A program made the position numbers and the translations under genes. Positions 1-64,000 of a DNA stretch of 64,000 nt are shown in pieces. Source of the DNA: Microbacterium caowuchunii (GTDB lineage: Bacteria > Actinomycetota > Actinomycetes > Actinomycetales > Microbacteriaceae). Each line of letters starts with the position of its first letter. Position 1 is the first letter of the stretch. The DNA is taken from assembly GCF_008727755.1 (NCBI RefSeq), contig NZ_CP044231.1:1674001-1738000 (forward strand), read 5' to 3'. Under the pieces are notes generated by a model. That model was not told the origin of the DNA. It was given only the letters and a program-made list of their open reading frames with translations, and did no database searches.

Positions 1-1297
1 GCTCGAGCCGCGCGGACACGTCGCGTTCGTTGCCGTGCGTCGTGGGTTCGTAATAGCGGCGTCCGACGAGCGGGTCCGGCAGATACTGCTGCCGAACCAC
101 GCCGACATCGCTGTCGTGCGGGTAGCGGTACCCCTTGCCGTGCCCGAGCTTCTTCGCGCCGGCGTAGTGGGCGTCCCGGAGGTGGCTCGGCACCCGCCCG
201 AAGCCGCCCTTGCGGACATCGGCGATGGCCCGGTCGATCGCGAGATAGGCCGCGTTCGACTTGGCCGTCGACGCGAGGTAGGCGGTCGCTTCGGCGAGCG
301 GGATGCGACCTTCCGGCATCCCGATGAACTGCACCGCGTCGGCCGCGGCGACGGCGATCTGGAGCGCCTGCGGGTCGGCCAGGCCGATGTCCTCCGCAGC
401 CGAGATCACGAGGCGCCGCGCGATGAACCGGGGATCCTCCCCTGCCTCGATCATCCGCGCGAGGTAGTGGATCGCCGCGTCGACATCGCTGCCGCGGATC
501 GACTTGATGAAGGCGCTGATGACGTCGTAGTGCTCGTCGCCCTGCCGGTCGTAGCGCAGCAGCGCCCGGTCGACGGCCTGACCCACGATCTCCGCGGTGA
601 TCTCCCCCGACTCGCCCAGCGCGGGTTCCGCGACCATGGCCGCGGCCGCTTCCAGAGCGGTCAGCGCGCGGCGCGCGTCGCCGGAGGCCATCTGGATCAG
701 CGCAGCCCTGGCGTCCGCCGCGAGGACCACCCCGCCGTCGAACCCCCGCGGGTCGGCGACGGCGCGGTCGACGAGCAGCCCCAGGTCCTCGTCGTCGAGC
801 GGTTCCAGCGTGAGCAGCAGAGAGCGCGACAGGAGCGGCGAGATGACCGAGAACGACGGGTTCTCCGTGGTCGCGGCGATCAGGACGACCCATCCGTTCT
901 CGACCCCCGGGAGCAGGGCGTCCTGCTGCGCCTTCGTGAACCGATGGATCTCGTCCATGAACAGGATGGTGGACTGGCCGTACAGGTCCCGCTGGGTGAG
1001 GGCCTCCTGCATCACCTCGCGTACGTCCTTGACCCCGGCGGTGATCGCGGAGAGTTCCACGAAGCGTCGCCCCGAGGACCTCGCTATCGCCTGGGCGAGG
1101 GTCGTCTTCCCCGTGCCGGGTGGTCCCCACAGGATGACCGACACCGAGCCGGTGGTCTGGCGCTGGGGGTCCGCGAGGGCCACGAGCGGCGACCCCGGGC
1201 GCAGCAGGTGGCGCTGACCGGCCACCTCGTCGAGCGAGACCGGGCGCATACGTACGGCGAGGGGCGTCGCACCCTGGAACAACGCCTGTCCTGCCAT
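1..1297 (-). CDS. rarA: Replication-associated recombination protein RarA (MgsA), 3' end outside window
   Basis: AAA+ ATPase of the RarA/MgsA/WRNIP1 family, which acts at stalled replication forks. Translation from the ATG at 1297 shows Walker A GPPGTGKT near residue 58, Walker B ILFMDEIHRF at about 111-120 and the sensor AATTENPSF near 141. The C-terminal part carries the family motifs RYPHD and YYEP. About 432 codons are present against a usual 440-470, so only a few C-terminal residues lie beyond the window edge. The gene is transcribed away from the small membrane protein at 1420. The long plus-strand open frame across this region is its antisense shadow. Confidence 0.93.
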   Translation of the reverse strand, partial: MAGQALFQGATPLAVRMRPVSLDEVAGQRHLLRPGSPLVALADPQRQTTGSVSVILWGPPGTGKTTLAQAIARSSGRRFVELSAITAGVKDVREVMQEALTQRDLYGQSTILFMDEIHRFTKAQQDALLPGVENGWVVLIAATTENPSFSVISPLLSRSLLLTLEPLDDEDLGLLVDRAVADPRGFDGGVVLAADARAALIQMASGDARRALTALEAAAAMVAEPALGESGEITAEIVGQAVDRALLRYDRQGDEHYDVISAFIKSIRGSDVDAAIHYLARMIEAGEDPRFIARRLVISAAEDIGLADPQALQIAVAAADAVQFIGMPEGRIPLAEATAYLASTAKSNAAYLAIDRAIADVRKGGFGRVPSHLRDAHYAGAKKLGHGKGYRYPHDSDVGVVRQQYLPDPLVGRRYYEPTTHGNERDVSARLE

Positions 1298-1382
1298 CCG
1301 TCCAGGGTAGTCGCCGTCACCGACGCCCCGGCCCGGGTCGCACCCCGGGTTTGTCCGCGCCCTGGCGTCCTGCGTATGGTTT

Positions 1383-1408
1383 TCCCGACCCGGGTCCCCG
1401 GGTCGGGA
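1383..1408. repeat. 11-bp perfect inverted repeat next to a ribosome-binding site
   Basis: TCCCGACCCGG (1383-1393) and CCGGGTCGGGA (1398-1408) are separated by four bases. The repeat lies between divergent rarA and the small membrane protein, ending just before the GGGAG ribosome-binding site of the gene at 1420. Neither side is followed by a T-run, so it does not look like a terminator. It may be an mRNA hairpin affecting initiation or a protein-binding site. Confidence 0.6.
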
Positions 1409-1419
1409 CGGGAGACGAC

Positions 1420-1710
1420 GTGGCTTCGGGCAGGAACGGCAGAGGGCGTGGGTCGGCGCAGGAACGGGAACGTGCGCGCCTCTACCAGGCCCGGAGGGAC
1501 TTCCACCGTTCCGTGGCGCGGCGCCGCACCCGCGACAACGTCCTCGCCGGCGTCGTCGGCGGTTTCCTGATCCTCGCGGTGATCGGCGGCCAGGTCGCCT
1601 ACTTCACGATGGGCCCCGGCACACCCGCTCCGTCCCCGGCCCCGTCGACGTCCACGACTCCCCCGGCCGGCCCGCTGGCACCGGTGGAGCCCACCTCGCC
1701 GGTCGAGTAG
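1420..1710 (+). CDS. Small single-pass membrane protein, function unknown
   Basis: A 96-residue protein starting at a GTG (1420) behind GGGAG. The basic N-terminus (about 34 residues, rich in Arg) is followed by a single hydrophobic segment (LAGVVGGFLILAVIGG) at about residues 42-57. The tail is rich in Pro, Ser and Thr. This layout predicts a cytoplasmic basic end and a short extracytoplasmic Pro/Thr-rich tail. I do not recognise the family. An earlier in-frame ATG at 1351 exists but has no ribosome-binding site and would read through the inverted repeat. Confidence 0.7.
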   Translation: MASGRNGRGRGSAQERERARLYQARRDFHRSVARRRTRDNVLAGVVGGFLILAVIGGQVAYFTMGPGTPAPSPAPSTSTTPPAGPLAPVEPTSPVE

Positions 1711-1742
1711 ACGCCCCCGGCCGAAAACGACGCGCCCCGACT

Positions 1743-1756
1743 CCGGACCGGTCCGG
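1743..1756. repeat. 14-bp perfect palindrome upstream of the DUF349 gene
   Basis: CCGGACCGGTCCGG is a perfect 14-base palindrome lying about 35 bases upstream of the candidate -10 element of the DUF349 gene. It could be an operator or a small hairpin terminating the gene at 1420; there is no T-run. Confidence 0.4.
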
Positions 1757-1789
1757 CACGTCGCCGTGTGGCGCCGGGGATGCCCGTAC

Positions 1790-1795
1790 TAGGCT
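1790..1795 (+). promoter_or_regulatory. Candidate -10 element for the DUF349 gene
   Basis: TAGGCT, a good actinobacterial -10 hexamer, placing transcription start near 1802, about 40 bases before the GTG at 1841. No clear -35 element is visible. Confidence 0.4.
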
Positions 1796-1840
1796 GAGGG
1801 CGACTACCCGCCTGCCGATGCGAGCCGCTTGAGGTGCCCC

Positions 1841-3115
1841 GTGACTGCCCCGACAGAATCCACTCCCGACGAGACCGCCGTCCCGACGTCCGACGAGCCC
1901 TGGGGTCGCGTCGACGCCGACGGCACCGTCTCGGTCCGTGAGGGCTCCGAATGGCGAGAGGTCGGGCAGTTCCCCGACGGCTCCGCCGACGAGGCGCTCG
2001 CCTACTTCACCCGGAAGTACTCCGATCTCGCCAACGAGATCACCCTGCTCGAGGTGCGGCACCGCCGTGGCGGTGCCTCGGCATCCGACCTCCGGCAGAC
2101 CGCGCAGACCCTGCAGGGGAAGGTGAAGGACGCCGCCGCCGTCGGCGATCTGGCCGCACTCGAGCGCCGCCTGGCGACCCTGCTGTCCGCGCTCGAGGGT
2201 GCCTCCGCAGCCGAAGCGCAGGCCGCCAAGGAAGCCGTGGACGCCGCGATCGTGGAGCGCACCGGCCTCGTCGAGCGCGCCGAAGCCATTGCCGCGCGTG
2301 ATCCCAAGACGGTGCAATGGAAGCAGGTCTCCGCGGAGCTCACCGAGCTGTTCGACCAGTGGCAGGCCCACCAGCAGAACGGGCCCCGTCTGCCGAAGAC
2401 CGTCTCGCAGCAGTTGTGGTCGCGCTTCCGCGACGCGCGCAGCACGGTGGAGCGGCACCGCCGCGCGTTCTACGCGGAGCTCGACGAGACGCACAAGCAC
2501 GCCAAGGAGGCGAAGACCCGGCTCGTGGAGCGCGCCGAGGCCCTCGCACCCCGTGGCGAGGAGGGCATCCCCGCGTACCGGGGCCTCCTCGACGAGTGGA
2601 AGGCCAGTGGCCGGGCCGGCAAGAAGGTGGACGACGCCCTGTGGGCGCGGTTCAAGGCGGCCGGCGACGCGCTCTACGGCGCGCGCATCGAGCGGGAGTC
2701 CGTCGAGGCGGAGGAGTCCAAGGACCGCATCGAGGCCAAGCGCGCCCTGCTGGAACGCGCTCGCCCCATCGTCGACGTCAAGGACCTCGCCTCGGCCCGC
2801 CAGCAGCTCACCGCCATCCAGCGCGAATGGGACGAGATCGGCCGGATCTTCCCCCGCGACAAGGAGCGGACCCTCGACGACGAACTGCGCAAGGTCGAGC
2901 AGTCCGTCCGCACCCGTGAGGATGCGGAGTGGAAGCGCAACGACCCGGAGACGACCGCGCGTGCCAACGACATGACGCGACAGCTCACCGACGCGATCGA
3001 GAAGCTCGAGGCCGAGCTGGCCGCGGCCGAGAAGACCGGCGACGCCAAGGCGACGCAGGAGGCCCGGGACGCCCTGGAGGCTCGGAAGGCCTGGCTCCGC
3101 GCGATCGGAAGCTGA
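1841..3115 (+). CDS. DUF349 domain-containing protein
   Basis: A 424-residue highly charged helical protein. Repeated segments with a W-K-x-S/A-G and LWxRFxxA pattern (for example around residues 158-195, 240-275 and 315-350) are the DUF349 repeats. Most of the protein is predicted coiled coil. The molecular function of DUF349 proteins is not settled. The start chosen is GTG 1841, six bases after GAGG (1831-1834); a TTG four codons upstream overlaps that ribosome-binding site and was rejected. The gene is single, with its own candidate promoter and a strong stem-loop after the stop. A DUF349 gene near rel is a common actinobacterial arrangement. Confidence 0.85.
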   Translation: MTAPTESTPDETAVPTSDEPWGRVDADGTVSVREGSEWREVGQFPDGSADEALAYFTRKYSDLANEITLLEVRHRRGGASASDLRQTAQTLQGKVKDAAAVGDLAALERRLATLLSALEGASAAEAQAAKEAVDAAIVERTGLVERAEAIAARDPKTVQWKQVSAELTELFDQWQAHQQNGPRLPKTVSQQLWSRFRDARSTVERHRRAFYAELDETHKHAKEAKTRLVERAEALAPRGEEGIPAYRGLLDEWKASGRAGKKVDDALWARFKAAGDALYGARIERESVEAEESKDRIEAKRALLERARPIVDVKDLASARQQLTAIQREWDEIGRIFPRDKERTLDDELRKVEQSVRTREDAEWKRNDPETTARANDMTRQLTDAIEKLEAELAAAEKTGDAKATQEARDALEARKAWLRAIGS

Positions 3116-3132
3116 CGACCGACCCTCCCCGC

Positions 3133-3176
3133 GAGACGGCGGGCGGCTCCTTTCCACAGGAGCCGCCCGCCGTCTC
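3133..3176 (+). terminator. Stem-loop terminator after the DUF349 gene
   Basis: A perfect 19-bp stem (3133-3151 with 3158-3176) closes a six-base loop, starting 17 bases after the stop codon. No T-run follows, as is usual for actinobacterial terminators. Confidence 0.7.
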
Positions 3177-3208
3177 CGTGCAGGGGAAGCGGGCGGCACA
3201 CTGAGGCC

Positions 3209-3751
3209 ATGTCCTCGGTGTTCCTCTACTTCCCCGGCGAACGTCTCAGTCCAGCCGAACTCACCGCGGCTTGCCTGGACGGCCATCTCGTCGGGCTCGG
3301 TGAGGGGTACGTTCCTGCGGACACGGTGGAGACGACGGCGCTGCGTGCGGCCTCCCTCGGATCCCTGGCGGGCCTGGACCTCGCCGCGGTCCTGGAGAGC
3401 GCGGCCTGGATCCACGGCGCCCGCGACGAGCCGCCCGCGCGTCACACCCTGCAGCGTGCGACGGAACGGCGCCTGCACGAGCCCATCGGCCGCCGGTTCG
3501 TCTACCGGGACCCGCGCGTTCCCGCCGCGGACCTCGTGCGCATCGGCGGCGTCGCGGTGACGACGCCGGAGCGGACCGTCGCGGATCTGGCCCGCAAGGG
3601 CACGCCCGACGCCGTCGAGGTGCTGCGGGAGTGGGCGGCACGTGCACCCGCCGCGCTCCCCGCCGGTGTCCGCTGGATCGACGGATCGGGCCGCGTCCCG
3701 CACAAACGCGCGGCCCGCCGGCTGCTCGGTGAACTGCTCAGGAGGACGTGA
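3209..3751 (+). CDS. AbiEi-like antitoxin/transcriptional regulator family protein, orphan
   Basis: A 180-residue soluble protein. The C-terminal half contains [19 protein letters not shown], a pattern I associate with AbiEi-family proteins of actinobacteria, usually annotated as type IV toxin-antitoxin antitoxins. No AbiEii-type nucleotidyltransferase toxin gene is adjacent. The upstream neighbour is DUF349 and the downstream one is rel, whose 3' end it overlaps by 14 bases tail to tail. It may therefore be a free-standing regulator. GAGG sits three bases before the ATG, which is close; no better start is seen. The family assignment rests on motif resemblance only. Confidence 0.5.
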
Positions 3752-5990
3752 CCCGGTACACGTCGTACACCGCGTCGATCCGGCGCACCGCGTTCAGGAC
3801 ACGGTCCAGGTGCACCGTGTCGCCCATCTCGAACACGAACTTGCTGAGGGCGAGCCGGTCGTTGGAGGTCGACACGGTGGCGGAGAGGATGTTCACGTGG
3901 TGCTCGCTGAGCACCCGCGTCACGTCGCTGAGCAGGCCGGAGCGGTCCAGCGCCTCGACCTGGATCTGCACGAGGAAGACGCTCTTGGACGTCGGGGCCC
4001 ACTCGACCTCGATCATCCGGTCCGGATCGTCCATCAGCGAATTCACGTTGGTGCAGTCCTTGCGGTGCACGGACACACCGCTGCCGCGGGTGACGAAGCC
4101 GATGATCTCGTCACCGGGAACGGGCGTGCAGCACTTCGCCAGCTTGACGAGGATGTCGGGGGCGCCGCGCACCAGCACACCGGAGTCGCCGTCCCTGGGC
4201 ACCCGGCTGCGGCCGATGTGCGGGATGTCGATGGGGCCGGTCGTGGTGTCCTGGTCGGCGACGAGCGCGGTGACCTTCTCCAGCACCGACTGGGTGGACA
4301 CGTGCCCCTCGCCCACCGCCGCGTAGAGCGCGGACACGTCCTCGTACCGCAGGTTCTGGGCGACCTGGGTGAACGTGTCCTGGCTCATCAGGCGCTGCAG
4401 CGGCAGGTTCTGCCGTCGCATCGCGCGGGCGATCGACTCGCGGCCCTGCTCGATGGCCTCCTCGCGGCGTTCCTTCGTGAACCAGCCGCGGATCTTGTTG
4501 CGGGCCCGCGTGCTCTTGACGAAGCCGAGCCAGTCCTGGCTCGGGCCGGCATCCGGGTTCTTGGAGGTGAAGACCTCGACGACGTCGCCGGAGTGCAGCT
4601 CCGACTCCAGCGGGATGAGGCGCCCGTTGACCTTGGCACCCATCGTGCGGTGGCCGATCTCGGTGTGCACGGCGTAGGCGAAATCGACCGGGGTCGCCCC
4701 GGCCGGGAGACCGATGACCCGCCCCTTGGGCGTGAAGACGTAGACCTCTTTCGCGCCGATCTCGAAGCGCAGCGAGTCCAGGAACTCGCCGGGGTCGGCC
4801 GTCTCGGCCTGCCAGTCCGAGATGTGCGCCAGCCATGCCATGTCGGCGTCGACCGCGCGCGGGTCGGACTTCCCGCCCGACATCCGCTCCTTGTACTTCC
4901 AGTGCGCCGCGACGCCGAACTCGGCCTGCTGGTGCATCTCGTTGGTGCGGATCTGGATCTCGACGGTTCGACCGCCGGGGCCGATCACCGTCGTGTGCAG
5001 CGACTGGTACAGGTTGAACTTCGGGGTCGCGATGTAGTCCTTGAACCGACCGGGCAACGGTGTCCAGCGGGCGTGGAGTGCGCCGAGCACGGCGTAGCAG
5101 TCGCGGACCGTCGAGACGATCACGCGGATGCCGATGAGGTCGTAGATGTCGTCGAACTCGCGTCCGCGCACGACCATCTTCTGGTACACGGAGTAGAGCT
5201 GCTTCGGTCGTCCCGCGATGCGCCCACGGATGCGGAGTTCTCGCAGGTCCTCCTCGACCGCGTCGATGACGTTCTGGAGGTACTGCTCGCGCTGAGGCGT
5301 TCGCTGCTTCACCAGACTGTCGATCTCGACGTACAGCTTGGGGTGCAGGACGGCGAAGGAGAGGTCCTCCAGCTCGGACTTGATCGCCTGGATACCGAGG
5401 CGATGCGCCAGCGGCGCATAGATCTCGAGGGTCTCCGTCGCCTTCTTCGCCGCCTTCTCGGGGGGCACGAAGCCCCACGTGCGCGCGTTGTGCAGCCGAT
5501 CGGCCAGCTTGATGACGAGCACGCGGATGTCGCGGGACATCGCCACGATCATCTTCCGGACCGTCTCCGCCTGAGCGCTCTCGCCGTACTTGACCTTGTC
5601 GAGCTTCGTGACCCCGTCGACGAGCATGGCGACCTCGTCGCCGAACTCCGCGCGCAACGCGTCGAGCTCGTAGCCGGTGTCCTCCACCGTGTCGTGCAGC
5701 AGCGCAGCGGCGACCGCTTTGGGGCCGAGCCCCAGGTCTGCGAGGATCTGCGCGACCGCGAGCGGATGCGTGATGTAGGGCTCGCCGCTCTGCCGCTTCT
5801 GCCCGGAGTGGGCCTTGTCGGCGACGGCATAGGCGCGCTCGATGATCGCGAGGTCGCCCTTGGGGTGGTGGGTCCGCACCGTCCGTACGAGCTTGTCGAC
5901 GTCGTCGCGGCGCGCCGCCCGGGAGAAGATGCGCGGGATCAACCGGCGCAGTGACGAGCTCTGCGCGCCCGTGGAAACGGTCTCCGCCAT
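3738..5990 (-). CDS. rel: Bifunctional (p)ppGpp synthetase/hydrolase Rel
   Basis: Makes and degrades the stringent-response alarmone (p)ppGpp in the cytosol. In the 750-residue protein the HD hydrolase domain shows LLHDTVEDT near residue 97 and ADRLHNA near 164. The synthetase domain follows with [13 protein letters not shown] and [16 protein letters not shown]. The sequence GRFKDYIA contains the RFKD form of the RXKD motif of bifunctional Rel enzymes. Next come a TGS domain ([19 protein letters not shown]), a Cys-containing zinc-finger-like segment ([14 protein letters not shown]) and a C-terminal ACT domain. Domain order and length are complete. It has a candidate promoter at 6023-6028 and its 3' end overlaps the AbiEi-like gene. 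The apt gene that often sits between secF and rel in actinobacteria is absent. Confidence 0.97.
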
Positions 5991-6022
5991 GCCTCGATCA
6001 CCGCCCTTCGCAGAATCTCTTC

Positions 6023-6028
6023 AGTCTA
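6023..6028 (-). promoter_or_regulatory. Candidate -10 element for rel
   Basis: On the minus strand TAGACT lies 33 bases upstream of the rel start, in the 65-base gap after secF, giving an untranslated leader of about 26 bases. The -35 region is not recognisable. Confidence 0.45.
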
Positions 6029-6055
6029 CGCGTGTCCCCGCCGCCCGGTTGCCGC

Positions 6056-7045
6056 TCAGACCGGCGCCCCCGCGCGCTCGCGCGCCTCGAGCACCCGCTG
6101 GTCGCTGGCGAGGATCTTCGGCTCCCGCTCCCGGAAGAACGCATAAAGGGGTGCGGCCACGAAGACGGTCGAGTACGCGGCGACGATCGTGCCGACGAAG
6201 ATCGACAGCGAGATGTCGGTCAGCGTCTGCGCACCGAGCCAGAAGGCGCCGATGAAGAGGATCGCCCCGGTGGGCAGGATCGCCACGACGGTCGTGTTGA
6301 TCGAGCGGATCAGCGTCTGGTTCACGGCGAGGTTCACCGACTCACCGAACGTCCGCGCGGAGATCTCCCCGTCGTCCCGGGTGTTCTCCCTGATCTTGTC
6401 GAACACGACGGTCGTGTCGTAGAGCGAGTAGGACAGGATCGTGAGGAAGCCGATCACGGCTGCCGGCGAGATGGGGAACCCGCAGAGCGCGTAGACGCCG
6501 ACGGTGATGATGAGCACATCCACAACGCCGACGATCGCGGCGGCGGACATCTTCCAGGTGCGGAAGTACAGCGCCAGGATCAGGAAGGTGAGCGCGAGGA
6601 AGATCGCCAGCCCCCACAGGGATTGCCGGGTGACGTCCGCACCCCACGCCGGTCCGATGAACGAGGAGGTGACCTCCGTCGAGTCCACACCGTAGGTCTC
6701 CGCGAGGGCCGCGGACACCGCCTGGGTCTCCTCGGGGGTCATCTGATCCGTCTGCACCCGGACGGCGCTCTCCCCCACGGTGGCGACCTTGGTGGTGGCA
6801 TCGGGGACGACCGATTCCACCGCAACGGTGGCCAGCGACTGGTCCGGCGAGGAGACGCCGGTCACGGTGAACTGGGATCCCCCGGTGAACTCGATCGAGA
6901 ACTGCACCGGACGCACGAGCGGCACCAGCGCGGAACCGATCACGAGCAGCGCCGCGATGATGAACCACAACCGCCGGCGCGGGATGAACGGGAAGGAGGT
7001 CTTCCCGGTGTACAGGTCGTTGCCGAGCTGGCCCATGGAGCGCAT
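6056..7045 (-). CDS. secF: Protein translocase subunit SecF
   Basis: Integral membrane partner of SecD that uses the proton gradient to help move proteins through SecYEG. The 329-residue protein has a first membrane helix near residue 30 and an extracytoplasmic loop with IEFTGGSQF, the SecF signature. A five-helix C-terminal bundle follows, including YSLYDTTVVFDKIREN. The start overlaps the secD stop by one base (TGATG), so translation is probably coupled. An ATG three codons inside is an alternative start. It is the last gene of the yajC-secD-secF operon. Confidence 0.97.
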   Translation of the reverse strand: MRSMGQLGNDLYTGKTSFPFIPRRRLWFIIAALLVIGSALVPLVRPVQFSIEFTGGSQFTVTGVSSPDQSLATVAVESVVPDATTKVATVGESAVRVQTDQMTPEETQAVSAALAETYGVDSTEVTSSFIGPAWGADVTRQSLWGLAIFLALTFLILALYFRTWKMSAAAIVGVVDVLIITVGVYALCGFPISPAAVIGFLTILSYSLYDTTVVFDKIRENTRDDGEISARTFGESVNLAVNQTLIRSINTTVVAILPTGAILFIGAFWLGAQTLTDISLSIFVGTIVAAYSTVFVAAPLYAFFREREPKILASDQRVLEARERAGAPV

Positions 7046-8775
7046 CAGTCGCGTCCTGCCTTCGCGTCGACCGAGGCGCTGTCGCGCTCGGAGGTGGAAT
7101 CCGTACCCGCATCCAGCGCGGCGCGCTTGCGTTCGGCGATCGTCTGTCGACGCTCCGCCTCAGCCCGTGAGCGGGCCGCTCGACCGGTGGTGGCCACCGG
7201 GGCGCGGAACTGCGCGCGCCCGCGGTAGACGGCGCCGAGTGCCTTCGGGTCCATGCCGGAGAGGGGATGACCGGAACCGAAGAACTTCGTGCGTGCCAGC
7301 AGCTGCATGACCGGGTGCGTGAAGAGGATGAAGATGACGATGTCGATCACGGTGGTGAGCCCCAGCGTGAACGCGAAGCCCTTCACCGTCGCGTCCGCGA
7401 GGATGTAGAGCACCACCGCGGCGAGGATGTTGATCGACTTGGAGATGTAGATCGTGCGCTTGGCGCGGCTCCAGCCGTCCTCGACGGCGGAGGTGATCGA
7501 CTTGCCGTCGCGCAGCTCGTCGCGGATGCGTTCGAAGTAGACGATGAACGAGTCCGCGGTGAAACCGATGGAGACGATCACGCCGGCGACACCGGCCAGC
7601 GACAGGCGGAAGCCCATGCGCCAGGCGAGGATGCACAGCGCGATGTAGGTCAGTACGCCCATCACGACCAGGGACGCGATGATCACGCCACCGAGGGCCC
7701 GGTAGACGATGAGCGAGTACACGGCGACGAGCACGAGACCGATGAGACCGGCGACGAGGCCGATCATCAGCTGCTGCGAGCCGAGCGTGGCCGAGATCGT
7801 GTCGGAGCTCTGCACCGTGAAGCTGAGCGGCAGTGCGCCGTACTTCAGCTGATCGGCGAGGACCTGAGCGCTCTCCTGCGTGAAGGAGCCGGTGATCTGG
7901 GGCTTGCCGTCGGTGATGATCGCGTTCATCGACGGTGCCGAGAGCACGTCGCCGTCCAGGACGAACGCGAACTGGTTCAGGGGCGTGGACAGCGGGTACA
8001 GGCGCTGGCTCACCTGGGTGAACGCGTCCGTGCCCTTGTTGTTGAAGACGATGTTGACCGCCCAGGCGCCGGAGGTCTGCACCATACCGGCGCTCGCGTC
8101 GGAGATGGAGTCGCCGTCGAGCTCGACCGGGCCGAGGATGTACTTCGCGGTGCCCGTCGCGTCGCAGGCGATCACCGGCTGGTCGGCCGGGGCGTTGGCC
8201 GGGTCGTTCGTCGGGTCCGCGCAGTTGTAGGCCTGGAACTCGGCCTGCAGCTTCGGGGTGATCCAGCTGACGTCGCTGCCGCTCGTCGGTGAGGCGGTGG
8301 GCGTCGACTCGAGTCCCGGATCGGCGGTCGGGTAGGGCGTCGCCGTCCCGTCCTCGCCGATGAACGCGCCGCTGACCTCGCCCGAGACGAACAGCACGGC
8401 GCGCAACTGCAGCTGCGCGGAGGCCTGGATCCGCTGCCGCGTCTCCTCGTCCGCCTCGCCCGGGATCTGGACGACGATGTTCTTGCCGCCCTCGGTCGTG
8501 ACGTCGGCCTCGCCCACACCCGTCGCGTCGATGCGCTGACGCATGATCGTGACGGCCTGATCCATCTGCTCCGCGCTGGGTGCGCTGCCGTCGGCGGTCT
8601 GCGCCTCGAGGATGATCTGCGTCCCGCCCTGCAGATCGAGCGCGAGCTCGGGAGACCACGAGCTGCGCTCGAAGACGTAGACGCCGAGCGCATTCACGCC
8701 GAAGAGCACGGCGGTGATGGCCAGGAGCCCGATCAGGGCCTTCCAGGCATGCCTAACAGGGGTGGGTGTCGCCAC
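7045..8775 (-). CDS. secD: Protein translocase subunit SecD
   Basis: Resistance-nodulation-division type membrane protein that completes Sec-dependent export. In its 576 residues the N-terminal helix is followed by LALDLQGGTQIILEA, the SecD P1 signature. A large periplasmic-side domain contains a Ser/Thr/Pro-rich low-complexity stretch near residues 145-170. Then come six membrane helices with GFTADSFIVYFERIRDE. The C-terminal tail of about 75 residues is cytoplasmic and basic, longer than in enteric SecD but common in actinobacteria. The GTG start at 8775 is 30 bases downstream of yajC, and the stop is shared with the secF start. Confidence 0.97.
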   Translation of the reverse strand: MATPTPVRHAWKALIGLLAITAVLFGVNALGVYVFERSSWSPELALDLQGGTQIILEAQTADGSAPSAEQMDQAVTIMRQRIDATGVGEADVTTEGGKNIVVQIPGEADEETRQRIQASAQLQLRAVLFVSGEVSGAFIGEDGTATPYPTADPGLESTPTASPTSGSDVSWITPKLQAEFQAYNCADPTNDPANAPADQPVIACDATGTAKYILGPVELDGDSISDASAGMVQTSGAWAVNIVFNNKGTDAFTQVSQRLYPLSTPLNQFAFVLDGDVLSAPSMNAIITDGKPQITGSFTQESAQVLADQLKYGALPLSFTVQSSDTISATLGSQQLMIGLVAGLIGLVLVAVYSLIVYRALGGVIIASLVVMGVLTYIALCILAWRMGFRLSLAGVAGVIVSIGFTADSFIVYFERIRDELRDGKSITSAVEDGWSRAKRTIYISKSINILAAVVLYILADATVKGFAFTLGLTTVIDIVIFILFTHPVMQLLARTKFFGSGHPLSGMDPKALGAVYRGRAQFRAPVATTGRAARSRAEAERRQTIAERKRAALDAGTDSTSERDSASVDAKAGRD

Positions 8776-8805
8776 GAACGGTCAGCTTTCTCGAGGGAGG
8801 GGTTC

Positions 8806-9261
8806 TCAGGCCTCGGGCTTGTTCTTCTTGTCGGCGTCGTTCTCGTCGGGGTGCGCGGAGAACTTGTGGTCGTCGCTGATCGAGGTGATGTCGCCGTCCA
8901 GTACACCCGAGGCGTACTCGGCCTCGCTGGCCTCGGCCTCGAGGAACTCGTCCTCGGAGACGGCGCCCTCCACCGGGTCGACGACACGGAGGATGGCCTG
9001 GCTGTGCACCTTGATCTGCACGCCGGGGGCGATCTCCACGAGTGCCGGCTGGTCGAGGTTCTCGCCGTCGTAGGCGACGATCGTGCCGTACAGGCCGCCC
9101 TGCAGGAGCACCTCGGCACCCGGGACGGTCTGGCGGGACTTCTGCTCCTGCTCGGCCTTCGCCTTCTGCATCCGGCGACGGGAGCTCCAGAACATGAAGA
9201 CGAGGAGGATGAGCAGGAGGAAGATGAGGCCGTAGTTGGCGAAGAAGTTCGCGAAATCCAT
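8806..9261 (-). CDS. yajC: Preprotein translocase subunit YajC
   Basis: Small SecDF-associated membrane protein. The 151-residue protein has one N-terminal helix (NYGLIFLLLILLVFMFW, residues 9-25) followed by a basic stretch (SSRRRMQKAK) and the conserved core VPGAEVLLQGGLYGTIVA. The acidic C-terminal tail, about 60 residues, is an extension usual in actinobacteria. ATG 9261 was chosen because the N-terminus then begins at MDFANFF just before the helix; a start 30 codons upstream would translate the promoter region. It is first gene of yajC-secD-secF. Confidence 0.92.
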   Translation of the reverse strand: MDFANFFANYGLIFLLLILLVFMFWSSRRRMQKAKAEQEQKSRQTVPGAEVLLQGGLYGTIVAYDGENLDQPALVEIAPGVQIKVHSQAILRVVDPVEGAVSEDEFLEAEASEAEYASGVLDGDITSISDDHKFSAHPDENDADKKNKPEA

Positions 9262-9339
9262 GGGGCGGTCAGAGCCTTTCAGGCGCAGCGCACGCTGGTG
9301 CGGCACTGATGAGATGAGATGCGGCGAAAGCCTCCGCCG

Positions 9340-9345
9340 ATTATA
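9340..9345 (-). promoter_or_regulatory. Consensus -10 element for yajC-secDF, overlapping the ruvB stop codon
   Basis: On the minus strand the sequence TATAAT is a perfect -10 hexamer whose TAA is the ruvB stop codon. Transcription would start near 9333, giving a leader of about 70 bases before yajC. A -35 would lie inside the ruvB coding sequence, where no TTGACA-like element is obvious. Confidence 0.5.
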
Positions 9346-10369
9346 GGTCATTCAGGGGGAGCGCCCCGGTCGGATGCGGCACTCCCAGGTGGGCGTAGGC
9401 CTCGGGCGTCGCGATGCGCCCGCGCGGGGTGCGTCCCATGAAGCCGATCCGGACAAGGTAGGGCTCCACGACGGACTCGATCGTGTCCGCCTCCTCCCCC
9501 ACTGCCACGGAGAGCGTGCCGAGTCCCACCGGACCTCCGCGGAAGCGGCGGATCAGCACGTCCAGCACCGCGCGGTCGAGCCGGTCGAGTCCGATCCGGT
9601 CCACGTCGTACAGCTCGAGCGCGGCATCCACCGCGGCCAGGTCCCCCGCCGTCTGATCGGCGTGCACCAGGAGATAGTCGCGCACCCGGCGCAGGAGACG
9701 GTTGGCGATGCGGGGCGTTCCCCGGGAGCGCCGCGAGATCTCGTCGCGGGCGGGTCCCGGCAGCCCGACGCCAATCATCAGGGCGGACCGCGCGATCACG
9801 CGCTCCAGCTCCTCCGGTTCGTAGTACTCGAGGTGGGCGGTGAAGCCGAACCTGTCCCGCAGCGGGTTCGGCAGCAGACCCGAGCGCGTCGTCGCGCCCA
9901 CCAGCGTGAACGGCGCGAGATCCAGCGGGATGCTGGTCGCCCCCGCGCCCTTGCCCACCATGATGTCGATCCGGAAGTCCTCCATGGCGAGGTACAGCAT
10001 CTCCTCGGCAGAGCGCGCCATCCGGTGGATCTCGTCGATGAAGAGCACCTCGCCGGGGGTGAGCGAGGACAGGAGTGCGGCGAGGTCACCGGCGTGCTGG
10101 ATCGCGGGTCCGCTCGAGATGCGCAGGGCGCGGCCGCTCTCGTGCGCCACGATCATCGCCAGTGTCGTCTTGCCGAGACCGGGAGGACCGGAGAGGAGGA
10201 TGTGGTCCGGCGGACGCTGCTGGATCCGTGCGGCGTCGAGGAGCAGCTGGAGCTGGGCGCGCACCTTCTGCTGACCGACGAACTCGGCCAGCGAGGTGGG
10301 CCGGAGCGCGCCTTCGATCGCGAGCTCGGAATCGTCCGCGGGCGTCCCCGCGTCGCGCAGGTCATCCAT
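9341..10369 (-). CDS. ruvB: Holliday junction branch migration helicase RuvB
   Basis: AAA+ motor that with RuvA drives branch migration of Holliday junctions. The 342-residue protein shows [12 protein letters not shown] at the N-terminus and Walker [11 protein letters not shown]. Walker B ([10 protein letters not shown]), sensor 1 GATTRSGLL and the C-terminal winged-helix [10 protein letters not shown] follow. The start is ATG 10369, which overlaps the ruvA stop by 8 bases (ATGGATGA). An upstream in-frame start would reach far into ruvA. It is part of the ruvC-ruvA-ruvB run. Confidence 0.97.
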
Positions 10370-10979
10370 GGAGCGCCTCCGCCCGAGCCGGGCCGAGTTC
10401 GGCGAGGGCACGGCGGAGCAGGACGGCGACGGTGCGTTCGTCCTGGCCGGCCCCGCTCACGACCTCGGCCGCGGTCTCGAGCGCGACGCGCTCGGACCAG
10501 CCGAGACCCACGAGGGCCTGCGCCACCTGCGCGGACAGATCGGGGGTCGCAGTGCCCCCCGGACGAGACGCAGCGGTCGGCGGCGCGAGCTTCCCGGCGA
10601 GCTGCACGACGATGAGCTTGGCGGTCTTCGGCCCGATGCCGGAGACCTTCCGGAACGGCGCGTCGGCCTCGTCGGCGACGGCCTGGGCGATCTGGTCGAT
10701 GCTCATCTCGGCGAGAACGCCGAGTGCGGACTTCGGGCCGACACCGGAGACCGCGATCAGACTCCCGAAGACGGCGAGCTCCTCCCGGGTCGGGAACCCG
10801 ACGAGGGACATGGCGTCCTCGCGCACCAGCAGGTGCGTGTGCAGCATCAGTTCGTCACCGAGGTGGGCGCCCCGGCTCACGTCCGGCGTCACCGAGACGG
10901 CGTAGCCGACTCCCCCGACCTCGATCACGACGGAGTCAGGGCCGAGGTGGACGACGGTGCCGCGAAGCGATGCGATCAT
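10362..10979 (-). CDS. ruvA: Holliday junction DNA-binding protein RuvA
   Basis: Tetrameric Holliday junction-binding subunit of RuvAB. The 205-residue protein begins MIASLRGTV with the N-terminal OB fold. Two helix-hairpin-helix motifs follow ([16 protein letters not shown] and [15 protein letters not shown]). The C-terminal domain III ([22 protein letters not shown]) contacts RuvB. Length is normal for the family. It lies 45 bases downstream of ruvC and is translationally coupled to ruvB. Confidence 0.97.
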
Positions 10980-11024
10980 GCCCTCAACCCTAATCGGGTT
11001 CGGAGGTATGTTCGATCGACACGC

Positions 11025-11594
11025 TCAACGTCGCGTGCTCCGCTCGGCGTTGCGCCACGCCCGCTGCGCCGGCGTCATCTCGTCGGCCTCTCCCCCGAGC
11101 GCGGGCTGCGGCCCCCCGCGCCAGGCATGGCACAGGGCCAGAGCGAGGGCGTCCGCCGCATCCGCCGGCTGCGGCAGCGCATCGAGCCGGAGGACGCGGG
11201 CCACCATGGTCTGCACCTGCAGCTTCTCGGCCGAGCCGTAGCCGGTGATGGCGGCCTTGACCTCGCTGGGCGTGTGGGTGGCAGCCGGGATGCCGTTCTC
11301 GGCCGCGATCAGGAGAGCGACGCCGCTGGCCTGTGCGGTGCCCATCACGGTGCTCAGGTTCTGCTGGGCGAAGACGCGCTCGACCGCGATGGCGGCGGGG
11401 CCGAATTCGCGGACGACCTCGCGCAGTCCCTCGGCGATGATGAGCAGCCGCTCCGAGGCCGGGAGATCGGCGGCCGAGCGTACGACACCGACGTGGACGA
11501 TCCGCGCGCTCCGGTCGCGCGCGACGTCGACGACGCCGACTCCGCAGCGGGTCAGCCCGGGGTCGACGCCCATCACGCGCAGCACGGGAGACAT
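11025..11594 (-). CDS. ruvC: Crossover junction endodeoxyribonuclease RuvC
   Basis: Resolves Holliday junctions. From ATG 11594 the 189-residue protein has VMGVDPGLTRCGVG with the first catalytic Asp near residue 11 and AIAVERVFAQQN with the catalytic Glu. PSEVKAAITGYGSAEK and the closing DAADALALALCHA acidic residues complete the RNase H-like site. The last 30 residues are a variable basic tail. A start 9 codons upstream is possible but adds residues not seen in the family. The gene follows yebC by 54 bases in the yebC-ruvCAB cluster. Confidence 0.95.
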   Translation of the reverse strand: MSPVLRVMGVDPGLTRCGVGVVDVARDRSARIVHVGVVRSAADLPASERLLIIAEGLREVVREFGPAAIAVERVFAQQNLSTVMGTAQASGVALLIAAENGIPAATHTPSEVKAAITGYGSAEKLQVQTMVARVLRLDALPQPADAADALALALCHAWRGGPQPALGGEADEMTPAQRAWRNAERSTRR

Positions 11595-11648
11595 CCCGTC
11601 CAGGCTACGTGCGCCGTCCATCCCGACCGCGCAGACGCGCGGAGTGGC

Positions 11649-12407
11649 TCACTCGTCGGCTTCGAGTTCCGCCTGCACCTCGGGCGTCAGATCGAAGTTG
11701 CTGAAGACGTTCTGCACGTCGTCGCTGTCCTCGAGCGCGTCGATGATCCGGAACACCTTCCGAGCGGTGTCCGCGTCGATCTCCACCTTCAGGTTGGGCA
11801 CGAACTCCACATCGGCCGACTCGTAGTCGAGACCGGCATCCTGCAGGGCGCTGCGCACCGCGACGAGGTCGGAGGCCTCGGTGATGACCTCGTATCCCTG
11901 CGCGTGCGGCTCGATCTCTTCCGCGCCGGCCTCGAGGGCGGCCATCATGACGTCGTCCTCGCTCGCGCTCTCGCCCGACACCACGATGACGCCCTTGCGG
12001 GTGAAGTTGTAGGCGACGCTCCCCGGATCGGCCAGCGTCGCACCGTTGCGGCTCAGCGCGGTGCGCACCTCCGCGGCGGCACGGTTCTTGTTGTCGGTCA
12101 GACACTCGACCATGAGTGCCACGCCGTTGGGCCCGTAGGCCTCGTACATGATCGACGTGTACTCGACGGCTTCCCCGCCGATGCCCGCGCCGCGCTTGAT
12201 GGCGCGGTCGATGTTGTCGTTGGGCACCGAGGTCTTCTTGGCCTTCTGCACCGCGTCGAACAGGGTCGGGTTGCCGGCCATGTCGGCGCCGCCCATCTTC
12301 GCGGCGACCTCGATGTTCTTGATCAGCTTCGCGAAGGACTTCGCGCGGCGCGCATCGATCACGGCCTTCTTGTGCTTGGTGGTGGCCCACTTGGAATGAC
12401 CGGACAT
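11649..12407 (-). CDS. yebC: YebC/PmpR family regulatory protein (TACO1-like)
   Basis: Conserved protein described as a DNA-binding regulator in some bacteria and linked to translation in others. The 252-residue protein starts [15 protein letters not shown], the family hallmark, and contains [21 protein letters not shown] and [16 protein letters not shown]. Length is standard. ATG 12407 follows GAGGAGG with eight bases between; a GTG two codons earlier overlaps that site and is rejected. It is the first gene of the yebC-ruvCAB group, with a candidate -10 at 12438-12443. Confidence 0.95.
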
Positions 12408-12437
12408 CGGCACTGCCTCCTCGATTGATCGCGGTTC

Positions 12438-12443
12438 AGTTTA
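12438..12443 (-). promoter_or_regulatory. Candidate -10 element for yebC
   Basis: Minus-strand TAAACT about 31 bases upstream of the yebC ATG, in the divergent gap with the decarboxylase gene. The predicted leader is about 24 bases. Confidence 0.45.
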
Positions 12444-12507
12444 TGTGAGAGCACGCACCGCGCGTGATGCGGTTGTCGTGCCCCCTTCCCGGTGGGACAC
12501 TCATGCC

Positions 12508-13884
12508 ATGGATGAGCGCTCCCGTGCGCTCGATGCCGCGCACCGAGCCGCGTCCAGGTTCCTCGATTCGCTCGCCGACCGGCCGGTCTGGCCCAGCGCC
12601 TCGCTGGACGAGATGACGGAGGTGTTCGGGGGTCCGCTGCCGGCTTCCGGCGAGGATGCCGCGGAACTGGTGCTGCGCATGGCCGCGGATGCCGAGCCCG
12701 GACTCGTGGCGATCCCCGGCGGCAGGTTCTTCGGTTACGTCATCGGGGGGACGCTGCCCGCAGCCCTCGCCGCGGACTGGCTCGTCTCCGCCTGGGATCA
12801 GAACGCCGGCTCCAGCAGCATGACGACGGCAGCCGTCGCCCTCGAGCGCGTGGCGGGTCGATGGATCCTCGATCTCCTGCATCTGCCGGAGACCGCATCG
12901 GTGGGCTTCGTGACGGGCGCGCAGATGTCCAACTTCGTCTGCCTGGCCGTCGCCCGGCGTGCGCTGCTGGAGCGACGCGGCTGGGACCTCAACCGGCAGG
13001 GCACGTCCGGTGCGCCGCCGATCACCGTCGTGGTGGGCGCCGACCGCCACGGCTCGGTGGATCGCGCCGCCCGCTTCCTCGGGATCGGCAGCGACGAGAT
13101 CGTCGCGGTCGCCTCGGACGAGGAGGGACGGATGCGGCCGGAGTCGCTGGCGGGGGTGCTGGCGGGCGTCGAGCGCGGGCTCGCCGTGGTGTGCCTGCAG
13201 GCCGGCGAGGTGCATTCCGGGGCGTTCGATCCGTTCGCCGAGCTGATCCCGCTCGCCCGCGAACACGGTGCCTGGGTCCACGTCGACGGCGCCTTCGGCC
13301 TGTGGGCGGCCGCATCCGACCGCCTACGCCATCTGGTGGCAGGGGCGGAGGGAGCCGACTCCTGGACGACGGACGCGCACAAGACGCTCAACGTGCCCTA
13401 CGACTGCGGCATGGCCATCGTGCGGCGGCCGGAGGACTCGGTGGCCATGTTCCGCACCGGCGGGGACTACCTGATGTACTCCACGGACGACCCGTGGGAC
13501 CGCGGGCCCGAGCTCTCCCGCCGGGCGCGCGGTGTCCCGGTGTGGGCGGCGCTGCGGAGCCTGGGACGCAGCGGGACCGCCGAACTGGTGGAGCGACTGC
13601 ACACCCACGCGCAGGCGATGGCGGCGGGCCTCCGCCGGATCCCCGGGGTGAGCGTCATCGGGGAGGTGCCGTACACGCAGCTGATGTTCCGCCTCGAGGA
13701 CGATGAAGCGACGCGGGAACTCGGCCGGGCCGTGCTCGCCGACGGCACGGCCGCACTGACCGGCGCCGAATGGCGGGGGCGCGCGGTGCTGCGCTGCTCG
13801 ATGTCGTCGTGGGCCACCGACCAGGACGACATCGAGCGCACGCTCGCCGCGATCACGCGTCTCGTGCGCGCGATCCTCGGCTGA
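12508..13884 (+). CDS. Pyridoxal-phosphate-dependent group II decarboxylase family protein
   Basis: A fold-type I PLP enzyme of 458 residues related to aromatic-L-amino-acid and glutamate decarboxylases. Visible features are PGGRFFGYVIGG near residue 70, the VHVDGAFGLWAA motif (PLP-binding Asp), and TTDAHKTLNVPYDCG, whose Lys should form the Schiff base. The substrate cannot be read from sequence; the enzyme could be a decarboxylase or a related lyase. The start is ATG 12508, which gives the usual N-terminus; an ATG 21 codons upstream is unsupported. It lies directly before the vitamin B6 genes on the opposite strand, whose product is its cofactor, though linkage may be incidental. Confidence 0.85.
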   Translation: MDERSRALDAAHRAASRFLDSLADRPVWPSASLDEMTEVFGGPLPASGEDAAELVLRMAADAEPGLVAIPGGRFFGYVIGGTLPAALAADWLVSAWDQNAGSSSMTTAAVALERVAGRWILDLLHLPETASVGFVTGAQMSNFVCLAVARRALLERRGWDLNRQGTSGAPPITVVVGADRHGSVDRAARFLGIGSDEIVAVASDEEGRMRPESLAGVLAGVERGLAVVCLQAGEVHSGAFDPFAELIPLAREHGAWVHVDGAFGLWAAASDRLRHLVAGAEGADSWTTDAHKTLNVPYDCGMAIVRRPEDSVAMFRTGGDYLMYSTDDPWDRGPELSRRARGVPVWAALRSLGRSGTAELVERLHTHAQAMAAGLRRIPGVSVIGEVPYTQLMFRLEDDEATRELGRAVLADGTAALTGAEWRGRAVLRCSMSSWATDQDDIERTLAAITRLVRAILG

Positions 13885-13897
13885 GCACCGCACCGGG

Positions 13898-14491
13898 TCA
13901 CGCGGCCCGCACGCTCTCCAGGAACAGCTCGTGGAAGCGGTGCTCCCCGGTGATCTCCGGGTGGAAGGCGGTGCCGAGCAGCGCGCCCTGCCGGACGGCG
14001 ACGATGCCGCCGTCCGGCAGCACGGCGAGGGGCTCGACCGTCTCACCCGCGTCGATCACCAGCGGGGCACGGATGAAGGCAGCGTGCACGGGCGGGTCGC
14101 CGAAGAGCGGCACATCGAGCTCCGCCTCGAATGAGTCGACCTGCGTGCCGAAGGCGTTCCGGCGCACCGTCACGTCCAGCCCTCCGAGGGTCTGCTGTCC
14201 CTCGATGCCGTCGGTGATCCGGTCCGCGAGCAGGATGAGGCCCGCGCAGGTGCCGTAGACCGGCATGCCCGCGGCGATCGCCTCCCGCAGCGGCTGCCTC
14301 ATCCCGAACGCGCGGGCGAGCTTGTCGATGACGCTCGACTCGCCACCGGGCAGGACGAGCCCGTGCACGTCGCGCAGCTCCTCGGGCCTGCGGACAGGTA
14401 CGACGTCCGCGCCGAGGCGGCCGAGCACCCGGACGTGCTCGCGGACGTCGCCCTGGAGGGCCAGGACGCCGACGCGCGCGCGGGCGGCCAT
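13898..14491 (-). CDS. pdxT: Pyridoxal 5'-phosphate synthase glutaminase subunit PdxT
   Basis: Hydrolyses glutamine and channels ammonia to PdxS for PLP synthesis. The 197-residue class I amidotransferase shows VGVLALQGDVREH at the N-terminus and LPGGESSVIDKLAR. The nucleophile Cys is in VYGTCAGLILLA (about residue 79), and the His-Glu pair is in AFHPEITGEHRFH, so the triad is intact. It follows pdxS with a 3-base gap and forms the pdxS-pdxT operon on the minus strand, facing the MocR regulator. Confidence 0.97.
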   Translation of the reverse strand: MAARARVGVLALQGDVREHVRVLGRLGADVVPVRRPEELRDVHGLVLPGGESSVIDKLARAFGMRQPLREAIAAGMPVYGTCAGLILLADRITDGIEGQQTLGGLDVTVRRNAFGTQVDSFEAELDVPLFGDPPVHAAFIRAPLVIDAGETVEPLAVLPDGGIVAVRQGALLGTAFHPEITGEHRFHELFLESVRAA

Positions 14492-14494
14492 CGC

Positions 14495-15379
14495 CTACCA
14501 GCCGCGCTCGGCGAGCCGGTGCGGAGCGGGCAGATCGGACACGTTGATACCGACCATCGCTTCGCCCAGGCCACGGGAGACGTCCGCGATGACCTTCGCA
14601 TCGTCGAAGAACGTGGTGGCCTTGACGATCGCCGCGGCACGTTCCGCCGGGTTGCCCGACTTGAAGATGCCGGAGCCGACGAACACGCCGTCCGCACCCA
14701 TCTGCATCATCATCGCGGCATCCGCGGGGGTCGCGACGCCGCCGGCGACGAACAGCACGACCGGCAGAGTGCCGGTCTCCGCGATCTCGGCGACGAGGTC
14801 GTAGGGCGCCTGCAGCTCCTTCGCCGCGACGTACAGCTCGTCCTTGGTCATCGAGCGGAGCTGGTTGATCTCGCCGGTGATCCTGCGGATGTGCTTGGTG
14901 GCCTCGGAGACGTCGCCCGTGCCGGCCTCGCCCTTGGAGCGGATCATCGCCGCGCCCTCGTTGATGCGGCGCAACGCCTCGCCGAGGTTCGTCGCGCCGC
15001 AGACGAAGGGCACGGTGAAGTTCCACTTGTCGATGTGGTTGACGTAGTCGGCGGGCGAGAGCACCTCGGACTCGTCGATGTAGTCGACGCCGAGCTCCTG
15101 CAGCACCTGCGCCTCGACGAAGTGCCCGATGCGCGCCTTCGCCATGACCGGGATGGAGACGGCCTCGATGATGCCGTCGATCATGTCCGGGTCGCTCATC
15201 CGGGAGACCCCGCCCTGCGCCCGGATGTCTGCGGGCACCCGCTCGAGGGCCATCACGGCGACCGCTCCCGCATCCTCCGCGATTCGAGCCTGCTCGACGG
15301 TGACGACGTCCATGATCACGCCGCCCTTGAGCATCTCGGCGAGGCCGCGCTTGACGCGCCCGGTTCCGGTGGAAGACAT
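14495..15379 (-). CDS. pdxS: Pyridoxal 5'-phosphate synthase synthase subunit PdxS
   Basis: Condenses ribose 5-phosphate, glyceraldehyde 3-phosphate and ammonia to PLP; a TIM-barrel that assembles as a dodecamer. The 294-residue protein contains [31 protein letters not shown] and [15 protein letters not shown], which hold the two catalytic lysines. ATG 15379 is preceded by GAGAGGAA at good spacing; an in-frame open stretch upstream crosses the regulatory gap and is not coding. The first gene of pdxST, divergent from the MocR regulator across 116 bases. Confidence 0.97.
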
Positions 15380-15391
15380 GGTGGTTCCTCT

Positions 15392-15406
15392 CGTTGGGCG
15401 CCAACG
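15392..15406. promoter_or_regulatory. Inverted repeat in the pdxS/pdxR intergenic region (candidate operator 1)
   Basis: CGTTGG-GCG-CCAACG, a perfect 6-3-6 inverted repeat 13 bases upstream of the pdxS start. MocR-type regulators of PLP synthesis typically bind the gap between their gene and pdxST, so this is a candidate site. It could also be a 5' UTR hairpin. Confidence 0.45.
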
Positions 15407-15421
15407 CGCACGATCGTCAGA

Positions 15422-15436
15422 CAATGCGAGGCATTG
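15422..15436. promoter_or_regulatory. Second inverted repeat in the pdxS/pdxR intergenic region (candidate operator 2)
   Basis: CAATGC-GAG-GCATTG, a perfect 6-3-6 inverted repeat 30 bases (centre to centre) from the first one, with the same arm and spacer geometry. The two could form a pair on the same helix face, roughly three turns apart. Confidence 0.45.
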
Positions 15437-15468
15437 GCCTAGGACAAAACGTAGCACGTACTGCGCCG

Positions 15469-15474
15469 TAGACT
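15469..15474 (+). promoter_or_regulatory. Candidate -10 element for the MocR regulator
   Basis: TAGACT 22 bases upstream of ATG 15496, with a predicted start near 15481 just before the GGAGG site at 15483-15487. No clear -35 is present, which fits a promoter needing an activator or a weak autoregulated promoter. Confidence 0.45.
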
Positions 15475-15495
15475 CGGCTGCCGGAGGACCCCCCA

Positions 15496-16836
15496 ATGGA
15501 CACCCACATCACGGGCCGCACGGCGGCGGACATCGCCGACAGCGTGCGCTCCCTGCTCGAGCGCGGGGTGCTCGAACCCGGCGACGCCCTGCCCCCGGTG
15601 CGCACCCTCGCCGATCGGCTCGGCGTGAACCGGAACACGGCGGTCGCCGCGTACCGCCAGCTCACCCAGGCCGGGATCGCCGTCAGCCGCGGTCGCGCCG
15701 GTACCCGCATCGTCGACCGCGCCCCCGTGCCCCAGGAGGGCTTCGCCGCGGGCAGCGTGCTCCGCGACATCGGCACCGGCAACCCCGACGCAGCCCTCAT
15801 CCCGGACCCGTCCCGCGCGCTCGCGGACGTCGTCGGCAGACCGGTGCTCTACGGAGAGCCTGTGATCGACCGCGAGCTGGAGCAGTGGGCCCTCGAGTGG
15901 TTGGGGGCGGACCTCGCTCCACGCGACATCCGCGTCACCGTGACCAGCGGCGCGGTCGACGCCGTGGAGCGTCTGCTCGCACAGGCACTGACCCGGGACG
16001 ACGCCGTGGCGCTGGAGAACCCGTGCTTCCTCTCCGCGATCCACACGGTGCGGCTGGGCGGCTACCGCGCGGTCCCCGTGCCCGTGGACGAACAGGGCAT
16101 GACGCCCGCCGGGCTGCGGGCGGCCCTGCACGACGGTGTCCGCGCCGTCGTCTGCACACCGCGGGCGCAGAACCCGACGGGAGCCAGCCTCACCGCGGAA
16201 CGGGCGGCGGAGCTCCGGGCGGTGCTCGCCGACCACCCCTACGTGCTCGTGATCGAGGACGACCACTTCTCGATGCTGTCCCACGCACCCGCCCAGTCCC
16301 TGATCGGAGCGCACCACCGGCGCTGGGCGCTGGTGCGATCGGTCTCGAAATTCCTCGGTCCCGACATGTGCCTCGCCGTGACCGCGACCGATCCGTACAC
16401 CGCGGATCGCCTCGCCATGCGGCTCAGCCCCGGCACCACCTGGGTCAGTCATCTGCTGCAGCGGCTCGCGTTCTCGTTGATCACGGATCCCGAGGTGCGC
16501 GAGGGGATCACCCTGGCCGGCGCGCACTACGCGGAGCGCAACGACTCGTTCGCGGCGCGCCTGCGCGCACATGGCCTGCCGTGCACGCCCGGTGACGGGC
16601 TGAACGTCTGGCTCGCCCTCCCCGCCCCGGCACGCGCGGTTGCCGAGCAGCTCATGCGCCGGGGGTGGCTTCCCCGCACCGGCGAGGAGTTCGCGGTGGA
16701 CGGGGGCCCCGGGTCCGCGCACCTCCGACTCACGGTCCACGAACTCGACGACACCGACGCGGAACGGCTCGCCGCCGACATCGCCGAGGCCGTGCGCGCG
16801 GTGTCCCGTTCCGGAAGTGGGATGATCGACCGGTGA
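15496..16836 (+). CDS. pdxR: MocR-family (GntR/aminotransferase) regulator of PLP synthesis, PdxR-like
   Basis: A 446-residue fusion of an N-terminal winged helix-turn-helix (residues 1-75, with [19 protein letters not shown]) and a fold-type I aminotransferase-like domain. PLP contacts are visible: [17 protein letters not shown] (Asp) and [10 protein letters not shown] (Lys). In known PdxR proteins such as that of Corynebacterium glutamicum, PLP bound here controls pdxST. Position supports the same role: it diverges from pdxST and its stop overlaps the pyridoxal kinase gene by four bases. GGAGG lies eight bases before the ATG. Confidence 0.9.
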
Positions 16837-17684
16837 AGATCCTCTCGATCCAGTCGGCCGTCGCCTACGGCCACGTCGGCAACTCCGCGGCCGTGTTCCC
16901 GCTCCAGCGCATCGGTGTCGAGGTCCTGCCGGTGTACACCGTGAACTTCTCCAACCACACCGGCTACGGGTCGTGGCGCGGTCCGCTGATCGCCCCCGAG
17001 GACGTCGCAGCCGTGCTGACCGGCATCGAGGAACGCGGCGTGTTCGGCGAGATCGACGTCGTGCTCTCCGGCTATCAGGGCGGCGAGGGCATCGGCGACG
17101 TCATCATCGACGCCGTCGCCCGCGTCAAGGCGGCAAACCCGGACGCGATCTACGCATGCGACCCGGTCATGGGCAACGCGAAGTCCGGCTGCTTCGTGGC
17201 GCCCAGCATCCCGGTCCTCCTGCGGGAGCGCGTGGTGCCGGTGGCGGACATCATCACGCCCAACCAGTTCGAGCTGGGGTTCCTCACCGGTACCGAGCCG
17301 ACGACGATCGCCTCGACGCTGGCCTCGGCCGACGCCGCCCGCGCGATGGGACCGCGCACCGTGCTCGTCACGAGCGTGGAGCGCCCGGACCGCGAAGAGG
17401 GCACGATCGAGATGATGGTCGTGGACGACCACGGCGCCTGGGTCGTGCAGACCCCGCTGCTCCCGATGAAGGCGAACGGCTCCGGCGACGTCACCGCCGC
17501 GCTGTTCACCGCGCACTACCGCCGGACCGGCGATGCGGCGGATGCCCTCGCCCGCACCACGTCGAGCGTGTACGACCTGCTCGAGCGGACGCACTCGTCC
17601 GGACAGCGCGAGCTGCAGCTCGTCGAGTCGCAGGAGTCCTACGCCCACCCGAGGATGCAGTTCCCGGTGCGCCAGGTCCGCTGA
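16833..17684 (+). CDS. pdxY: Pyridoxal kinase PdxY
   Basis: Ribokinase-family salvage enzyme that phosphorylates pyridoxal. The 283-residue protein begins [19 protein letters not shown], the PdxK/PdxY signature. It carries LSGYQG, CDPVMGNAKSGCFV, ITPNQFELG and the anion-hole motif KANGSGDVTAALF with the catalytic Asp. The GTG start at 16833 overlaps the regulator stop (GTGA), so PdxR and the salvage kinase are probably co-translated while de novo synthesis (pdxST) is read in the other direction. Confidence 0.95.
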   Translation: MKILSIQSAVAYGHVGNSAAVFPLQRIGVEVLPVYTVNFSNHTGYGSWRGPLIAPEDVAAVLTGIEERGVFGEIDVVLSGYQGGEGIGDVIIDAVARVKAANPDAIYACDPVMGNAKSGCFVAPSIPVLLRERVVPVADIITPNQFELGFLTGTEPTTIASTLASADAARAMGPRTVLVTSVERPDREEGTIEMMVVDDHGAWVVQTPLLPMKANGSGDVTAALFTAHYRRTGDAADALARTTSSVYDLLERTHSSGQRELQLVESQESYAHPRMQFPVRQVR

Positions 17685-17739
17685 CCTCACCGCCGCCGCC
17701 CGCCCCAGCGGCACGCGCCCCGCGCGCCAAGGGGTGGGG

Positions 17740-18297
17740 TCAGCGCGGCCAGGCGTCCGCCACCGCGGTGCGCACGTCTCCCAGCAGCTGCGGGATGGCC
17801 TTCGTCCGGGCGATGATCGGGAAGAAGTTCGCGTCCGTGGCCCACCGCGGCACGATGTGCTGGTGGAGGTGCCCGGCGACGCCCGCCCCGGCCACGGCGC
17901 CCTGGTTCATCCCGATGTTGAAGCCGTCACAGCGCGCGACGGTACGCAGCACCCGCATCGCGGTCTGCGTCAGCGCGCCGATCTCGGCGACCTCCTCGGG
18001 GGTCGCTTCGTCGTAGGTCGGGATGTGGCGGTACGGGCACACGAGCAGGTGCCCCGAGTTGTACGGGAACAGGTTCAGCAGCACGTACGCGTGGGTGCCG
18101 CGGTGCACGATCAGCGCGTCCTCATCGGACTTGGCGGGCGCTGCGCAGAACGGGCACTCCTCGACCAGGGGCTCGGGCCCCGCCTGGATGTACGCCATCC
18201 GGTGCGGCGTCCACAGCCGCTGGAACTGGTCCGGCACGCCCGGGAGCTCGGATGCGGCGATCAGCGCCGCATCCGAGTCCTCGGGGCGTTCGGTCAC
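17740..18297 (-). CDS. HIT domain protein
   Basis: Histidine-triad nucleotide hydrolase/transferase family, 185 residues. The triad is in [11 protein letters not shown] (HxHxH form). An N-terminal zinc-binding pair is suggested by ECPFCAAP, and [18 protein letters not shown] is the conserved strand before the active site. The GTG start overlaps the thrS stop by four bases. A HIT gene directly after thrS is conserved across actinobacteria, but its substrate is not known; AP4A-type adenylyltransferase is the usual annotation. Confidence 0.9.
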
Positions 18298-20303
18298 GCG
18301 AGGTCCTCCGCGGTGTCGACCAGCGTCTTCTGCGCGATCGCCAGCAGGATCCGCTGCACGGCCTCGTCGACCGGGATGCCGTTGGTCTGGGTTCCGTCGC
18401 GGAAACGGAACGAGACGGTCCCTGCGGAGCGGTCCTGCTCCCCCGCGATCAGCTGCAGCGGCACCTTCTGCGTCGTGTGGGTGCGGATCTTCTTCTGCAT
18501 CCGGTCGTCGGAGTGGTCGACCTCGGCACGGACGCCGTGGGCGCGCAGGCGCTCCACGATCGCGTCGAGATAGTCACCGTACTCCGCGGCGACCGGGATG
18601 GCGACGACCTGGACCGGCGACAGCCACACCGGGAAGGCACCGGCGTAGTGCTCGAGGAGGATGGCGAAGAACCGCTCGATCGATCCGAACAGCGCACGGT
18701 GGATCATGATCGGCCGGTGCTTCTCGCCGTCCGGACCGGTGTACTCGAGCTCGAACCGCTCGGGCAGGTTCGGGTCCACCTGCACCGTGGACAGCTGCCA
18801 CACGCGGCCGATCGCGTCGCGCGTCTTCAGGTCGATCTTCGGACCGTAGAACGCGGCCTCGCCGGGGACCTCGGTGAGCTTCAGTCCGCTGGCGATGGCG
18901 ACGTTGCGGAGGGCGTTGGTCGAGTACTCCCAGAACTCGTCCGTCCCGATCCATTTCGACTTCTCGTCGTCGCGCATGGAGAGTTCGAGCTCGAAGTCGT
19001 TCAGACCGAAGTCGCGGAGCATGGAGATCACGAACTCCAGGACCCGCGTGGCCTCCGTCTCGAGCTGCTCGGGGGTGACGAACAGGTGCGAGTCGTCCTG
19101 GGTGAAGCCGCGCACGCGGGTGAGCCCGTGCAGCGCGCCGGAGAGCTCGTTCCGGTAGACGGTGCCGTTCTCCGCGAGCCGCATGGGCAGGTCGCGGTAG
19201 CTGCGCGCACGCTCCTTGTAGATCAGGATGTGCATGGGGCAGTTCATGGGCTTGAGGTAGTAGTCGTTGCCCGCCTTGGTGATGGTGCCCTCGGCATCCC
19301 GCTCCTCATCCATGTGGATGGGCGGGAACATGCCCTCGCGGTACGTCACCAGGTGGTTCGACTGGAGGAACAGGTCCTCCTTGGCGATGTGGGGCGTGTA
19401 GACGTAGGTGTAGCCGCCCTCGACGTGCCGGTGACGGGCGTGCTGCTCCATCTCCATCCGGATGATGCCGCCCTTGGGGTGCCAGACGCTCAGGCCCGAG
19501 CCGATCTCGTCCGGGAACGAGAAGAGGTCCAGCTCCTTGCCGAGCTTGCGGTGGTCGCGCTTGGCGGCCTCCTCCAGGCGCTGCTGGTAGGCGCGGAGGG
19601 CGTCCTTGGTGGGCCAGGCCGTGCCGTAGATGCGCTGCAGCTGCGGGTTCTTCTCGCTGCCGCGCCAGTACGCCCCGGCGATGCGCTGGATGTCCCAGCC
19701 GTTGCCGATGGTGCGCGTAGTGGGCACGTGCGGACCGCGGCAGAGGTCGCGCCAGGCCACCTCGCCATCCTTGGTCACGTTGTCGTAGATGGTGAGCTCA
19801 CCGGCGCCGACCTCGACGGATGCGCCCTCGGCGGCTTCCTTGTTGCCACCCTTGAGGTCGATCAGCTCCAGCTTGAACGGCTCGCCGGCCAGCTCGGCGC
19901 GCGCTTCCTCCTCGGTCACCACGCGGCGGACGAAGCGCTGGTTCTCGCGGACGATGCGCTCCATCTCCTTCTTGATGGCTTTGACGTCCTCGGGCGTGAA
20001 CGGCTCGTCCGTCCCGAAGTCGTAGTAGAAGCCGTCGGTGATCGGCGGGCCGATGCCGAGGTTCGTCTGCGGCTTGATCCGCTGCACGGCCTGGGCCATC
20101 ACATGGGCGGCGGAGTGGCGCAGGATGTCGAGACCGTCGGGCGAATCGATCGTCACCGGCTCCACGGCGTCGTCGGCGGTGACCGACGTCGCGAGGTCCT
20201 TCAGCTCGCCGTTGACCCGGAGGGCGACGACCGAGCGGTCGGGGAAGAGGGCGAAGCCGTCGGCGGGATAGGACACGTCCGACGGAAGGATGACGTCAGT
20301 CAC
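18294..20303 (-). CDS. thrS: Threonine--tRNA ligase
   Basis: Class II aminoacyl-tRNA synthetase charging tRNA-Thr. The 669-residue protein has an N-terminal TGS-like region, then the editing domain with [10 protein letters not shown] (HxxxH). The catalytic core contains [10 protein letters not shown] (zinc Cys) and motif 3 [14 protein letters not shown], and a C-terminal anticodon-binding domain closes it. The first codon is GTG at 20303 behind GGAG. The leader upstream carries a candidate regulatory peptide with two Thr codons and a hairpin. It is coupled to the HIT gene. Confidence 0.97.
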
Positions 20304-20348
20304 GGAAACTCTCCAAGGATGGGGTCTGGTCAGAGGCTACTCAGCTTC

Positions 20349-20365
20349 GGACGCAGCCCGCGTCC
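20349..20365 (-). repeat. Hairpin in the thrS leader
   Basis: Minus strand GGACGC-GGGCT-GCGTCC, a 6-bp stem with a 5-base loop, located 7 bases after the stop codon of the candidate leader peptide and 45 bases before thrS. It could be the terminator or sequester arm of an attenuator. It is short and lacks a T-run. Confidence 0.4.
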
Positions 20366-20372
20366 TGCCCGC

Positions 20373-20453
20373 TCAGGCCTGCAGCGTTCGAGTGCCGATG
20401 TCGCCGACGCACGCAGCGCGGATCACGCCGACGGAGCGTGCGAGGAGATCCAT
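20373..20453 (-). CDS. Candidate thrS leader peptide (26 residues, probably leaderless)
   Basis: An ATG-initiated 26-codon frame ending in TGA lies 69 bases upstream of thrS. It begins MDLLARSVGV and ends with DIGTRTLQA, so two Thr codons (ACT, ACG) lie five and three codons before the C-terminal Ala. A -10 hexamer TAGACT ends six bases before the ATG, so the transcript would begin at the A of the ATG, a leaderless arrangement common in actinobacteria. The context suggests ribosome-mediated attenuation by threonyl-tRNA supply. Only two Thr codons are present, fewer than in classical thr leaders, and one Cys and several Arg codons could matter instead. Confidence 0.45.
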   Translation of the reverse strand: MDLLARSVGVIRAACVGDIGTRTLQA

Positions 20454-20459
20454 CTCGCC

Positions 20460-20465
20460 AGTCTA
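20460..20465 (-). promoter_or_regulatory. Candidate -10 element for the thrS leader transcript
   Basis: Minus-strand TAGACT, with six bases to the ATG of the leader peptide. The -35 region is GC-rich and not recognisable. Confidence 0.5.
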
Positions 20466-20538
20466 TCGCGCGCGCCTCGGCGCCCACCCGCGACCCGGCT
20501 CGTGCGGCCGGATGCGGACGGGCACCGAGGGCGCCGCG

Positions 20539-22248
20539 TCAGAAGGCCTGCTCGATCCAGGAGTCGCCGGTCACGTCCTCGCCGAGGATCGTGCCCACGA
20601 CATCCGCCGTCCCCTCGTAGATGGGGGCCCCGGATGCCGCGAACTCCTGGTCCTGCAGACGCGTCGTGACGGTGAACTCGGCGTCGAAGGACGGGATCTC
20701 CACACGGTACTGCTGGGCGTACGCGCGCCCGGTGCGCGGGCTGGTCCACAGCTCGCCGATCGGCGTGATCCGGCTGGCGACGTAGTAGAGCTCGCCCGCC
20801 TCGTCCTGCAGCGTGGAGTAGGCGTCGACGGTCACGTCGATCTCGGGCTTGTAGCCTTCGCCGATGACCCCGGCGTTGAAGATCGTGTAGCCGTTGTCGA
20901 GCTGCATATCCTGCAGGAGCCAGCGGATGCGGGAGTCGGAGGAGTTCCCCCCGAAGTAGCCGTACTCGTGGTCCATCCACGTCGTCCCGGTCACCTCGAA
21001 CACCTCGTCGTCGATCGACACGGTGCCGGCGGCGTCGAGGCGGGTGTAGGAGAAGTAGTAGTTGTCCTCGGTGATCGAGTGCGTCTCGGCGCTCGGCTCG
21101 ATGCCCGTCCCGAAGACGTAGAACGGCCGGCCCTGCTGCGAGAAGGTGAGGTCGAACTCGATCTCGCTGCCGGACTCCGCATCCGTGACGAGGGCCTGCA
21201 CGGCGATGTCCTGACTCGGATCCTCCTGCGGCGCCGTCATCGACACCGCGTTGCGGACCACCCGCGCCTCGGCGCCGGAACCGCCACCCCCGCTGAGGGT
21301 CACGGTCGGCGTGCCGGTGTACCCGGATCCGGGCTGGAGCAGCACGATCTGCCCCACAGCGTCGCCGTCCAGGACGGCCATCGCGGAGGCCCCGGAGCCG
21401 TCGCCCTCGATCGTGACGGTCGGTGCGTCCGTGTATCCGGAGCCGCCCGCCAGCACGTTGAACCCGCCGACCGCCCACTCGCGGTCACCGATGCGTGCGT
21501 ACCAGTCCTTGCTCGGATCGCCCTCGGCCCACGTGGACACGTCGAAGTTGCCCAGGGGCTCGGGTACGTAGATCTGGGTGTGCTCGTAGTGCTGTTCGGC
21601 GTCGATGTCGCTCAGGGAGACCTGCGTCATCGCGAAGCCCTGGCCGACGAAGGAGCTGGCGTTGACCTCGAAGCCGAACTCCCGGTCGCCGGCACGCAGC
21701 GTGCCCACGTGCCACCACCACTCGGTGGGCGCGTCCTTGTGCCGGTACATGTCCTTCGGCTGACTGAGCACGACCTTGTCGGCGGGCACCGGATCGGGCT
21801 TCGTGTCTCCGGTCCAGATCGGATTGTCCGGGGTCGCACCCGTCGGGGCGAGGACTCCGCCCGGCCAGGCGGAGGCGAGCAGCGCGGCGATCACGAGGGT
21901 CGCGAGCGCGAGGGCTCCCGGAACAGCGGGGACGACCGGATTCTCCTTGCGACGCAGGTGCACGATGACCGCACCGATCATCAGCGCGGTGAGCACGAGA
22001 GCGCACGCCGCGACGACCCACCACGCCAGGGGCGCCCACTGGTCCTGCAGCACGAGCGCTGCAACGATGCCCGCGGCGGCAACGACCTCGACCAGCCCGA
22101 TGAGCCTCACCACGGGACCGGGGACCCGCTGGGTCCAGGCCATGCCCCAGGAGATCAGACGCCGCTTCGGCGCGAACAGCTTCACCCCTCCGGCCAGAAC
22201 GAACAGCAGCGAGACCAGCCCGCCGAAAACCCACAGCGCGACAACCAC
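20539..22248 (-). CDS. DoxX-like membrane domain fused to a CrtC/AttH lipocalin-like domain
   Basis: A 569-residue protein. Residues 1-100 form a four-helix DoxX-like membrane domain and residues 110-130 another helix. Residues 150-569 resemble the hydroxyneurosporene synthase (CrtC)/AttH lipocalin-like family, with EWWWHVGTL at 176 and TWMDHEYG at 423 as the typical pair of motifs. Inserted at about 268-330 is a tandem repeat of the type GSGYTxxPTVTI...GSGA, a beta-repeat seen in surface proteins. The catalytic domain should lie outside the membrane. CrtC proteins hydrate carotenoids, but no carotenoid gene is nearby, so the substrate is unknown. GTG 22248 follows GAGAGGGG. Confidence 0.65.
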   Translation of the reverse strand: MVVALWVFGGLVSLLFVLAGGVKLFAPKRRLISWGMAWTQRVPGPVVRLIGLVEVVAAAGIVAALVLQDQWAPLAWWVVAACALVLTALMIGAVIVHLRRKENPVVPAVPGALALATLVIAALLASAWPGGVLAPTGATPDNPIWTGDTKPDPVPADKVVLSQPKDMYRHKDAPTEWWWHVGTLRAGDREFGFEVNASSFVGQGFAMTQVSLSDIDAEQHYEHTQIYVPEPLGNFDVSTWAEGDPSKDWYARIGDREWAVGGFNVLAGGSGYTDAPTVTIEGDGSGASAMAVLDGDAVGQIVLLQPGSGYTGTPTVTLSGGGGSGAEARVVRNAVSMTAPQEDPSQDIAVQALVTDAESGSEIEFDLTFSQQGRPFYVFGTGIEPSAETHSITEDNYYFSYTRLDAAGTVSIDDEVFEVTGTTWMDHEYGYFGGNSSDSRIRWLLQDMQLDNGYTIFNAGVIGEGYKPEIDVTVDAYSTLQDEAGELYYVASRITPIGELWTSPRTGRAYAQQYRVEIPSFDAEFTVTTRLQDQEFAASGAPIYEGTADVVGTILGEDVTGDSWIEQAF

Positions 22249-22354
22249 GCGAGACCCCTCTCATCGTCGGGCTCGTGCGAAGGCGGCGGCGCCCCGCGCC
22301 GTCACCTGCATCCGCCCCTCAGGGCACGCCGATCGGCGGATCCCCCGACGGGTC

Positions 22355-22360
22355 AGGCTA
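22355..22360 (-). promoter_or_regulatory. Candidate -10 element for the DoxX/CrtC-like gene
   Basis: Minus-strand TAGCCT in the 243-base divergent gap, implying a leader of about 100 bases. Weak evidence, no -35. Confidence 0.3.
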
Positions 22361-22373
22361 ACGGCGCGGCCGT

Positions 22374-22402
22374 CCCGGGCGGGAAAACCCCCGGTGCCCG
22401 GG
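22374..22402. repeat. GC-rich hairpin between divergent genes
   Basis: CCCGGGC (22374-22380) pairs with GCCCGGG (22396-22402), and inside it GGG-AAAA-CCC can pair. It lies between the DoxX/CrtC-like gene and the ArsB-type transporter and could be a regulatory hairpin or protein site. Confidence 0.35.
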
Positions 22403-22491
22403 CGAGTTTCAGAGAAGATGAGATGTCGGCATCCCTCGAGACGGCGGGTGTCCGGCGCGCGTGCGCCCCCGCCGGGCCCGATGATGGATGA

Positions 22492-23643
22492 GTGAAGCTC
22501 GCCCTGGTCGGATGCGGTCTGCTCGGCGCGAGCGTGATCGCCATGGCGTCCGGTGTCCTGCCCGTCGACGAGGCGCGGACGATCGCGGAGCGGGTCTGGC
22601 CGGTGCTGGTGTTCGTGGCCTCGGTGACGGTCGTCGCCGAACTCGCCGCACGAGCCGGCGTCTTCGACGTGACGGCGAGTCTCCTCGCGCGGCTCTCTCG
22701 GGGTCGCACGATCGTCCTCTGGCTTCTCGTCGTGCTCCTCGCCGTCCTGTGCACGGCCTTCCTCTCCCTGGACACCACCGCCGTTCTGCTCACCCCCGTG
22801 GTGATCGCGGTGGCACGCGCGAACGGCCTGCCCGCCCTGCCGTTCGCGTTCACGACGGTGTGGCTGGCCAACACCGCCTCCCTCGTGCTCCCGGTGTCGA
22901 ACCTCACCAACCTGCTCGCGGTGCACCGAATGCCGTCCGCGGACCCGGCTGCGTTCGTGCTCCTGATGGCCGGTCCGGCGGCCATCGCCATCGGCATCAC
23001 GGTGCTGCTGCTCTGGGTGCGATACGCGACGCGTCTGCGTGGACGGTTCGCCCCTGCGCCGCTCCCCCACCTCGTCGACCCCGTGCTGTTCTGGATCAGC
23101 GCAGGCACGGTCACGGCGATGATGCCTCTGCTCGTGTCCGGCCTCGAGCCCTGGATCCCGGCGACCGTCGCTGCCCTCGTGCTGCTGGCGGTCTACGGAT
23201 GGCGAGCTCGCGGGGCGCTGCATCCTTCGCTCGTGCCCTGGTCGATGCTGCTGTTCGCCTCCGGGCTCTTCCTGGCCGCGGGGGTCGCCGATGCCGCGGG
23301 CCTCCTCCAGCTCGTCACCGCCTGGCTGGGATCGGGCGACGACCTCGCCTCCCTGTGGGGAGTGGCGGGCGCCGGCGCGTTGGCGGCCAACGTCAACAAC
23401 AACCTGCCGGCCTATCTCGCTCTCGAACCGGCAGCGGCCGACTCGCCGGCGCGACTGGCGGCTCTTCTGGTCGGGGTCAACGCCGGGCCGCTCGTCACGC
23501 CCTGGGCGTCGCTCGCGACCCTGCTCTGGCACGCGCGTCTGCGCGCCGAGGGCGTGGAGGTCCCGTGGCGGCACTTCGTGCTGTGGGGCCTCCTGGCCGC
23601 ACCCCTCGTGGTGGCACTCGCCGTCCTGCCGCTCGCCCGCTGA
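22492..23643 (+). CDS. ArsB/NhaD-family (SLC13-like) membrane transporter
   Basis: A 383-residue, almost wholly hydrophobic protein with about 10-11 membrane helices in two related halves. The segments TAFLSLDTTAVLLTPVV and VWLANTASLVLPVSNLTNLL match the ion-transporter (ArsB/NhaD/CitM) superfamily; the second half repeats the pattern with AANVNNNLPAYLAL. Substrate could be arsenite, sodium/proton or an organic anion. No arsR, arsC or ATPase is nearby, so an arsenic role is not supported by context. The start is GTG 22492. Confidence 0.75.
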   Translation: MKLALVGCGLLGASVIAMASGVLPVDEARTIAERVWPVLVFVASVTVVAELAARAGVFDVTASLLARLSRGRTIVLWLLVVLLAVLCTAFLSLDTTAVLLTPVVIAVARANGLPALPFAFTTVWLANTASLVLPVSNLTNLLAVHRMPSADPAAFVLLMAGPAAIAIGITVLLLWVRYATRLRGRFAPAPLPHLVDPVLFWISAGTVTAMMPLLVSGLEPWIPATVAALVLLAVYGWRARGALHPSLVPWSMLLFASGLFLAAGVADAAGLLQLVTAWLGSGDDLASLWGVAGAGALAANVNNNLPAYLALEPAAADSPARLAALLVGVNAGPLVTPWASLATLLWHARLRAEGVEVPWRHFVLWGLLAAPLVVALAVLPLAR

Positions 23644-23719
23644 CGGGCCCCGGGTCGCCGGCGGCGCCACGCACCCGCACTACGGCCCGGGGCCCGACCC
23701 GGTGCGCCATAGTGAACGC

Positions 23720-24109
23720 ATGCGCGATCTCACCCCGGACGATCTCGGCGTCCTGCTGTCGTTGTTCGCCGTGCTGCTGCTGGCCTTCGGCCTCGACTTC
23801 CATCTCTCCAAGCGCTCCGCCGCCCGTCACCGGGAACGCGCGGTGGTCTTCGTGCTGATCAGCGTGCTGGGGCAGGCCACCACCGCACTGTCGCTCGTGC
23901 TCACCTGGGTCGCGGTGTGGAGCCCGATCGCCTGGGAGCGGATCGACGATCTGCTGGTGTTCATCCCGGGTTCGATCGCGGTGCTCTGCGCGGTCATCCT
24001 GACCGGGGAGACGACGGTGGTACGGATGCTGGCCCTGCTGGGTTCCCCGCGAAGTCGGGACCGTTCGGCGTCACGGGGCTCGCAGCCGCTGGAGACGGGA
24101 CGCAACTGA
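23720..24109 (+). CDS. Small three-helix membrane protein, function unknown
   Basis: A 129-residue protein with hydrophobic segments at about residues 11-24, 42-62 and 76-96, followed by a basic, Ser/Arg-rich cytoplasmic tail. Its stop overlaps the next gene's start by one base (TGATG), so the two are likely co-expressed. I do not recognise the family. Confidence 0.7.
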   Translation: MRDLTPDDLGVLLSLFAVLLLAFGLDFHLSKRSAARHRERAVVFVLISVLGQATTALSLVLTWVAVWSPIAWERIDDLLVFIPGSIAVLCAVILTGETTVVRMLALLGSPRSRDRSASRGSQPLETGRN

Positions 24110-24996
24110 TGAGCGCGGGCGACGGCTCCACCGCGGCGCAGCGCACCCACCGCTACCTGCGGCTGTCACTCGCCCTCATCGTCGTGGCCCTGCTCACGGC
24201 CGTCGCCTCGCAGGTGATCGTCACGGGCCGCCCCCCGCTCCTGTCGATCAGCCACTACTTCTACACCCCGGCCGGCGGCGTGTTCACCGCATGCCTCGTC
24301 GCCGTCGCGCTGGCGCTGCTCGCCCTCTCCGGACGCGACGCGGAGAGCATGTTCCTCAACGTGGCGGCGGTCTTCGCCCCGCTGATCGCGATCATCCCCA
24401 CCGGCTACGAAACGGATGCCGCGACCCCCGAACGCGTGTGCCCGGCGGACACACCCTGCGTGCCCGAGGAGTTCCTGCCGACGGTGCGGACGGGCGTCGT
24501 CGTGTACATCGTGATGGTCGTCATCGTCGCGGCCCTCGCGCTCGTGCTCCGCCGCATCCAGCGTCAGCGCGCGGCCGGCACGCTCATCCCGGTGGTGCTC
24601 GCGCTCGTGGTCGCGGTCTCGATCGGACTCTTCGCCTTCGTGGCCCCGCTGAACGAGGGCTTCCCATTCAACGACGCGCTGCCGTTGGACTTGCACTACG
24701 CGGTGACGATCGCTTTCTTCGCCGCCTTCGGCGTGGTGCCGGCGATCAACGCGTGGCCGCGGGAGCGGGAGGCCGGCGAGGCGCCGGTCAGACCGTGGCA
24801 TCGTGCCGTCTACACGGCTGCGCCGATCGCCCTCGCCGTCGACCTCGTGCTCATGCTGGTCCTCACCCCGGTGTGGCCGGGCGCGGTCTTCTGGGGCGAA
24901 TCCGGCGCCCTCCTGGTATTCGCGGCGTTCTGGGTCGTGCAGACGATCCAGCGGTGGAACGAGCCGGACCCCCGCAGTCTCCGCGCAACCGGGTAG
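24109..24996 (+). CDS. Seven-to-eight-helix membrane protein, function unknown
   Basis: A 295-residue membrane protein. Helices alternate with short loops. One extracytoplasmic loop (residues ~100-125) carries a Cys pair (VCPADTPCVPEE) that could form a disulfide. The motif HYFYTPAGGVFT near residue 48 stands out as potentially functional. It starts at the ATG overlapping the upstream stop codon, forming a two-gene unit with the small membrane protein. No family recognised. Confidence 0.75.
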   Translation: MSAGDGSTAAQRTHRYLRLSLALIVVALLTAVASQVIVTGRPPLLSISHYFYTPAGGVFTACLVAVALALLALSGRDAESMFLNVAAVFAPLIAIIPTGYETDAATPERVCPADTPCVPEEFLPTVRTGVVVYIVMVVIVAALALVLRRIQRQRAAGTLIPVVLALVVAVSIGLFAFVAPLNEGFPFNDALPLDLHYAVTIAFFAAFGVVPAINAWPREREAGEAPVRPWHRAVYTAAPIALAVDLVLMLVLTPVWPGAVFWGESGALLVFAAFWVVQTIQRWNEPDPRSLRATG

Positions 24997-25025
24997 CGCC
25001 CGTCGTGCGCGGCGCGCGGGAGGTG

Positions 25026-25922
25026 TCAGCCCTTCGCCCGACGCTCGGCCGCGGCGGCTCGGGCTCGGGCGGTTTCCGCCCGTTCCTTCGCCTCGGCCCG
25101 TTCCGCATCCAGTTCCTCCGCATGGGCGCGGGAGCGTTCCGCCTCCTGCCGCGCCGCGGACAGTTCCGCTTCGAGCTCGGTCACGCGTTCGGCGATCCCG
25201 TCGGCGTGCTCTCGCGCCGCGACCGCCCGCTCCTCGACGTCGTGAGCGACGTCCTCCGCGCGCGTCGCCTCCTCCCCGGCGATCCGGGCCTCCTCGGCCC
25301 GTGCTGCCCGCTCCGCCTCTGCGGCCTCGCCCCGCTTCCCGTCGCCGGCCTCCGTCCGCCCCCGAGTCCGTGACGCGGGTCGATCCGCGGATTCCGGCTC
25401 CGGCGGATCGAGGTACCCGGCGACGGCGTCCGCCAGGTCCGCGGGCGCGGCCGCCGATGCCTCGAGCGGACGCAGGAGCCGACCGGACGCGACGGCATTC
25501 GCGGCGCCCGGATCGAACATCGCGGCGTTCAGGGTCTCGCGCACGGAGTCCAGCGTGGCGGCGCTCACCCGTTCACCGCGCGTCTCGGCCAGCGCGGCCG
25601 CGTTCCGGGCCAGTGCGTCCACGAGCCGGCGGCGCTCCCGGCCGAGGCGGGCGAGCTCCTGCGCATCGAGCTGCGCCTGCGCGGCACGGAGCCGGGCGGC
25701 GAGCTCCAGGGCCTGCCCGAGGTCGTCCGGGCGCTCCTTGCCGAACAGGTTCACGATCCACGCGGAGAGCAGGGGCTTGCGCAGGCCCCGCACGGCAGCG
25801 GCGAGATCGGGATCCGATTCCTCCGCTGCGCGGGTCTTGCGGGCGGAGACGAACTCCGACGGCGGCACCGCGAGGAGTTCCCGCGCGATCTCGTCGATCC
25901 TCGCTTCCGGGTCAGCGGCCAT
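25026..25922 (-). CDS. Conserved coiled-coil protein of unknown function
   Basis: A 298-residue soluble protein. The N-terminal half has a conserved-looking block with VPPSEFVSARKTRA and LRKPLLSAWIVNLF, then helices. The C-terminal third (from about residue 195) is almost pure Ala/Glu/Arg coiled coil. This resembles a hypothetical family widespread in actinobacteria; function unknown. ATG 25922. It converges with the membrane-protein pair and has no obvious partner. Confidence 0.75.
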   Translation of the reverse strand: MAADPEARIDEIARELLAVPPSEFVSARKTRAAEESDPDLAAAVRGLRKPLLSAWIVNLFGKERPDDLGQALELAARLRAAQAQLDAQELARLGRERRRLVDALARNAAALAETRGERVSAATLDSVRETLNAAMFDPGAANAVASGRLLRPLEASAAAPADLADAVAGYLDPPEPESADRPASRTRGRTEAGDGKRGEAAEAERAARAEEARIAGEEATRAEDVAHDVEERAVAAREHADGIAERVTELEAELSAARQEAERSRAHAEELDAERAEAKERAETARARAAAAERRAKG

Positions 25923-25969
25923 GCCGGTATTCTGCCCGAGCCGCCGGGGCGGGTCGGGAGCGCGTCGCG

Positions 25970-26572
25970 TCAGCCGGCCGGGTAATTCGTCCGCAGGAGC
26001 TGCGCGAGATGTGCCGCGTTGCGCGCGGCGGTCGCCGTCGCCGAGGCGACCTGCTCGGGCACCTCAGGGAGCTCGAGGTAATCCGTCGTGTGCATCGCCT
26101 CGCCGTTCCAGTAGACCGCCGCCTGCGCGGGGATCGTGTAGCCGACGTCGTTCAGGGCCTGGAACAGATCGGCCGTGATCTTGTGGGCACCGTCCTCGTT
26201 GCCTACCACGACGACCAGCGCGACCTTCCCGAACGGGATCGGGCGGCCTTCGGCATCCGTCTCCGAGAGCTCGGCATCGAGCCGTTCCAGGACGCGGGCG
26301 GCGACGCTGGAGTGGTGCCCCATCCACGTGGGCGTCGCGAGCACCAGGATGTCCGCGGTCAGGATGCGGGACCGGATCTGCGGCCACTGGTCGCCACCGC
26401 CCATGTCCTTCTCCACGCCGGGGCGGACGTCGAAGTCCACGACGCGGATCTCGCCATCCAGGGTCACGCCCTGTTCGCTCAGTGCGGCGGCGACCTCGCC
26501 GGCGAGCTTGTGCGTGCTCGAATCGGCGGGCGAGGGCTTCAGGGTGCAGTTCAGGACCAGCGCGGAGGTCAT
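25970..26572 (-). CDS. Flavodoxin-family NAD(P)H-dependent oxidoreductase
   Basis: A 200-residue FMN reductase/flavodoxin-like protein. The N-terminal strand and phosphate loop (ALVLNCTLKPSPADSSTHKL) and the FMN-ring loop (LATPTWMGHHSSVAARVLER) fit the NADPH-dependent FMN reductase fold. ATG 26572 is preceded by GGAAAGG six bases away; open frame upstream has no start signal. Substrate unknown, possibly quinone or nitro-compound reduction. Confidence 0.85.
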   Translation of the reverse strand: MTSALVLNCTLKPSPADSSTHKLAGEVAAALSEQGVTLDGEIRVVDFDVRPGVEKDMGGGDQWPQIRSRILTADILVLATPTWMGHHSSVAARVLERLDAELSETDAEGRPIPFGKVALVVVVGNEDGAHKITADLFQALNDVGYTIPAQAAVYWNGEAMHTTDYLELPEVPEQVASATATAARNAAHLAQLLRTNYPAG

Positions 26573-26735
26573 GGGTACCTTTCCGCCGGTGCACGGCTGC
26601 GCCGCACGCGGCACGACCGTACCGGACCGGCGACGTCGGTGCGGGTGTCGGACACCCAGCGTGCATCGGACACCATGCCGGTCGCATCGGGTTGACAGCC
26701 GTGCCTCGTCCGGTGAACGGACGGGCACGGACCCG

Positions 26736-27005
26736 TCACGCGCGCCGGATGCTCAGCAACTGCCACCCCTCCGGGACCTTCGCCATAAGGGCGTCGCGGT
26801 CCTCGGCCTCGATCTGCTGAAGTCCGTCACGCCGGGCGAACGTGGCGGTGGCGTGGAGCTCCGTCGTGCCCTTGGCCGGCAACGCCGGGGCGGAGACGAG
26901 TTCCCAGCCCTCGGGTGCGGTCAGCTGCTCGGCGATGGCACGCAGGCCCTCGCCTTTCACCTCGACGGTGCGGGTTTCGATGGGACGGATGAGGCCGATC
27001 AGCAT
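26736..27005 (-). CDS. Small conserved protein with repeated PEGWxL motif, function unknown
   Basis: An 89-residue soluble protein beginning MLIGLIRPIETRTVEVKGEG. Two copies of a PEGW-[EQ]-L-[VL]-S motif occur (residues 31-38 and 78-85), suggesting an internal duplication or symmetric beta structure. It lies between a flavodoxin-like gene and the tRNA cluster on the same strand. Codon use matches the neighbours. Confidence 0.65.
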   Translation of the reverse strand: MLIGLIRPIETRTVEVKGEGLRAIAEQLTAPEGWELVSAPALPAKGTTELHATATFARRDGLQQIEAEDRDALMAKVPEGWQLLSIRRA

Positions 27006-27055
27006 GATTCCAGGGTACGTTCCCGCACCGCCGCGCCCCGGGCCGGGAAACGAAG

Positions 27056-27079
27056 AAAACCCCCGGTTTCCCGGGGGTT
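27056..27079 (-). terminator. Rho-independent terminator after the tRNA-Gly/Cys/Val cluster
   Basis: Minus strand AACCCCCGG-GAAA-CCGGGGGTT followed by TTC TTC after the shared T residues; 9-bp stem with a GAAA tetraloop, nine bases beyond tRNA-Val. The plus strand also ends in TTTCTCTC, so it may work both ways. Confidence 0.8.
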
Positions 27080-27087
27080 TCTCTCTG

Positions 27088-27159
27088 TGGGCGATACTGG
27101 GATCGAACCAGTGACCTCTTCCGTGTCAGGGAAGCGCGCTACCGCTGCGCCAATCGCCC
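27088..27159 (-). tRNA. tRNA-Val(GAC)
   Basis: Cloverleaf of 72 bases without an encoded CCA. The acceptor stem is GGGCGAT/ATCGCCC with discriminator A. The anticodon stem CTTCC/GGAAG closes the loop CTGACAC, giving anticodon GAC. The T loop has TTCGATC. It reads GUC and GUU, and is the last tRNA of the minus-strand cluster, with a terminator right after it. Confidence 0.95.
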
Positions 27160-27187
27160 ATAGTGCTACCGGGTTTTCACCCAGGAG

Positions 27188-27261
27188 TGGAGGTGGCGAC
27201 GGGATTCGAACCCGTGTAAACGGCTTTGCAGGCCGGTGCCTAGCCGCTCGGCCACGCCACC
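27188..27261 (-). tRNA. tRNA-Cys(GCA)
   Basis: Acceptor GGTGGCG/CGCCACC, discriminator T, with CCA encoded (27188-27190). The anticodon loop CTGCAAA gives anticodon GCA. The T arm contains GGTTCGAATCC. It lies between tRNA-Gly and tRNA-Val on the minus strand and is probably co-transcribed with them. Confidence 0.95.
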
Positions 27262-27314
27262 ATGTGGTTCGACCCACGTTGCGGGACTCCCCCGAAGGGG
27301 AACCCTCACACTCG

Positions 27315-27387
27315 AGCGGATGACGAGACTCGAACTCGCGACCCTAACCTTGGCAAGGTTATGCGCTACCAACTGCGCTACATCCGC
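27315..27387 (-). tRNA. tRNA-Gly(GCC)
   Basis: 73 bases, acceptor GCGGATG/CATCCGC, discriminator T, no encoded CCA. The anticodon stem TAACC/GGTTA closes loop TTGCCAA, giving anticodon GCC, the main glycine tRNA for GGC/GGU. It is first of the three minus-strand tRNAs, behind a candidate promoter at 27422-27449. Confidence 0.95.
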
Positions 27388-27421
27388 ATGTGTTCTTCCC
27401 GATCTCTCGGGCACTTCAATG

Positions 27422-27449
27422 ACTTTAGCCCAGATTCACACCGACGCAA
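27422..27449 (-). promoter_or_regulatory. Candidate promoter of the tRNA-Gly/Cys/Val cluster
   Basis: Minus strand TTGCGT (27449-27444), 16-base spacer, TAAAGT (27427-27422). The start would fall near 27415, some 28 bases before mature tRNA-Gly. Confidence 0.5.
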
Positions 27450-27508
27450 AACCGATGTCGCCCCGCGCGTGTCTCCCGAAGCGTGCAAAAGCGTGCCTGC
27501 GGATCCGG

Positions 27509-27514
27509 TATGCT
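27509..27514 (+). promoter_or_regulatory. Candidate -10 element of tRNA-Val(CAC)
   Basis: TATGCT, placing the start near 27521, about 18 bases before the tRNA. It sits in the 151-base divergent gap between the two tRNA transcription units. Confidence 0.45.
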
Positions 27515-27538
27515 CGGTTACCGGCCCACGTGGCCGAT

Positions 27539-27611
27539 GGGCGATTGGCGCAGTTGGTAGCGCGCTTCCTTCACACGGAAGAGGTCGTCGGTTCGAGTCC
27601 GGCATCGCCCA
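27539..27611 (+). tRNA. tRNA-Val(CAC)
   Basis: 73 bases, acceptor GGGCGAT/ATCGCCC, discriminator A, no encoded CCA. The anticodon stem CTTCC/GGAAG closes loop TTCACAC, giving anticodon CAC, which reads GUG, a very common valine codon here. It has nearly the same acceptor and anticodon stems as the tRNA-Val(GAC) on the other strand, consistent with an old duplication. Confidence 0.95.
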
Positions 27612-27617
27612 CAGAAC

Positions 27618-27642
27618 ACCCCCGGTTCCCCGGGGGTTTTTT
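27618..27642 (+). terminator. Rho-independent terminator after tRNA-Val(CAC)
   Basis: ACCCCCGG-TTCC-CCGGGGGT followed by a run of T up to 27642; six bases beyond the tRNA. Confidence 0.85.
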
Positions 27643-27673
27643 GTCGCCCAGCGGAGGTCGCTCCCTGACGACC

Positions 27674-27739
27674 GGAGGAGATTCGGCGGGCGGAGGACGA
27701 ACCATCCGCTTCGGCTCCTCCGCCCGCCGAATCTCCTCC
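27674..27739. repeat. Perfect 24-bp inverted repeat with 18-base loop
   Basis: Bases 27674-27697 are the exact reverse complement of 27716-27739, starting GGAGGAGATTCGGC on the left arm. The loop is 18 bases. There is no T-run and a terminator for the tRNA already lies 32 bases upstream. A perfect 24-bp stem exceeds what termination needs, so this may be a dispersed palindromic element, a cruciform site or a processed small RNA. Confidence 0.7.
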
Positions 27740-27956
27740 GCCCGTAGACGTTCGCGTGCGAGGCGCCGCACGCCCGAGCGGGTAGCAAGGCGAACGCGTC
27801 ACGCGATCCGAACTCCGATCGACGACCGACGCACGCATGGACTGCCCTCCCTGAACCGGCCGCTGAGTGGGATGAGTTACCGCGGGCAGACGGGGACGGC
27901 CGGATGCCCCTCAGCGAGACCGGGCGGACGGATGGTGAGCCCGGTGCGCACACCAC

Positions 27957-27988
27957 GGGTCCGACCCCACCGAAGTGCGGCCGGACCC
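27957..27988 (-). terminator. Stem-loop terminator of the M28 peptidase gene
   Basis: Minus strand GGGTCCG and CGGACCC enclose an inner stem CCGCAC-TTCG-GTGGGG with one mismatch and a TTCG tetraloop. It begins 15 bases after the peptidase stop codon. No T-run. Confidence 0.55.
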
Positions 27989-28002
27989 GGGTTCCGATCC
28001 GA

Positions 28003-29664
28003 TCAGCGGATCGGCTTGCTGCCCCAGTAGTCGAGGTTGTTCACGTCGATCTGCGGAAGCGGGGCGACTCGGCTGCCGTCTTCGAAGAAGCCGGTCTTGC
28101 TCACGCCGAGCGTCATGATGGCGTGCGCGGCCGCGTCGCCGAGTTCGTTCAGCGCCGCGGTGCTCAGGTTGTTCACCGTGTCGCAGGCCAGGTGGTAGCA
28201 GGGGTCGTACGGTGCACCTTCCGTGCCGCCGAACAGAGCCACCTCCTCGGCCGTCTTGATCCCCTCGGCGCCACTGAACAGGCCACCCGCCGGTATGCCG
28301 ACGGCGATGAACGGCCCGTAGTCCGAACGTCCGTCGAAGGCCGTCGGTGCGCTGGCGAGTCCCTTACCGGCGAAGTAGTCGGTGAAGATCGTCTCGATCT
28401 GCGCCGATCCGGGAGGGCCCGCGAGCCCGTCGGGGTCGGCCGATCCGTCGCCGTCGTACACGAATCGCGCGTAGTTCGTCGAACCGAGCATGTCGAAGTT
28501 GAGGTTCGCGTAGATCGTCGCCAGCTCCGCATCGGTGAGGTTCGCGACGTAGTGCGTCGATCCCAGCAGCCCGCTCTCCTCCGCGCCCCAGAAGGCGAAC
28601 CGGAGCTTCTGAACCGGCTTCACGCCCAGCTTGGACATCTGGATGGCGGTCTCCAGGGTGACCGCCGTGCCGCTGCCGTTGTCGTTGATGCCCGGTCCCG
28701 CGGTCACCGAGTCGAGGTGCGCACCGACGACGATCGTCTTGTTCGCGTCACCCCGCGGCGAATCCGCCAGGACGTTCACCGTCGTACGGACCTCGGAGAC
28801 GGTGGATGTGGTGACCGTCACCGTGGTGGGTCCGGCCACGGATGCGTCGTAGAGCGCGACGCCGTCCGCGTAGCTGACCCCGACAACCGGCACCTCGACG
28901 GGCCCGCCGATCGTGACGCCGGTGAGCAGCTCGGTACGACCGGGGTTGCCCTCGTTGAAGAGGACCACCGCGTCATATCCCGCGGCCACCGCATTGGCGA
29001 CCTTCTCGCCGAACGTGCAGGTACCCCGCTGGATCAGGGCGACCTGGGGCTCGGTCTCGGACGCGGGCACGAAGTCCTCGGCCAGACATCCGGAGGTCGA
29101 GCTCGGCTCCTCGGTGGCGGGGATGACGACGTTCGTCGTGGGAACGACGGCGCCGGTCACCTCGCCGCTCCCGGAGTACTCGAGCGTCGCCGTCTCGTAG
29201 TCCGTGGGAGTCGGCGACACCTGACTGAGCGCTGCCGGACCGGTCTCCTCGAAGTAGGAGAACTCGAACTCCTGCGTCGAGACGGAGTAGCCCGCCTTCC
29301 TGAGCTGTTCGCTCACGTAGGCGGCCGAGGCGTCGTAGCCGGGGGTGCCGGACGCGCGCGTACCGCCGTTGTTGTTGGCGATGCGTTGCAAGGCACGTTC
29401 GTGCTGCAGGATGCCGTTGACCGTCACGGCCTTGAGCAACCTGCTCGTGTCGTCATTCGCACCGCCGCCACCGCCACGGCCTGGCCCATGGCCGTGGTGG
29501 TTGCCGTTGCCGTTGCCACCGCCGCCTTTGCCGCCGTGGTGGGAGCCGCTGCTCGCGCCGCCGCCGCCCTTGCCCGGGCCTTCACCGGCCAGGGCTGGTG
29601 CAGTCGGCACCATCACGACAGCCGCCACGATCAGCGCGGAGAGCGCCATTGCTCTTTTTCTCAC
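28003..29664 (-). CDS. Secreted M28-family zinc aminopeptidase with PA domain
   Basis: A 553-residue exported peptidase. A signal peptide (basic MRKRA, hydrophobic core, APALA cleavage site near residue 26) is followed by a Gly/His/Asn-rich linker of about 45 residues. A protease-associated domain (QRGTCTFGEKVANA, near residue 220) is nested before the M28 core. Zinc ligands are visible: GAHLDSV (His), INDNGSGT (Asp), GAEESGLLG (Glu), NFDMLGS (Asp) and CYHLACD (His). It resembles the Streptomyces griseus aminopeptidase/aminopeptidase Y group. GTG 29664 follows GAGGAG. It is a single-gene unit with its own terminator. Confidence 0.92.
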   Translation of the reverse strand: MRKRAMALSALIVAAVVMVPTAPALAGEGPGKGGGGASSGSHHGGKGGGGNGNGNHHGHGPGRGGGGGANDDTSRLLKAVTVNGILQHERALQRIANNNGGTRASGTPGYDASAAYVSEQLRKAGYSVSTQEFEFSYFEETGPAALSQVSPTPTDYETATLEYSGSGEVTGAVVPTTNVVIPATEEPSSTSGCLAEDFVPASETEPQVALIQRGTCTFGEKVANAVAAGYDAVVLFNEGNPGRTELLTGVTIGGPVEVPVVGVSYADGVALYDASVAGPTTVTVTTSTVSEVRTTVNVLADSPRGDANKTIVVGAHLDSVTAGPGINDNGSGTAVTLETAIQMSKLGVKPVQKLRFAFWGAEESGLLGSTHYVANLTDAELATIYANLNFDMLGSTNYARFVYDGDGSADPDGLAGPPGSAQIETIFTDYFAGKGLASAPTAFDGRSDYGPFIAVGIPAGGLFSGAEGIKTAEEVALFGGTEGAPYDPCYHLACDTVNNLSTAALNELGDAAAHAIMTLGVSKTGFFEDGSRVAPLPQIDVNNLDYWGSKPIR

Positions 29665-29859
29665 GATATCTCCTCGTCAGGTCCACCCCCGGGGGGTCGG
29701 GTGTGTCCGTACAGGCTCGCCCACGATCGCGCAGGACACCAGGTGCGCGAGAGAAGACGTCCCAAAACGGGGGCACCACGAAGCGCGCCGGCAAGAGCCG
29801 GGCCACCTCGGCCACCCGTGCGTCGCGGGGCGGTGAGAAGACGTACGCGATCCCGTCCG

Positions 29860-31131
29860 TCAGCCCGCGGCAGGCGTGGTCGCGGCGGGCGCGGCCGGAT
29901 CGGGCAGGTCCGCCGCGCCGTAGAGCGCCCCGATCAGGAGCTTCCCGAGCACCACGGCCGCGTTCTCGCCGTCGACGGGCGATGCCGAGAGGTTGCACGC
30001 GATGATGATCGTGTCGCCGGTCTGCGCGTTGTGCACCATGAACGACGAGTATCCCGGCAGCTGCCCGTCGTGTCCGAGGATCCCGGGGGCGAACTGCGCG
30101 ATCCCCAGCCCGTAGGCGACGGGCGCGCCCGGCGTCATGGGCCGGATGCTGTCCATGCGCAGCTTCTGGGTCGACTCGTCCAGGAGACCGCCGCCCACGA
30201 GCGCCTTGACGTACACGGCGAGGTCGTCCGGCGTGGAGATCGCCCCGCCCGCCGTCCACGCCCAGGAGGGGTTGGCATCGGTCTGATCGATCGGCAGCAG
30301 AGTGCCGTCCAGTGCGTCGGCGAGCTCGTCCGCGGGCACGGCGTAACTGTCGATCGTCTCGACATTGGTGCCGAACTGGTAACCGCGGGCATGAGCTCCC
30401 GGGATCGACCAGTCGTCGGCGAGCGGCAGCAGCGAGTGCGTCATACCCAGGGGTTCGAAGATCCGCTCGGCGAACGCCTCCGACGCGGACATGCCGGTCA
30501 GCTGCTCGATCACGACACCGAGCAGGACGATGTTCGTGTTGCTGTACTCGAATTCGACCCCCGGCGCGGCATTCACCGGATGGGAGAACGCGATCGCCAG
30601 CAGCTCGTCGGCCGTCCAGGCCTTCTGCGGATCCTCATCGAGCGTGGCGTTGAAAGCGGGATCGAAGGTGTAGCTGTACAGGCCGCTGCGCATCTCCGCG
30701 AGATTCGCGATGGTGATGTCGTCGCCGCCGGGGACATCCGGGCGGAAGGTGGAGATCGGCTCGTCGAGGGCGAGGACGCCTTCCTGCACGAGCTGGAGGA
30801 TGACGGTGGAGGTCATCGTCTTCGTGTTGCTGCCGATGCGGAAGGAATCACTCAGCGCCATCGGCATCTCGGCGCCGATCTCGGCGGTGCCGAAGGTCGC
30901 CGACCAGTCGCCGCGCGACGGGGACTCCACCAGGACGACCACACCCGGGATGGCGTTCTCGGCCATGACCGCGGGGATCTTCTCCTCGAGCGTCGCCGCG
31001 TAGTCGGGGAGGTCTGGGGCGGGGGGAACGGTCGCGCCCGCCGGAGCCGCATCCTTCCCCGTGTTCGAGGAGCAGGCGGTGAACAGCAGTACCGCGCCCA
31101 GGACCGCGGTGGCCAGGACAGACTTCTTCAT
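29860..31131 (-). CDS. Lipoprotein serine hydrolase of the beta-lactamase/DD-carboxypeptidase superfamily
   Basis: A 423-residue serine hydrolase, probably tethered to the outer face of the membrane by the lipobox LFTAC (Cys20). The catalytic motifs of the class C beta-lactamase/esterase-like family are present: SNTK (Ser101, Lys104), YSN in FEYSNTNIVLLG, and HDG in GHDGQLPGYSS. This set is shared by DD-peptidases, esterases and lactamases, so the substrate is open; a cell-wall peptidase is plausible. ATG 31131 was chosen to give MKKS before the lipoprotein signal; an ATG four codons earlier (31143) is equally possible. Confidence 0.88.
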   Translation of the reverse strand: MKKSVLATAVLGAVLLFTACSSNTGKDAAPAGATVPPAPDLPDYAATLEEKIPAVMAENAIPGVVVLVESPSRGDWSATFGTAEIGAEMPMALSDSFRIGSNTKTMTSTVILQLVQEGVLALDEPISTFRPDVPGGDDITIANLAEMRSGLYSYTFDPAFNATLDEDPQKAWTADELLAIAFSHPVNAAPGVEFEYSNTNIVLLGVVIEQLTGMSASEAFAERIFEPLGMTHSLLPLADDWSIPGAHARGYQFGTNVETIDSYAVPADELADALDGTLLPIDQTDANPSWAWTAGGAISTPDDLAVYVKALVGGGLLDESTQKLRMDSIRPMTPGAPVAYGLGIAQFAPGILGHDGQLPGYSSFMVHNAQTGDTIIIACNLSASPVDGENAAVVLGKLLIGALYGAADLPDPAAPAATTPAAG

Positions 31132-31195
31132 CACGCTAGCCATCCTGGCAGCGCCGGAGACGCCCATCTGACCACGAGGACGCGGGCGGGATGGA

Positions 31196-31684
31196 TCACG
31201 CGCGCCGCCACCCGTACCGCGCCTGCAGAGCGCGGGCGACCACGTCGAAGCGCGCCGCATCGAGCGCGACGCCCTCGCGGCGGAGGCCCTCGACGTGCAC
31301 GCTGTACAGCTGGTCCAGATCCACCCAGGAGGGCCTGCCCTGTGCGTCCCAGGGGCCGCTGCCGATCGGGACGTACTCCCGCTCCCCCGCGTGCGAGCGC
31401 GACGTCAGCTTGACTGCGTAGACGCGGTCCGCGCTCTGCCGCGCGATGATGAGCACCGGGCGGTCCTTGCCGCGGCCGTCCCGTTCCGCGAAGGGCACCC
31501 AGGTCCAGCCGATCTCGCCCGCATCCGCGCGCCCGTCGCGTCGCGGGTCGTAGCCGAGCACGAGCCCGCGCACGTCCGTGGGCGAGACCTCGACGGTCGT
31601 CGGGGCGGGAGCGGACGGGACCGTCGTTCGGGCCGGGGTGAGGACGCGGGCGAGGCGGGCGAACAGGGACCGGAGCGAAGCCAT
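31196..31684 (-). CDS. PemK/MazF-like protein without adjacent antitoxin
   Basis: A 162-residue protein with an N-terminal basic helical extension (about 40 residues) and a C-terminal PemK/MazF-like beta-barrel. The segment KDRPVLIIARQSADRVYAVKLTS matches the family core strand (RPVLVI), and GRPSWVDLDQLYSV the C-terminal part. PemK/MazF toxins are mRNA-cleaving RNases, but no antitoxin-like small gene is adjacent. Neighbours are amt upstream and a lipoprotein hydrolase downstream. It may have a housekeeping or different role. ATG 31684 has AGGG seven bases before it; GTG two codons upstream is the alternative. Confidence 0.7.
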   Translation of the reverse strand: MASLRSLFARLARVLTPARTTVPSAPAPTTVEVSPTDVRGLVLGYDPRRDGRADAGEIGWTWVPFAERDGRGKDRPVLIIARQSADRVYAVKLTSRSHAGEREYVPIGSGPWDAQGRPSWVDLDQLYSVHVEGLRREGVALDAARFDVVARALQARYGWRRA

Positions 31685-31701
31685 CCTCACACCCTACGGA
31701 C

Positions 31702-31743
31702 GATGCCGGGGGCACCGCGGTCGCCCGCGATGCCCCCGGCATC
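31702..31743 (-). terminator. Terminator of the ammonium transporter gene
   Basis: A 13-bp perfect outer stem (31702-31714 with 31731-31743) encloses an inner CGCGG/CCGCG stem and a four-base loop. It starts 18 bases after the amt stop and 17 bases before the PemK-like gene. Confidence 0.65.
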
Positions 31744-31761
31744 TGCTGTGTGGATGAGGGA

Positions 31762-32988
31762 TCAGGCCTGCTCGACGAGCGAGTAGCCCTCCTCGCCGTG
31801 CACGACCGTGTCGACGCCGGCGAGCTCGTCGTCGTTCTTGATGCGGAAGCCGATGGTCTTCTCGATCGCGAAGCCGATGACCCAGGCGACGACGAAGGAG
31901 TAGATCAGGACACCGAAGGCCGCGACGAACTGGATGACCAGCTGCTCGGCGTTGCCGCCGACGAACAGTCCGGTGCCGGTGGCGAAGAAGCCGAGGTAGA
32001 GCGTTCCGATCATGCCGCCGACGAGGTGGACGCCGACCACGTCGAGGGAGTCGTCGAAGCCGAGCTTCCACTTCAGTTCGACCGCGAGGGCGCAGACCGC
32101 ACCGGTGACGACACCGAGCAGCAGGGCCCAGCCGGGCGTGAGGTTGGCGCAGGCCGGGGTGATGGCGACCAGACCCGCGACGGCACCGGATGCCGCGCCG
32201 ACCGACGTGGCCTTGCCGTCCTTCAGTTTCTCGATCAGCAGCCAGCCGAGGATCGCCGCGGCCGTGGCACCGACCGTGTTGATGATGATGAGTCCGACCG
32301 ACGAGTCACCCGTGCCCAGCAGCCCGGCCGTGCCTTCCGCGCCGGCGTTGAAGCCGAACCAGCCGAACCAGAGGATCGAAGCGCCCAGCATGACGAGCGG
32401 TACGTTGTGGGGCTTCGTGATGCCCTTTTGGAAGCCGATGCGCTTGCCGAGGACCAGAGCGAGCGCGAGCGCTGCCGCACCGGCGTTGATGTGCACCGCG
32501 GTGCCACCGGCGTAGTCGATGACCTCGGCGGAGAACCCGAAGGTCTCGCCCAGACCCATGATCCAGCCGCCGCCCCAGACCCACGCGGCCACCGGGAAGT
32601 AGACGACCGTCGCCCAGATGCCGGCGAAGATCAGCCAGGAGCCGAACTTCGCACGGTCGGCGATCGCACCGGAGATCAGGGCGACCGTGATGATCGCGAA
32701 CGTGGCACCGAAGGTCGCACCGACGAGGCCGTCGCTGTCGAGGCCGCCGAGGCCGAAGTCGCTGAACGGGTTACCGGCGAAGGCCCACGTGCTGTCGACC
32801 GCGCTCATGTTGAAGCCGTAGAGGATCCACAGCACGCTGACGAGTCCGAGTGCGCCGAAGCTCATCATCATCATGCTGACGACACTCTTGGCCTTCACCA
32901 GCCCGCCGTAGAAGAACGCCACACCGGGCGTCATAAATAGCACAAGTGCCGTCGCTGCGACGGACCAGGCGAGATTTCCGCTGTCCAT
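31762..32988 (-). CDS. amt: Ammonium transporter Amt
   Basis: Trimeric membrane channel for ammonium uptake, 408 residues with eleven predicted helices. The N-terminus has LVLFMTPGVAFFYGGLV. The twin pore histidines are in GGTAVHINAGAAALA and VVGVHLVGGMIG. The signature DYAGGTAVHINAGAAALALA lies mid-protein and the C-terminal cytoplasmic tail has GFRIKNDDELAGVD. ATG 32988 follows GAGGAA by five bases. No glnB/PII gene follows, although amt-glnK pairing is common. A GlnR-like box lies about 120 bases upstream, fitting nitrogen control. Confidence 0.96.
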   Translation of the reverse strand: MDSGNLAWSVAATALVLFMTPGVAFFYGGLVKAKSVVSMMMMSFGALGLVSVLWILYGFNMSAVDSTWAFAGNPFSDFGLGGLDSDGLVGATFGATFAIITVALISGAIADRAKFGSWLIFAGIWATVVYFPVAAWVWGGGWIMGLGETFGFSAEVIDYAGGTAVHINAGAAALALALVLGKRIGFQKGITKPHNVPLVMLGASILWFGWFGFNAGAEGTAGLLGTGDSSVGLIIINTVGATAAAILGWLLIEKLKDGKATSVGAASGAVAGLVAITPACANLTPGWALLLGVVTGAVCALAVELKWKLGFDDSLDVVGVHLVGGMIGTLYLGFFATGTGLFVGGNAEQLVIQFVAAFGVLIYSFVVAWVIGFAIEKTIGFRIKNDDELAGVDTVVHGEEGYSLVEQA

Positions 32989-33107
32989 GAGATTCCTCAT
33001 CCATGTCGTGTTACTCGGAGTACCGAGGCGACCGCATTCAGACGGGTTGCGGAGGCTTCGGGCTCGCTAAGTCTCGCGACGGGCCGTTCCAGCGAGATGC
33101 GCGCTCC

Positions 33108-33123
33108 GTTACGGCGGCGTTAC
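33108..33123 (-). promoter_or_regulatory. GlnR-like box upstream of amt
   Basis: Minus strand GTAAC-GCCGCC-GTAAC, two direct pentamers 11 bases apart, close to the actinobacterial GlnR consensus GTnAC-n6-GaAAC. It is about 120 bases upstream of amt, a well-known member of GlnR regulons. A further partial palindrome GAACATC-ATGTTTC lies at 33141-33154. Confidence 0.5.
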
Positions 33124-33194
33124 AGGATGGCGGATGAGGTGAACATCATGTTTCGAGCACCGGGGAGGCTGCCCCGGAATACCCGGGAGACGCC

Positions 33195-34229
33195 TCAGGA
33201 GTGGGTGAGCGCGATGAGCCGCGAAATCGCCCGCAGGTACTTCTTCCGGTAGCCCCCGGCGAGCATCTCGTCTCCGAAGACCGTGTCGAGCGGGGCGCCC
33301 GTGGCGCGGAGGGGGATCTGCGCGTCGTAGGCGCGGTCGATGAACGCCACGAAGCGCAGGGCCGCGGACTGATCGGTCAGGACGGTCACGTCGCGCAGCC
33401 CGATGGTGCTCAGCCCCTCGATGAGCCGGATGTACCGGGAGGGGTGCACGGTGGCGAGGTGGCGGATGAGCGCGTCGAAGGCGTCGTCGGAGACGACACC
33501 GGATGCGGCCGCGGCGGAGATCGCCTGCTCGTACCCGTCGTCGTCGAGCACGACAGCGTGGCCGTCCACGGCACGCTGGCGGAAGTCGACGCCGTCGATG
33601 CGGAGGGTCTCGAAACTGGCGGACATCGCGCTGATCTCGCGCAGGAAGTCCTGCGCGGCGAAGCGCCCCTCCCCCAGCGCGTTCGGCGGCGTGTTCGAAG
33701 TGGCAGCGAGCTTGGTCCCGGTCGCGACGAGTTCGCCCAGCAGCCGGGTCATCACCATCGTGTCGCCCGGATCGTCGAGTTCGAACTCGTCGATGCAGAG
33801 CAGATCGGCCCCGCGGAACAGCTCAACGGTCTGCTGATAGCCGATCGCCCCCACCAGCGCGGTGTACTCGATGAACGATCCGAAGTACTTCCTCCTGGCC
33901 GGCATCGCGTGGTAGATCGAGGCGAGCAGATGCGTCTTGCCGACGCCGAATCCGCCGTCGAGGTACACCCCGGGCTTACGCTCGGGCGTCTTGGGCGCGC
34001 GGCGGAACAGACCCTTCTTCGCCTGGGGCGCGGTCCCGCCCGCGAACTCCGTGAGCGTGTCCTTGGCGTCCTGCTGGGAGGGATACGCGTCGTCTGCGCG
34101 GTAGGACGCGAAGGACGCGTCGGAGAACTGCGGAGGCGGCACGAGGGAGGCGACCATGTCGGCGCCCGAGACGTGCGGGGCCCGTTCGGACAGACGGACG
34201 ATGCCGGTCGACGGCGCGGTGGAGGTCAT
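33195..34229 (-). CDS. zapE: Cell division protein ZapE (AFG1-like ATPase)
   Basis: P-loop ATPase of the AFG1/ZapE family, 344 residues. Walker A is GGFGVGKTH (near residue 95) and Walker [15 protein letters not shown]; the sensor region [15 protein letters not shown] and VDFRQRA are family motifs. In Escherichia coli ZapE binds FtsZ at constriction. The role in actinobacteria is not established. ATG 34229, divergent from the rhodanese gene across 122 bases. Confidence 0.9.
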
Positions 34230-34351
34230 GTGCGTCCTGTGTCCCCTGTTTACCTGAAGGATGCGTCGCGTGCCCGAGGGAATCTAGGGTCGAAGCAGAC
34301 GGTTATCAGCCTACGCCGTCCCCTTACGTCCGAAGACGAGGAGCACCCCCC

Positions 34352-35254
34352 GTGACCGTCGAGCCCGACACCACATCCGAGAAGTTCGCCGCCTATGCGC
34401 ATCCCGAGCGCCTCGTCTCCGCCGATTGGCTGCAGGAACGCCTGGGCACCCCGGGCCTCGTGGTCGTGGAATCGGACGAGGACGTCCTGCTGTACGAGAC
34501 CGGCCACATCCCCGGCGCGGTGAAGATCGACTGGCACACGGAACTCAACGACCCCGTCGTGCGCGATTACCTCGACGGCGAGGGGTTCGCCGAGCTGATG
34601 AGCCGCAAGGGCATCGCCCGCGACGACACGGTGGTCATCTACGGCGACAAGAACAACTGGTGGGCCGCCTACGCGCTCTGGGTGTTCTCGTTGTTCGGCC
34701 ACGAGGACGTCCGGCTGCTGGACGGCGGTCGCGACCGGTGGATCGCGGACGAGCGCCCGCTGACGACGGAACCGTCCCACCGGGAGCCCACCGAGTACCC
34801 CATCGTGGAACGCGACGACAGCGAGCTGCGAGCGTTCAAGGAGGACGTGCTCGCACACCTGGGCCATCCGCTGATCGACGTGCGCTCCGCCGAGGAGTAC
34901 AGCGGAGAGCGCACCACGGCCCCCGCCTACCCCGAGGAGGGCGCGCTGCGGGCCGGGCACATCCCGTCGGCGCAGAGCGTGCCCTGGGCGCGCGCCGTGG
35001 CGGAGGACGGCTCGTTCCGCCCGCGCGACGAACTGGATGCCATCTATCGTGCGGAGGCGGGGCTCGGCGACGGCGACTCGGTCATCGCGTACTGCCGCAT
35101 CGGCGAACGCTCCAGCCACACATGGTTCGTGCTGAAGCACCTCCTCGGGTTCGAGGACGTCCGCAACTACGACGGGTCGTGGACCGAGTGGGGCAGTGCC
35201 GTGCGGGTGCCGATCGTGACCGGGTCGGAACCGGGGGACGTCCCGGGCCGGTGA
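34352..35254 (+). CDS. Two-domain sulfurtransferase (rhodanese)
   Basis: Thiosulfate/3-mercaptopyruvate sulfurtransferase type, 300 residues. The N-terminal rhodanese domain has [18 protein letters not shown] and [12 protein letters not shown], with Asp in place of Cys, so it is catalytically inactive as usual. The C-terminal domain has [17 protein letters not shown] and the active loop [13 protein letters not shown] (Cys near residue 248). GTG 34352 follows GAGGAG. It is followed by sufE 31 bases downstream, a common actinobacterial pair suggesting sulfur trafficking. Confidence 0.93.
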
Positions 35255-35285
35255 CCCCGGGCCGTCGCGTGGGAGGATGGGGGCG

Positions 35286-35726
35286 ATGAGCGAGACCGAA
35301 CTGCCCGAGAGCCTGGCCGAGATCCGGGACGATTTCCTGGCCCTCCCCGAGCCGGAACGGCTCCAGCTGCTGCTCGAGTTCTCGCAGGAGCTCCCGGCGG
35401 TGCCGGCGGAGTTCTCCGATCACCCGGAGATGACCGAGCGGGTCGCCGAGTGCCAGTCGCCCGTCTACATCCTCATCGAGGTCGGTGAGGAGGGGATCGT
35501 GACGATGCACGCGACGGCTCCCGCCGAGGCGCCGACCACGCGCGGTTTCGCCAGCATCCTCGCGCAGGGCATCAGCGGGCTCACCGCCGATGAGGTGCTG
35601 GGGATCCCGGACGACTTCCCGCGCAGCATCGGACTGACGCGTGCCGTGTCGCCGTTGCGGATCGCGGGCATGACGGGGATGCTGCTGCGGGCGAAGCGGC
35701 AGGTGCGCGAGAAGCGCTCCGCCTGA
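35286..35726 (+). CDS. sufE: SufE-family sulfur acceptor protein
   Basis: A 146-residue protein of the SufE/CsdE family, which accepts sulfane sulfur on a conserved Cys. Here VAECQSPVYI carries Cys56 at the expected loop, and the C-terminal helix bundle GLTADEVLGIPDDFPRSIGL matches the family. No sufS or sufBCD lies in the window. Its position next to the rhodanese suggests it takes sulfur from that enzyme. ATG 35286 has GGAGG upstream; the ATG three codons earlier overlaps it. Confidence 0.9.
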   Translation: MSETELPESLAEIRDDFLALPEPERLQLLLEFSQELPAVPAEFSDHPEMTERVAECQSPVYILIEVGEEGIVTMHATAPAEAPTTRGFASILAQGISGLTADEVLGIPDDFPRSIGLTRAVSPLRIAGMTGMLLRAKRQVREKRSA

Positions 35727-35818
35727 TCGGGATCCCCGGTCGCCCGGGCCCATAGTCCCGAGCGATGCTCGACGCCAGTCCCCCCTGAGGGCGGGAGCGC
35801 ACTCCGTAGCGTGGGGGC

Positions 35819-38116
<2,298 letters not shown>

Positions 38117-38117
38117 C

Positions 38118-39377
38118 TCAGCCGAGCGACTGGGGCGCGAGGGCTGCGTCGATCCCCGCCAGCGGGACGGGCAGCCAGTCCGGCCGGTTGCGCGCCTCGT
38201 AGGTCGACTCGTAGACCGCCTTGTCGAGAACGAGGGCGCGCAGCAGCACGGGATCGAGTTCGATGGACCCGGGAGCACCCGTGTAGGCGTCGAGGAACGC
38301 CTTCTGCGACGACGCCGCCCACTCGGCGCCGTCCGGTGCGCCGCCCACGGCGCTCGCGTAGTCGAAGGAGCGCAGCATCCCGGCGACGTCGCGCGGCGGG
38401 AGATCGGGAATCGCCCGCTCCTCCATGGGACGGAGGGGTTCGCCCTCGAAGTCGACGATGCGCCATCCCCCGTCGGGGACCGCCAGCACCTGGCCGAGAT
38501 GCAGGTCGCCGTGGATGCGCTGGAGCCGCGGCCACGGACGCTCCAGTGCCAGACGGTAGACGTCGTCGATGGCGTCGAACCGGTCCGCGACGGCGGGCAC
38601 CTCCGCTGCGGCGGTCGCGAGTCGTCGCCGCCAGCCGGCCACCGTCGCCGTCACGTCCTCCGAGCCCGCGTCCACGGTCTCCAGCGCCGCCCCCAGCGCG
38701 CCGTGCACTCCGGCCACTGCGATCCCGAGGGCGCGGGCGGCCTCTCCGAAGTCCCGCCGCTCGCGTGCCGCCTCCAGTGCGACCTCCCATCCGTCCCGCA
38801 CGCCGCGGAGGAAGTCCTGCGCGAAGCACAGGGTCCCGCGGGCGATACCCGGCTCCCGGCCGACGTCCGGCCACTCGGCGTCGAGACTCCCGAGGAAACG
38901 GGGCACGTGCGGGGATCCCGCCGCGCTCAGCACGCGCTGAACGGTGACGTCGGGATTCTCGCCGTGATGAAGGGTGCGGAAGAGCTTCAGGATGATCGCC
39001 GGCTCGCCGTCCTGGTCGAAGACGATGGAGGTGTTGGACTGCTCGGCCGTGAGTACCCGGGTTCCGGTCACCCGGCTGACATCGACCCCCATCTGCGAGA
39101 GCATCCCGATGGCGAAGGGAGGGTGCCCGGTCGCGTCGATGACGTAGCCGCCGTCGGGCTCCTCGGTGATGACCTCCTCCGCATCGCCGGGAGAGGCGAT
39201 GAGCGCCAGGGGTACCTGGTACAGCGCAGGGAGCGCCCCCGCGTCGTCCATGAGCAGGTACCGGGTGCCCTCGGGGGCGGGCTGGACGTCGAGGATCCGG
39301 AACCGCGGGGCGTGGCTCTTGCCCGCATACCACCGCTGCCGCGCCACCCAGGCGTTGAGATCGTCAGTGAATCGCAC
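38118..39377 (-). CDS. Maltokinase (Pep2/Mak-like)
   Basis: A 419-residue aminoglycoside-phosphotransferase-fold kinase that phosphorylates maltose with ATP to maltose 1-phosphate, the GlgE substrate. The N-terminus NAWVARQRWYAGK is the maltokinase signature. ILKLFR contributes the ATP-binding Lys, IHGDLHLGQ is the catalytic loop and VDFEGEP the metal-binding Asp. The C-terminal ALVLDKAVYESTYEARNRP is also conserved. It ends 2 bases from the TreS-like gene tail to tail, so the pair is adjacent but not in one operon. glgE and glgB are not in the window. Confidence 0.9.
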   Translation of the reverse strand: MRFTDDLNAWVARQRWYAGKSHAPRFRILDVQPAPEGTRYLLMDDAGALPALYQVPLALIASPGDAEEVITEEPDGGYVIDATGHPPFAIGMLSQMGVDVSRVTGTRVLTAEQSNTSIVFDQDGEPAIILKLFRTLHHGENPDVTVQRVLSAAGSPHVPRFLGSLDAEWPDVGREPGIARGTLCFAQDFLRGVRDGWEVALEAARERRDFGEAARALGIAVAGVHGALGAALETVDAGSEDVTATVAGWRRRLATAAAEVPAVADRFDAIDDVYRLALERPWPRLQRIHGDLHLGQVLAVPDGGWRIVDFEGEPLRPMEERAIPDLPPRDVAGMLRSFDYASAVGGAPDGAEWAASSQKAFLDAYTGAPGSIELDPVLLRALVLDKAVYESTYEARNRPDWLPVPLAGIDAALAPQSLG

Positions 39378-39479
39378 GCCTCCACCATGACCCGGCGACG
39401 CACCCCGGGGAAAGGGATGGACGGCGGGCGCGAGGGGTAGTACCGCGTGGCGCGCCCGGTGTCGCCGCCGTCTGCGCTC

Positions 39480-40697
39480 TCAGGCCTCCTCGGCCTCGCG
39501 GGTCACGCCGCGCTGCTCCAGCCAGGTGCGGATGCGGTCCGTCCAGCGTCGTTCGTCGTAGTTCCAGAGCTTCGTGTGCCGCGCCCCCTCGAAGACCTCG
39601 AGTTCGACGAGATCGGGTCGCGCGACGGCGAGATCGTGCGAGGCGTCCGACGGGACGAACCCGTCGTCGTCGCTGTGCAGGATCAGCACCGGGTGCACCA
39701 GCTCGCCGGCGCGCGCGACGACGTCGAGCCGGTCGAAGGGGATGGGGCGACCGGTGCGGGTGAAGGCGGTGCCCCAGTCCGATTCCAGCGCGGCGATGGC
39801 GACGCCGGCGATCGGCTTGGGCAGGTTCATCAGCCGCGCCTGGTAGTCCAGCACCACCCGCCAGTCGACGACGGGCGAATCCAGGATGATCCCCGCGATG
39901 ATGTCACGGTGCGCGGAGCCGAGCGCCAGCTGCAGCACGATGGCGCCGCCCATCGACCACCCCATCAGCACGATCCTGCGGGCGCCGGACCGCCGCGCGA
40001 AGCCGATGGCCGCGTCGACGTCCCGCCATTCGGTCGAGCCCAGACCGTAGCGCCCGGTGCGGCTGCGCGGCGCCTCGCCGTCGTTCCGGTACGACACGAT
40101 CAGCGTCGTGAGACCGAGCGAGTGCATCAACGGCACGGCACGCAGGCACTCCGCGCGGGTGGTGCCTCGCCCGTGCACCTGGATGCACCAGACGTCGGTC
40201 TCCTCCTCGGCGGGGAACAGCCATGCCGGGCAGGGGCCGACGGCGGAGCCGATCAGCTGCGAGGAGAAGGGCAGGTGCAGCTGTTCCGGGCGGTCGTAGT
40301 ACCAGCCGGAGAACGCGGCTTCGGCCGAGAGGCGGGCGTCCGGGCCGATGTGGGTGAGGAGCTTGCGTTTGACGCCGCCGTCGCTCTCGGCGAGGACGCT
40401 GCCGAGCTTGACGTAGTCCTCGGTCCCCCGCGTGAACAGCCCGTAGCGGCCGGGAAGCGCCGTGTCGTCGTTGCGCTCGAGGGTCACGGTCTGGGAGGCC
40501 GGATCGAGGGCCAGGATGCGGGTGTCGGCCCGGCGCGCGGCCGGCGTCACCACTCGTCGCGCCACCCGGATGCCGACCGCACCGAGAACCGCGGTGGTCA
40601 GCGCCGTCGCCGCAGCGAGACCGACGAGAGCCCCGCCCAGCGCGCCGCGGAGAACGGGAGAGGCGCCGATTCGGGCGGCGCGCCTGGAGTTCTTCAT
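39480..40697 (-). CDS. Membrane-anchored alpha/beta hydrolase
   Basis: A 405-residue protein with an N-terminal membrane helix (about residues 18-42) and an alpha/beta-hydrolase domain. The nucleophile elbow is GWSMGG, followed by an acidic residue in LHSDDDGFVPSD and His in GARHTKLWNYD. The oxyanion segment is VWCIQVHGRGTTRAE. Similar proteins are often annotated as peptidase or lipase-like; the substrate is not evident. ATG 40697 is 25 bases from the divergent DUF3000 gene. Confidence 0.85.
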   Translation of the reverse strand: MKNSRRAARIGASPVLRGALGGALVGLAAATALTTAVLGAVGIRVARRVVTPAARRADTRILALDPASQTVTLERNDDTALPGRYGLFTRGTEDYVKLGSVLAESDGGVKRKLLTHIGPDARLSAEAAFSGWYYDRPEQLHLPFSSQLIGSAVGPCPAWLFPAEEETDVWCIQVHGRGTTRAECLRAVPLMHSLGLTTLIVSYRNDGEAPRSRTGRYGLGSTEWRDVDAAIGFARRSGARRIVLMGWSMGGAIVLQLALGSAHRDIIAGIILDSPVVDWRVVLDYQARLMNLPKPIAGVAIAALESDWGTAFTRTGRPIPFDRLDVVARAGELVHPVLILHSDDDGFVPSDASHDLAVARPDLVELEVFEGARHTKLWNYDERRWTDRIRTWLEQRGVTREAEEA

Positions 40698-40722
40698 CGT
40701 GCGTTCAGCCTAGTCTGTCGCC

Positions 40723-41307
40723 GTGGCCCACCCCTCTGCCCCGTCGCCCTCCCCGTTCGAGGACGCCGTGGAGGCAGTCCGGGCCGTCACGCTGCGTCGC
40801 GACCTCACCGTGCACGAGATCCCCGCGCCCGCGGGCCTCGCGCCCCATGCGCTCGCTCTGGCCGGAGACATCCGTCCCGAACCGAGCGGTGAGTCGCTCT
40901 ACGGGACCGGCCGGTTCCTCCTCCTCCACGACCCTGCGGAACCCGACGCGTGGGGCGGTCCCTGGCGGGTCGTCTGCTTCGCGCAGGCGCCGCTGGACAG
41001 CGATATCGGCGTCGACCCGCTCGTGGCGGACGTAGCCTGGTCTTGGCTCATCGATGCGCTCGCGTCCCACGGCGCGGGCTACCACGATGCGTCCGGAACC
41101 GCCACGAAGACCCTGTCCAAGGGATTCGGCGGTCTCGCGGACGAGGGCGACGGAGCGCAGATCGAGCTGCGCGCGTCCTGGTCGCCGCGACCGGGTTTCG
41201 ACGCTCACGTGGAGGCCTGGGCCGAACTCCTCTGCATGCTGGCGGGTCTGCCCCCGGGGTCGGAGGACATCGACGTGATGCGAATGAGAGGACAGGCACG
41301 TGGCTGA
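40723..41307 (+). CDS. DUF3000 domain-containing protein
   Basis: A 194-residue actinobacterial protein of unknown function. The block LAGDIRPEPSGESLYGTGRFLLLHDP and the downstream WRVVCFAQAPL are characteristic of DUF3000. GTG start at 40723. Its stop codon lies inside the RNase D gene start (8-base overlap), a conserved DUF3000-rnd order suggesting a shared role in RNA metabolism, which is inference. Confidence 0.88.
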   Translation: MAHPSAPSPSPFEDAVEAVRAVTLRRDLTVHEIPAPAGLAPHALALAGDIRPEPSGESLYGTGRFLLLHDPAEPDAWGGPWRVVCFAQAPLDSDIGVDPLVADVAWSWLIDALASHGAGYHDASGTATKTLSKGFGGLADEGDGAQIELRASWSPRPGFDAHVEAWAELLCMLAGLPPGSEDIDVMRMRGQARG

Positions 41308-42496
41308 GTACCCCGTGATCGCCGACGACGAGGCGCTGGATGCTGCGGTGTCCGCGCTCGCAGCAGGCGAGGGGCCGTTCGCGGTGGACGTGGAGCGGGC
41401 ATCAGGATTCCGGTACTCGCAGCGGGCGTACCTGATACAGATATTCCGGCGCGGAGCGGGCGTGTTCCTGCTCGACCCGCCTGCGCTCTCGCGCTTCGAC
41501 CGTCTGCAGGAGGTGCTCTCGACCGAGGAGTGGGTGCTGCACGCCGCCAGCCAGGACCTGCCCTCGCTGCGTGAGCTGGGCCTCGAGCCACCGCGGATCT
41601 TCGACACCGAGCTCGCCTCGCGCCTCCTCGGGCACGAGCGGGTCGGCCTCGGCGCCGTCGTCGAGGACACCTTGGGGATCAGCCTCGCCAAGGCGCACTC
41701 CGCCGCGGACTGGTCGACGCGTCCCCTGCCGCAGAGCTGGCTGGAGTATGCCGCCCTCGACGTCCTTCATCTGATCGACGTCTATGAGATCCTCACGCGC
41801 GAGCTGGCCGAGCAGGGGAAGACGGAGATCGCCGCCCAGGAGTTCCAGGCGGTGCTCGACCGCCCGACGAAGCCGCCGCGCACCGATCCGTGGCGACGGA
41901 TGAGCGGCCTGCACACCCTCCGCGGTCGGCGCGCGCTCGCGATCGCCCGCGAACTCTGGCTCACTCGCGAGGAGTTGGCCATCGCCCAGGACGTCGCCCC
42001 GGGGCGTCTCGTCCCCGATCGCTCGCTCATCGCCGCGATCGCCGCCGATCCCGACTCGAAGCGGGCCCTGGGTGCCGTCAAGGACTTCACCGGCCGAGCC
42101 AGCCGCACGGAGATCGACCGCTGGTGGGCGGCCTTCGAACGCGGGCGTACGACGGCGGAGCTCCCCCGCGAGCGGGTGCCCGGCGACACGCTCCCTCCGC
42201 CCCGCGTCTGGGCGGACCGCAATCCCGAGGCGGATCTGCGACTGAAGGCCGCACGTCCCGCCGTCGAGGCCCGTGCCGCCGAACTGAACATGCCGACGGA
42301 GAACCTCCTGACGCCCGAGTTGCTGCGCCGCGTGGCGTGGGAGCCGCCCGCGCAGATGGATGCCGAGACGATCGGTCAGGCGCTCCTCGATGCCGGGGCC
42401 CGACCCTGGCAGATTCACGAAACCGCACAGTTGATCGCTACTGCCTTTGTGGATTCCGTGCAAGAGTCGGACGACTCGTCCGAAGTAGCTTCGTAG
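41300..42496 (+). CDS. rnd: Ribonuclease D-like 3'-5' exonuclease with HRDC domain
   Basis: A 398-residue DEDDy exonuclease. Exo I is FAVDVERASGFRYS (Asp, Glu), Exo II lies around LHAASQDLPSL and Exo III in LEYAALDVLHLIDVYEIL. The HRDC domain occupies about residues 215-290, followed by a C-terminal helical region. RNase D trims tRNA and other small RNA 3' ends. GTG 41300 overlaps the DUF3000 gene by eight bases, implying translational coupling. Confidence 0.9.
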   Translation: MAEYPVIADDEALDAAVSALAAGEGPFAVDVERASGFRYSQRAYLIQIFRRGAGVFLLDPPALSRFDRLQEVLSTEEWVLHAASQDLPSLRELGLEPPRIFDTELASRLLGHERVGLGAVVEDTLGISLAKAHSAADWSTRPLPQSWLEYAALDVLHLIDVYEILTRELAEQGKTEIAAQEFQAVLDRPTKPPRTDPWRRMSGLHTLRGRRALAIARELWLTREELAIAQDVAPGRLVPDRSLIAAIAADPDSKRALGAVKDFTGRASRTEIDRWWAAFERGRTTAELPRERVPGDTLPPPRVWADRNPEADLRLKAARPAVEARAAELNMPTENLLTPELLRRVAWEPPAQMDAETIGQALLDAGARPWQIHETAQLIATAFVDSVQESDDSSEVAS

Positions 42497-42535
42497 GTTC
42501 GACCCAACCGATTCCTCCGGGTACGGGCCGCCTCC

Positions 42536-42541
42536 TAGGCT
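42536..42541 (+). promoter_or_regulatory. Candidate -10 element for fadA-fadB
   Basis: TAGGCT 28 bases upstream of the fadA GTG; predicted start near 42548 gives a 20-base leader that includes the GGAGG site (42560-42564). Confidence 0.4.
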
Positions 42542-42568
42542 GAAGGAAACCCAGACTTTGGAGGCAAG

Positions 42569-43774
42569 GTGGCCGAGATTTCGGACGTCTACTTCGTCGA
42601 CGGCATGCGGACCCCCTTCGGGCGCGCCGGCGAGAAGGGCATGTACTGGAACACCCGTGCGGATGATCTCGTCGTCAAGACGATCATCGGTGTCATGGAG
42701 CGCAACCCCGGCGTCCCCGGGGAGAGGATCGACGACGTCGCCATCGCGGCGACCAGCCAGACCGGCGACCAGGGCCTGACCCTGGGGCGCTCGGCCGCGA
42801 TCCTGGCGGGGCTTCCGATGACCGTTCCCGGGTTCGCGATCGACCGGATGTGCGCGGGCGCCATGACGAGCGTCACCACGATGGCCGGCTCGATCGGCAT
42901 GGGGATGTACGACATCGCCCTGGCCGGCGGCGTGGAGCACATGGGCCACCACCCCATCGGGAGCAACGCCGACCCGAACCCGCGGTTCGTCGCCGAGAAG
43001 ATGGTCGATCCCGGAGCGCTGAACATGGGCGTCACCGCGGAGCGCATCTTCGACCGCTTCCCACACCTGACGAAGGAACGCAGCGATGCCTTCGGCATGC
43101 GCAGCCAGCACCGAGCCCAGGCTGCCTACGACGCGGGCAAGATCCAGCCCGACCTCGTGTCCGTGGGCGTCAAGGACGCCACCGGTGCGTGGGGCCTGGC
43201 GACCGAGGACGAAGGACGTCGTCCGCAGACCACCATGGCCGACCTGGCCGGCTTGAAGACGCCGTTCCGTCCCCACGGCCGCGTGACCGCAGGCACCTCG
43301 TCTCCGCTCACCGACGGCGCGACCATGAGCCTGCTCGCGGGCGGCCGCGCCGTGAAGGAGCTGGGACTGACGCCGAAGATGCGCCTGGTGTCGTTCGCCT
43401 TCGCCGGTGTGCAGCCGGAGATCATGGGCATCGGCCCGATCCCGTCCACGGAGAAGGCTCTCCGGAAGGCCGGGCTGACGATCGACGACATCGGCCTGTT
43501 CGAGTTGAACGAGGCGTTCGCCGTCCAGGTCATCTCCCTCCTCGATCACTTCGGCATCGCCGACGACGACCCCCGGGTCAACCAGTGGGGCGGCGCGATT
43601 GCCATCGGTCACCCGCTGGCCGCCTCGGGCGTGCGCCTCATGATCCAGCTCGCTGCGCAGTTCCGCGAGCGCCCGGACGTCCGCTACGGCCTGACCGCGA
43701 TGTGCGTGGGTCTCGGCCAGGGCGGTTCCGTCATCTGGGAGAACCCGTACTTCGACGGCAAGAAGAAGAAGTGA
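42569..43774 (+). CDS. fadA: Acetyl-CoA acetyltransferase / 3-ketoacyl-CoA thiolase
   Basis: Thiolase cleaving 3-ketoacyl-CoA in beta-oxidation, 401 residues. The acylated Cys is Cys95 in DRMCAGAMTS, the His is in ELNEAFAVQ and GHPLAASGVR, and the second Cys in AMCVGLGQGG. Length and motif order are those of a degradative thiolase. GTG 42569 follows GGAGG. The stop overlaps the fadB start by four bases, giving the FadA-FadB complex from one mRNA. Confidence 0.95.
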   Translation: MAEISDVYFVDGMRTPFGRAGEKGMYWNTRADDLVVKTIIGVMERNPGVPGERIDDVAIAATSQTGDQGLTLGRSAAILAGLPMTVPGFAIDRMCAGAMTSVTTMAGSIGMGMYDIALAGGVEHMGHHPIGSNADPNPRFVAEKMVDPGALNMGVTAERIFDRFPHLTKERSDAFGMRSQHRAQAAYDAGKIQPDLVSVGVKDATGAWGLATEDEGRRPQTTMADLAGLKTPFRPHGRVTAGTSSPLTDGATMSLLAGGRAVKELGLTPKMRLVSFAFAGVQPEIMGIGPIPSTEKALRKAGLTIDDIGLFELNEAFAVQVISLLDHFGIADDDPRVNQWGGAIAIGHPLAASGVRLMIQLAAQFRERPDVRYGLTAMCVGLGQGGSVIWENPYFDGKKKK

Positions 43775-45933
43775 GCAACCGCACGATGACGAACTACGAC
43801 GCTGTCGACTTCTCCCCGCTGAACGCCTTCACCGCCGACGAGGTCGTGACGCACTCTCCCGTCCGGGACGTCCGTCTCCCCTCGGGCAAGGTGCTCGCCC
43901 TCATCACGCTGGACAACGGCCGGGACCACACCCGCCCGAACACCCTGGGACCGGCGACCCTCATGGAGCTCGGCGAGACGCTCGCCGGCCTCCGGGCGCG
44001 CGCGTCCGCGGGCGAGATCCATGCCGTCGGGATCACCGGGAAGCAGTACATCCTGGCCGCGGGAGCGGATCTGTCCGACGTCTCACGTGTCCCGTCGCGC
44101 GAGAGCGCGGTGCTGATCGCCCAGCTCGGCCACAAGGTGCTCGGCGCTCTCTCCGACCTCGGCGTGCCGTCCTTCGCGTTCGTGAACGGGCTCGCCCTCG
44201 GCGGCGGCGTGGAGATCGCGCTGAACGCGACCTACCGGACGGTGGATGCGTCCGCCGCGGCCATCGCGCTCCCCGAGGTGTTCCTGGGCCTGATCCCCGG
44301 CTGGGGTGGCGCATACCTGCTGCCCAACCTCATCGGCATCGAGAACGCCCTCGAGGTCGTGATCTCGAACCCGTTGAAGCAGAACCGTACGCTGAAGCCG
44401 CGCCAGGCGTACGAGCTCGGCATGTTCGACGCGATCTTCTCCCCCGCCAACTACCTGGAGGACTCGCTCGCGTGGGCCGACGGCGTGCTGTCCGGACGGG
44501 TGAAAGTCGAGCGGAAGAACGAGCCCGGCAAGATCGAGCGGCTCACCAAGTGGCCGATCGCGATCAAGATGGCACGCGGGATGCTGGAATCGAAGATCGG
44601 CACCGTGCCGCGCTCCCCCTATGTCGCGCTCGACCTCCTGGAGAAGGCGCGCAGCGGCACGAAGGAAGAGGGCTTCGCGCGCGAGGACGAGGCGCTCGCC
44701 GACCTCGTGGTGGGCGACCAGTTCGCTGCCTCCATGTACGCGTTCGATCTCGTCCAGAAGCGCGCGAAGCGGCCGGTGGGAGCCCCCGACAAGTCCCTCG
44801 CCAAGAAGGTCACGAAGGTCGGCATCATCGGTGCGGGGCTCATGGCGAGCCAGTTCGCCCTGCTGTTCGTGCGCCGACTCAAGGTCCCCGTGCTCATCAC
44901 GGACCTCGACCAGGCGCGCGTGGACAAGGGCGTCGCACACATCCACGAGGAGATCGGGAAGCTCGAGGCCAAGGGGCGTCTGGACGGCGACACCGCCAAC
45001 CAGCTCCGCGGACTCGTGCGCGGCACCACCGACAAGTCCGAGTACGCGGACTGCGACTTCGTGATCGAGGCGGTGTTCGAGGAGGTCGGGGTGAAGCAGC
45101 AGGTGTTCGCCGAGATCGAGTCGGTCATCGCGCCGGACGCGATCCTCGCGACCAACACCTCCTCGCTCTCCGTCGAGGAGATCGGCGCGAAGCTCAGCCA
45201 CCCCGAGCGCCTCGTCGGCTTCCACTTCTTCAACCCGGTCGCGGTGATGCCGCTGATCGAGATCGTGAAGACGCCGGCCACCGACGAGCAGACCCTCTCG
45301 ACCGCCTTCGTGGTCGCCAAGGGGCTGGGCAAGAACGCGGTGCTGACCGCGGACGCCCCCGGGTTCGTCGTGAACCGGCTCCTCGCGAAGGTCATGGGCG
45401 AGGCCGCCCGGGCGGTCTACGAGGGCACTCCCCTGCTGACCGTCGAGAAGGCCTTCGCACCGCTCGGTCTGCCGATGACGCCGTTCCAGCTCATCGATCT
45501 GGTCGGCTGGAAGGTCGCCGCGCACGTGCAGGACACCATGTCTGCCGCGTTCCCGGACCGTTTCTTCTCCTCCGAGAACTTCCACGCGCTCGCCGAGCTG
45601 CCGGAGGTCGTCGAGAAGGACAAGCACGGGAAGGTCACCGGCTGGACCAAGGCCGCGGAGAAGGTCCTCAAGGGGGCCGTGGGCTCGTCCCCCGCCTCGG
45701 AGGCGGTCATCCTGCAGCGCGTGCAGGACGGGCTCGCGCAGGAGATCCGGATCATGCTCGACGAGAGCGTCGTCCCGGAGGTCGAGGACATCGACCTCTG
45801 CCTGATCCTCGGGGCGGCATGGCCGTTCATCGACGGCGGCGCCTCGCCGTACCTGGATCGTGAGGGCGCGTCCGAGCGTGTGTTCGGCGACACGTTCCAC
45901 CACCCGCCGATCCGCGGCATCGCGGCACGCTGA
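43771..45933 (+). CDS. fadB: Fatty acid oxidation multifunctional protein (enoyl-CoA hydratase/3-hydroxyacyl-CoA dehydrogenase)
   Basis: A 720-residue two-domain enzyme. The N-terminal crotonase domain shows ITGKQYILAAGADLS, VNGLALGGGVEIAL and ALPEVFLGLIPGWGG with the two catalytic Glu residues. The C-terminal half is the 3-hydroxyacyl-CoA dehydrogenase: NAD-binding VGIIGAGLMASQFA, then LVGFHFFNPVAVMPLIEIV with the catalytic His, and ADAPGFVVNRLLA. It carries out steps two and three of beta-oxidation. GTG 43771 overlaps the fadA stop (GTGA); an ATG five codons later (43786) is an alternative. Confidence 0.94.
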   Translation: MSNRTMTNYDAVDFSPLNAFTADEVVTHSPVRDVRLPSGKVLALITLDNGRDHTRPNTLGPATLMELGETLAGLRARASAGEIHAVGITGKQYILAAGADLSDVSRVPSRESAVLIAQLGHKVLGALSDLGVPSFAFVNGLALGGGVEIALNATYRTVDASAAAIALPEVFLGLIPGWGGAYLLPNLIGIENALEVVISNPLKQNRTLKPRQAYELGMFDAIFSPANYLEDSLAWADGVLSGRVKVERKNEPGKIERLTKWPIAIKMARGMLESKIGTVPRSPYVALDLLEKARSGTKEEGFAREDEALADLVVGDQFAASMYAFDLVQKRAKRPVGAPDKSLAKKVTKVGIIGAGLMASQFALLFVRRLKVPVLITDLDQARVDKGVAHIHEEIGKLEAKGRLDGDTANQLRGLVRGTTDKSEYADCDFVIEAVFEEVGVKQQVFAEIESVIAPDAILATNTSSLSVEEIGAKLSHPERLVGFHFFNPVAVMPLIEIVKTPATDEQTLSTAFVVAKGLGKNAVLTADAPGFVVNRLLAKVMGEAARAVYEGTPLLTVEKAFAPLGLPMTPFQLIDLVGWKVAAHVQDTMSAAFPDRFFSSENFHALAELPEVVEKDKHGKVTGWTKAAEKVLKGAVGSSPASEAVILQRVQDGLAQEIRIMLDESVVPEVEDIDLCLILGAAWPFIDGGASPYLDREGASERVFGDTFHHPPIRGIAAR

Positions 45934-45941
45934 CGCGGACA

Positions 45942-45981
45942 GAAGAAGGGCGGCCCCGGAGAACCGGGGCCGCCCTTCTTC
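45942..45981. terminator. Bidirectional terminator between fadB and dxs
   Basis: An 18-bp perfect stem (45942-45959 with 45964-45981) and a four-base loop; TTCTTCG on the plus strand and CTTCTTC on the minus side give weak T-rich ends. It serves two convergent genes. Confidence 0.8.
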
Positions 45982-45991
45982 GTTCCGTCCC

Positions 45992-47950
45992 TCAGTCGTC
46001 GAGGTCGGGCGTGCGTGCCGCCTCCGGGATCCAGAGCTCACGGCTGTCGGCAGTGGGACGCGCCACCGGGATCCGCGTGCCCAGCACCTGGGCCACCACG
46101 TCCTGCGCGATCTTCGACGCGGTCAGCCCCGCATCCGCCAGGATCTGGTCCCGGGATGCGTGGTCGATGAACTCGTCAGGAACGCCGAGCTCGTCCACCG
46201 CCGTGTCGACGCCGGCCTCGCGCAGCACCTGCCGGATGCGGGTACCGACACCGCCGACGCGGATGCCGTCCTCGATCGTGATCACGAGCCGATGCTCGGC
46301 GGCGAGGTCCACCAGGGACTCCGGCACGGGGATGACCCAGCGGGGGTCGACGACCGTCGCCCCGATGCCCTGTGCGCTCAGCCGGGACGCGACGTCCATC
46401 GCCACGTGCGCCATCGGGCCGATGCCGACGATGAGGACGTCGGCGGACGACGGACGCGCGAGCACGTCGACACCGTCCGCCAGCCTCTCCACGGCGGGGA
46501 GGTCGGGGCTCACCGAGCCCTTCGGGTAGCGCAGCACGGTCGGCGCATCCGTGATCCGGACGGCCTCGCCGAGCTCCTCGCGCAGCCGCGCCTCATCGCG
46601 CGGCACGGCGATACGGATCCCAGGCACGATCTGCAGGATCGCGAGATCCCAGATGCCGTGGTGGCTCGGCCCGTCCGGGCCGGTCACCCCGGCACGATCC
46701 AGCACGAAGGTGACACCGGCGCGGTGGAGCGCCACATCCATCAGCACCTGGTCGAAGGCACGGTTCACGAAGGTCGCGTAGAGCGCCACGACCGGATGCA
46801 GCCCGCCGTACGCGAGGCCGGCGGCGGACGCCACGGCGTGCTGCTCGGCGATCCCCACGTCGTACACGCGATCGGGGTGCTTCTCCGCGAAGGGCAGGAG
46901 GCCGGTCGGCCGCAGCATCGCCGCGGTCATCGCGATGACCTCGGGGTGATCGTCGCCGATCCGCACGAGCTCCTGGGCGAACACGTCGGTCCACGCCGTT
47001 CCTGAGGGCCCGCCGAGCGTCTCCCCCGTCACCGGATCGATGCGGCCCACGGCGTGGAACTGGTCGGCGACGTCGTCCATCGCGGGCTGGTACCCGCGAC
47101 CCTTCTCGGTGATCACGTGCACGATCACCGGTGCGCCGTAGTTCTTCGCCAGCTCCAGCGTCTCGAGGAGGGTGGGGAAATCGTGCCCGTCCACCGGCCC
47201 GAGGTACTTGATGTCCAGGTTGGAGTACAGCGCGACGTTGTTGGTGAAGCGGGAGAGGAAGCCGTGCGTCCCGCCGCGGACGCCCCGGTAGACGGCGCGG
47301 GCCGCGGGGCCGAGCTTCGCGAAGGCGCTCTTCGATCCGCGGTGCAGGGTCTGATAGGCCTCGGCGGTGCGGACGCGGTTGAGGTAGCGCGCCATCCCGC
47401 CGATGGTCGGCGCGTACGACCGGCCGTTGTCGTTGACGACGATCACGAGGTTCCGGTCGTTGTCGTCGGAGATGTTGTTCAGCGCCTCCCACGTCATCCC
47501 GCCGGTGAGCGCGCCGTCGCCGACGAGGGCCACGACGTGCCGGTCCCTGCGGCCGGTGCGCGCGAAGGCCCGGGAGATACCGTCCGCCCAGCTCAGCGAG
47601 CTGGAGGCGTGCGAGGACTCGACGATGTCGTGCTCGCTCTCCGATCGCTGCGGGTACCCCGCCAGGCCCCCGCGGGAGCGCAGCTGGGAGAAGTCCTGAC
47701 GACCCGTGAGCAGTTTGTGCACGTAGGACTGGTGTCCGGTGTCGAAGACGATCGGGTCGCGCGGGGAGTCGAACACGCGGTGCAGGGCGATGGTCAGTTC
47801 CACCACGCCCAGGTTCGGGCCGAGATGCCCGCCGGTGCGTGCGACGTTCTCGATGAGGAAGCCGCGGATCTCCTCGGCGAGGTCCGTGAGCTGGTCGACG
47901 GAGAGTCCGTCCAGATCCCGGGGACCCGAGATGGAGGTGAGCAAGGACAT
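45992..47950 (-). CDS. dxs: 1-deoxy-D-xylulose-5-phosphate synthase
   Basis: Thiamine-diphosphate enzyme making DXP from pyruvate and glyceraldehyde 3-phosphate, the first step of the MEP isoprenoid pathway. The 652-residue protein has TGGHLGPNLGVVELT, DTGHQSYVHKLLTGR, the ThDP motif GDGALTGGMTWEALNN, and the activating Glu in GIAEQHAV. ATG 47950 lies behind AAAGGAG. It has its own candidate -10 element downstream of the acnA terminator, so it is probably a separate unit. Confidence 0.97.
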   Translation of the reverse strand: MSLLTSISGPRDLDGLSVDQLTDLAEEIRGFLIENVARTGGHLGPNLGVVELTIALHRVFDSPRDPIVFDTGHQSYVHKLLTGRQDFSQLRSRGGLAGYPQRSESEHDIVESSHASSSLSWADGISRAFARTGRRDRHVVALVGDGALTGGMTWEALNNISDDNDRNLVIVVNDNGRSYAPTIGGMARYLNRVRTAEAYQTLHRGSKSAFAKLGPAARAVYRGVRGGTHGFLSRFTNNVALYSNLDIKYLGPVDGHDFPTLLETLELAKNYGAPVIVHVITEKGRGYQPAMDDVADQFHAVGRIDPVTGETLGGPSGTAWTDVFAQELVRIGDDHPEVIAMTAAMLRPTGLLPFAEKHPDRVYDVGIAEQHAVASAAGLAYGGLHPVVALYATFVNRAFDQVLMDVALHRAGVTFVLDRAGVTGPDGPSHHGIWDLAILQIVPGIRIAVPRDEARLREELGEAVRITDAPTVLRYPKGSVSPDLPAVERLADGVDVLARPSSADVLIVGIGPMAHVAMDVASRLSAQGIGATVVDPRWVIPVPESLVDLAAEHRLVITIEDGIRVGGVGTRIRQVLREAGVDTAVDELGVPDEFIDHASRDQILADAGLTASKIAQDVVAQVLGTRIPVARPTADSRELWIPEAARTPDLDD

Positions 47951-47995
47951 CCCGCTCCTTTCGGCGTCGTGAGCCGTTCGGCTGAACGTCGGTCC

Positions 47996-48001
47996 AGTCT
48001 A
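47996..48001 (-). promoter_or_regulatory. Candidate -10 element for dxs
   Basis: Minus-strand TAGACT, start near 47989, leader of about 40 bases. It lies right after the acnA terminator. Confidence 0.5.
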
Positions 48002-48023
48002 GTTCGCGGCCGCATGTACGAGA

Positions 48024-48074
48024 CCCGAACGCCGACGGCCCCGACGGGTTTCGTCGGGGCCGTCGGCGTTCGGG
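48024..48074 (-). terminator. Terminator of acnA
   Basis: A perfect 23-bp stem (48024-48046 with 48052-48074) around a five-base loop, beginning six bases after the acnA stop. It separates acnA from dxs on the same strand. Confidence 0.8.
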
Positions 48075-48079
48075 TGGGA

Positions 48080-50947
<2,868 letters not shown>

Positions 50948-51027
50948 GTGTGTCTCCTTCGTCGGCGTTAACGGGCGTGATGACGAGTCCCAGGAACCCA
51001 TCCTCCCCGCGTCCGCGGCGGGGAGCT

Positions 51028-51045
51028 AGCAAGGCATGCCTTACT
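51028..51045. promoter_or_regulatory. Palindrome AAGGCATGCCTT upstream of acnA
   Basis: A perfect 12-bp palindrome (51031-51042), extending to 18 bp with one mismatch as AGTAAGGCATGCCTTGCT on the minus strand. It is about 85 bases upstream of the acnA start. AGGC/GCCT arms vaguely recall DtxR/IdeR iron boxes, which would suit an iron-sulfur enzyme; spacing differs from the standard box. Confidence 0.4.
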
Positions 51046-51058
51046 GGGAGAGCCCGAT

Positions 51059-51082
51059 ATTTATCTTGATGTCGAGATAAAT
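51059..51082. promoter_or_regulatory. AT-rich 24-bp palindrome upstream of acnA
   Basis: ATTTATCT-N8-AGATAAAT, a perfect 8-bp inverted repeat whose inner bases also pair in part (10 of 12 positions symmetric overall). Its AT-richness stands out sharply from the surrounding sequence. It lies between acnA and the DUF3159 stop codon, four bases from the latter, about 110-135 bases upstream of acnA. A transcription-factor operator is likely. Confidence 0.55.
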
Positions 51083-51085
51083 GTA

Positions 51086-51844
51086 TCACTCGGCGGCGGT
51101 CTGGTCGCTGTCCGTGCCGACCTCGGCGCGGCGCGCGTACAGCGCCCTGCAGGCCAGCCACGTCACCGCCACGAGCGGCGCGAACAGCGGCAGCCCCATC
51201 GCGATCTTGAGGGTACCCAGCGCCGTCACGTCGCCGGCGAAGTAGAACGGGAGCTGCACGACCAGACGCGCGGCGAACAGTCCCGCCCACGCGATCGACA
51301 GCCAGAAGAACACGCGGCGCTTGCGGCGGTCACGCCGCCACCCCGTGGCATCGCCGGTGAGCCAGCCCGCGGCCAGCCCGATCAGCGGCCACCCGATGAG
51401 AGCCGAGACGAGGAACGCCGTGCCGTATGCGCCGTTGGTGATGAAGCCCAGGACGAAGTTGTCCTCGCCGCGTCCGGTCAGCAGCGCGAGACCCGCCGCG
51501 GCCGCGGCGGCGATCAGGCCGCCGAGCGCCGCCGTCGGCGCACTGCGGCCGAGCAGGCGCACGATCGTGAAGACCGCGGCGATGCCGACGGACAGGCCGA
51601 GCGACCACCCCAGGTCCCCCACACCCGAGCGGGCGTCGTAGGTGAGCGTGTAGACGAGCACGAAGACGAGACCGGGCAGCACCGATTCGACGATGCCCCG
51701 CCAGCCGCCCATCGCCCGCCAGACGACGTCTCCGGTGGAGGCGTCCGTGGCCGGGTCGAGTCCGGCACGGCGCGCCGCGGATCCCAGCGCCTGCCCGATC
51801 AGTTCGGAGGCGCGCGGTTCCGGCGGCGTCAGCGGATCGCTCAC
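51086..51844 (-). CDS. DUF3159 domain-containing membrane protein
   Basis: A 252-residue integral membrane protein with about six helices, between residues 55 and 235. The segment MGGWRGIVESVLPGLVFVLVYTLT and the later ARLVVQLPFYFAGDVTALGTLKIAMGLPL are characteristic of DUF3159. Function unknown. GTG 51844 overlaps the DUF3710 stop by four bases. It is last gene of the dut-DUF3710-DUF3159 run. Confidence 0.85.
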   Translation of the reverse strand: MSDPLTPPEPRASELIGQALGSAARRAGLDPATDASTGDVVWRAMGGWRGIVESVLPGLVFVLVYTLTYDARSGVGDLGWSLGLSVGIAAVFTIVRLLGRSAPTAALGGLIAAAAAAGLALLTGRGEDNFVLGFITNGAYGTAFLVSALIGWPLIGLAAGWLTGDATGWRRDRRKRRVFFWLSIAWAGLFAARLVVQLPFYFAGDVTALGTLKIAMGLPLFAPLVAVTWLACRALYARRAEVGTDSDQTAAE

Positions 51845-52440
51845 GCGCTGCCCGGCGTGGCCGGCATCTTCAGCGGGATGAGGTCGCGCGGCGGCATCGG
51901 CGACGAGCCCCGCACGACCACGAGCGAGCGGAAGAGGTCCTCGACCTGGGCGGCGGCCTCGACGTCGCCGGTCGCGGCGCCGCCGATCACGCCGCGCAGG
52001 AACCATCGCGGCCCGTCGACGCCGACGAAACGAGCGAGCCGCTTGCCTGCGGAACCGCCCTCGCCGCCCGCTGCGACGGGGACCTCGGCGAGCAGCTCCG
52101 GTCCGAGCGGGCCTTCACGCTCTTCGACACGGCCACCCTGCTGCTTCACCTGCTGGCGGATCTGCTCGCGGGTCTCTTCCCAGAGTCCGCTGGAGCGGGG
52201 AGCGGCGAACGGCTGCACCTGCAGCGTCGAGTCGGCGTAGTCGAGGCCCACCGCGACGATCCGCTTCGTCTGCTCCTCCACCTCGAGGCGCAGATTCAGC
52301 CCCTCGCGGGGCAGTACCTTGATCGCCCCCAGATCGATGTAGGGACGGACCGGGTTGACCTCCGATTCGTCGAAGGGTCCCGCCTCCGCGCGATCGGCCG
52401 GTGCGCTCTTTGCGAGCGGTTCCATCGATGCGTCTGTCAT
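51841..52440 (-). CDS. DUF3710 domain-containing protein
   Basis: A 199-residue soluble protein with NPVRPYIDLGAIKVLPREGLNLRLE, WEETREQIRQQVKQQGG and GVDGPRWFLRGVIGG, all typical of actinobacterial DUF3710 proteins. Function unknown. ATG 52440 has GAGGAG six bases upstream and overlaps the dut stop codon (ATGA). It is the middle gene of a conserved three-gene unit with dut and DUF3159. Confidence 0.88.
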   Translation of the reverse strand: MTDASMEPLAKSAPADRAEAGPFDESEVNPVRPYIDLGAIKVLPREGLNLRLEVEEQTKRIVAVGLDYADSTLQVQPFAAPRSSGLWEETREQIRQQVKQQGGRVEEREGPLGPELLAEVPVAAGGEGGSAGKRLARFVGVDGPRWFLRGVIGGAATGDVEAAAQVEDLFRSLVVVRGSSPMPPRDLIPLKMPATPGSA

Positions 52441-52889
52441 CGGGCACTCCTCTGGGTGTCGTATCCGGTCGATCCGAATCCGCCCGCTCCGCGGACGCTG
52501 TCCGCGAGCTCGTCGACGGGGACGAAGCGCACCGGCGGGACGTTCATGATGATCAGCTGGGCGATGCGGTCGCCGACCGCCACCTCGTACGGCTCGGTCC
52601 GGTCGGTGTTCAGCAGCGTGACCTTGATCTCGCCGCGGTATCCGGCATCCACCGTGCCGGGCGCGTTCAGGACCGTGATGCCGTGCTTGGCCGCCAGACC
52701 GCTGCGCGGGACGACGAAGGCCACGTACCCCTCGGGCAGCGCGATGCGCACCCCGGTGCCGATCAGGGCGCGCTCGCCCGGCGCCAGTCGGACGGCTTCC
52801 GTCGCGACGAGATCGGCACCGGCATCGCCGGGGTGGGCGTAGGTCGGGACGACCGACGCGATAATGGGGACATCCACGCTTTCGGTCAC
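52437..52889 (-). CDS. dut: Deoxyuridine 5'-triphosphate nucleotidohydrolase
   Basis: Trimeric dUTPase hydrolysing dUTP to dUMP and pyrophosphate. The 150-residue protein has all five motifs: AHPGDAGADL, PRSGLAAKHGI, NAPGTVDAGYRGEI, GDRIAQLII and the flexible C-terminal RGAGGFGSTG. The GTG at 52889 has no clear ribosome-binding site and is divergent from the DUF3093 gene by 21 bases; the transcript may be nearly leaderless. Confidence 0.95.
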   Translation of the reverse strand: MTESVDVPIIASVVPTYAHPGDAGADLVATEAVRLAPGERALIGTGVRIALPEGYVAFVVPRSGLAAKHGITVLNAPGTVDAGYRGEIKVTLLNTDRTEPYEVAVGDRIAQLIIMNVPPVRFVPVDELADSVRGAGGFGSTGYDTQRSAR

Positions 52890-52910
52890 CCAACGAGGGT
52901 AATGCAGAAC

Positions 52911-53396
52911 ATGCACACAGACATCCGTTCCTCATCGCCCCGCTATCGCGAGCGACTCAGCCCTTCACTGTGGCTGCTCGTGGCCGCGGCCGTCGGCGCT
53001 CCCATGATCGCGCTCGTCCTCACTCCGGTGGACCGGACCCTCGCGCTGGTCGCGGGAGTCGCGTTCTCCGCCGTGCTCATCCTCCTGCTGGTGGCGTTCT
53101 CGCCATCCGTGACCATCCAGGACGGGGTCCTGCGCGCCGGCCGCGCCCACATCGACGTGGATCTGCTCGGGGATGCCGTGGCCCTGACCGGGGAGGAAGC
53201 CCGCGCGGCCCGCGGCCCGGGGCTGGATCGTCGCTCGTGGACGCTGCTTCGGGGCGGCATCGACGGCGTGGTCGTGATACCCGTCGCAGACGCGAACGAT
53301 CCGACGCCGACCTGGGTTGTCTCCAGTCGTACGCCGGATCGTCTCGCAGCTGCGCTGCGGCGTGCGCGGACTACGCCGCGCACTCCTGGCAGATGA
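52911..53396 (+). CDS. DUF3093 domain-containing membrane protein
   Basis: A 161-residue protein with YRERLSPSLWLL and two adjacent helices (about residues 15-60), then a soluble beta-rich domain. This matches DUF3093, an actinobacterial family of unknown function usually found next to dut and DUF4193. ATG 52911 has GAGGG eleven bases before it; the ATG at 52902 is too close to that site. The 3' end overlaps DUF4193 tail to tail by 26 bases. Confidence 0.85.
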   Translation: MHTDIRSSSPRYRERLSPSLWLLVAAAVGAPMIALVLTPVDRTLALVAGVAFSAVLILLLVAFSPSVTIQDGVLRAGRAHIDVDLLGDAVALTGEEARAARGPGLDRRSWTLLRGGIDGVVVIPVADANDPTPTWVVSSRTPDRLAAALRRARTTPRTPGR

Positions 53397-53664
53397 ATCC
53401 TGCCGACTCTTCGTGGTCCACCTGGGACCGGTGCTTCACGAGGAAGCAGCTGACACAGGTGAACTCGTCTTCCTGCGGCGGCAGGACGACGACATCGAGG
53501 TCGATGTCCGACAGGTCCGCGCCGGGGAGTTCGAAGCCCGACGGGTTGTCGGCGTCCTCGACGTCGACCGAGCCGGACATCTTGTCCGGAACACGCTCCT
53601 TGAGCGCCTCGATGGACTCGCTGTCGTCCTCGGTCTTGCGGGGGGCGTCGTAATCCGTAGCCAT
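53371..53664 (-). CDS. DUF4193 family zinc-ribbon protein
   Basis: A 97-residue acidic protein. The C-terminus has two CxxC pairs (FTCVSCFLV and FICQECAA), a likely zinc ribbon, behind the conserved LDVVVLPPQEDEF. This is the actinobacterial DUF4193 family, of unknown function. ATG 53664 with GGAA nearby. It diverges from sepH. Confidence 0.9.
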   Translation of the reverse strand: MATDYDAPRKTEDDSESIEALKERVPDKMSGSVDVEDADNPSGFELPGADLSDIDLDVVVLPPQEDEFTCVSCFLVKHRSQVDHEESAGFICQECAA

Positions 53665-53739
53665 GCTTCCGTGTCTCTTGATCGGGTTTTGGAGCGCCAG
53701 CCATGGCGGCGGGCGGCCATAGTTTGCATGACCGCCGTC

Positions 53740-53752
53740 CATTTGGCAAATG
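53740..53752. promoter_or_regulatory. Palindrome between DUF4193 and sepH
   Basis: CATTTG-G-CAAATG, a 13-base palindrome in the 211-base divergent gap, flanked by further TGCATG copies. A regulatory site for one or both genes is possible. Confidence 0.35.
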
Positions 53753-53875
53753 CATGCGAGGACGGGTCGTGCAACCTGCTGCCGGGGAAACTCGCGCCAC
53801 GCGCCGGATATTCCCGGCCGCGACGCTCCCCTGTGACACCATGGGCCCACACGGCAGATGGGAGGCGTGTGACCC

Positions 53876-54910
53876 ATGGAACAGCTCAGAGTGATCGGCA
53901 CCGAAGACGGCGTGCTCGTCGTCGCATCCGAATCCGGACAGCGATACTCCCTCGTCGTCGACGACGTGCTGCGGGCTGAATTGCGCCGCGCACGCAAGGA
54001 ACGCGAGGAACCGGGCCGCGGCCCCAAGCCCAGTCCGCGTGAGATCCAGGCCCAGATCAGGGCAGGACTCTCGGCGCGCGAGGTGGCCGAGGTGCTCGGC
54101 ACGACCCTCGAGGACGTCGTGCGGTTCGAACCGCCCGTGCTCGCCGAACGCGAGTTCATCGTCGGGCAGGCCCTGTCCGTCCCGGTCCTGCTCGCCGCCG
54201 ATTTCGGCGACGACGCGTCCACCACCTTCGGGGAGGCCGTCCGGGCGAAGCTCTCCGAGGCCGGAGCGACCGCCGAGCGCTGGACCAGCTGGAAGGAAGC
54301 GACCGGCTGGGTCGTGAAGCTGTCCTTCGCAGCCGGCGACGTCGAACGCGACGCCCGATGGAGCTTCGACCCGCGCCGCAGTTCGCTCTCGCCGTTGAAC
54401 GCCGACGCCACCCAGCTCTCCCGCCAGGGATCTCTTCCCGAGGGCCTCATCCCCCGTCTTCGCGCACTCGACTCGCCCGGCGGCATCAAGGACGACACGC
54501 GATTCGACAGCGGAGCGTTCGGCCCGCGTCACGATTCCGTCGACGTTCCGGTCGTACCCGCCCTCGCTTCGAGCCCCGCGGTGCAGGATGCGGCGATCAA
54601 ACGTGCGCCCGACGCGCCGCAGCCCTCCGCCGAGACGGCGGATCTCCTGGAGGCCCTGCGCCGCCGACGCGGTCAGCGCACCGCGGCGCCCGCGCCGCAG
54701 GCACCCGAGCGCGACCAGCGCGGACCGGCCCCGGTCGTTCTGTTCGACGCGCTCGATCCCGGGCACGCGGACACCGCCGCAGAGGACCCGCAGCCTCCGG
54801 CACCCGCGGAACGCGCGGAGCCCTCGGCGGACTCGTCCCGTCGCAAGGGACGGACCTCGATGCCGTCCTGGGACGAGATCGTGTTCGGCGCGCGCAGCGA
54901 CGAGAACTGA
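53876..54910 (+). CDS. sepH: Septation protein SepH
   Basis: Actinobacterial cell-division protein that binds and stimulates FtsZ assembly. The 344-residue protein has the N-terminal conserved domain (MEQLRVIGTEDGVLVVASESG) with a helix-turn-helix-like part (LSAREVAEVLGTTLEDVVRFE near residue 65) and a long disordered, Pro/Ala-rich C-terminal half. ATG 53876. Its stop codon abuts the stop of the convergent phosphodiesterase gene in TGATCA. Confidence 0.92.
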   Translation: MEQLRVIGTEDGVLVVASESGQRYSLVVDDVLRAELRRARKEREEPGRGPKPSPREIQAQIRAGLSAREVAEVLGTTLEDVVRFEPPVLAEREFIVGQALSVPVLLAADFGDDASTTFGEAVRAKLSEAGATAERWTSWKEATGWVVKLSFAAGDVERDARWSFDPRRSSLSPLNADATQLSRQGSLPEGLIPRLRALDSPGGIKDDTRFDSGAFGPRHDSVDVPVVPALASSPAVQDAAIKRAPDAPQPSAETADLLEALRRRRGQRTAAPAPQAPERDQRGPAPVVLFDALDPGHADTAAEDPQPPAPAERAEPSADSSRRKGRTSMPSWDEIVFGARSDEN

Positions 54911-56026
54911 TCAGTCCGCGAAGGCCCCGAGTCGCAGCAGCGGCACCGTCCGCTCGTCGGCGGTGAGGGAACCGTGCTGGCCCACCATCTTCTGGCCGGC
55001 GGAGTCGGCGAGTCGATCGTCGTAGTAGGCGATCCGCGCGCGAGCGGCGACGAGCACGTCGCCGATCCGATCACGCACCTCCGGTGACACCCGCGCACCG
55101 AACAGTCCCGCTGCGATCGCCTCGTCCCGCGTCATGACCCAGGATCGGGGCTCCTCGGCGGCCCACGCCGACCGGACCCGGTCCGTCATGCCCGGCTCCG
55201 CGTAGAGGTGCAGCATCCGGGGCTCTCCCGCGATCGTGCGCACGCCGTCGAGGCGGGGGTCGCCTTCGGCGAGCAGGACGTGCCGCTCGCGAGGGACGTC
55301 GATCATGCCGTGATCCGCGGTGAGGGCGATGCCGACGTCCGGCCCCGCCGCGGCGTGCAACCGTCGGGCGGCGGCGTCGATGGATTCCAGGGTGGCGAGC
55401 CACGTGTCGGAGGCCATCCCGTGCTTGTGCCCGGCACCGTCGAGTTCCGGCGCGTAGAGGTAGACCAGGGATCCCGGGTGGGAGCGGGCCCAGTGGGCCG
55501 CCGCATCCACCCGTGCGTCCAGGTCGCGTTCACCGTGGAAACCGGCGTCCCGCATGGTCGCGGCGGTGAATCCCGTCCCGGCGTACTCGGGCCGGGACAC
55601 GACGTATCCGCGGTCTGCGGTGAGCAGCGACGCCGACCGCTGCCAGGTGAGCGGGTCGAGCAGGCCCGGACCCCAGTCGGTCAGCTGGTTGAGGGCCCGG
55701 TCCGTCTCGGGCTCGCGCGCCCGGTAGCCGACGATGCCGTGCTCCCCGACGTCGGTGCCGGTGAGCAGGCTCGTCAACGCCGCGGCCGTCGTGCTGGGGA
55801 AGACCGTGGTCGCCACGCTCTTCTTCGTCAGGCGGCTCGCGAGGAAGCGGGCGTACCCCGCGTTCGCACCGAGGGCATGGGCGCCGAGGCCGTCCACGAC
55901 GAACAGGATCGCGCTCTGGACGGGCCGGAACCGGGATGCTCCGCCCTCGATCGCAGAGAGCAACTCCGGGACCACGCCGGTGAGGCGCAGGGCGTGCGAA
56001 GGGTCCGCCGGTAGGCTGAGGGTCAT
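54911..56026 (-). CDS. Alkaline phosphatase superfamily nucleotide pyrophosphatase/phosphodiesterase-like protein
   Basis: A 371-residue protein of the NPP type. The metal-binding Asp45 is in [10 protein letters not shown], the nucleophile Thr in [10 protein letters not shown] (residues 75-84), and further metal ligands are in DGAGHKHG and TADHGMID. No signal peptide is visible, so it may be cytoplasmic. It sits between sepH and parC, an order I believe common in related genomes; substrate unknown. ATG 56026; a -10-like GAGACT lies seven bases upstream, hinting at a leaderless transcript. Confidence 0.85.
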
Positions 56027-56083
56027 CGGGGCCAGTCTCGCACACCCGCGCACGGCCCTTTCGCTATCCGAGGTCTGAACGTC

Positions 56084-58543
56084 ATGCCGCCCACCCGCGC
56101 CCAGTCCCTGCCCGCCGACGAGGGCCGCATCGAGGACATCGATGTGTCCACCGAGATGCAGGGATCCTTCCTCGAGTACGCCTACTCGGTGATCTACTCG
56201 CGCGCCCTCCCGGACGCGCGGGACGGTCTGAAGCCCGTCCAGCGGCGCATCCTCTTCCAGATGGCGGAGATGGGGCTACGGCCCGATCGCGGCCACGTCA
56301 AGAGCGCCCGCGTGGTGGGCGAGGTGATGGGAAAGCTCCACCCGCACGGCGACTCCGCCATCTACGACGCCCTGGTGCGTCTGGCTCAGGACTTCGCGCT
56401 GCGGGTTCCGCTCGTCGACGGGCACGGCAACTTCGGCTCGCTCGACGACGGTCCCGCGGCGGCCCGGTACACCGAGGCCCGGCTCGCCCCCGCAGCCCTC
56501 GCCCTCACCGAGAACCTCGACGAGGACGTCGTCGATTTCATCCCCAACTACGACGGCCAGTTCCAGCAGCCCGAGGTGCTGCCGGCCGCCTTCCCGAGCC
56601 TGCTCGTCAACGGCACGACCGGGATCGCGGTGGGGATGGCCACCAACATGGCCCCGCACAACCTCATCGAGGTCGTCGCCGCCGCCATCCATCTCCTCGA
56701 CAACCCGGAAGCCACGCTCGAGGAGCTGATGGAGTTCGTCCCGGGGCCCGATCTTCCCGGCGGCGGGATCATCGTCGGTCTCGACGGCGTCAAGGACGCC
56801 TACGCCACCGGACGGGGAAGCTTCCGCACACGCGCCAAAGTCTCCATCGAGTCGCTCGGACCGCGGCGGATGGGTCTGGTCGTCACGGAACTGCCGTACA
56901 TGGTGGGTCCGGAACGGGTCATCGAGAAGATCAAGGACGCCGTCGGCGCGAAGAAGCTGACCGGAATCTCCGACGTGTCGGACTACACCGACCGCCTCCA
57001 CGGTCTGCGCCTGGTCATCGGGATCAAGACCGGCTTCGACCCGAGCGCCGTCCTGGAGCAGCTCTACCGGTTGACTCCCCTCGAGGACTCCTTCGGCATC
57101 AACAACGTCGCCCTCGTCAACGGGCAGCCGCAGACCCTCGGCCTGAAGGAACTGCTGCGCGTCTACCTGGACCACCGCATCCAGGTCGTCACCCGGCGCA
57201 GCCGATTCCGGCTCGCCCGCAAGCAGGAGCGGCTGCACCTGGTCGAGGGCCTGCTCATCGCGATCGTCGACATCGACGAGGTCATCCAGGTCATCCGCGC
57301 CTCGGACGACGGCGAGCAGGCGCGGGCGCGCCTCATGGACGTCTTCGACCTCTCCCAGTTGCAGGCGGAGTACATCCTCGAGCTGCGTCTGCGCCGCCTG
57401 ACGAAGTTCTCCCGCCTGGACCTGGAGACCGAGCGCGACCAGCTGAAGGCGCAGATCGCCGAGCTGGAGGAGCTGCTCAGCAGCGAGGTCCGGCTGCGTG
57501 CTCAGGTGGCGCGCGAGCTCGACGCCGCGGCGGAGACCTACGGCACGCCGCGCCGCACGCTGCTGCTCAACGGAGGACCGGTCGCTCCCCGATCCCGCTC
57601 CGCGGCCGCCGCGGCGGATCTGCAGATCGCGGACGCCCCGTGCCGGGTGTTCCTCTCCGCCACCGGCCGGATGGTGCGCGCCGAGCTCACCCCGGACGCC
57701 CCGAACGGCGGGATCGTCCCGCCGGCCCGCCGCAGCAAGCACGATGCCATCCGTTCCGCCGTCGACACGACCACCCGCGGGGATCTCGGCGCGGTCACGA
57801 GCCTCGGCAGACTCGTCCGCTTCTCCCCCGTCGACCTGCCCTCGGTGCCCGGCAACTCGGTGCAGGCGGCGGCGGGTACCCGGGCCGACCAGTACCTGGG
57901 ACTGGACAAGAACGAGCACGTCGTCGCGCTCGTACCCCTCACCGACAACCCGCCCATCGCCCTGGGGACGGCGCACGGAGTGGTCAAGCGGGTCTCCGCG
58001 GGCGAGCTCGGCACGAAGCACGACGTCGAGATCATCGGCCTGCGCGACGGCGACCGGGTCGTCGGGGCTGCGCCGGCGACGGACGGCGCCGAACTCGTCT
58101 TCGTCACGAGCGACGCGCAGCTGCTGCGCTTCGATGCCGCTTCGGTCCGGCCGCAGGGACGTGCCGCCGGCGGGATGGCGGGCATGCGCCTCAGCGAGGG
58201 CGCCGAGGTCATCACCTTCACCGTCGTCGGGCCCAGCGTGTTCGACGCCGTCGTGGTGACGGTGGCCGGCTCGCGCGGGGCGATCGCGGGAACCGACCCG
58301 GGCAGTGCGAAGGTGTCACCGTTCAGCGAGTTCCCGGCCAAGGGCCGCGCGACGGGCGGGGTGCGTGCGCAGCGCTTCCTGAAGGGCGAGGACACGCTCA
58401 CCCTGGCCTGGATCGGCACGGAGCCCCGCGCCGTGGGCGCGGACGGCGCCGTGCGCCGTCTCCCGGAGCCGGGCGCCAAGCGGGACGCGTCCGGTCAGCC
58501 GCTCGAGGGCGTCGTGACGGCGCTCGGCACCGCCGTCCGCTGA
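56084..58543 (+). CDS. parC: DNA topoisomerase IV / gyrase-type subunit A
   Basis: Type IIA topoisomerase cleavage subunit, 819 residues. The winged-helix region has [17 protein letters not shown] with wild-type Ser and Asp at the quinolone-resistance positions, and the catalytic Tyr is in [10 protein letters not shown]. Coiled-coil tower and C-terminal beta-pinwheel follow. Pairing with the parE-like gene tail to tail, rather than the dnaA-gyrB-gyrA locus, argues for the second actinobacterial topoisomerase (topo IV-like). The C-terminal domain lacks an obvious GyrA box. ATG 56084 has GAGG upstream. Confidence 0.9.
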
Positions 58544-58553
58544 CCCGACCGCA

Positions 58554-58584
58554 GGCCCGGTGACCGCCTCACGGCGGCCGGGCC
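58554..58584. terminator. Bidirectional stem-loop between parC and parE
   Basis: GGCCCGG-TGA-CCGCC-TCAC-GGCGG-CCGGGCC; a 12-bp stem with a three-base bulge between convergent stop codons. No T-run. Confidence 0.55.
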
Positions 58585-58597
58585 CGGTCGTCGGGGT

Positions 58598-60676
58598 TCA
58601 GGCGTCGATGCGCTCGCGTCCCAGGCGGTCGCTGGAGTCCACGATGAACTCGCGACGGGGAGCGACGTCACTGCCCATGAGCAGCTCGAAGACCGAGCTC
58701 GCCGTATCCGCGTCCTCGACACGCACCCGGCGGAGGGTGCGCCCGGCACGGTCCATGGTCGTCGTCGCGAGCTGATCCGCGTCCATCTCGCCCAGGCCCT
58801 TGTACCGCTGCACCGGCTCCTGCCAGCGCTTCCCCGCCTTGGTCAGCTTCGCCAGCAGGGTGTGCAGCTCCGCCTCCGAGTACGTGTAGATCGTCTCATT
58901 GGGCTTCGACCCGGGATTGATCACCACGACGCGGTGCAGCGGCGGCACGGCGGCGTAGACCTTGCCGGCTTCGATGAGCGGGCGCATGTAGCGGAAGAAG
59001 AGCGTCAGCAGCAGCGTCCGGATGTGGGCGCCGTCGACATCCGCGTCGCTCATCAGGATGATCTTGCCGTAGCGGGCCGCTTCCAGGTCGAAGGAGCGCC
59101 CGGAGCCCGCGCCGATGACCTGGATGATCGCCGCGCACTCGGCGTTGGAGAGCATGTCGCTCACCGACGCCTTCTGCACGTTGAGGATCTTGCCGCGGAT
59201 CGGGAGCAGCGCCTGGTACTCGCTGTTGCGGGCGTGCTTGGCCGTGCCGAGGGCGGAGTCCCCTTCGACGATGAACAGCTCGGACTGCGCGACGTCGTTC
59301 GTGCGGCAGTCGGCGAGCTTGGCGGGCAGCGAGGAGGACTCCAGCGCGTTCTTGCGGCGCTGGGTCTCCTTGTGCGTGCGCGCCGATATGCGCGCCTTCA
59401 TCTCCGAGACGACCTTGTCCAGCAGAAGGGCGGTCTGCGCCTTGTCGTCGCGCTTGGCCGAAGAGAACTTCGCCCCCAGCTCCTTGGTGATCACGGAGGT
59501 CACGATCTGGCGGACGGCGGGAGTGCCGAGGATCTCCTTCGTCTGTCCCTCGAACTGCGGCTCGGGCAGGCGCACGGTCAGCACGGCGGTGAGACCGGCG
59601 AGGATGTCGTCCTTCTCGATCTTGTCGTTGCCGACCTTCAGCCGCCGGGAGTTCTGATCCACCTGAGCGCGCAGCACCTTCATCAAGCCCTGCTCGAAAC
59701 CGGTCTGATGGGTGCCGCCCTTAGGGGTGGCGATGATGTTCACGAAGGAGCGGATCGTGGTCTCGTAGCCGATCCCCCACCGCAGCGCGACGTCGACGAC
59801 GCACTCGCGCGACACGTCGGTCGGGATCATCGCCCCGTTCGGCTGCAGGACGGGGACGGTCTCGGTGAAGGTGCCGGTCCCGGTCAGTCGCCAGGTGTCC
59901 GTGATGGCGGTGTCCGGGGCCAGGAACTCGGCGAACTCGGAGATGCCGCCGGCGAAGGCGTAGACCGACTCGCGCGGCTCGTCCGTCCGCTCGTCGCGGA
60001 TGACGATCTCCAGACCCGGAACGAGGAAGGCCGTCTGGCGGGCGCGCTGCTCGAGCTCCTCCAGGTTGAACGCGGCGTCCTTGGTGAAGATCTGCCGGTC
60101 CGCCCAGTACCGGATGCGGGTGCCCGTGACGCCCTTGGCCGCCTTCCCGACGACCCGCAGCTCGCTCTTCTTCTCGAAGGCGCTGAACGGTGCGTCGCTG
60201 CGGGGCTGGCCCTTGTCGGCGAAGACGCCCGGCTCGCCGTGCCGGAACGACATCGCCCAGGTCTTGCCCCCGCGGTCGACCTCGACGTCGAGTCGCTCGG
60301 AGAGGGCGTTGACGACCGACGCGCCGACACCGTGGAGTCCGCCCGAGGCGGCGTAGGACCCGCCGCCGAACTTCCCGCCGGCGTGGAGCTTCGTGAAGAC
60401 GACCTCGACGCCGGAGAGACCGGTGCGCGGCTCCACGTCCACGGGGATGCCGCGGGCGCGGTCGCGGACCTCGACGCTGCCGTCCGGGTACAGGATGATG
60501 TCGATACGCGATCCGTGGCCGCCGAGCGCCTCGTCGACCGAGTTGTCGATGATCTCCCACAGGCAGTGCATGAGCCCGCGGGAGTCCGTCGAGCCGATGT
60601 ACATGCCCGGGCGCTTCCGGACCGCCTCGAGCCCCTCGAGAACCTGAAGATGATGGGCGGAATACTCAGCGGTCAC
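58598..60676 (-). CDS. parE: DNA topoisomerase IV / gyrase-type subunit B
   Basis: ATPase subunit of the type IIA topoisomerase, 692 residues. The GHKL ATPase site has IIDNSVDEALGG and ASGGLHGVGASVVNALS. The transducer follows, then the TOPRIM motifs LFIVEGDSALG and MSDADVDGAHIRTLLL, and the C-terminal QRYKGLGEMDADQL. GTG 60676 gives the usual start VTAEYSAHHLQVLEGLEAV, close behind GGAG. It faces parC, its likely partner. Confidence 0.92.
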   Translation of the reverse strand: MTAEYSAHHLQVLEGLEAVRKRPGMYIGSTDSRGLMHCLWEIIDNSVDEALGGHGSRIDIILYPDGSVEVRDRARGIPVDVEPRTGLSGVEVVFTKLHAGGKFGGGSYAASGGLHGVGASVVNALSERLDVEVDRGGKTWAMSFRHGEPGVFADKGQPRSDAPFSAFEKKSELRVVGKAAKGVTGTRIRYWADRQIFTKDAAFNLEELEQRARQTAFLVPGLEIVIRDERTDEPRESVYAFAGGISEFAEFLAPDTAITDTWRLTGTGTFTETVPVLQPNGAMIPTDVSRECVVDVALRWGIGYETTIRSFVNIIATPKGGTHQTGFEQGLMKVLRAQVDQNSRRLKVGNDKIEKDDILAGLTAVLTVRLPEPQFEGQTKEILGTPAVRQIVTSVITKELGAKFSSAKRDDKAQTALLLDKVVSEMKARISARTHKETQRRKNALESSSLPAKLADCRTNDVAQSELFIVEGDSALGTAKHARNSEYQALLPIRGKILNVQKASVSDMLSNAECAAIIQVIGAGSGRSFDLEAARYGKIILMSDADVDGAHIRTLLLTLFFRYMRPLIEAGKVYAAVPPLHRVVVINPGSKPNETIYTYSEAELHTLLAKLTKAGKRWQEPVQRYKGLGEMDADQLATTTMDRAGRTLRRVRVEDADTASSVFELLMGSDVAPRREFIVDSSDRLGRERIDA

Positions 60677-60775
60677 AAGCTCCAAGGGTATCCGCGGGTC
60701 CCGACAGTACCCTGCACAGACACGGGCCCCGGGGGTCCGCGTACGCGCTGAGCGAAACATCCCGTCCGGCGGGCA

Positions 60776-60804
60776 TTGTCCTCGGGTACGCGTGGTTGTA
60801 TGTC
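60776..60804 (+). promoter_or_regulatory. Candidate promoter of the small zinc-ribbon gene
   Basis: TTGTCC (60776-60781), 17-base spacer, TATGTC (60799-60804); predicted start near 60811, 30 bases before the ATG. It is one of the better -35/-10 pairs in the window. Confidence 0.55.
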
Positions 60805-60840
60805 ATGACTCATCCGTACGACGCACCGAGGAGGTCCGCG

Positions 60841-61065
60841 ATGAACACCATGTCGACGCCCACCGATCAGGCCGCCGTCATCGAGCACCGTCTCACCGCA
60901 GCCGACCGCTGCGATTCCTGCGGTGCCCAGGCCTACATCGCCGCCGAGGTCAACGGCAGCGAGCTTCTCTTCTGCGCCCACCACGGACGCAAGTACGAGG
61001 AGAAGCTGCGCTCCATCGCGACCTCGTGGCACGACGAGACGGCCCGCCTCATGGAGACGGTCTGA
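60841..61065 (+). CDS. Small zinc-ribbon protein (DUF7455-like)
   Basis: A 74-residue protein with LTAADRCDSCGAQAYIAAE and ELLFCAHHGRKYEEKL. The CxxC and CxxH pairs should bind one zinc ion. It is a small conserved actinobacterial family usually encoded near the topoisomerase and sigma factor genes; function unknown. ATG 60841 follows GAGGAGG by six bases; upstream in-frame ATGs lie inside the promoter. It converges with the racemase operon (7-base gap). Confidence 0.85.
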   Translation: MNTMSTPTDQAAVIEHRLTAADRCDSCGAQAYIAAEVNGSELLFCAHHGRKYEEKLRSIATSWHDETARLMETV

Positions 61066-61072
61066 ACGAGTC

Positions 61073-62107
61073 TCAGCGGTAGCGTCGCTCCACGAGCGGC
61101 GATACGCGCACGGCGATCTCCTCGCCGATCGACCCCATCGCCTCGGCGAGGTCGGTCGGCGAGGATGTTCCTTGCCCCATGATCCGTACCCGCTGTCCCA
61201 CCGCCGCGCCCGGCCAGGGCTCGACCAGGCAGTCCATCTCGTCGATCCGCAGCATCCGACGCGGTCCGTCCGGTGTCCCCACGCTCATCCGTCCGCCCAG
61301 CACGGACGGCAGTCCATCGGCAGAGCCGATCCCGATGCGGACGCCCTCATCACCGAGGGCCAGCACGGGAGCGTCCAGGGTCGCGATCGGCTGCACGCCG
61401 AGGACGTCCTCGCCCGGTCCCCCCGCCGACCGGATCCCGTAGCAGAACGCCCCCACCCGCACCATGTCGTACCGGAATCCGGCGCGGTCGAACGACGCGG
61501 CGCTCGCCGCCAGATGCCGCAGCGTGCGCTGCCGCCCCCGGGCCTCCACCACCCGCAGTGCCGCCTCGTAGCGGGCACGGGCCGCATCGTCCTCGGCATC
61601 CGAGGCCTCGGCGATGTGGCTCCACACGCCGATGATCTCGACCACACCGGCCGCGGCGAGCTCGGCCGCACGTTCGACGAACGCCGGCCACTGCTCCGGC
61701 CGGACGCCGTTGCGGTGCAGCCCGGTGTCGATCTTCAGGTGCAGCCGAGCCGTCCGCCCCGCGGCTTCCGCGGCGAGGGCGATCTCCTCGAGGGTGTCCG
61801 CGTCGCCGACGCCGAGGTCGAGCGCTGCGTCGATCGCACGGCGGGCCTCCTCCACGCCGAAGACCATCCAGACGAAGATCCCGGCGTCGGGTCCGGCGGT
61901 GGCCCGCACGCGGAGACCGGTCGCGACGTCGAACGCGCCGAACCAGCGCACGCCGTGCCGGGCCGCATGGGTCACGATGGGCTCCAGTCCATGCGCGTAG
62001 GCGTCGTCCTTCACGACGAGCATGAGCTCGGCCGGGGCGACGCGCTCGCGTACGACATCCAGGTTCCGCTGGAACGCCGCGAGGTCCACGGTGAGCACTG
62101 CGGTCAT
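61073..62107 (-). CDS. Alanine-racemase-like protein A: PLP barrel intact, C-domain Tyr lost
   Basis: A 344-residue fold-type III PLP protein. The barrel is complete: VVKDDAYAHG carries the Schiff-base Lys33, HLKIDTGLHRNGV is the next signature, and MVRVGAFCYG the PLP-phosphate region. The C-terminal domain is shortened: the GEGVSYG entry segment is missing and the GYADG loop, which holds the second catalytic base, reads GSADG with Ser262 in place of Tyr. Alone it should be a poor racemase. The start overlaps the stop of the companion racemase-like gene (ATGA), which has the reverse defects, so the two probably act as a heterodimer. Substrate unknown; a D-amino acid for the cell wall is likely. 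Last gene of the murT-gatD operon. Confidence 0.8.
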   Translation of the reverse strand: MTAVLTVDLAAFQRNLDVVRERVAPAELMLVVKDDAYAHGLEPIVTHAARHGVRWFGAFDVATGLRVRATAGPDAGIFVWMVFGVEEARRAIDAALDLGVGDADTLEEIALAAEAAGRTARLHLKIDTGLHRNGVRPEQWPAFVERAAELAAAGVVEIIGVWSHIAEASDAEDDAARARYEAALRVVEARGRQRTLRHLAASAASFDRAGFRYDMVRVGAFCYGIRSAGGPGEDVLGVQPIATLDAPVLALGDEGVRIGIGSADGLPSVLGGRMSVGTPDGPRRMLRIDEMDCLVEPWPGAAVGQRVRIMGQGTSSPTDLAEAMGSIGEEIAVRVSPLVERRYR

Positions 62108-62781
62108 GAGGAGTACTCCCGTCTCGTGTGCAGTCCCACCCCGGTGACGATCTCGAGCGGTCGCAGCCCGCTCTCCCGGCCCCAGTCCCGAACGCTCGGC
62201 GCGCGGCCGGCCGGGTCCCCGAAGTAGACGACCTCCGCGCCCCGGTCGACGGGGGCGTCGGCGATGTCCACGACGCAGACGTCCATGGCCACGCGGCCGA
62301 TGACGGGATGGCGGCGGCCGGAGATCGCGACATGGGTGCGGCTCCCGAGTACGCGCGGGATCCCCTGTGCGTAACCGCCCGTCACGAGGGCCACACGCGT
62401 GTCAGCGGCGGCGCGATGGAGGTAGCCGTACGAGACCCCTTCCCCAGCCCGCAGGTCCTTCACGGCCAGCACGGTGCCCATGAGGGTCATCGCCGGAGCG
62501 GTGTCCTCCTCGAGCCCGAACACCGCCGATGCCGCCGCCGTCGCGCTGCCTTCCGTCCGCACGCGCGGGGACGCCGTCCCGGACCGCGCGACATCGGCGG
62601 GGTCGGCGAGGACATCGAGCCCGGTGGCGGCCAGGACCGCCTCCGCGACGGGGCCGAAGCCATGGCCGCGTGCGTCCCGGCGCAGGTCCGCGACGCCGTC
62701 CTCGCCGCCGGTCACCGCGCGGATGTTCGCCACGATCGCCGCGAGCGAGATGCGGACGCGAGGTGCGGCGGCGGGGTGCAC
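62104..62781 (-). CDS. Alanine-racemase-like protein B: barrel collapsed, C-domain with catalytic Tyr intact
   Basis: A 225-residue relative of alanine racemase. The N-terminal part aligns only with the first strands: LRRDARGHG stands where VKADAYGHG is expected, so the PLP Lys is Arg34 and the following Tyr is Arg38. Most of the barrel (some 170-200 residues) is absent. From about residue 95 the beta domain is intact: AGEGVSYGYLH, the GYAQGIPR loop with Tyr137, and HPVIGRVAMDVCVVDI. It therefore has what protein A lacks. The start is taken as GTG 62781, eight bases after the gatD stop; no strong ribosome-binding site is seen and the N-terminus is the least certain point. Regular reading frame and overlaps with both neighbours argue against a decaying pseudogene. 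Confidence 0.75.
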   Translation of the reverse strand: MHPAAAPRVRISLAAIVANIRAVTGGEDGVADLRRDARGHGFGPVAEAVLAATGLDVLADPADVARSGTASPRVRTEGSATAAASAVFGLEEDTAPAMTLMGTVLAVKDLRAGEGVSYGYLHRAAADTRVALVTGGYAQGIPRVLGSRTHVAISGRRHPVIGRVAMDVCVVDIADAPVDRGAEVVYFGDPAGRAPSVRDWGRESGLRPLEIVTGVGLHTRREYSS

Positions 62782-62789
62782 GGTCGTGA

Positions 62790-63545
62790 TCAGAGCTGGA
62801 TGGCGGTGAACCGCTTGCCGGTGGCGAGCCGCTGGATCTCCGCGCGCGCGGCGGCGGCGTGCACATCCACGGCTGCGGCTTCGGCGCCCGGGCGGTAGTC
62901 CGCGCCGTGGCGCTTCAGCGCGCGCTCGAGGAGGGCGTCGGCCAGCTGCGGATTGAGCGGCAGCACGGGCCCCTGCACGTTGGTGGCGTACACACCGTCC
63001 TGGTGGAGAGTCTCGTAGCCGTCCGCGAACCCGCCGTTGCCGGCGACGACCCGCCCGTAGCGCACGCCCGGGTCCGCACCGGCGGACAGGGACCACTCCG
63101 ATGCGTGGTCCTCGAAGCCGACGAGGCGCCCGTCCGGCGTCTCCGCGACGACATAGCCCACGCGGCGCTGACGGGTGCGCGCGACCCTGGCGGGAACGAG
63201 CCCGAGACCGGCCACGGAGGTGCCGTCGAGCAGGTCGATGCCCTCGCTCAGCAGTTCCGCTCCCCCGCCGACGGCCAGCACCGCGGCGCCCGCGGCGATC
63301 TGGGCGGCGAGCCACTCGCGGCGGGCGGACAGGTCTTCCCGCACGGTGCGGAGGGCGGACAGCGGACCGTTGCCGATCACGATCACGTCCGCGGATGCGG
63401 GAGCGTCCTGGCCGATCCCGACCATCACGACATCGGCGTGGTGCCCGGCGTACCCGGCACGTGCGGAGAGGACCTCGACGTTGCCGCGGTCCCCCGTGAT
63501 GCCGAGGAGGTCGGGGTACAGCTGCACGATCGTGATCGTGGTCAT
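62790..63545 (-). CDS. gatD: GatD/CobQ-like glutamine amidotransferase lacking catalytic Cys and His
   Basis: A 251-residue class I amidotransferase-like protein of the GatD (CobQ2) family, normally the glutaminase partner of MurT in lipid II amidation. The N-terminus LYPDLLGITGDRGNVEVL matches the family. Where active GatD has a Cys nucleophile (LAxC), this protein has LAVGGGAELL with Gly93, and where it has TYxHGP it reads TNVQGPVLPLNP with Gln191. GGC codes Gly93, so a single-base reading error is possible for that site but not for both. It should not hydrolyse glutamine. ATG 63545 overlaps the murT stop (ATGA). Confidence 0.85.
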   Translation of the reverse strand: MTTITIVQLYPDLLGITGDRGNVEVLSARAGYAGHHADVVMVGIGQDAPASADVIVIGNGPLSALRTVREDLSARREWLAAQIAAGAAVLAVGGGAELLSEGIDLLDGTSVAGLGLVPARVARTRQRRVGYVVAETPDGRLVGFEDHASEWSLSAGADPGVRYGRVVAGNGGFADGYETLHQDGVYATNVQGPVLPLNPQLADALLERALKRHGADYRPGAEAAAVDVHAAAARAEIQRLATGKRFTAIQL

Positions 63546-64000
63546 CGGCGTGCCACCTCCTGATCGCCGTGGCCGAGCAGGCGACGTCCGATCATCATGA
63601 GCTCGTAGTTGACGAACCAGATCTGGTGGCCGCTCGTGGTCGGCGGGAACTTCCGCATCAGCGCGACGGCCTTCTCCATGTCCGGTTCGACGGTGCCGAT
63701 CGGGATTCCGGCGTACGCGAGGCGGGTGGCGATCTGGTGCGCCTTCTCCCCCGCGACGACATCGACGTGGTCGAGACCGCTGAGGTCCACGTCGTACAGC
63801 CAGGAGACGTCCGGCGTGCCCTCGTCGATGGCCATCAGCAGGCGCTCGGGAGGGCCGTCGAGCGCGTCGACGTTCAGTTGCAGGCTCGGCCCGTTCTTGA
63901 ACATGACGAACTCGACCTGCTCGGAGCCCTCGCGGCGCAGCGGCACGAGCTCACCACGTCCGTAGGCGGGCGCCATCCGGGAGAACCCGTCGGCGGCGGC
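63542..64000 (-). CDS. murT: MurT-like Mur ligase, C-terminal part only (5' end outside window)
   Basis: The last 152 codons of a MurT-family protein, covering the C-terminal DUF1727 domain. The hallmark DVSWLYDVDL, including the Asp proposed to assist catalysis in MurT, is present. Elsewhere it is divergent: the usual KNPAG motif reads KNGPS, and the end motif around NYTA is FVNYELMM. In the known complex MurT activates the alpha-carboxyl of D-Glu in lipid II with ATP. The gene overlaps gatD by four bases. The N-terminal ATP-binding domain and zinc ribbon cannot be checked here. Confidence 0.8.
   Translation of the reverse strand, partial: AAADGFSRMAPAYGRGELVPLRREGSEQVEFVMFKNGPSLQLNVDALDGPPERLLMAIDEGTPDVSWLYDVDLSGLDHVDVVAGEKAHQIATRLAYAGIPIGTVEPDMEKAVALMRKFPPTTSGHQIWFVNYELMMIGRRLLGHGDQEVARR

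Follow-up and report, generated by a model that had tools for sequence, protein, structure and literature searches.

The stretch of DNA analysed here (the window) is 64,000 nucleotides long and is taken from the genome of Microbacterium caowuchunii (contig NZ_CP044231.1, positions 1,674,001 to 1,738,000), which is a single contig of 3,262,719 bases (G000). An operon-like run of four genes on the minus strand, in the order MurT, GatD-like, B and A, carries at its end a pair of genes for proteins resembling alanine racemase (Alr). Gene A (61073..62107, minus strand) encodes 344 aa with a full PLP barrel from which the catalytic tyrosine loop is missing. Gene B (62104..62781, minus strand), for which a GTG start was chosen by inspection, encodes a short Alr-like subunit of 225 aa with about three beta/alpha barrel units and a full C-terminal domain. 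The stop codon of B and the start codon of A meet in a 4-bp ATGA overlap of the translational coupling type (62104..62107, minus strand), and a 4-bp overlap was also present in 35 of the 42 split loci described below when the nearest plausible start was taken. Upstream of B and in the same operon is the gene for a GatD-like protein (62790..63545, minus strand) with Gly93 at the position of the catalytic Cys. It is preceded by MurT (63542..64000, minus strand), which is cut by the end of the window; the full ORF is located at contig positions 1737545-1738936.

The Ala_racemase_N profile (PF01168) matched A over the full domain with 171.6 bits and gave no match to B. The Ala_racemase_C profile (PF00842) matched B over the full domain with 109.1 bits; with A it reached 21.2 bits, under the cut-off of 25, the C-terminal domain of A being weak and its VSYG segment missing. 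The cut-off of 168 bits for TIGR00492 (Alr) was missed by both proteins (A, 131.4 bits; B, 96.3 bits). Single-chain models were predicted for A and for B, and the Alr fold fitted both. The alignment of B used for folding was made mostly of loci chosen by a DNA pattern for D-x-R-A-D-A, and the invariant Arg34 in it is partly a product of that selection; the residue counts over 42 loci given below are independent of the pattern.

The PLP lysine of A, equivalent to Lys39 of Geobacillus Alr, is Lys33 in the motif VVKDDAYAHG (codon at 62009..62011, minus strand), and the motif GSADG is found further along the chain. In B the lysine is replaced by Arg34 in LRRDARGHG (codon at 62680..62682, minus strand), and the motif GYAQGIPR is kept. 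An initial annotation of this DNA had described the retained lysine and full barrel of A, the arginine and the loss of most of the barrel in B, the retention of GYAQGIPR and of the whole C-terminal domain in B, and the adjoining, overlapping genes. All of this agrees with the motifs, profile scores and overlap given above; that the genes are on the minus strand had not been mentioned. The same annotation had taken GSADG for a change in the catalytic loop, GYADG, and had named Tyr137 of B as the catalytic tyrosine.

In the Alr fold the second subunit contributes Tyr265' (catalytic), Tyr284', Arg290', Arg309' and Met312' (Geobacillus or S. aureus numbering; PMC3485190, PMC3245724), and the second-subunit entryway residues given for M. 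tuberculosis Alr (1XFC) are Tyr271', Tyr290', Arg296' and Arg316' (PMC3485190). When the 1XFC chain was aligned, residue 271 was located in VSYG, 290 in GYADG, 296 at the Arg after GYADG, and 316 at the Arg of GRxxMD. Since 271 is in VSYG and 290 in GYADG, the latter motif carries Tyr284 and is ruled out as the catalytic loop; the catalytic Tyr265 sits in VSYG. GSADG is present in A as annotated, but it marks the Tyr284 position, and the true loss is that of the entire VSYG segment, at a point between residues 251 and 253 approximately (61349..61357, minus strand). The catalytic tyrosine of B is correctly Tyr118 in VSYG (codon at 62428..62430, minus strand), not Tyr137. Neither chain holds both catalytic residues, A being without Tyr265 and B without Lys39. 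Lost from A and kept in B, the VSYG segment strengthens the case for reading the two proteins as complementary halves.

A second, complete Alr (L001) is encoded elsewhere in the genome, so the housekeeping function does not fall to the A/B pair. Close homologues of A that have a database name are called 'alanine racemase'; by this evidence A by itself should not be an alanine racemase, despite that naming.

Division of the active-site residues across Microbacteriaceae

The sample comprised 150 Microbacteriaceae genomes from 85 genera, in which 60 regions were fetched around A-like matches. Two-gene tandems made up 56 of these regions, and four were set aside: B was off the contig in L101, L106 and L123 held another pair (A'/B', see below), and L125 was a fusion. 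The upstream copy was without Lys39 in 42 of the 56 tandems; in the other 14, both copies had Lys39 and Tyr265.

Throughout the 42 split loci A kept Lys39, Tyr43, Lys129, Arg136, His166 and Arg219 (each 42/42), and B kept Tyr265 and Met312 (each 42/42). In A, Tyr265 was present in 0/42 (a gap in 41 sequences, Gly in one) and Met312 in 1/42. Arg290' was found in 42/42 B versus 6/42 A, and Arg309' in 41/42 B versus 3/42 A. At the position of Arg34 no real Lys occurred in the 42 B, the one apparent Lys (G085) lying before the point where B becomes recognisable. Of the 42 B, 35 had Tyr at the Tyr284 position and 7 had Phe, from which it seems that part of the inner layer of the site can vary. Outside the conserved residues B was variable.

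Split and complete tandems were sorted by Lys39, and the fair form of the result is thus conditional: all 42 loci with no upstream Lys also lacked the downstream Tyr265. Non-complementary losses of Lys39 and Tyr265 were absent from all 56 tandems. As the same split recurs in 42/42 such loci, the partition is far from chance.

Six of the upstream copies (G147, G008, G080, G053, G123 and G091) were intermediate in form, with Ser, Thr or Gly in place of the lysine and 181-247 residues kept between the lysine and GYADG positions, against 246 in the complete enzyme. The corresponding distance was 222 residues in G126, for which the N-terminal alignment is unsure, and about 83-141 residues in the remaining split upstream copies.

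It is proposed, with a probability of about 0.85, that A and B form an obligate heterodimeric, PLP-dependent amino-acid racemase of the Alr fold with a single composite site, and this site is very probably made of the lysine of A and the tyrosine of B. The barrel side would come entirely from A and the C-terminal side from B, and one of the two sites of the dimer would work; the second would have decayed from both sides, B having lost most of its barrel and A its catalytic loop. That one working site combines the lysine of A with the tyrosine of B had been claimed in the initial annotation, and the comparison supports it strongly (complementary loss in 42/42 loci, with the co-occurrence, the fusions and the genome G136 described below). 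From the partition, conservation, co-occurrence and fusions, all of which are seen in the sequences, we infer a physical A-B complex and its activity.

The proposed enzyme is like the homodimeric Alr (PF01168 plus PF00842, TIGR00492) in its fold, its PLP lysine and a catalytic tyrosine that comes from the partner chain (PMC3485190, PMC3245724). Alr is a homodimer with two sites, whereas here the half-sites would lie on two complementary proteins with one site per dimer; A also has Asp/Glu at the Tyr354 position, and both proteins score under the TIGR00492 cut-off. No heterodimeric or half-site-complementing enzyme of the Alr family, and no biochemistry of any member, was found in the literature searched (titles and the beginnings of abstracts, with few subscription papers covered).

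A as an active homodimer using another base or carrying out another PLP reaction, with B as a regulatory pseudoenzyme, would also agree with the retention in 42/42 A of the PLP-side residues checked. Regulation by a dead paralogue has been described in other enzymes, and AdoMetDC of T. brucei works only when complexed with an unequal paralogue, the prozyme (PMC5201418). This explanation is nevertheless quite unlikely. The residues pointing at the PLP of the partner (Tyr265, Met312, Arg290 and, in all sequences save one, Arg309) are retained in B and largely gone from A. Such residues would be superfluous in a regulator, and the fusions and G136 argue for one shared site. The heterodimer proposed here also differs from AdoMetDC/prozyme in that B, reduced to 225 aa, would itself give catalytic residues, and in that the split seems to have arisen repeatedly within a single bacterial family.

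Co-occurrence, fusions and origins of the split

Both A and B were found in 101 of 119 Microbacterium genomes and neither in 18. A gene occurring alone in close relatives would speak against the heterodimer claimed initially, and at the thresholds used neither gene was found by itself in any of the 119 genomes. The two were separate matches in 99 genomes. In G238 they form a B-A fusion, one frame of 541 codons in which the C-domain of B is followed by the barrel of A. In G239, an assembly 68% complete, B is present, A is in two out-of-frame pieces, and ATP-grasp and CofE-like matches were found. B was thus found wherever A was found (101/101 carriers, including the fused pair and the interrupted A of the poor assembly), and no internal stops were seen in B in the listed matches. 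The 18 pair-negative genomes all still carry an Alr-type match, and two of them (G161 and G196) each have a second, weak one.

Some of these observations might be expected if B were a decaying duplicate and the locus were drifting towards loss: most of the barrel of B is gone, B varies outside its conserved residues, 18 of the 119 genomes have neither gene, and A is interrupted in G239, though in an incomplete assembly. Such decay is very improbable given that Tyr265 and Met312 of B are kept in every split locus and that B accompanies A in every Microbacterium carrier, free of internal stops in the listed matches and in one species fused to A.

A second pair was found in another genus in the order A' then B', and was read in six of eight genomes. 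It has the same partition, with Tyr354 kept; the residue counts for A' left out one of six A' sequences (G270), which is also without VSYG. A' and B' are fused into one polypeptide in G073 and G136, and natural fusions are thus known in both gene orders (B-A and A'-B'), which is indirect support for an A-B complex.

The fusion in G136 (99% complete) was the only strong Ala_racemase_N match of that genome (169.7 bits), the others scoring 62.7 and 22.5 bits. The TIGR01121 profile (D-amino-acid aminotransferase) gave no match in G136 and no match reaching the cut-off in ten other genomes of the same search. G073 has a further match of 147.7 bits beside its fusion. In G140 and G077, A and A' were the only matches above 70 bits, and TIGR01121 was far below its cut-off. 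If D-Ala is made by racemisation in G136, G140 and G077, it would come from the complementary halves. These genomes are the nearest thing to functional evidence for what would be a composite site.

In the N-terminal-domain tree, built on 88 rows, the A sequences formed two clades, and next to each stood a separate clade of complete downstream tandem copies; A' and the fusions fell inside the housekeeping Alr. A single clade of all split forms was rejected by the AU test (p=3.8e-6); a single clade of A alone was not quite rejected (p=0.0554), and A' plus the fusions as one clade was not rejected (p=0.56). At least two origins of the split are therefore supported, and four are possible. The C-domain tree (128 columns, long branches) gave no clear placement for B. 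Several stages survive within the one family: two complete copies, loss of Lys with a long barrel, a reduced barrel, loss of VSYG, and fusion of the halves. If the proposed heterodimer is correct, it offers a very clear example from nature of one active site being divided so that a homodimer turned into an obligate heterodimer.

Substrate, gene neighbours and a wall role

The substrate and role of the pair are less certain than the composite site. The substrate-gating Tyr354 shares a chain with the PLP lysine, and its position is taken by Glu329 in A (codon at 61121..61123, minus strand). Among the 42 A this position was Asp in 24, Glu in 17 and a gap in one, and it was Asp or Glu in 14/14 downstream complete tandem copies as well. 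Tyr was present there in 13/14 upstream complete tandem copies and in 11/11 housekeeping Alr counted. The lysine racemase Lyr and the broad-specificity racemase Bar, which have the Alr fold and are active on basic amino acids, also have Tyr354 replaced (Thr391, Ala393; PMC3485190). They differ from the present pair in being homodimers and in that Tyr354 gives way to Thr or Ala, versus an acidic residue in A, and the identity of A to them is low, at 18% on structural alignments to 4dza and 4dyj.

An acidic residue at this position suggests a basic side chain on the substrate, and since it is Asp or Glu in A, a basic diamino acid (Orn, Dab or Lys) is, by a modest measure, the probable substrate. 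A substrate other than alanine had been allowed for initially, and both the Asp/Glu at the Tyr354 position and the gene neighbours back it. The fold and the nearest annotations are those of alanine racemase, and the alanine-type A'/B' pair suggests that such a split is compatible with D-Ala supply; the A/B pair might accordingly be a heterodimeric alanine racemase and not a diamino-acid racemase. This is rather unlikely in view of the complete housekeeping Alr in G000, the Asp/Glu in A where all housekeeping Alr counted keep Tyr354, and the 18 Microbacterium genomes in which an Alr-type match persists and the pair was not found.

The neighbours of the diamino-acid racemase favoured here bear on its role. 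MurT and GatD were found in 27 of the 42 split regions. Another 10 had an ATP-grasp protein (PF14397) together with a CofE-like protein (PF01996). No region had both modules, and 5 had neither, 2 of these holding a CofE-like protein alone. The 27 include L090, which matches MurT and GatD distantly (97 and 54 bits, respectively) and a CofE-like protein weakly. The exclusion of the two modules had a Fisher p=2e-6 over the 42 fetched regions. Among 14 further Microbacterium loci, MurT/GatD was found in 3, ATP-grasp plus CofE-like in 10, both in none and neither in 1, and the modules sit between rpoD and parE in 13 of the 14. One module thus looks as if it replaces the other beside one racemase, which suggests that the module may handle the amino acid the racemase makes. 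The pair is not strictly tied to MurT/GatD, and this module is not required: among 12 pair-positive Microbacterium whose genomes were searched, 8 gave no GatD match.

All 28 GatD found in the fetched pair or tandem regions were without the catalytic Cys, and the fetched regions of the 14 complete tandems held no GatD, which speaks against too close a link between racemase and module. Over all 88 GatD examined, the Cys was present in 10 and missing in 78. With Gly93, the GatD-like protein of the window falls outside lipid II isoglutaminyl synthase as defined by the catalytic Cys.

In group-B walls the interpeptide bridge starts at the D-Glu alpha-carboxyl. Amidation of that carboxyl is the activity described, at abstract level, for MurT/GatD. 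The wall diamino acids reported for Microbacteriaceae include D-Lys, L-Lys, D-Orn and Dab (PMC7033078), and those of Microbacterium are D-Orn, L-Lys or Dab (PMC10757982). The position of the pair mostly beside MurT/GatD or beside the ATP-grasp protein slightly favours a role in which it would supply the interpeptide bridge of group-B peptidoglycan with a D-diamino acid. That the Cys-less MurT/GatD acts as a ligase is a bold guess. A broader picture is put forward tentatively, as doubtful on present evidence: homodimeric Alr-fold racemases of Microbacteriaceae would have been converted repeatedly to obligate one-site heterodimers, for a D-diamino acid and for D-Ala. The diamino-acid pair, with either of two interchangeable modules (MurT plus a glutaminase-dead GatD, or ATP-grasp plus CofE-like), would form the branch that makes D-Orn, D-Dab or D-Lys and joins it to the D-Glu alpha-carboxyl in group-B peptidoglycan. 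If the heterodimer proposed above is correct, the pairs are testable candidates for the source of these D-amino acids in group-B wall bridges.

An aspartate racemase gene of Enterococcus faecium reportedly lies beside that of the ATP-grasp ligase Aslfm, by which a D-amino acid is brought into the peptidoglycan bridge. The racemase family and the amino acid are different there, and the ATP-grasp protein of the present loci is of PF14397, with a putative role. PddB racemises Dab (2,4-diaminobutyrate) in an actinobacterium, as the A/B pair might, but is described as DapF-like, cofactor independent and serving poly-D-Dab, not peptidoglycan (PMC8225329). In the titles and beginnings of abstracts searched, no racemase for the D-diamino acids (Orn/Dab) of group-B peptidoglycan was found, nor MurT/GatD in Microbacteriaceae with such a racemase pair.

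The pair-negative Microbacterium were scattered over several parts of a MurE tree, on which G239 carries a pair-negative label in error. The M. lacticum cluster has L-Lys. M. flavum, M. dextranolyticum and M. hominis belong to this cluster (PMC10757982), and six of the pair-negative genomes share a MurE type with these named members.

Modules adjoining the pair

The GatD-like gene beside the alanine-racemase-like A and B genes in the window (62790-63545, minus strand) encodes a protein lacking the catalytic Cys, the position of which is occupied by Gly93 (codon 63267-63269, minus strand), and the usual His is altered as well (TNVQGP). The Cys was kept in only 10 of the 88 GatD proteins examined from the family Microbacteriaceae. 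Genomes G054 and G066 carried both kinds of GatD, with and without Cys, and the Cys-less kind adjoined the pair.

In regions without MurT/GatD, an ATP-grasp protein (PF14397) and a CofE-like protein (PF01996) were present at the pair locus. They were located at 6754-7785 (minus strand) and 5721-6416 (plus strand) in fetched region L311, and occurred together, with MurT/GatD absent, in L305-L310, L315-L317, L069, L073, L075, L077, L080-L083, L091 and L095. Two back-to-back ATP-grasp matches (4601-5593, plus strand, and 4407-3415, minus strand; 47% and 38% identity to the L311 protein) were found in L319 (genome G239), adjoined by B and an interrupted A.

Variation in split and fused racemase-like proteins

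In one Microbacterium (genome G238; L312, 3949-5571, minus strand), B and A were naturally joined into a single open reading frame. The Tyr284 position of B was occupied by Phe, mostly as GFADG, in 7 of the 42 proteins from split two-gene loci (L099, L100, L103, L104, L105, L112 and L117); the other 35 had Tyr there. Close to the B-A pair of L231 lay a third Alr-like gene (7008-7940, plus strand), with the lysine replaced by Gly (VGADAWGHG) and a longer barrel remnant.

In one genus the housekeeping-type alanine racemase (Tyr354) was itself divided into A' and B', and an A'-B' fusion of this type was present in two genomes of another genus. Split or fused forms were located in L285 (349-2235, minus strand), L284 (325-2712, minus strand), L106, L123, L280 and L296-L300.

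MurE in pair-negative Microbacterium

Six Microbacterium genomes in which neither A nor B was found (L242-L247) carried a very different type of MurE, related to that of M. flavum, M. dextranolyticum and M. hominis. A second strong MurE match was obtained in two of the six, G167 and G229.
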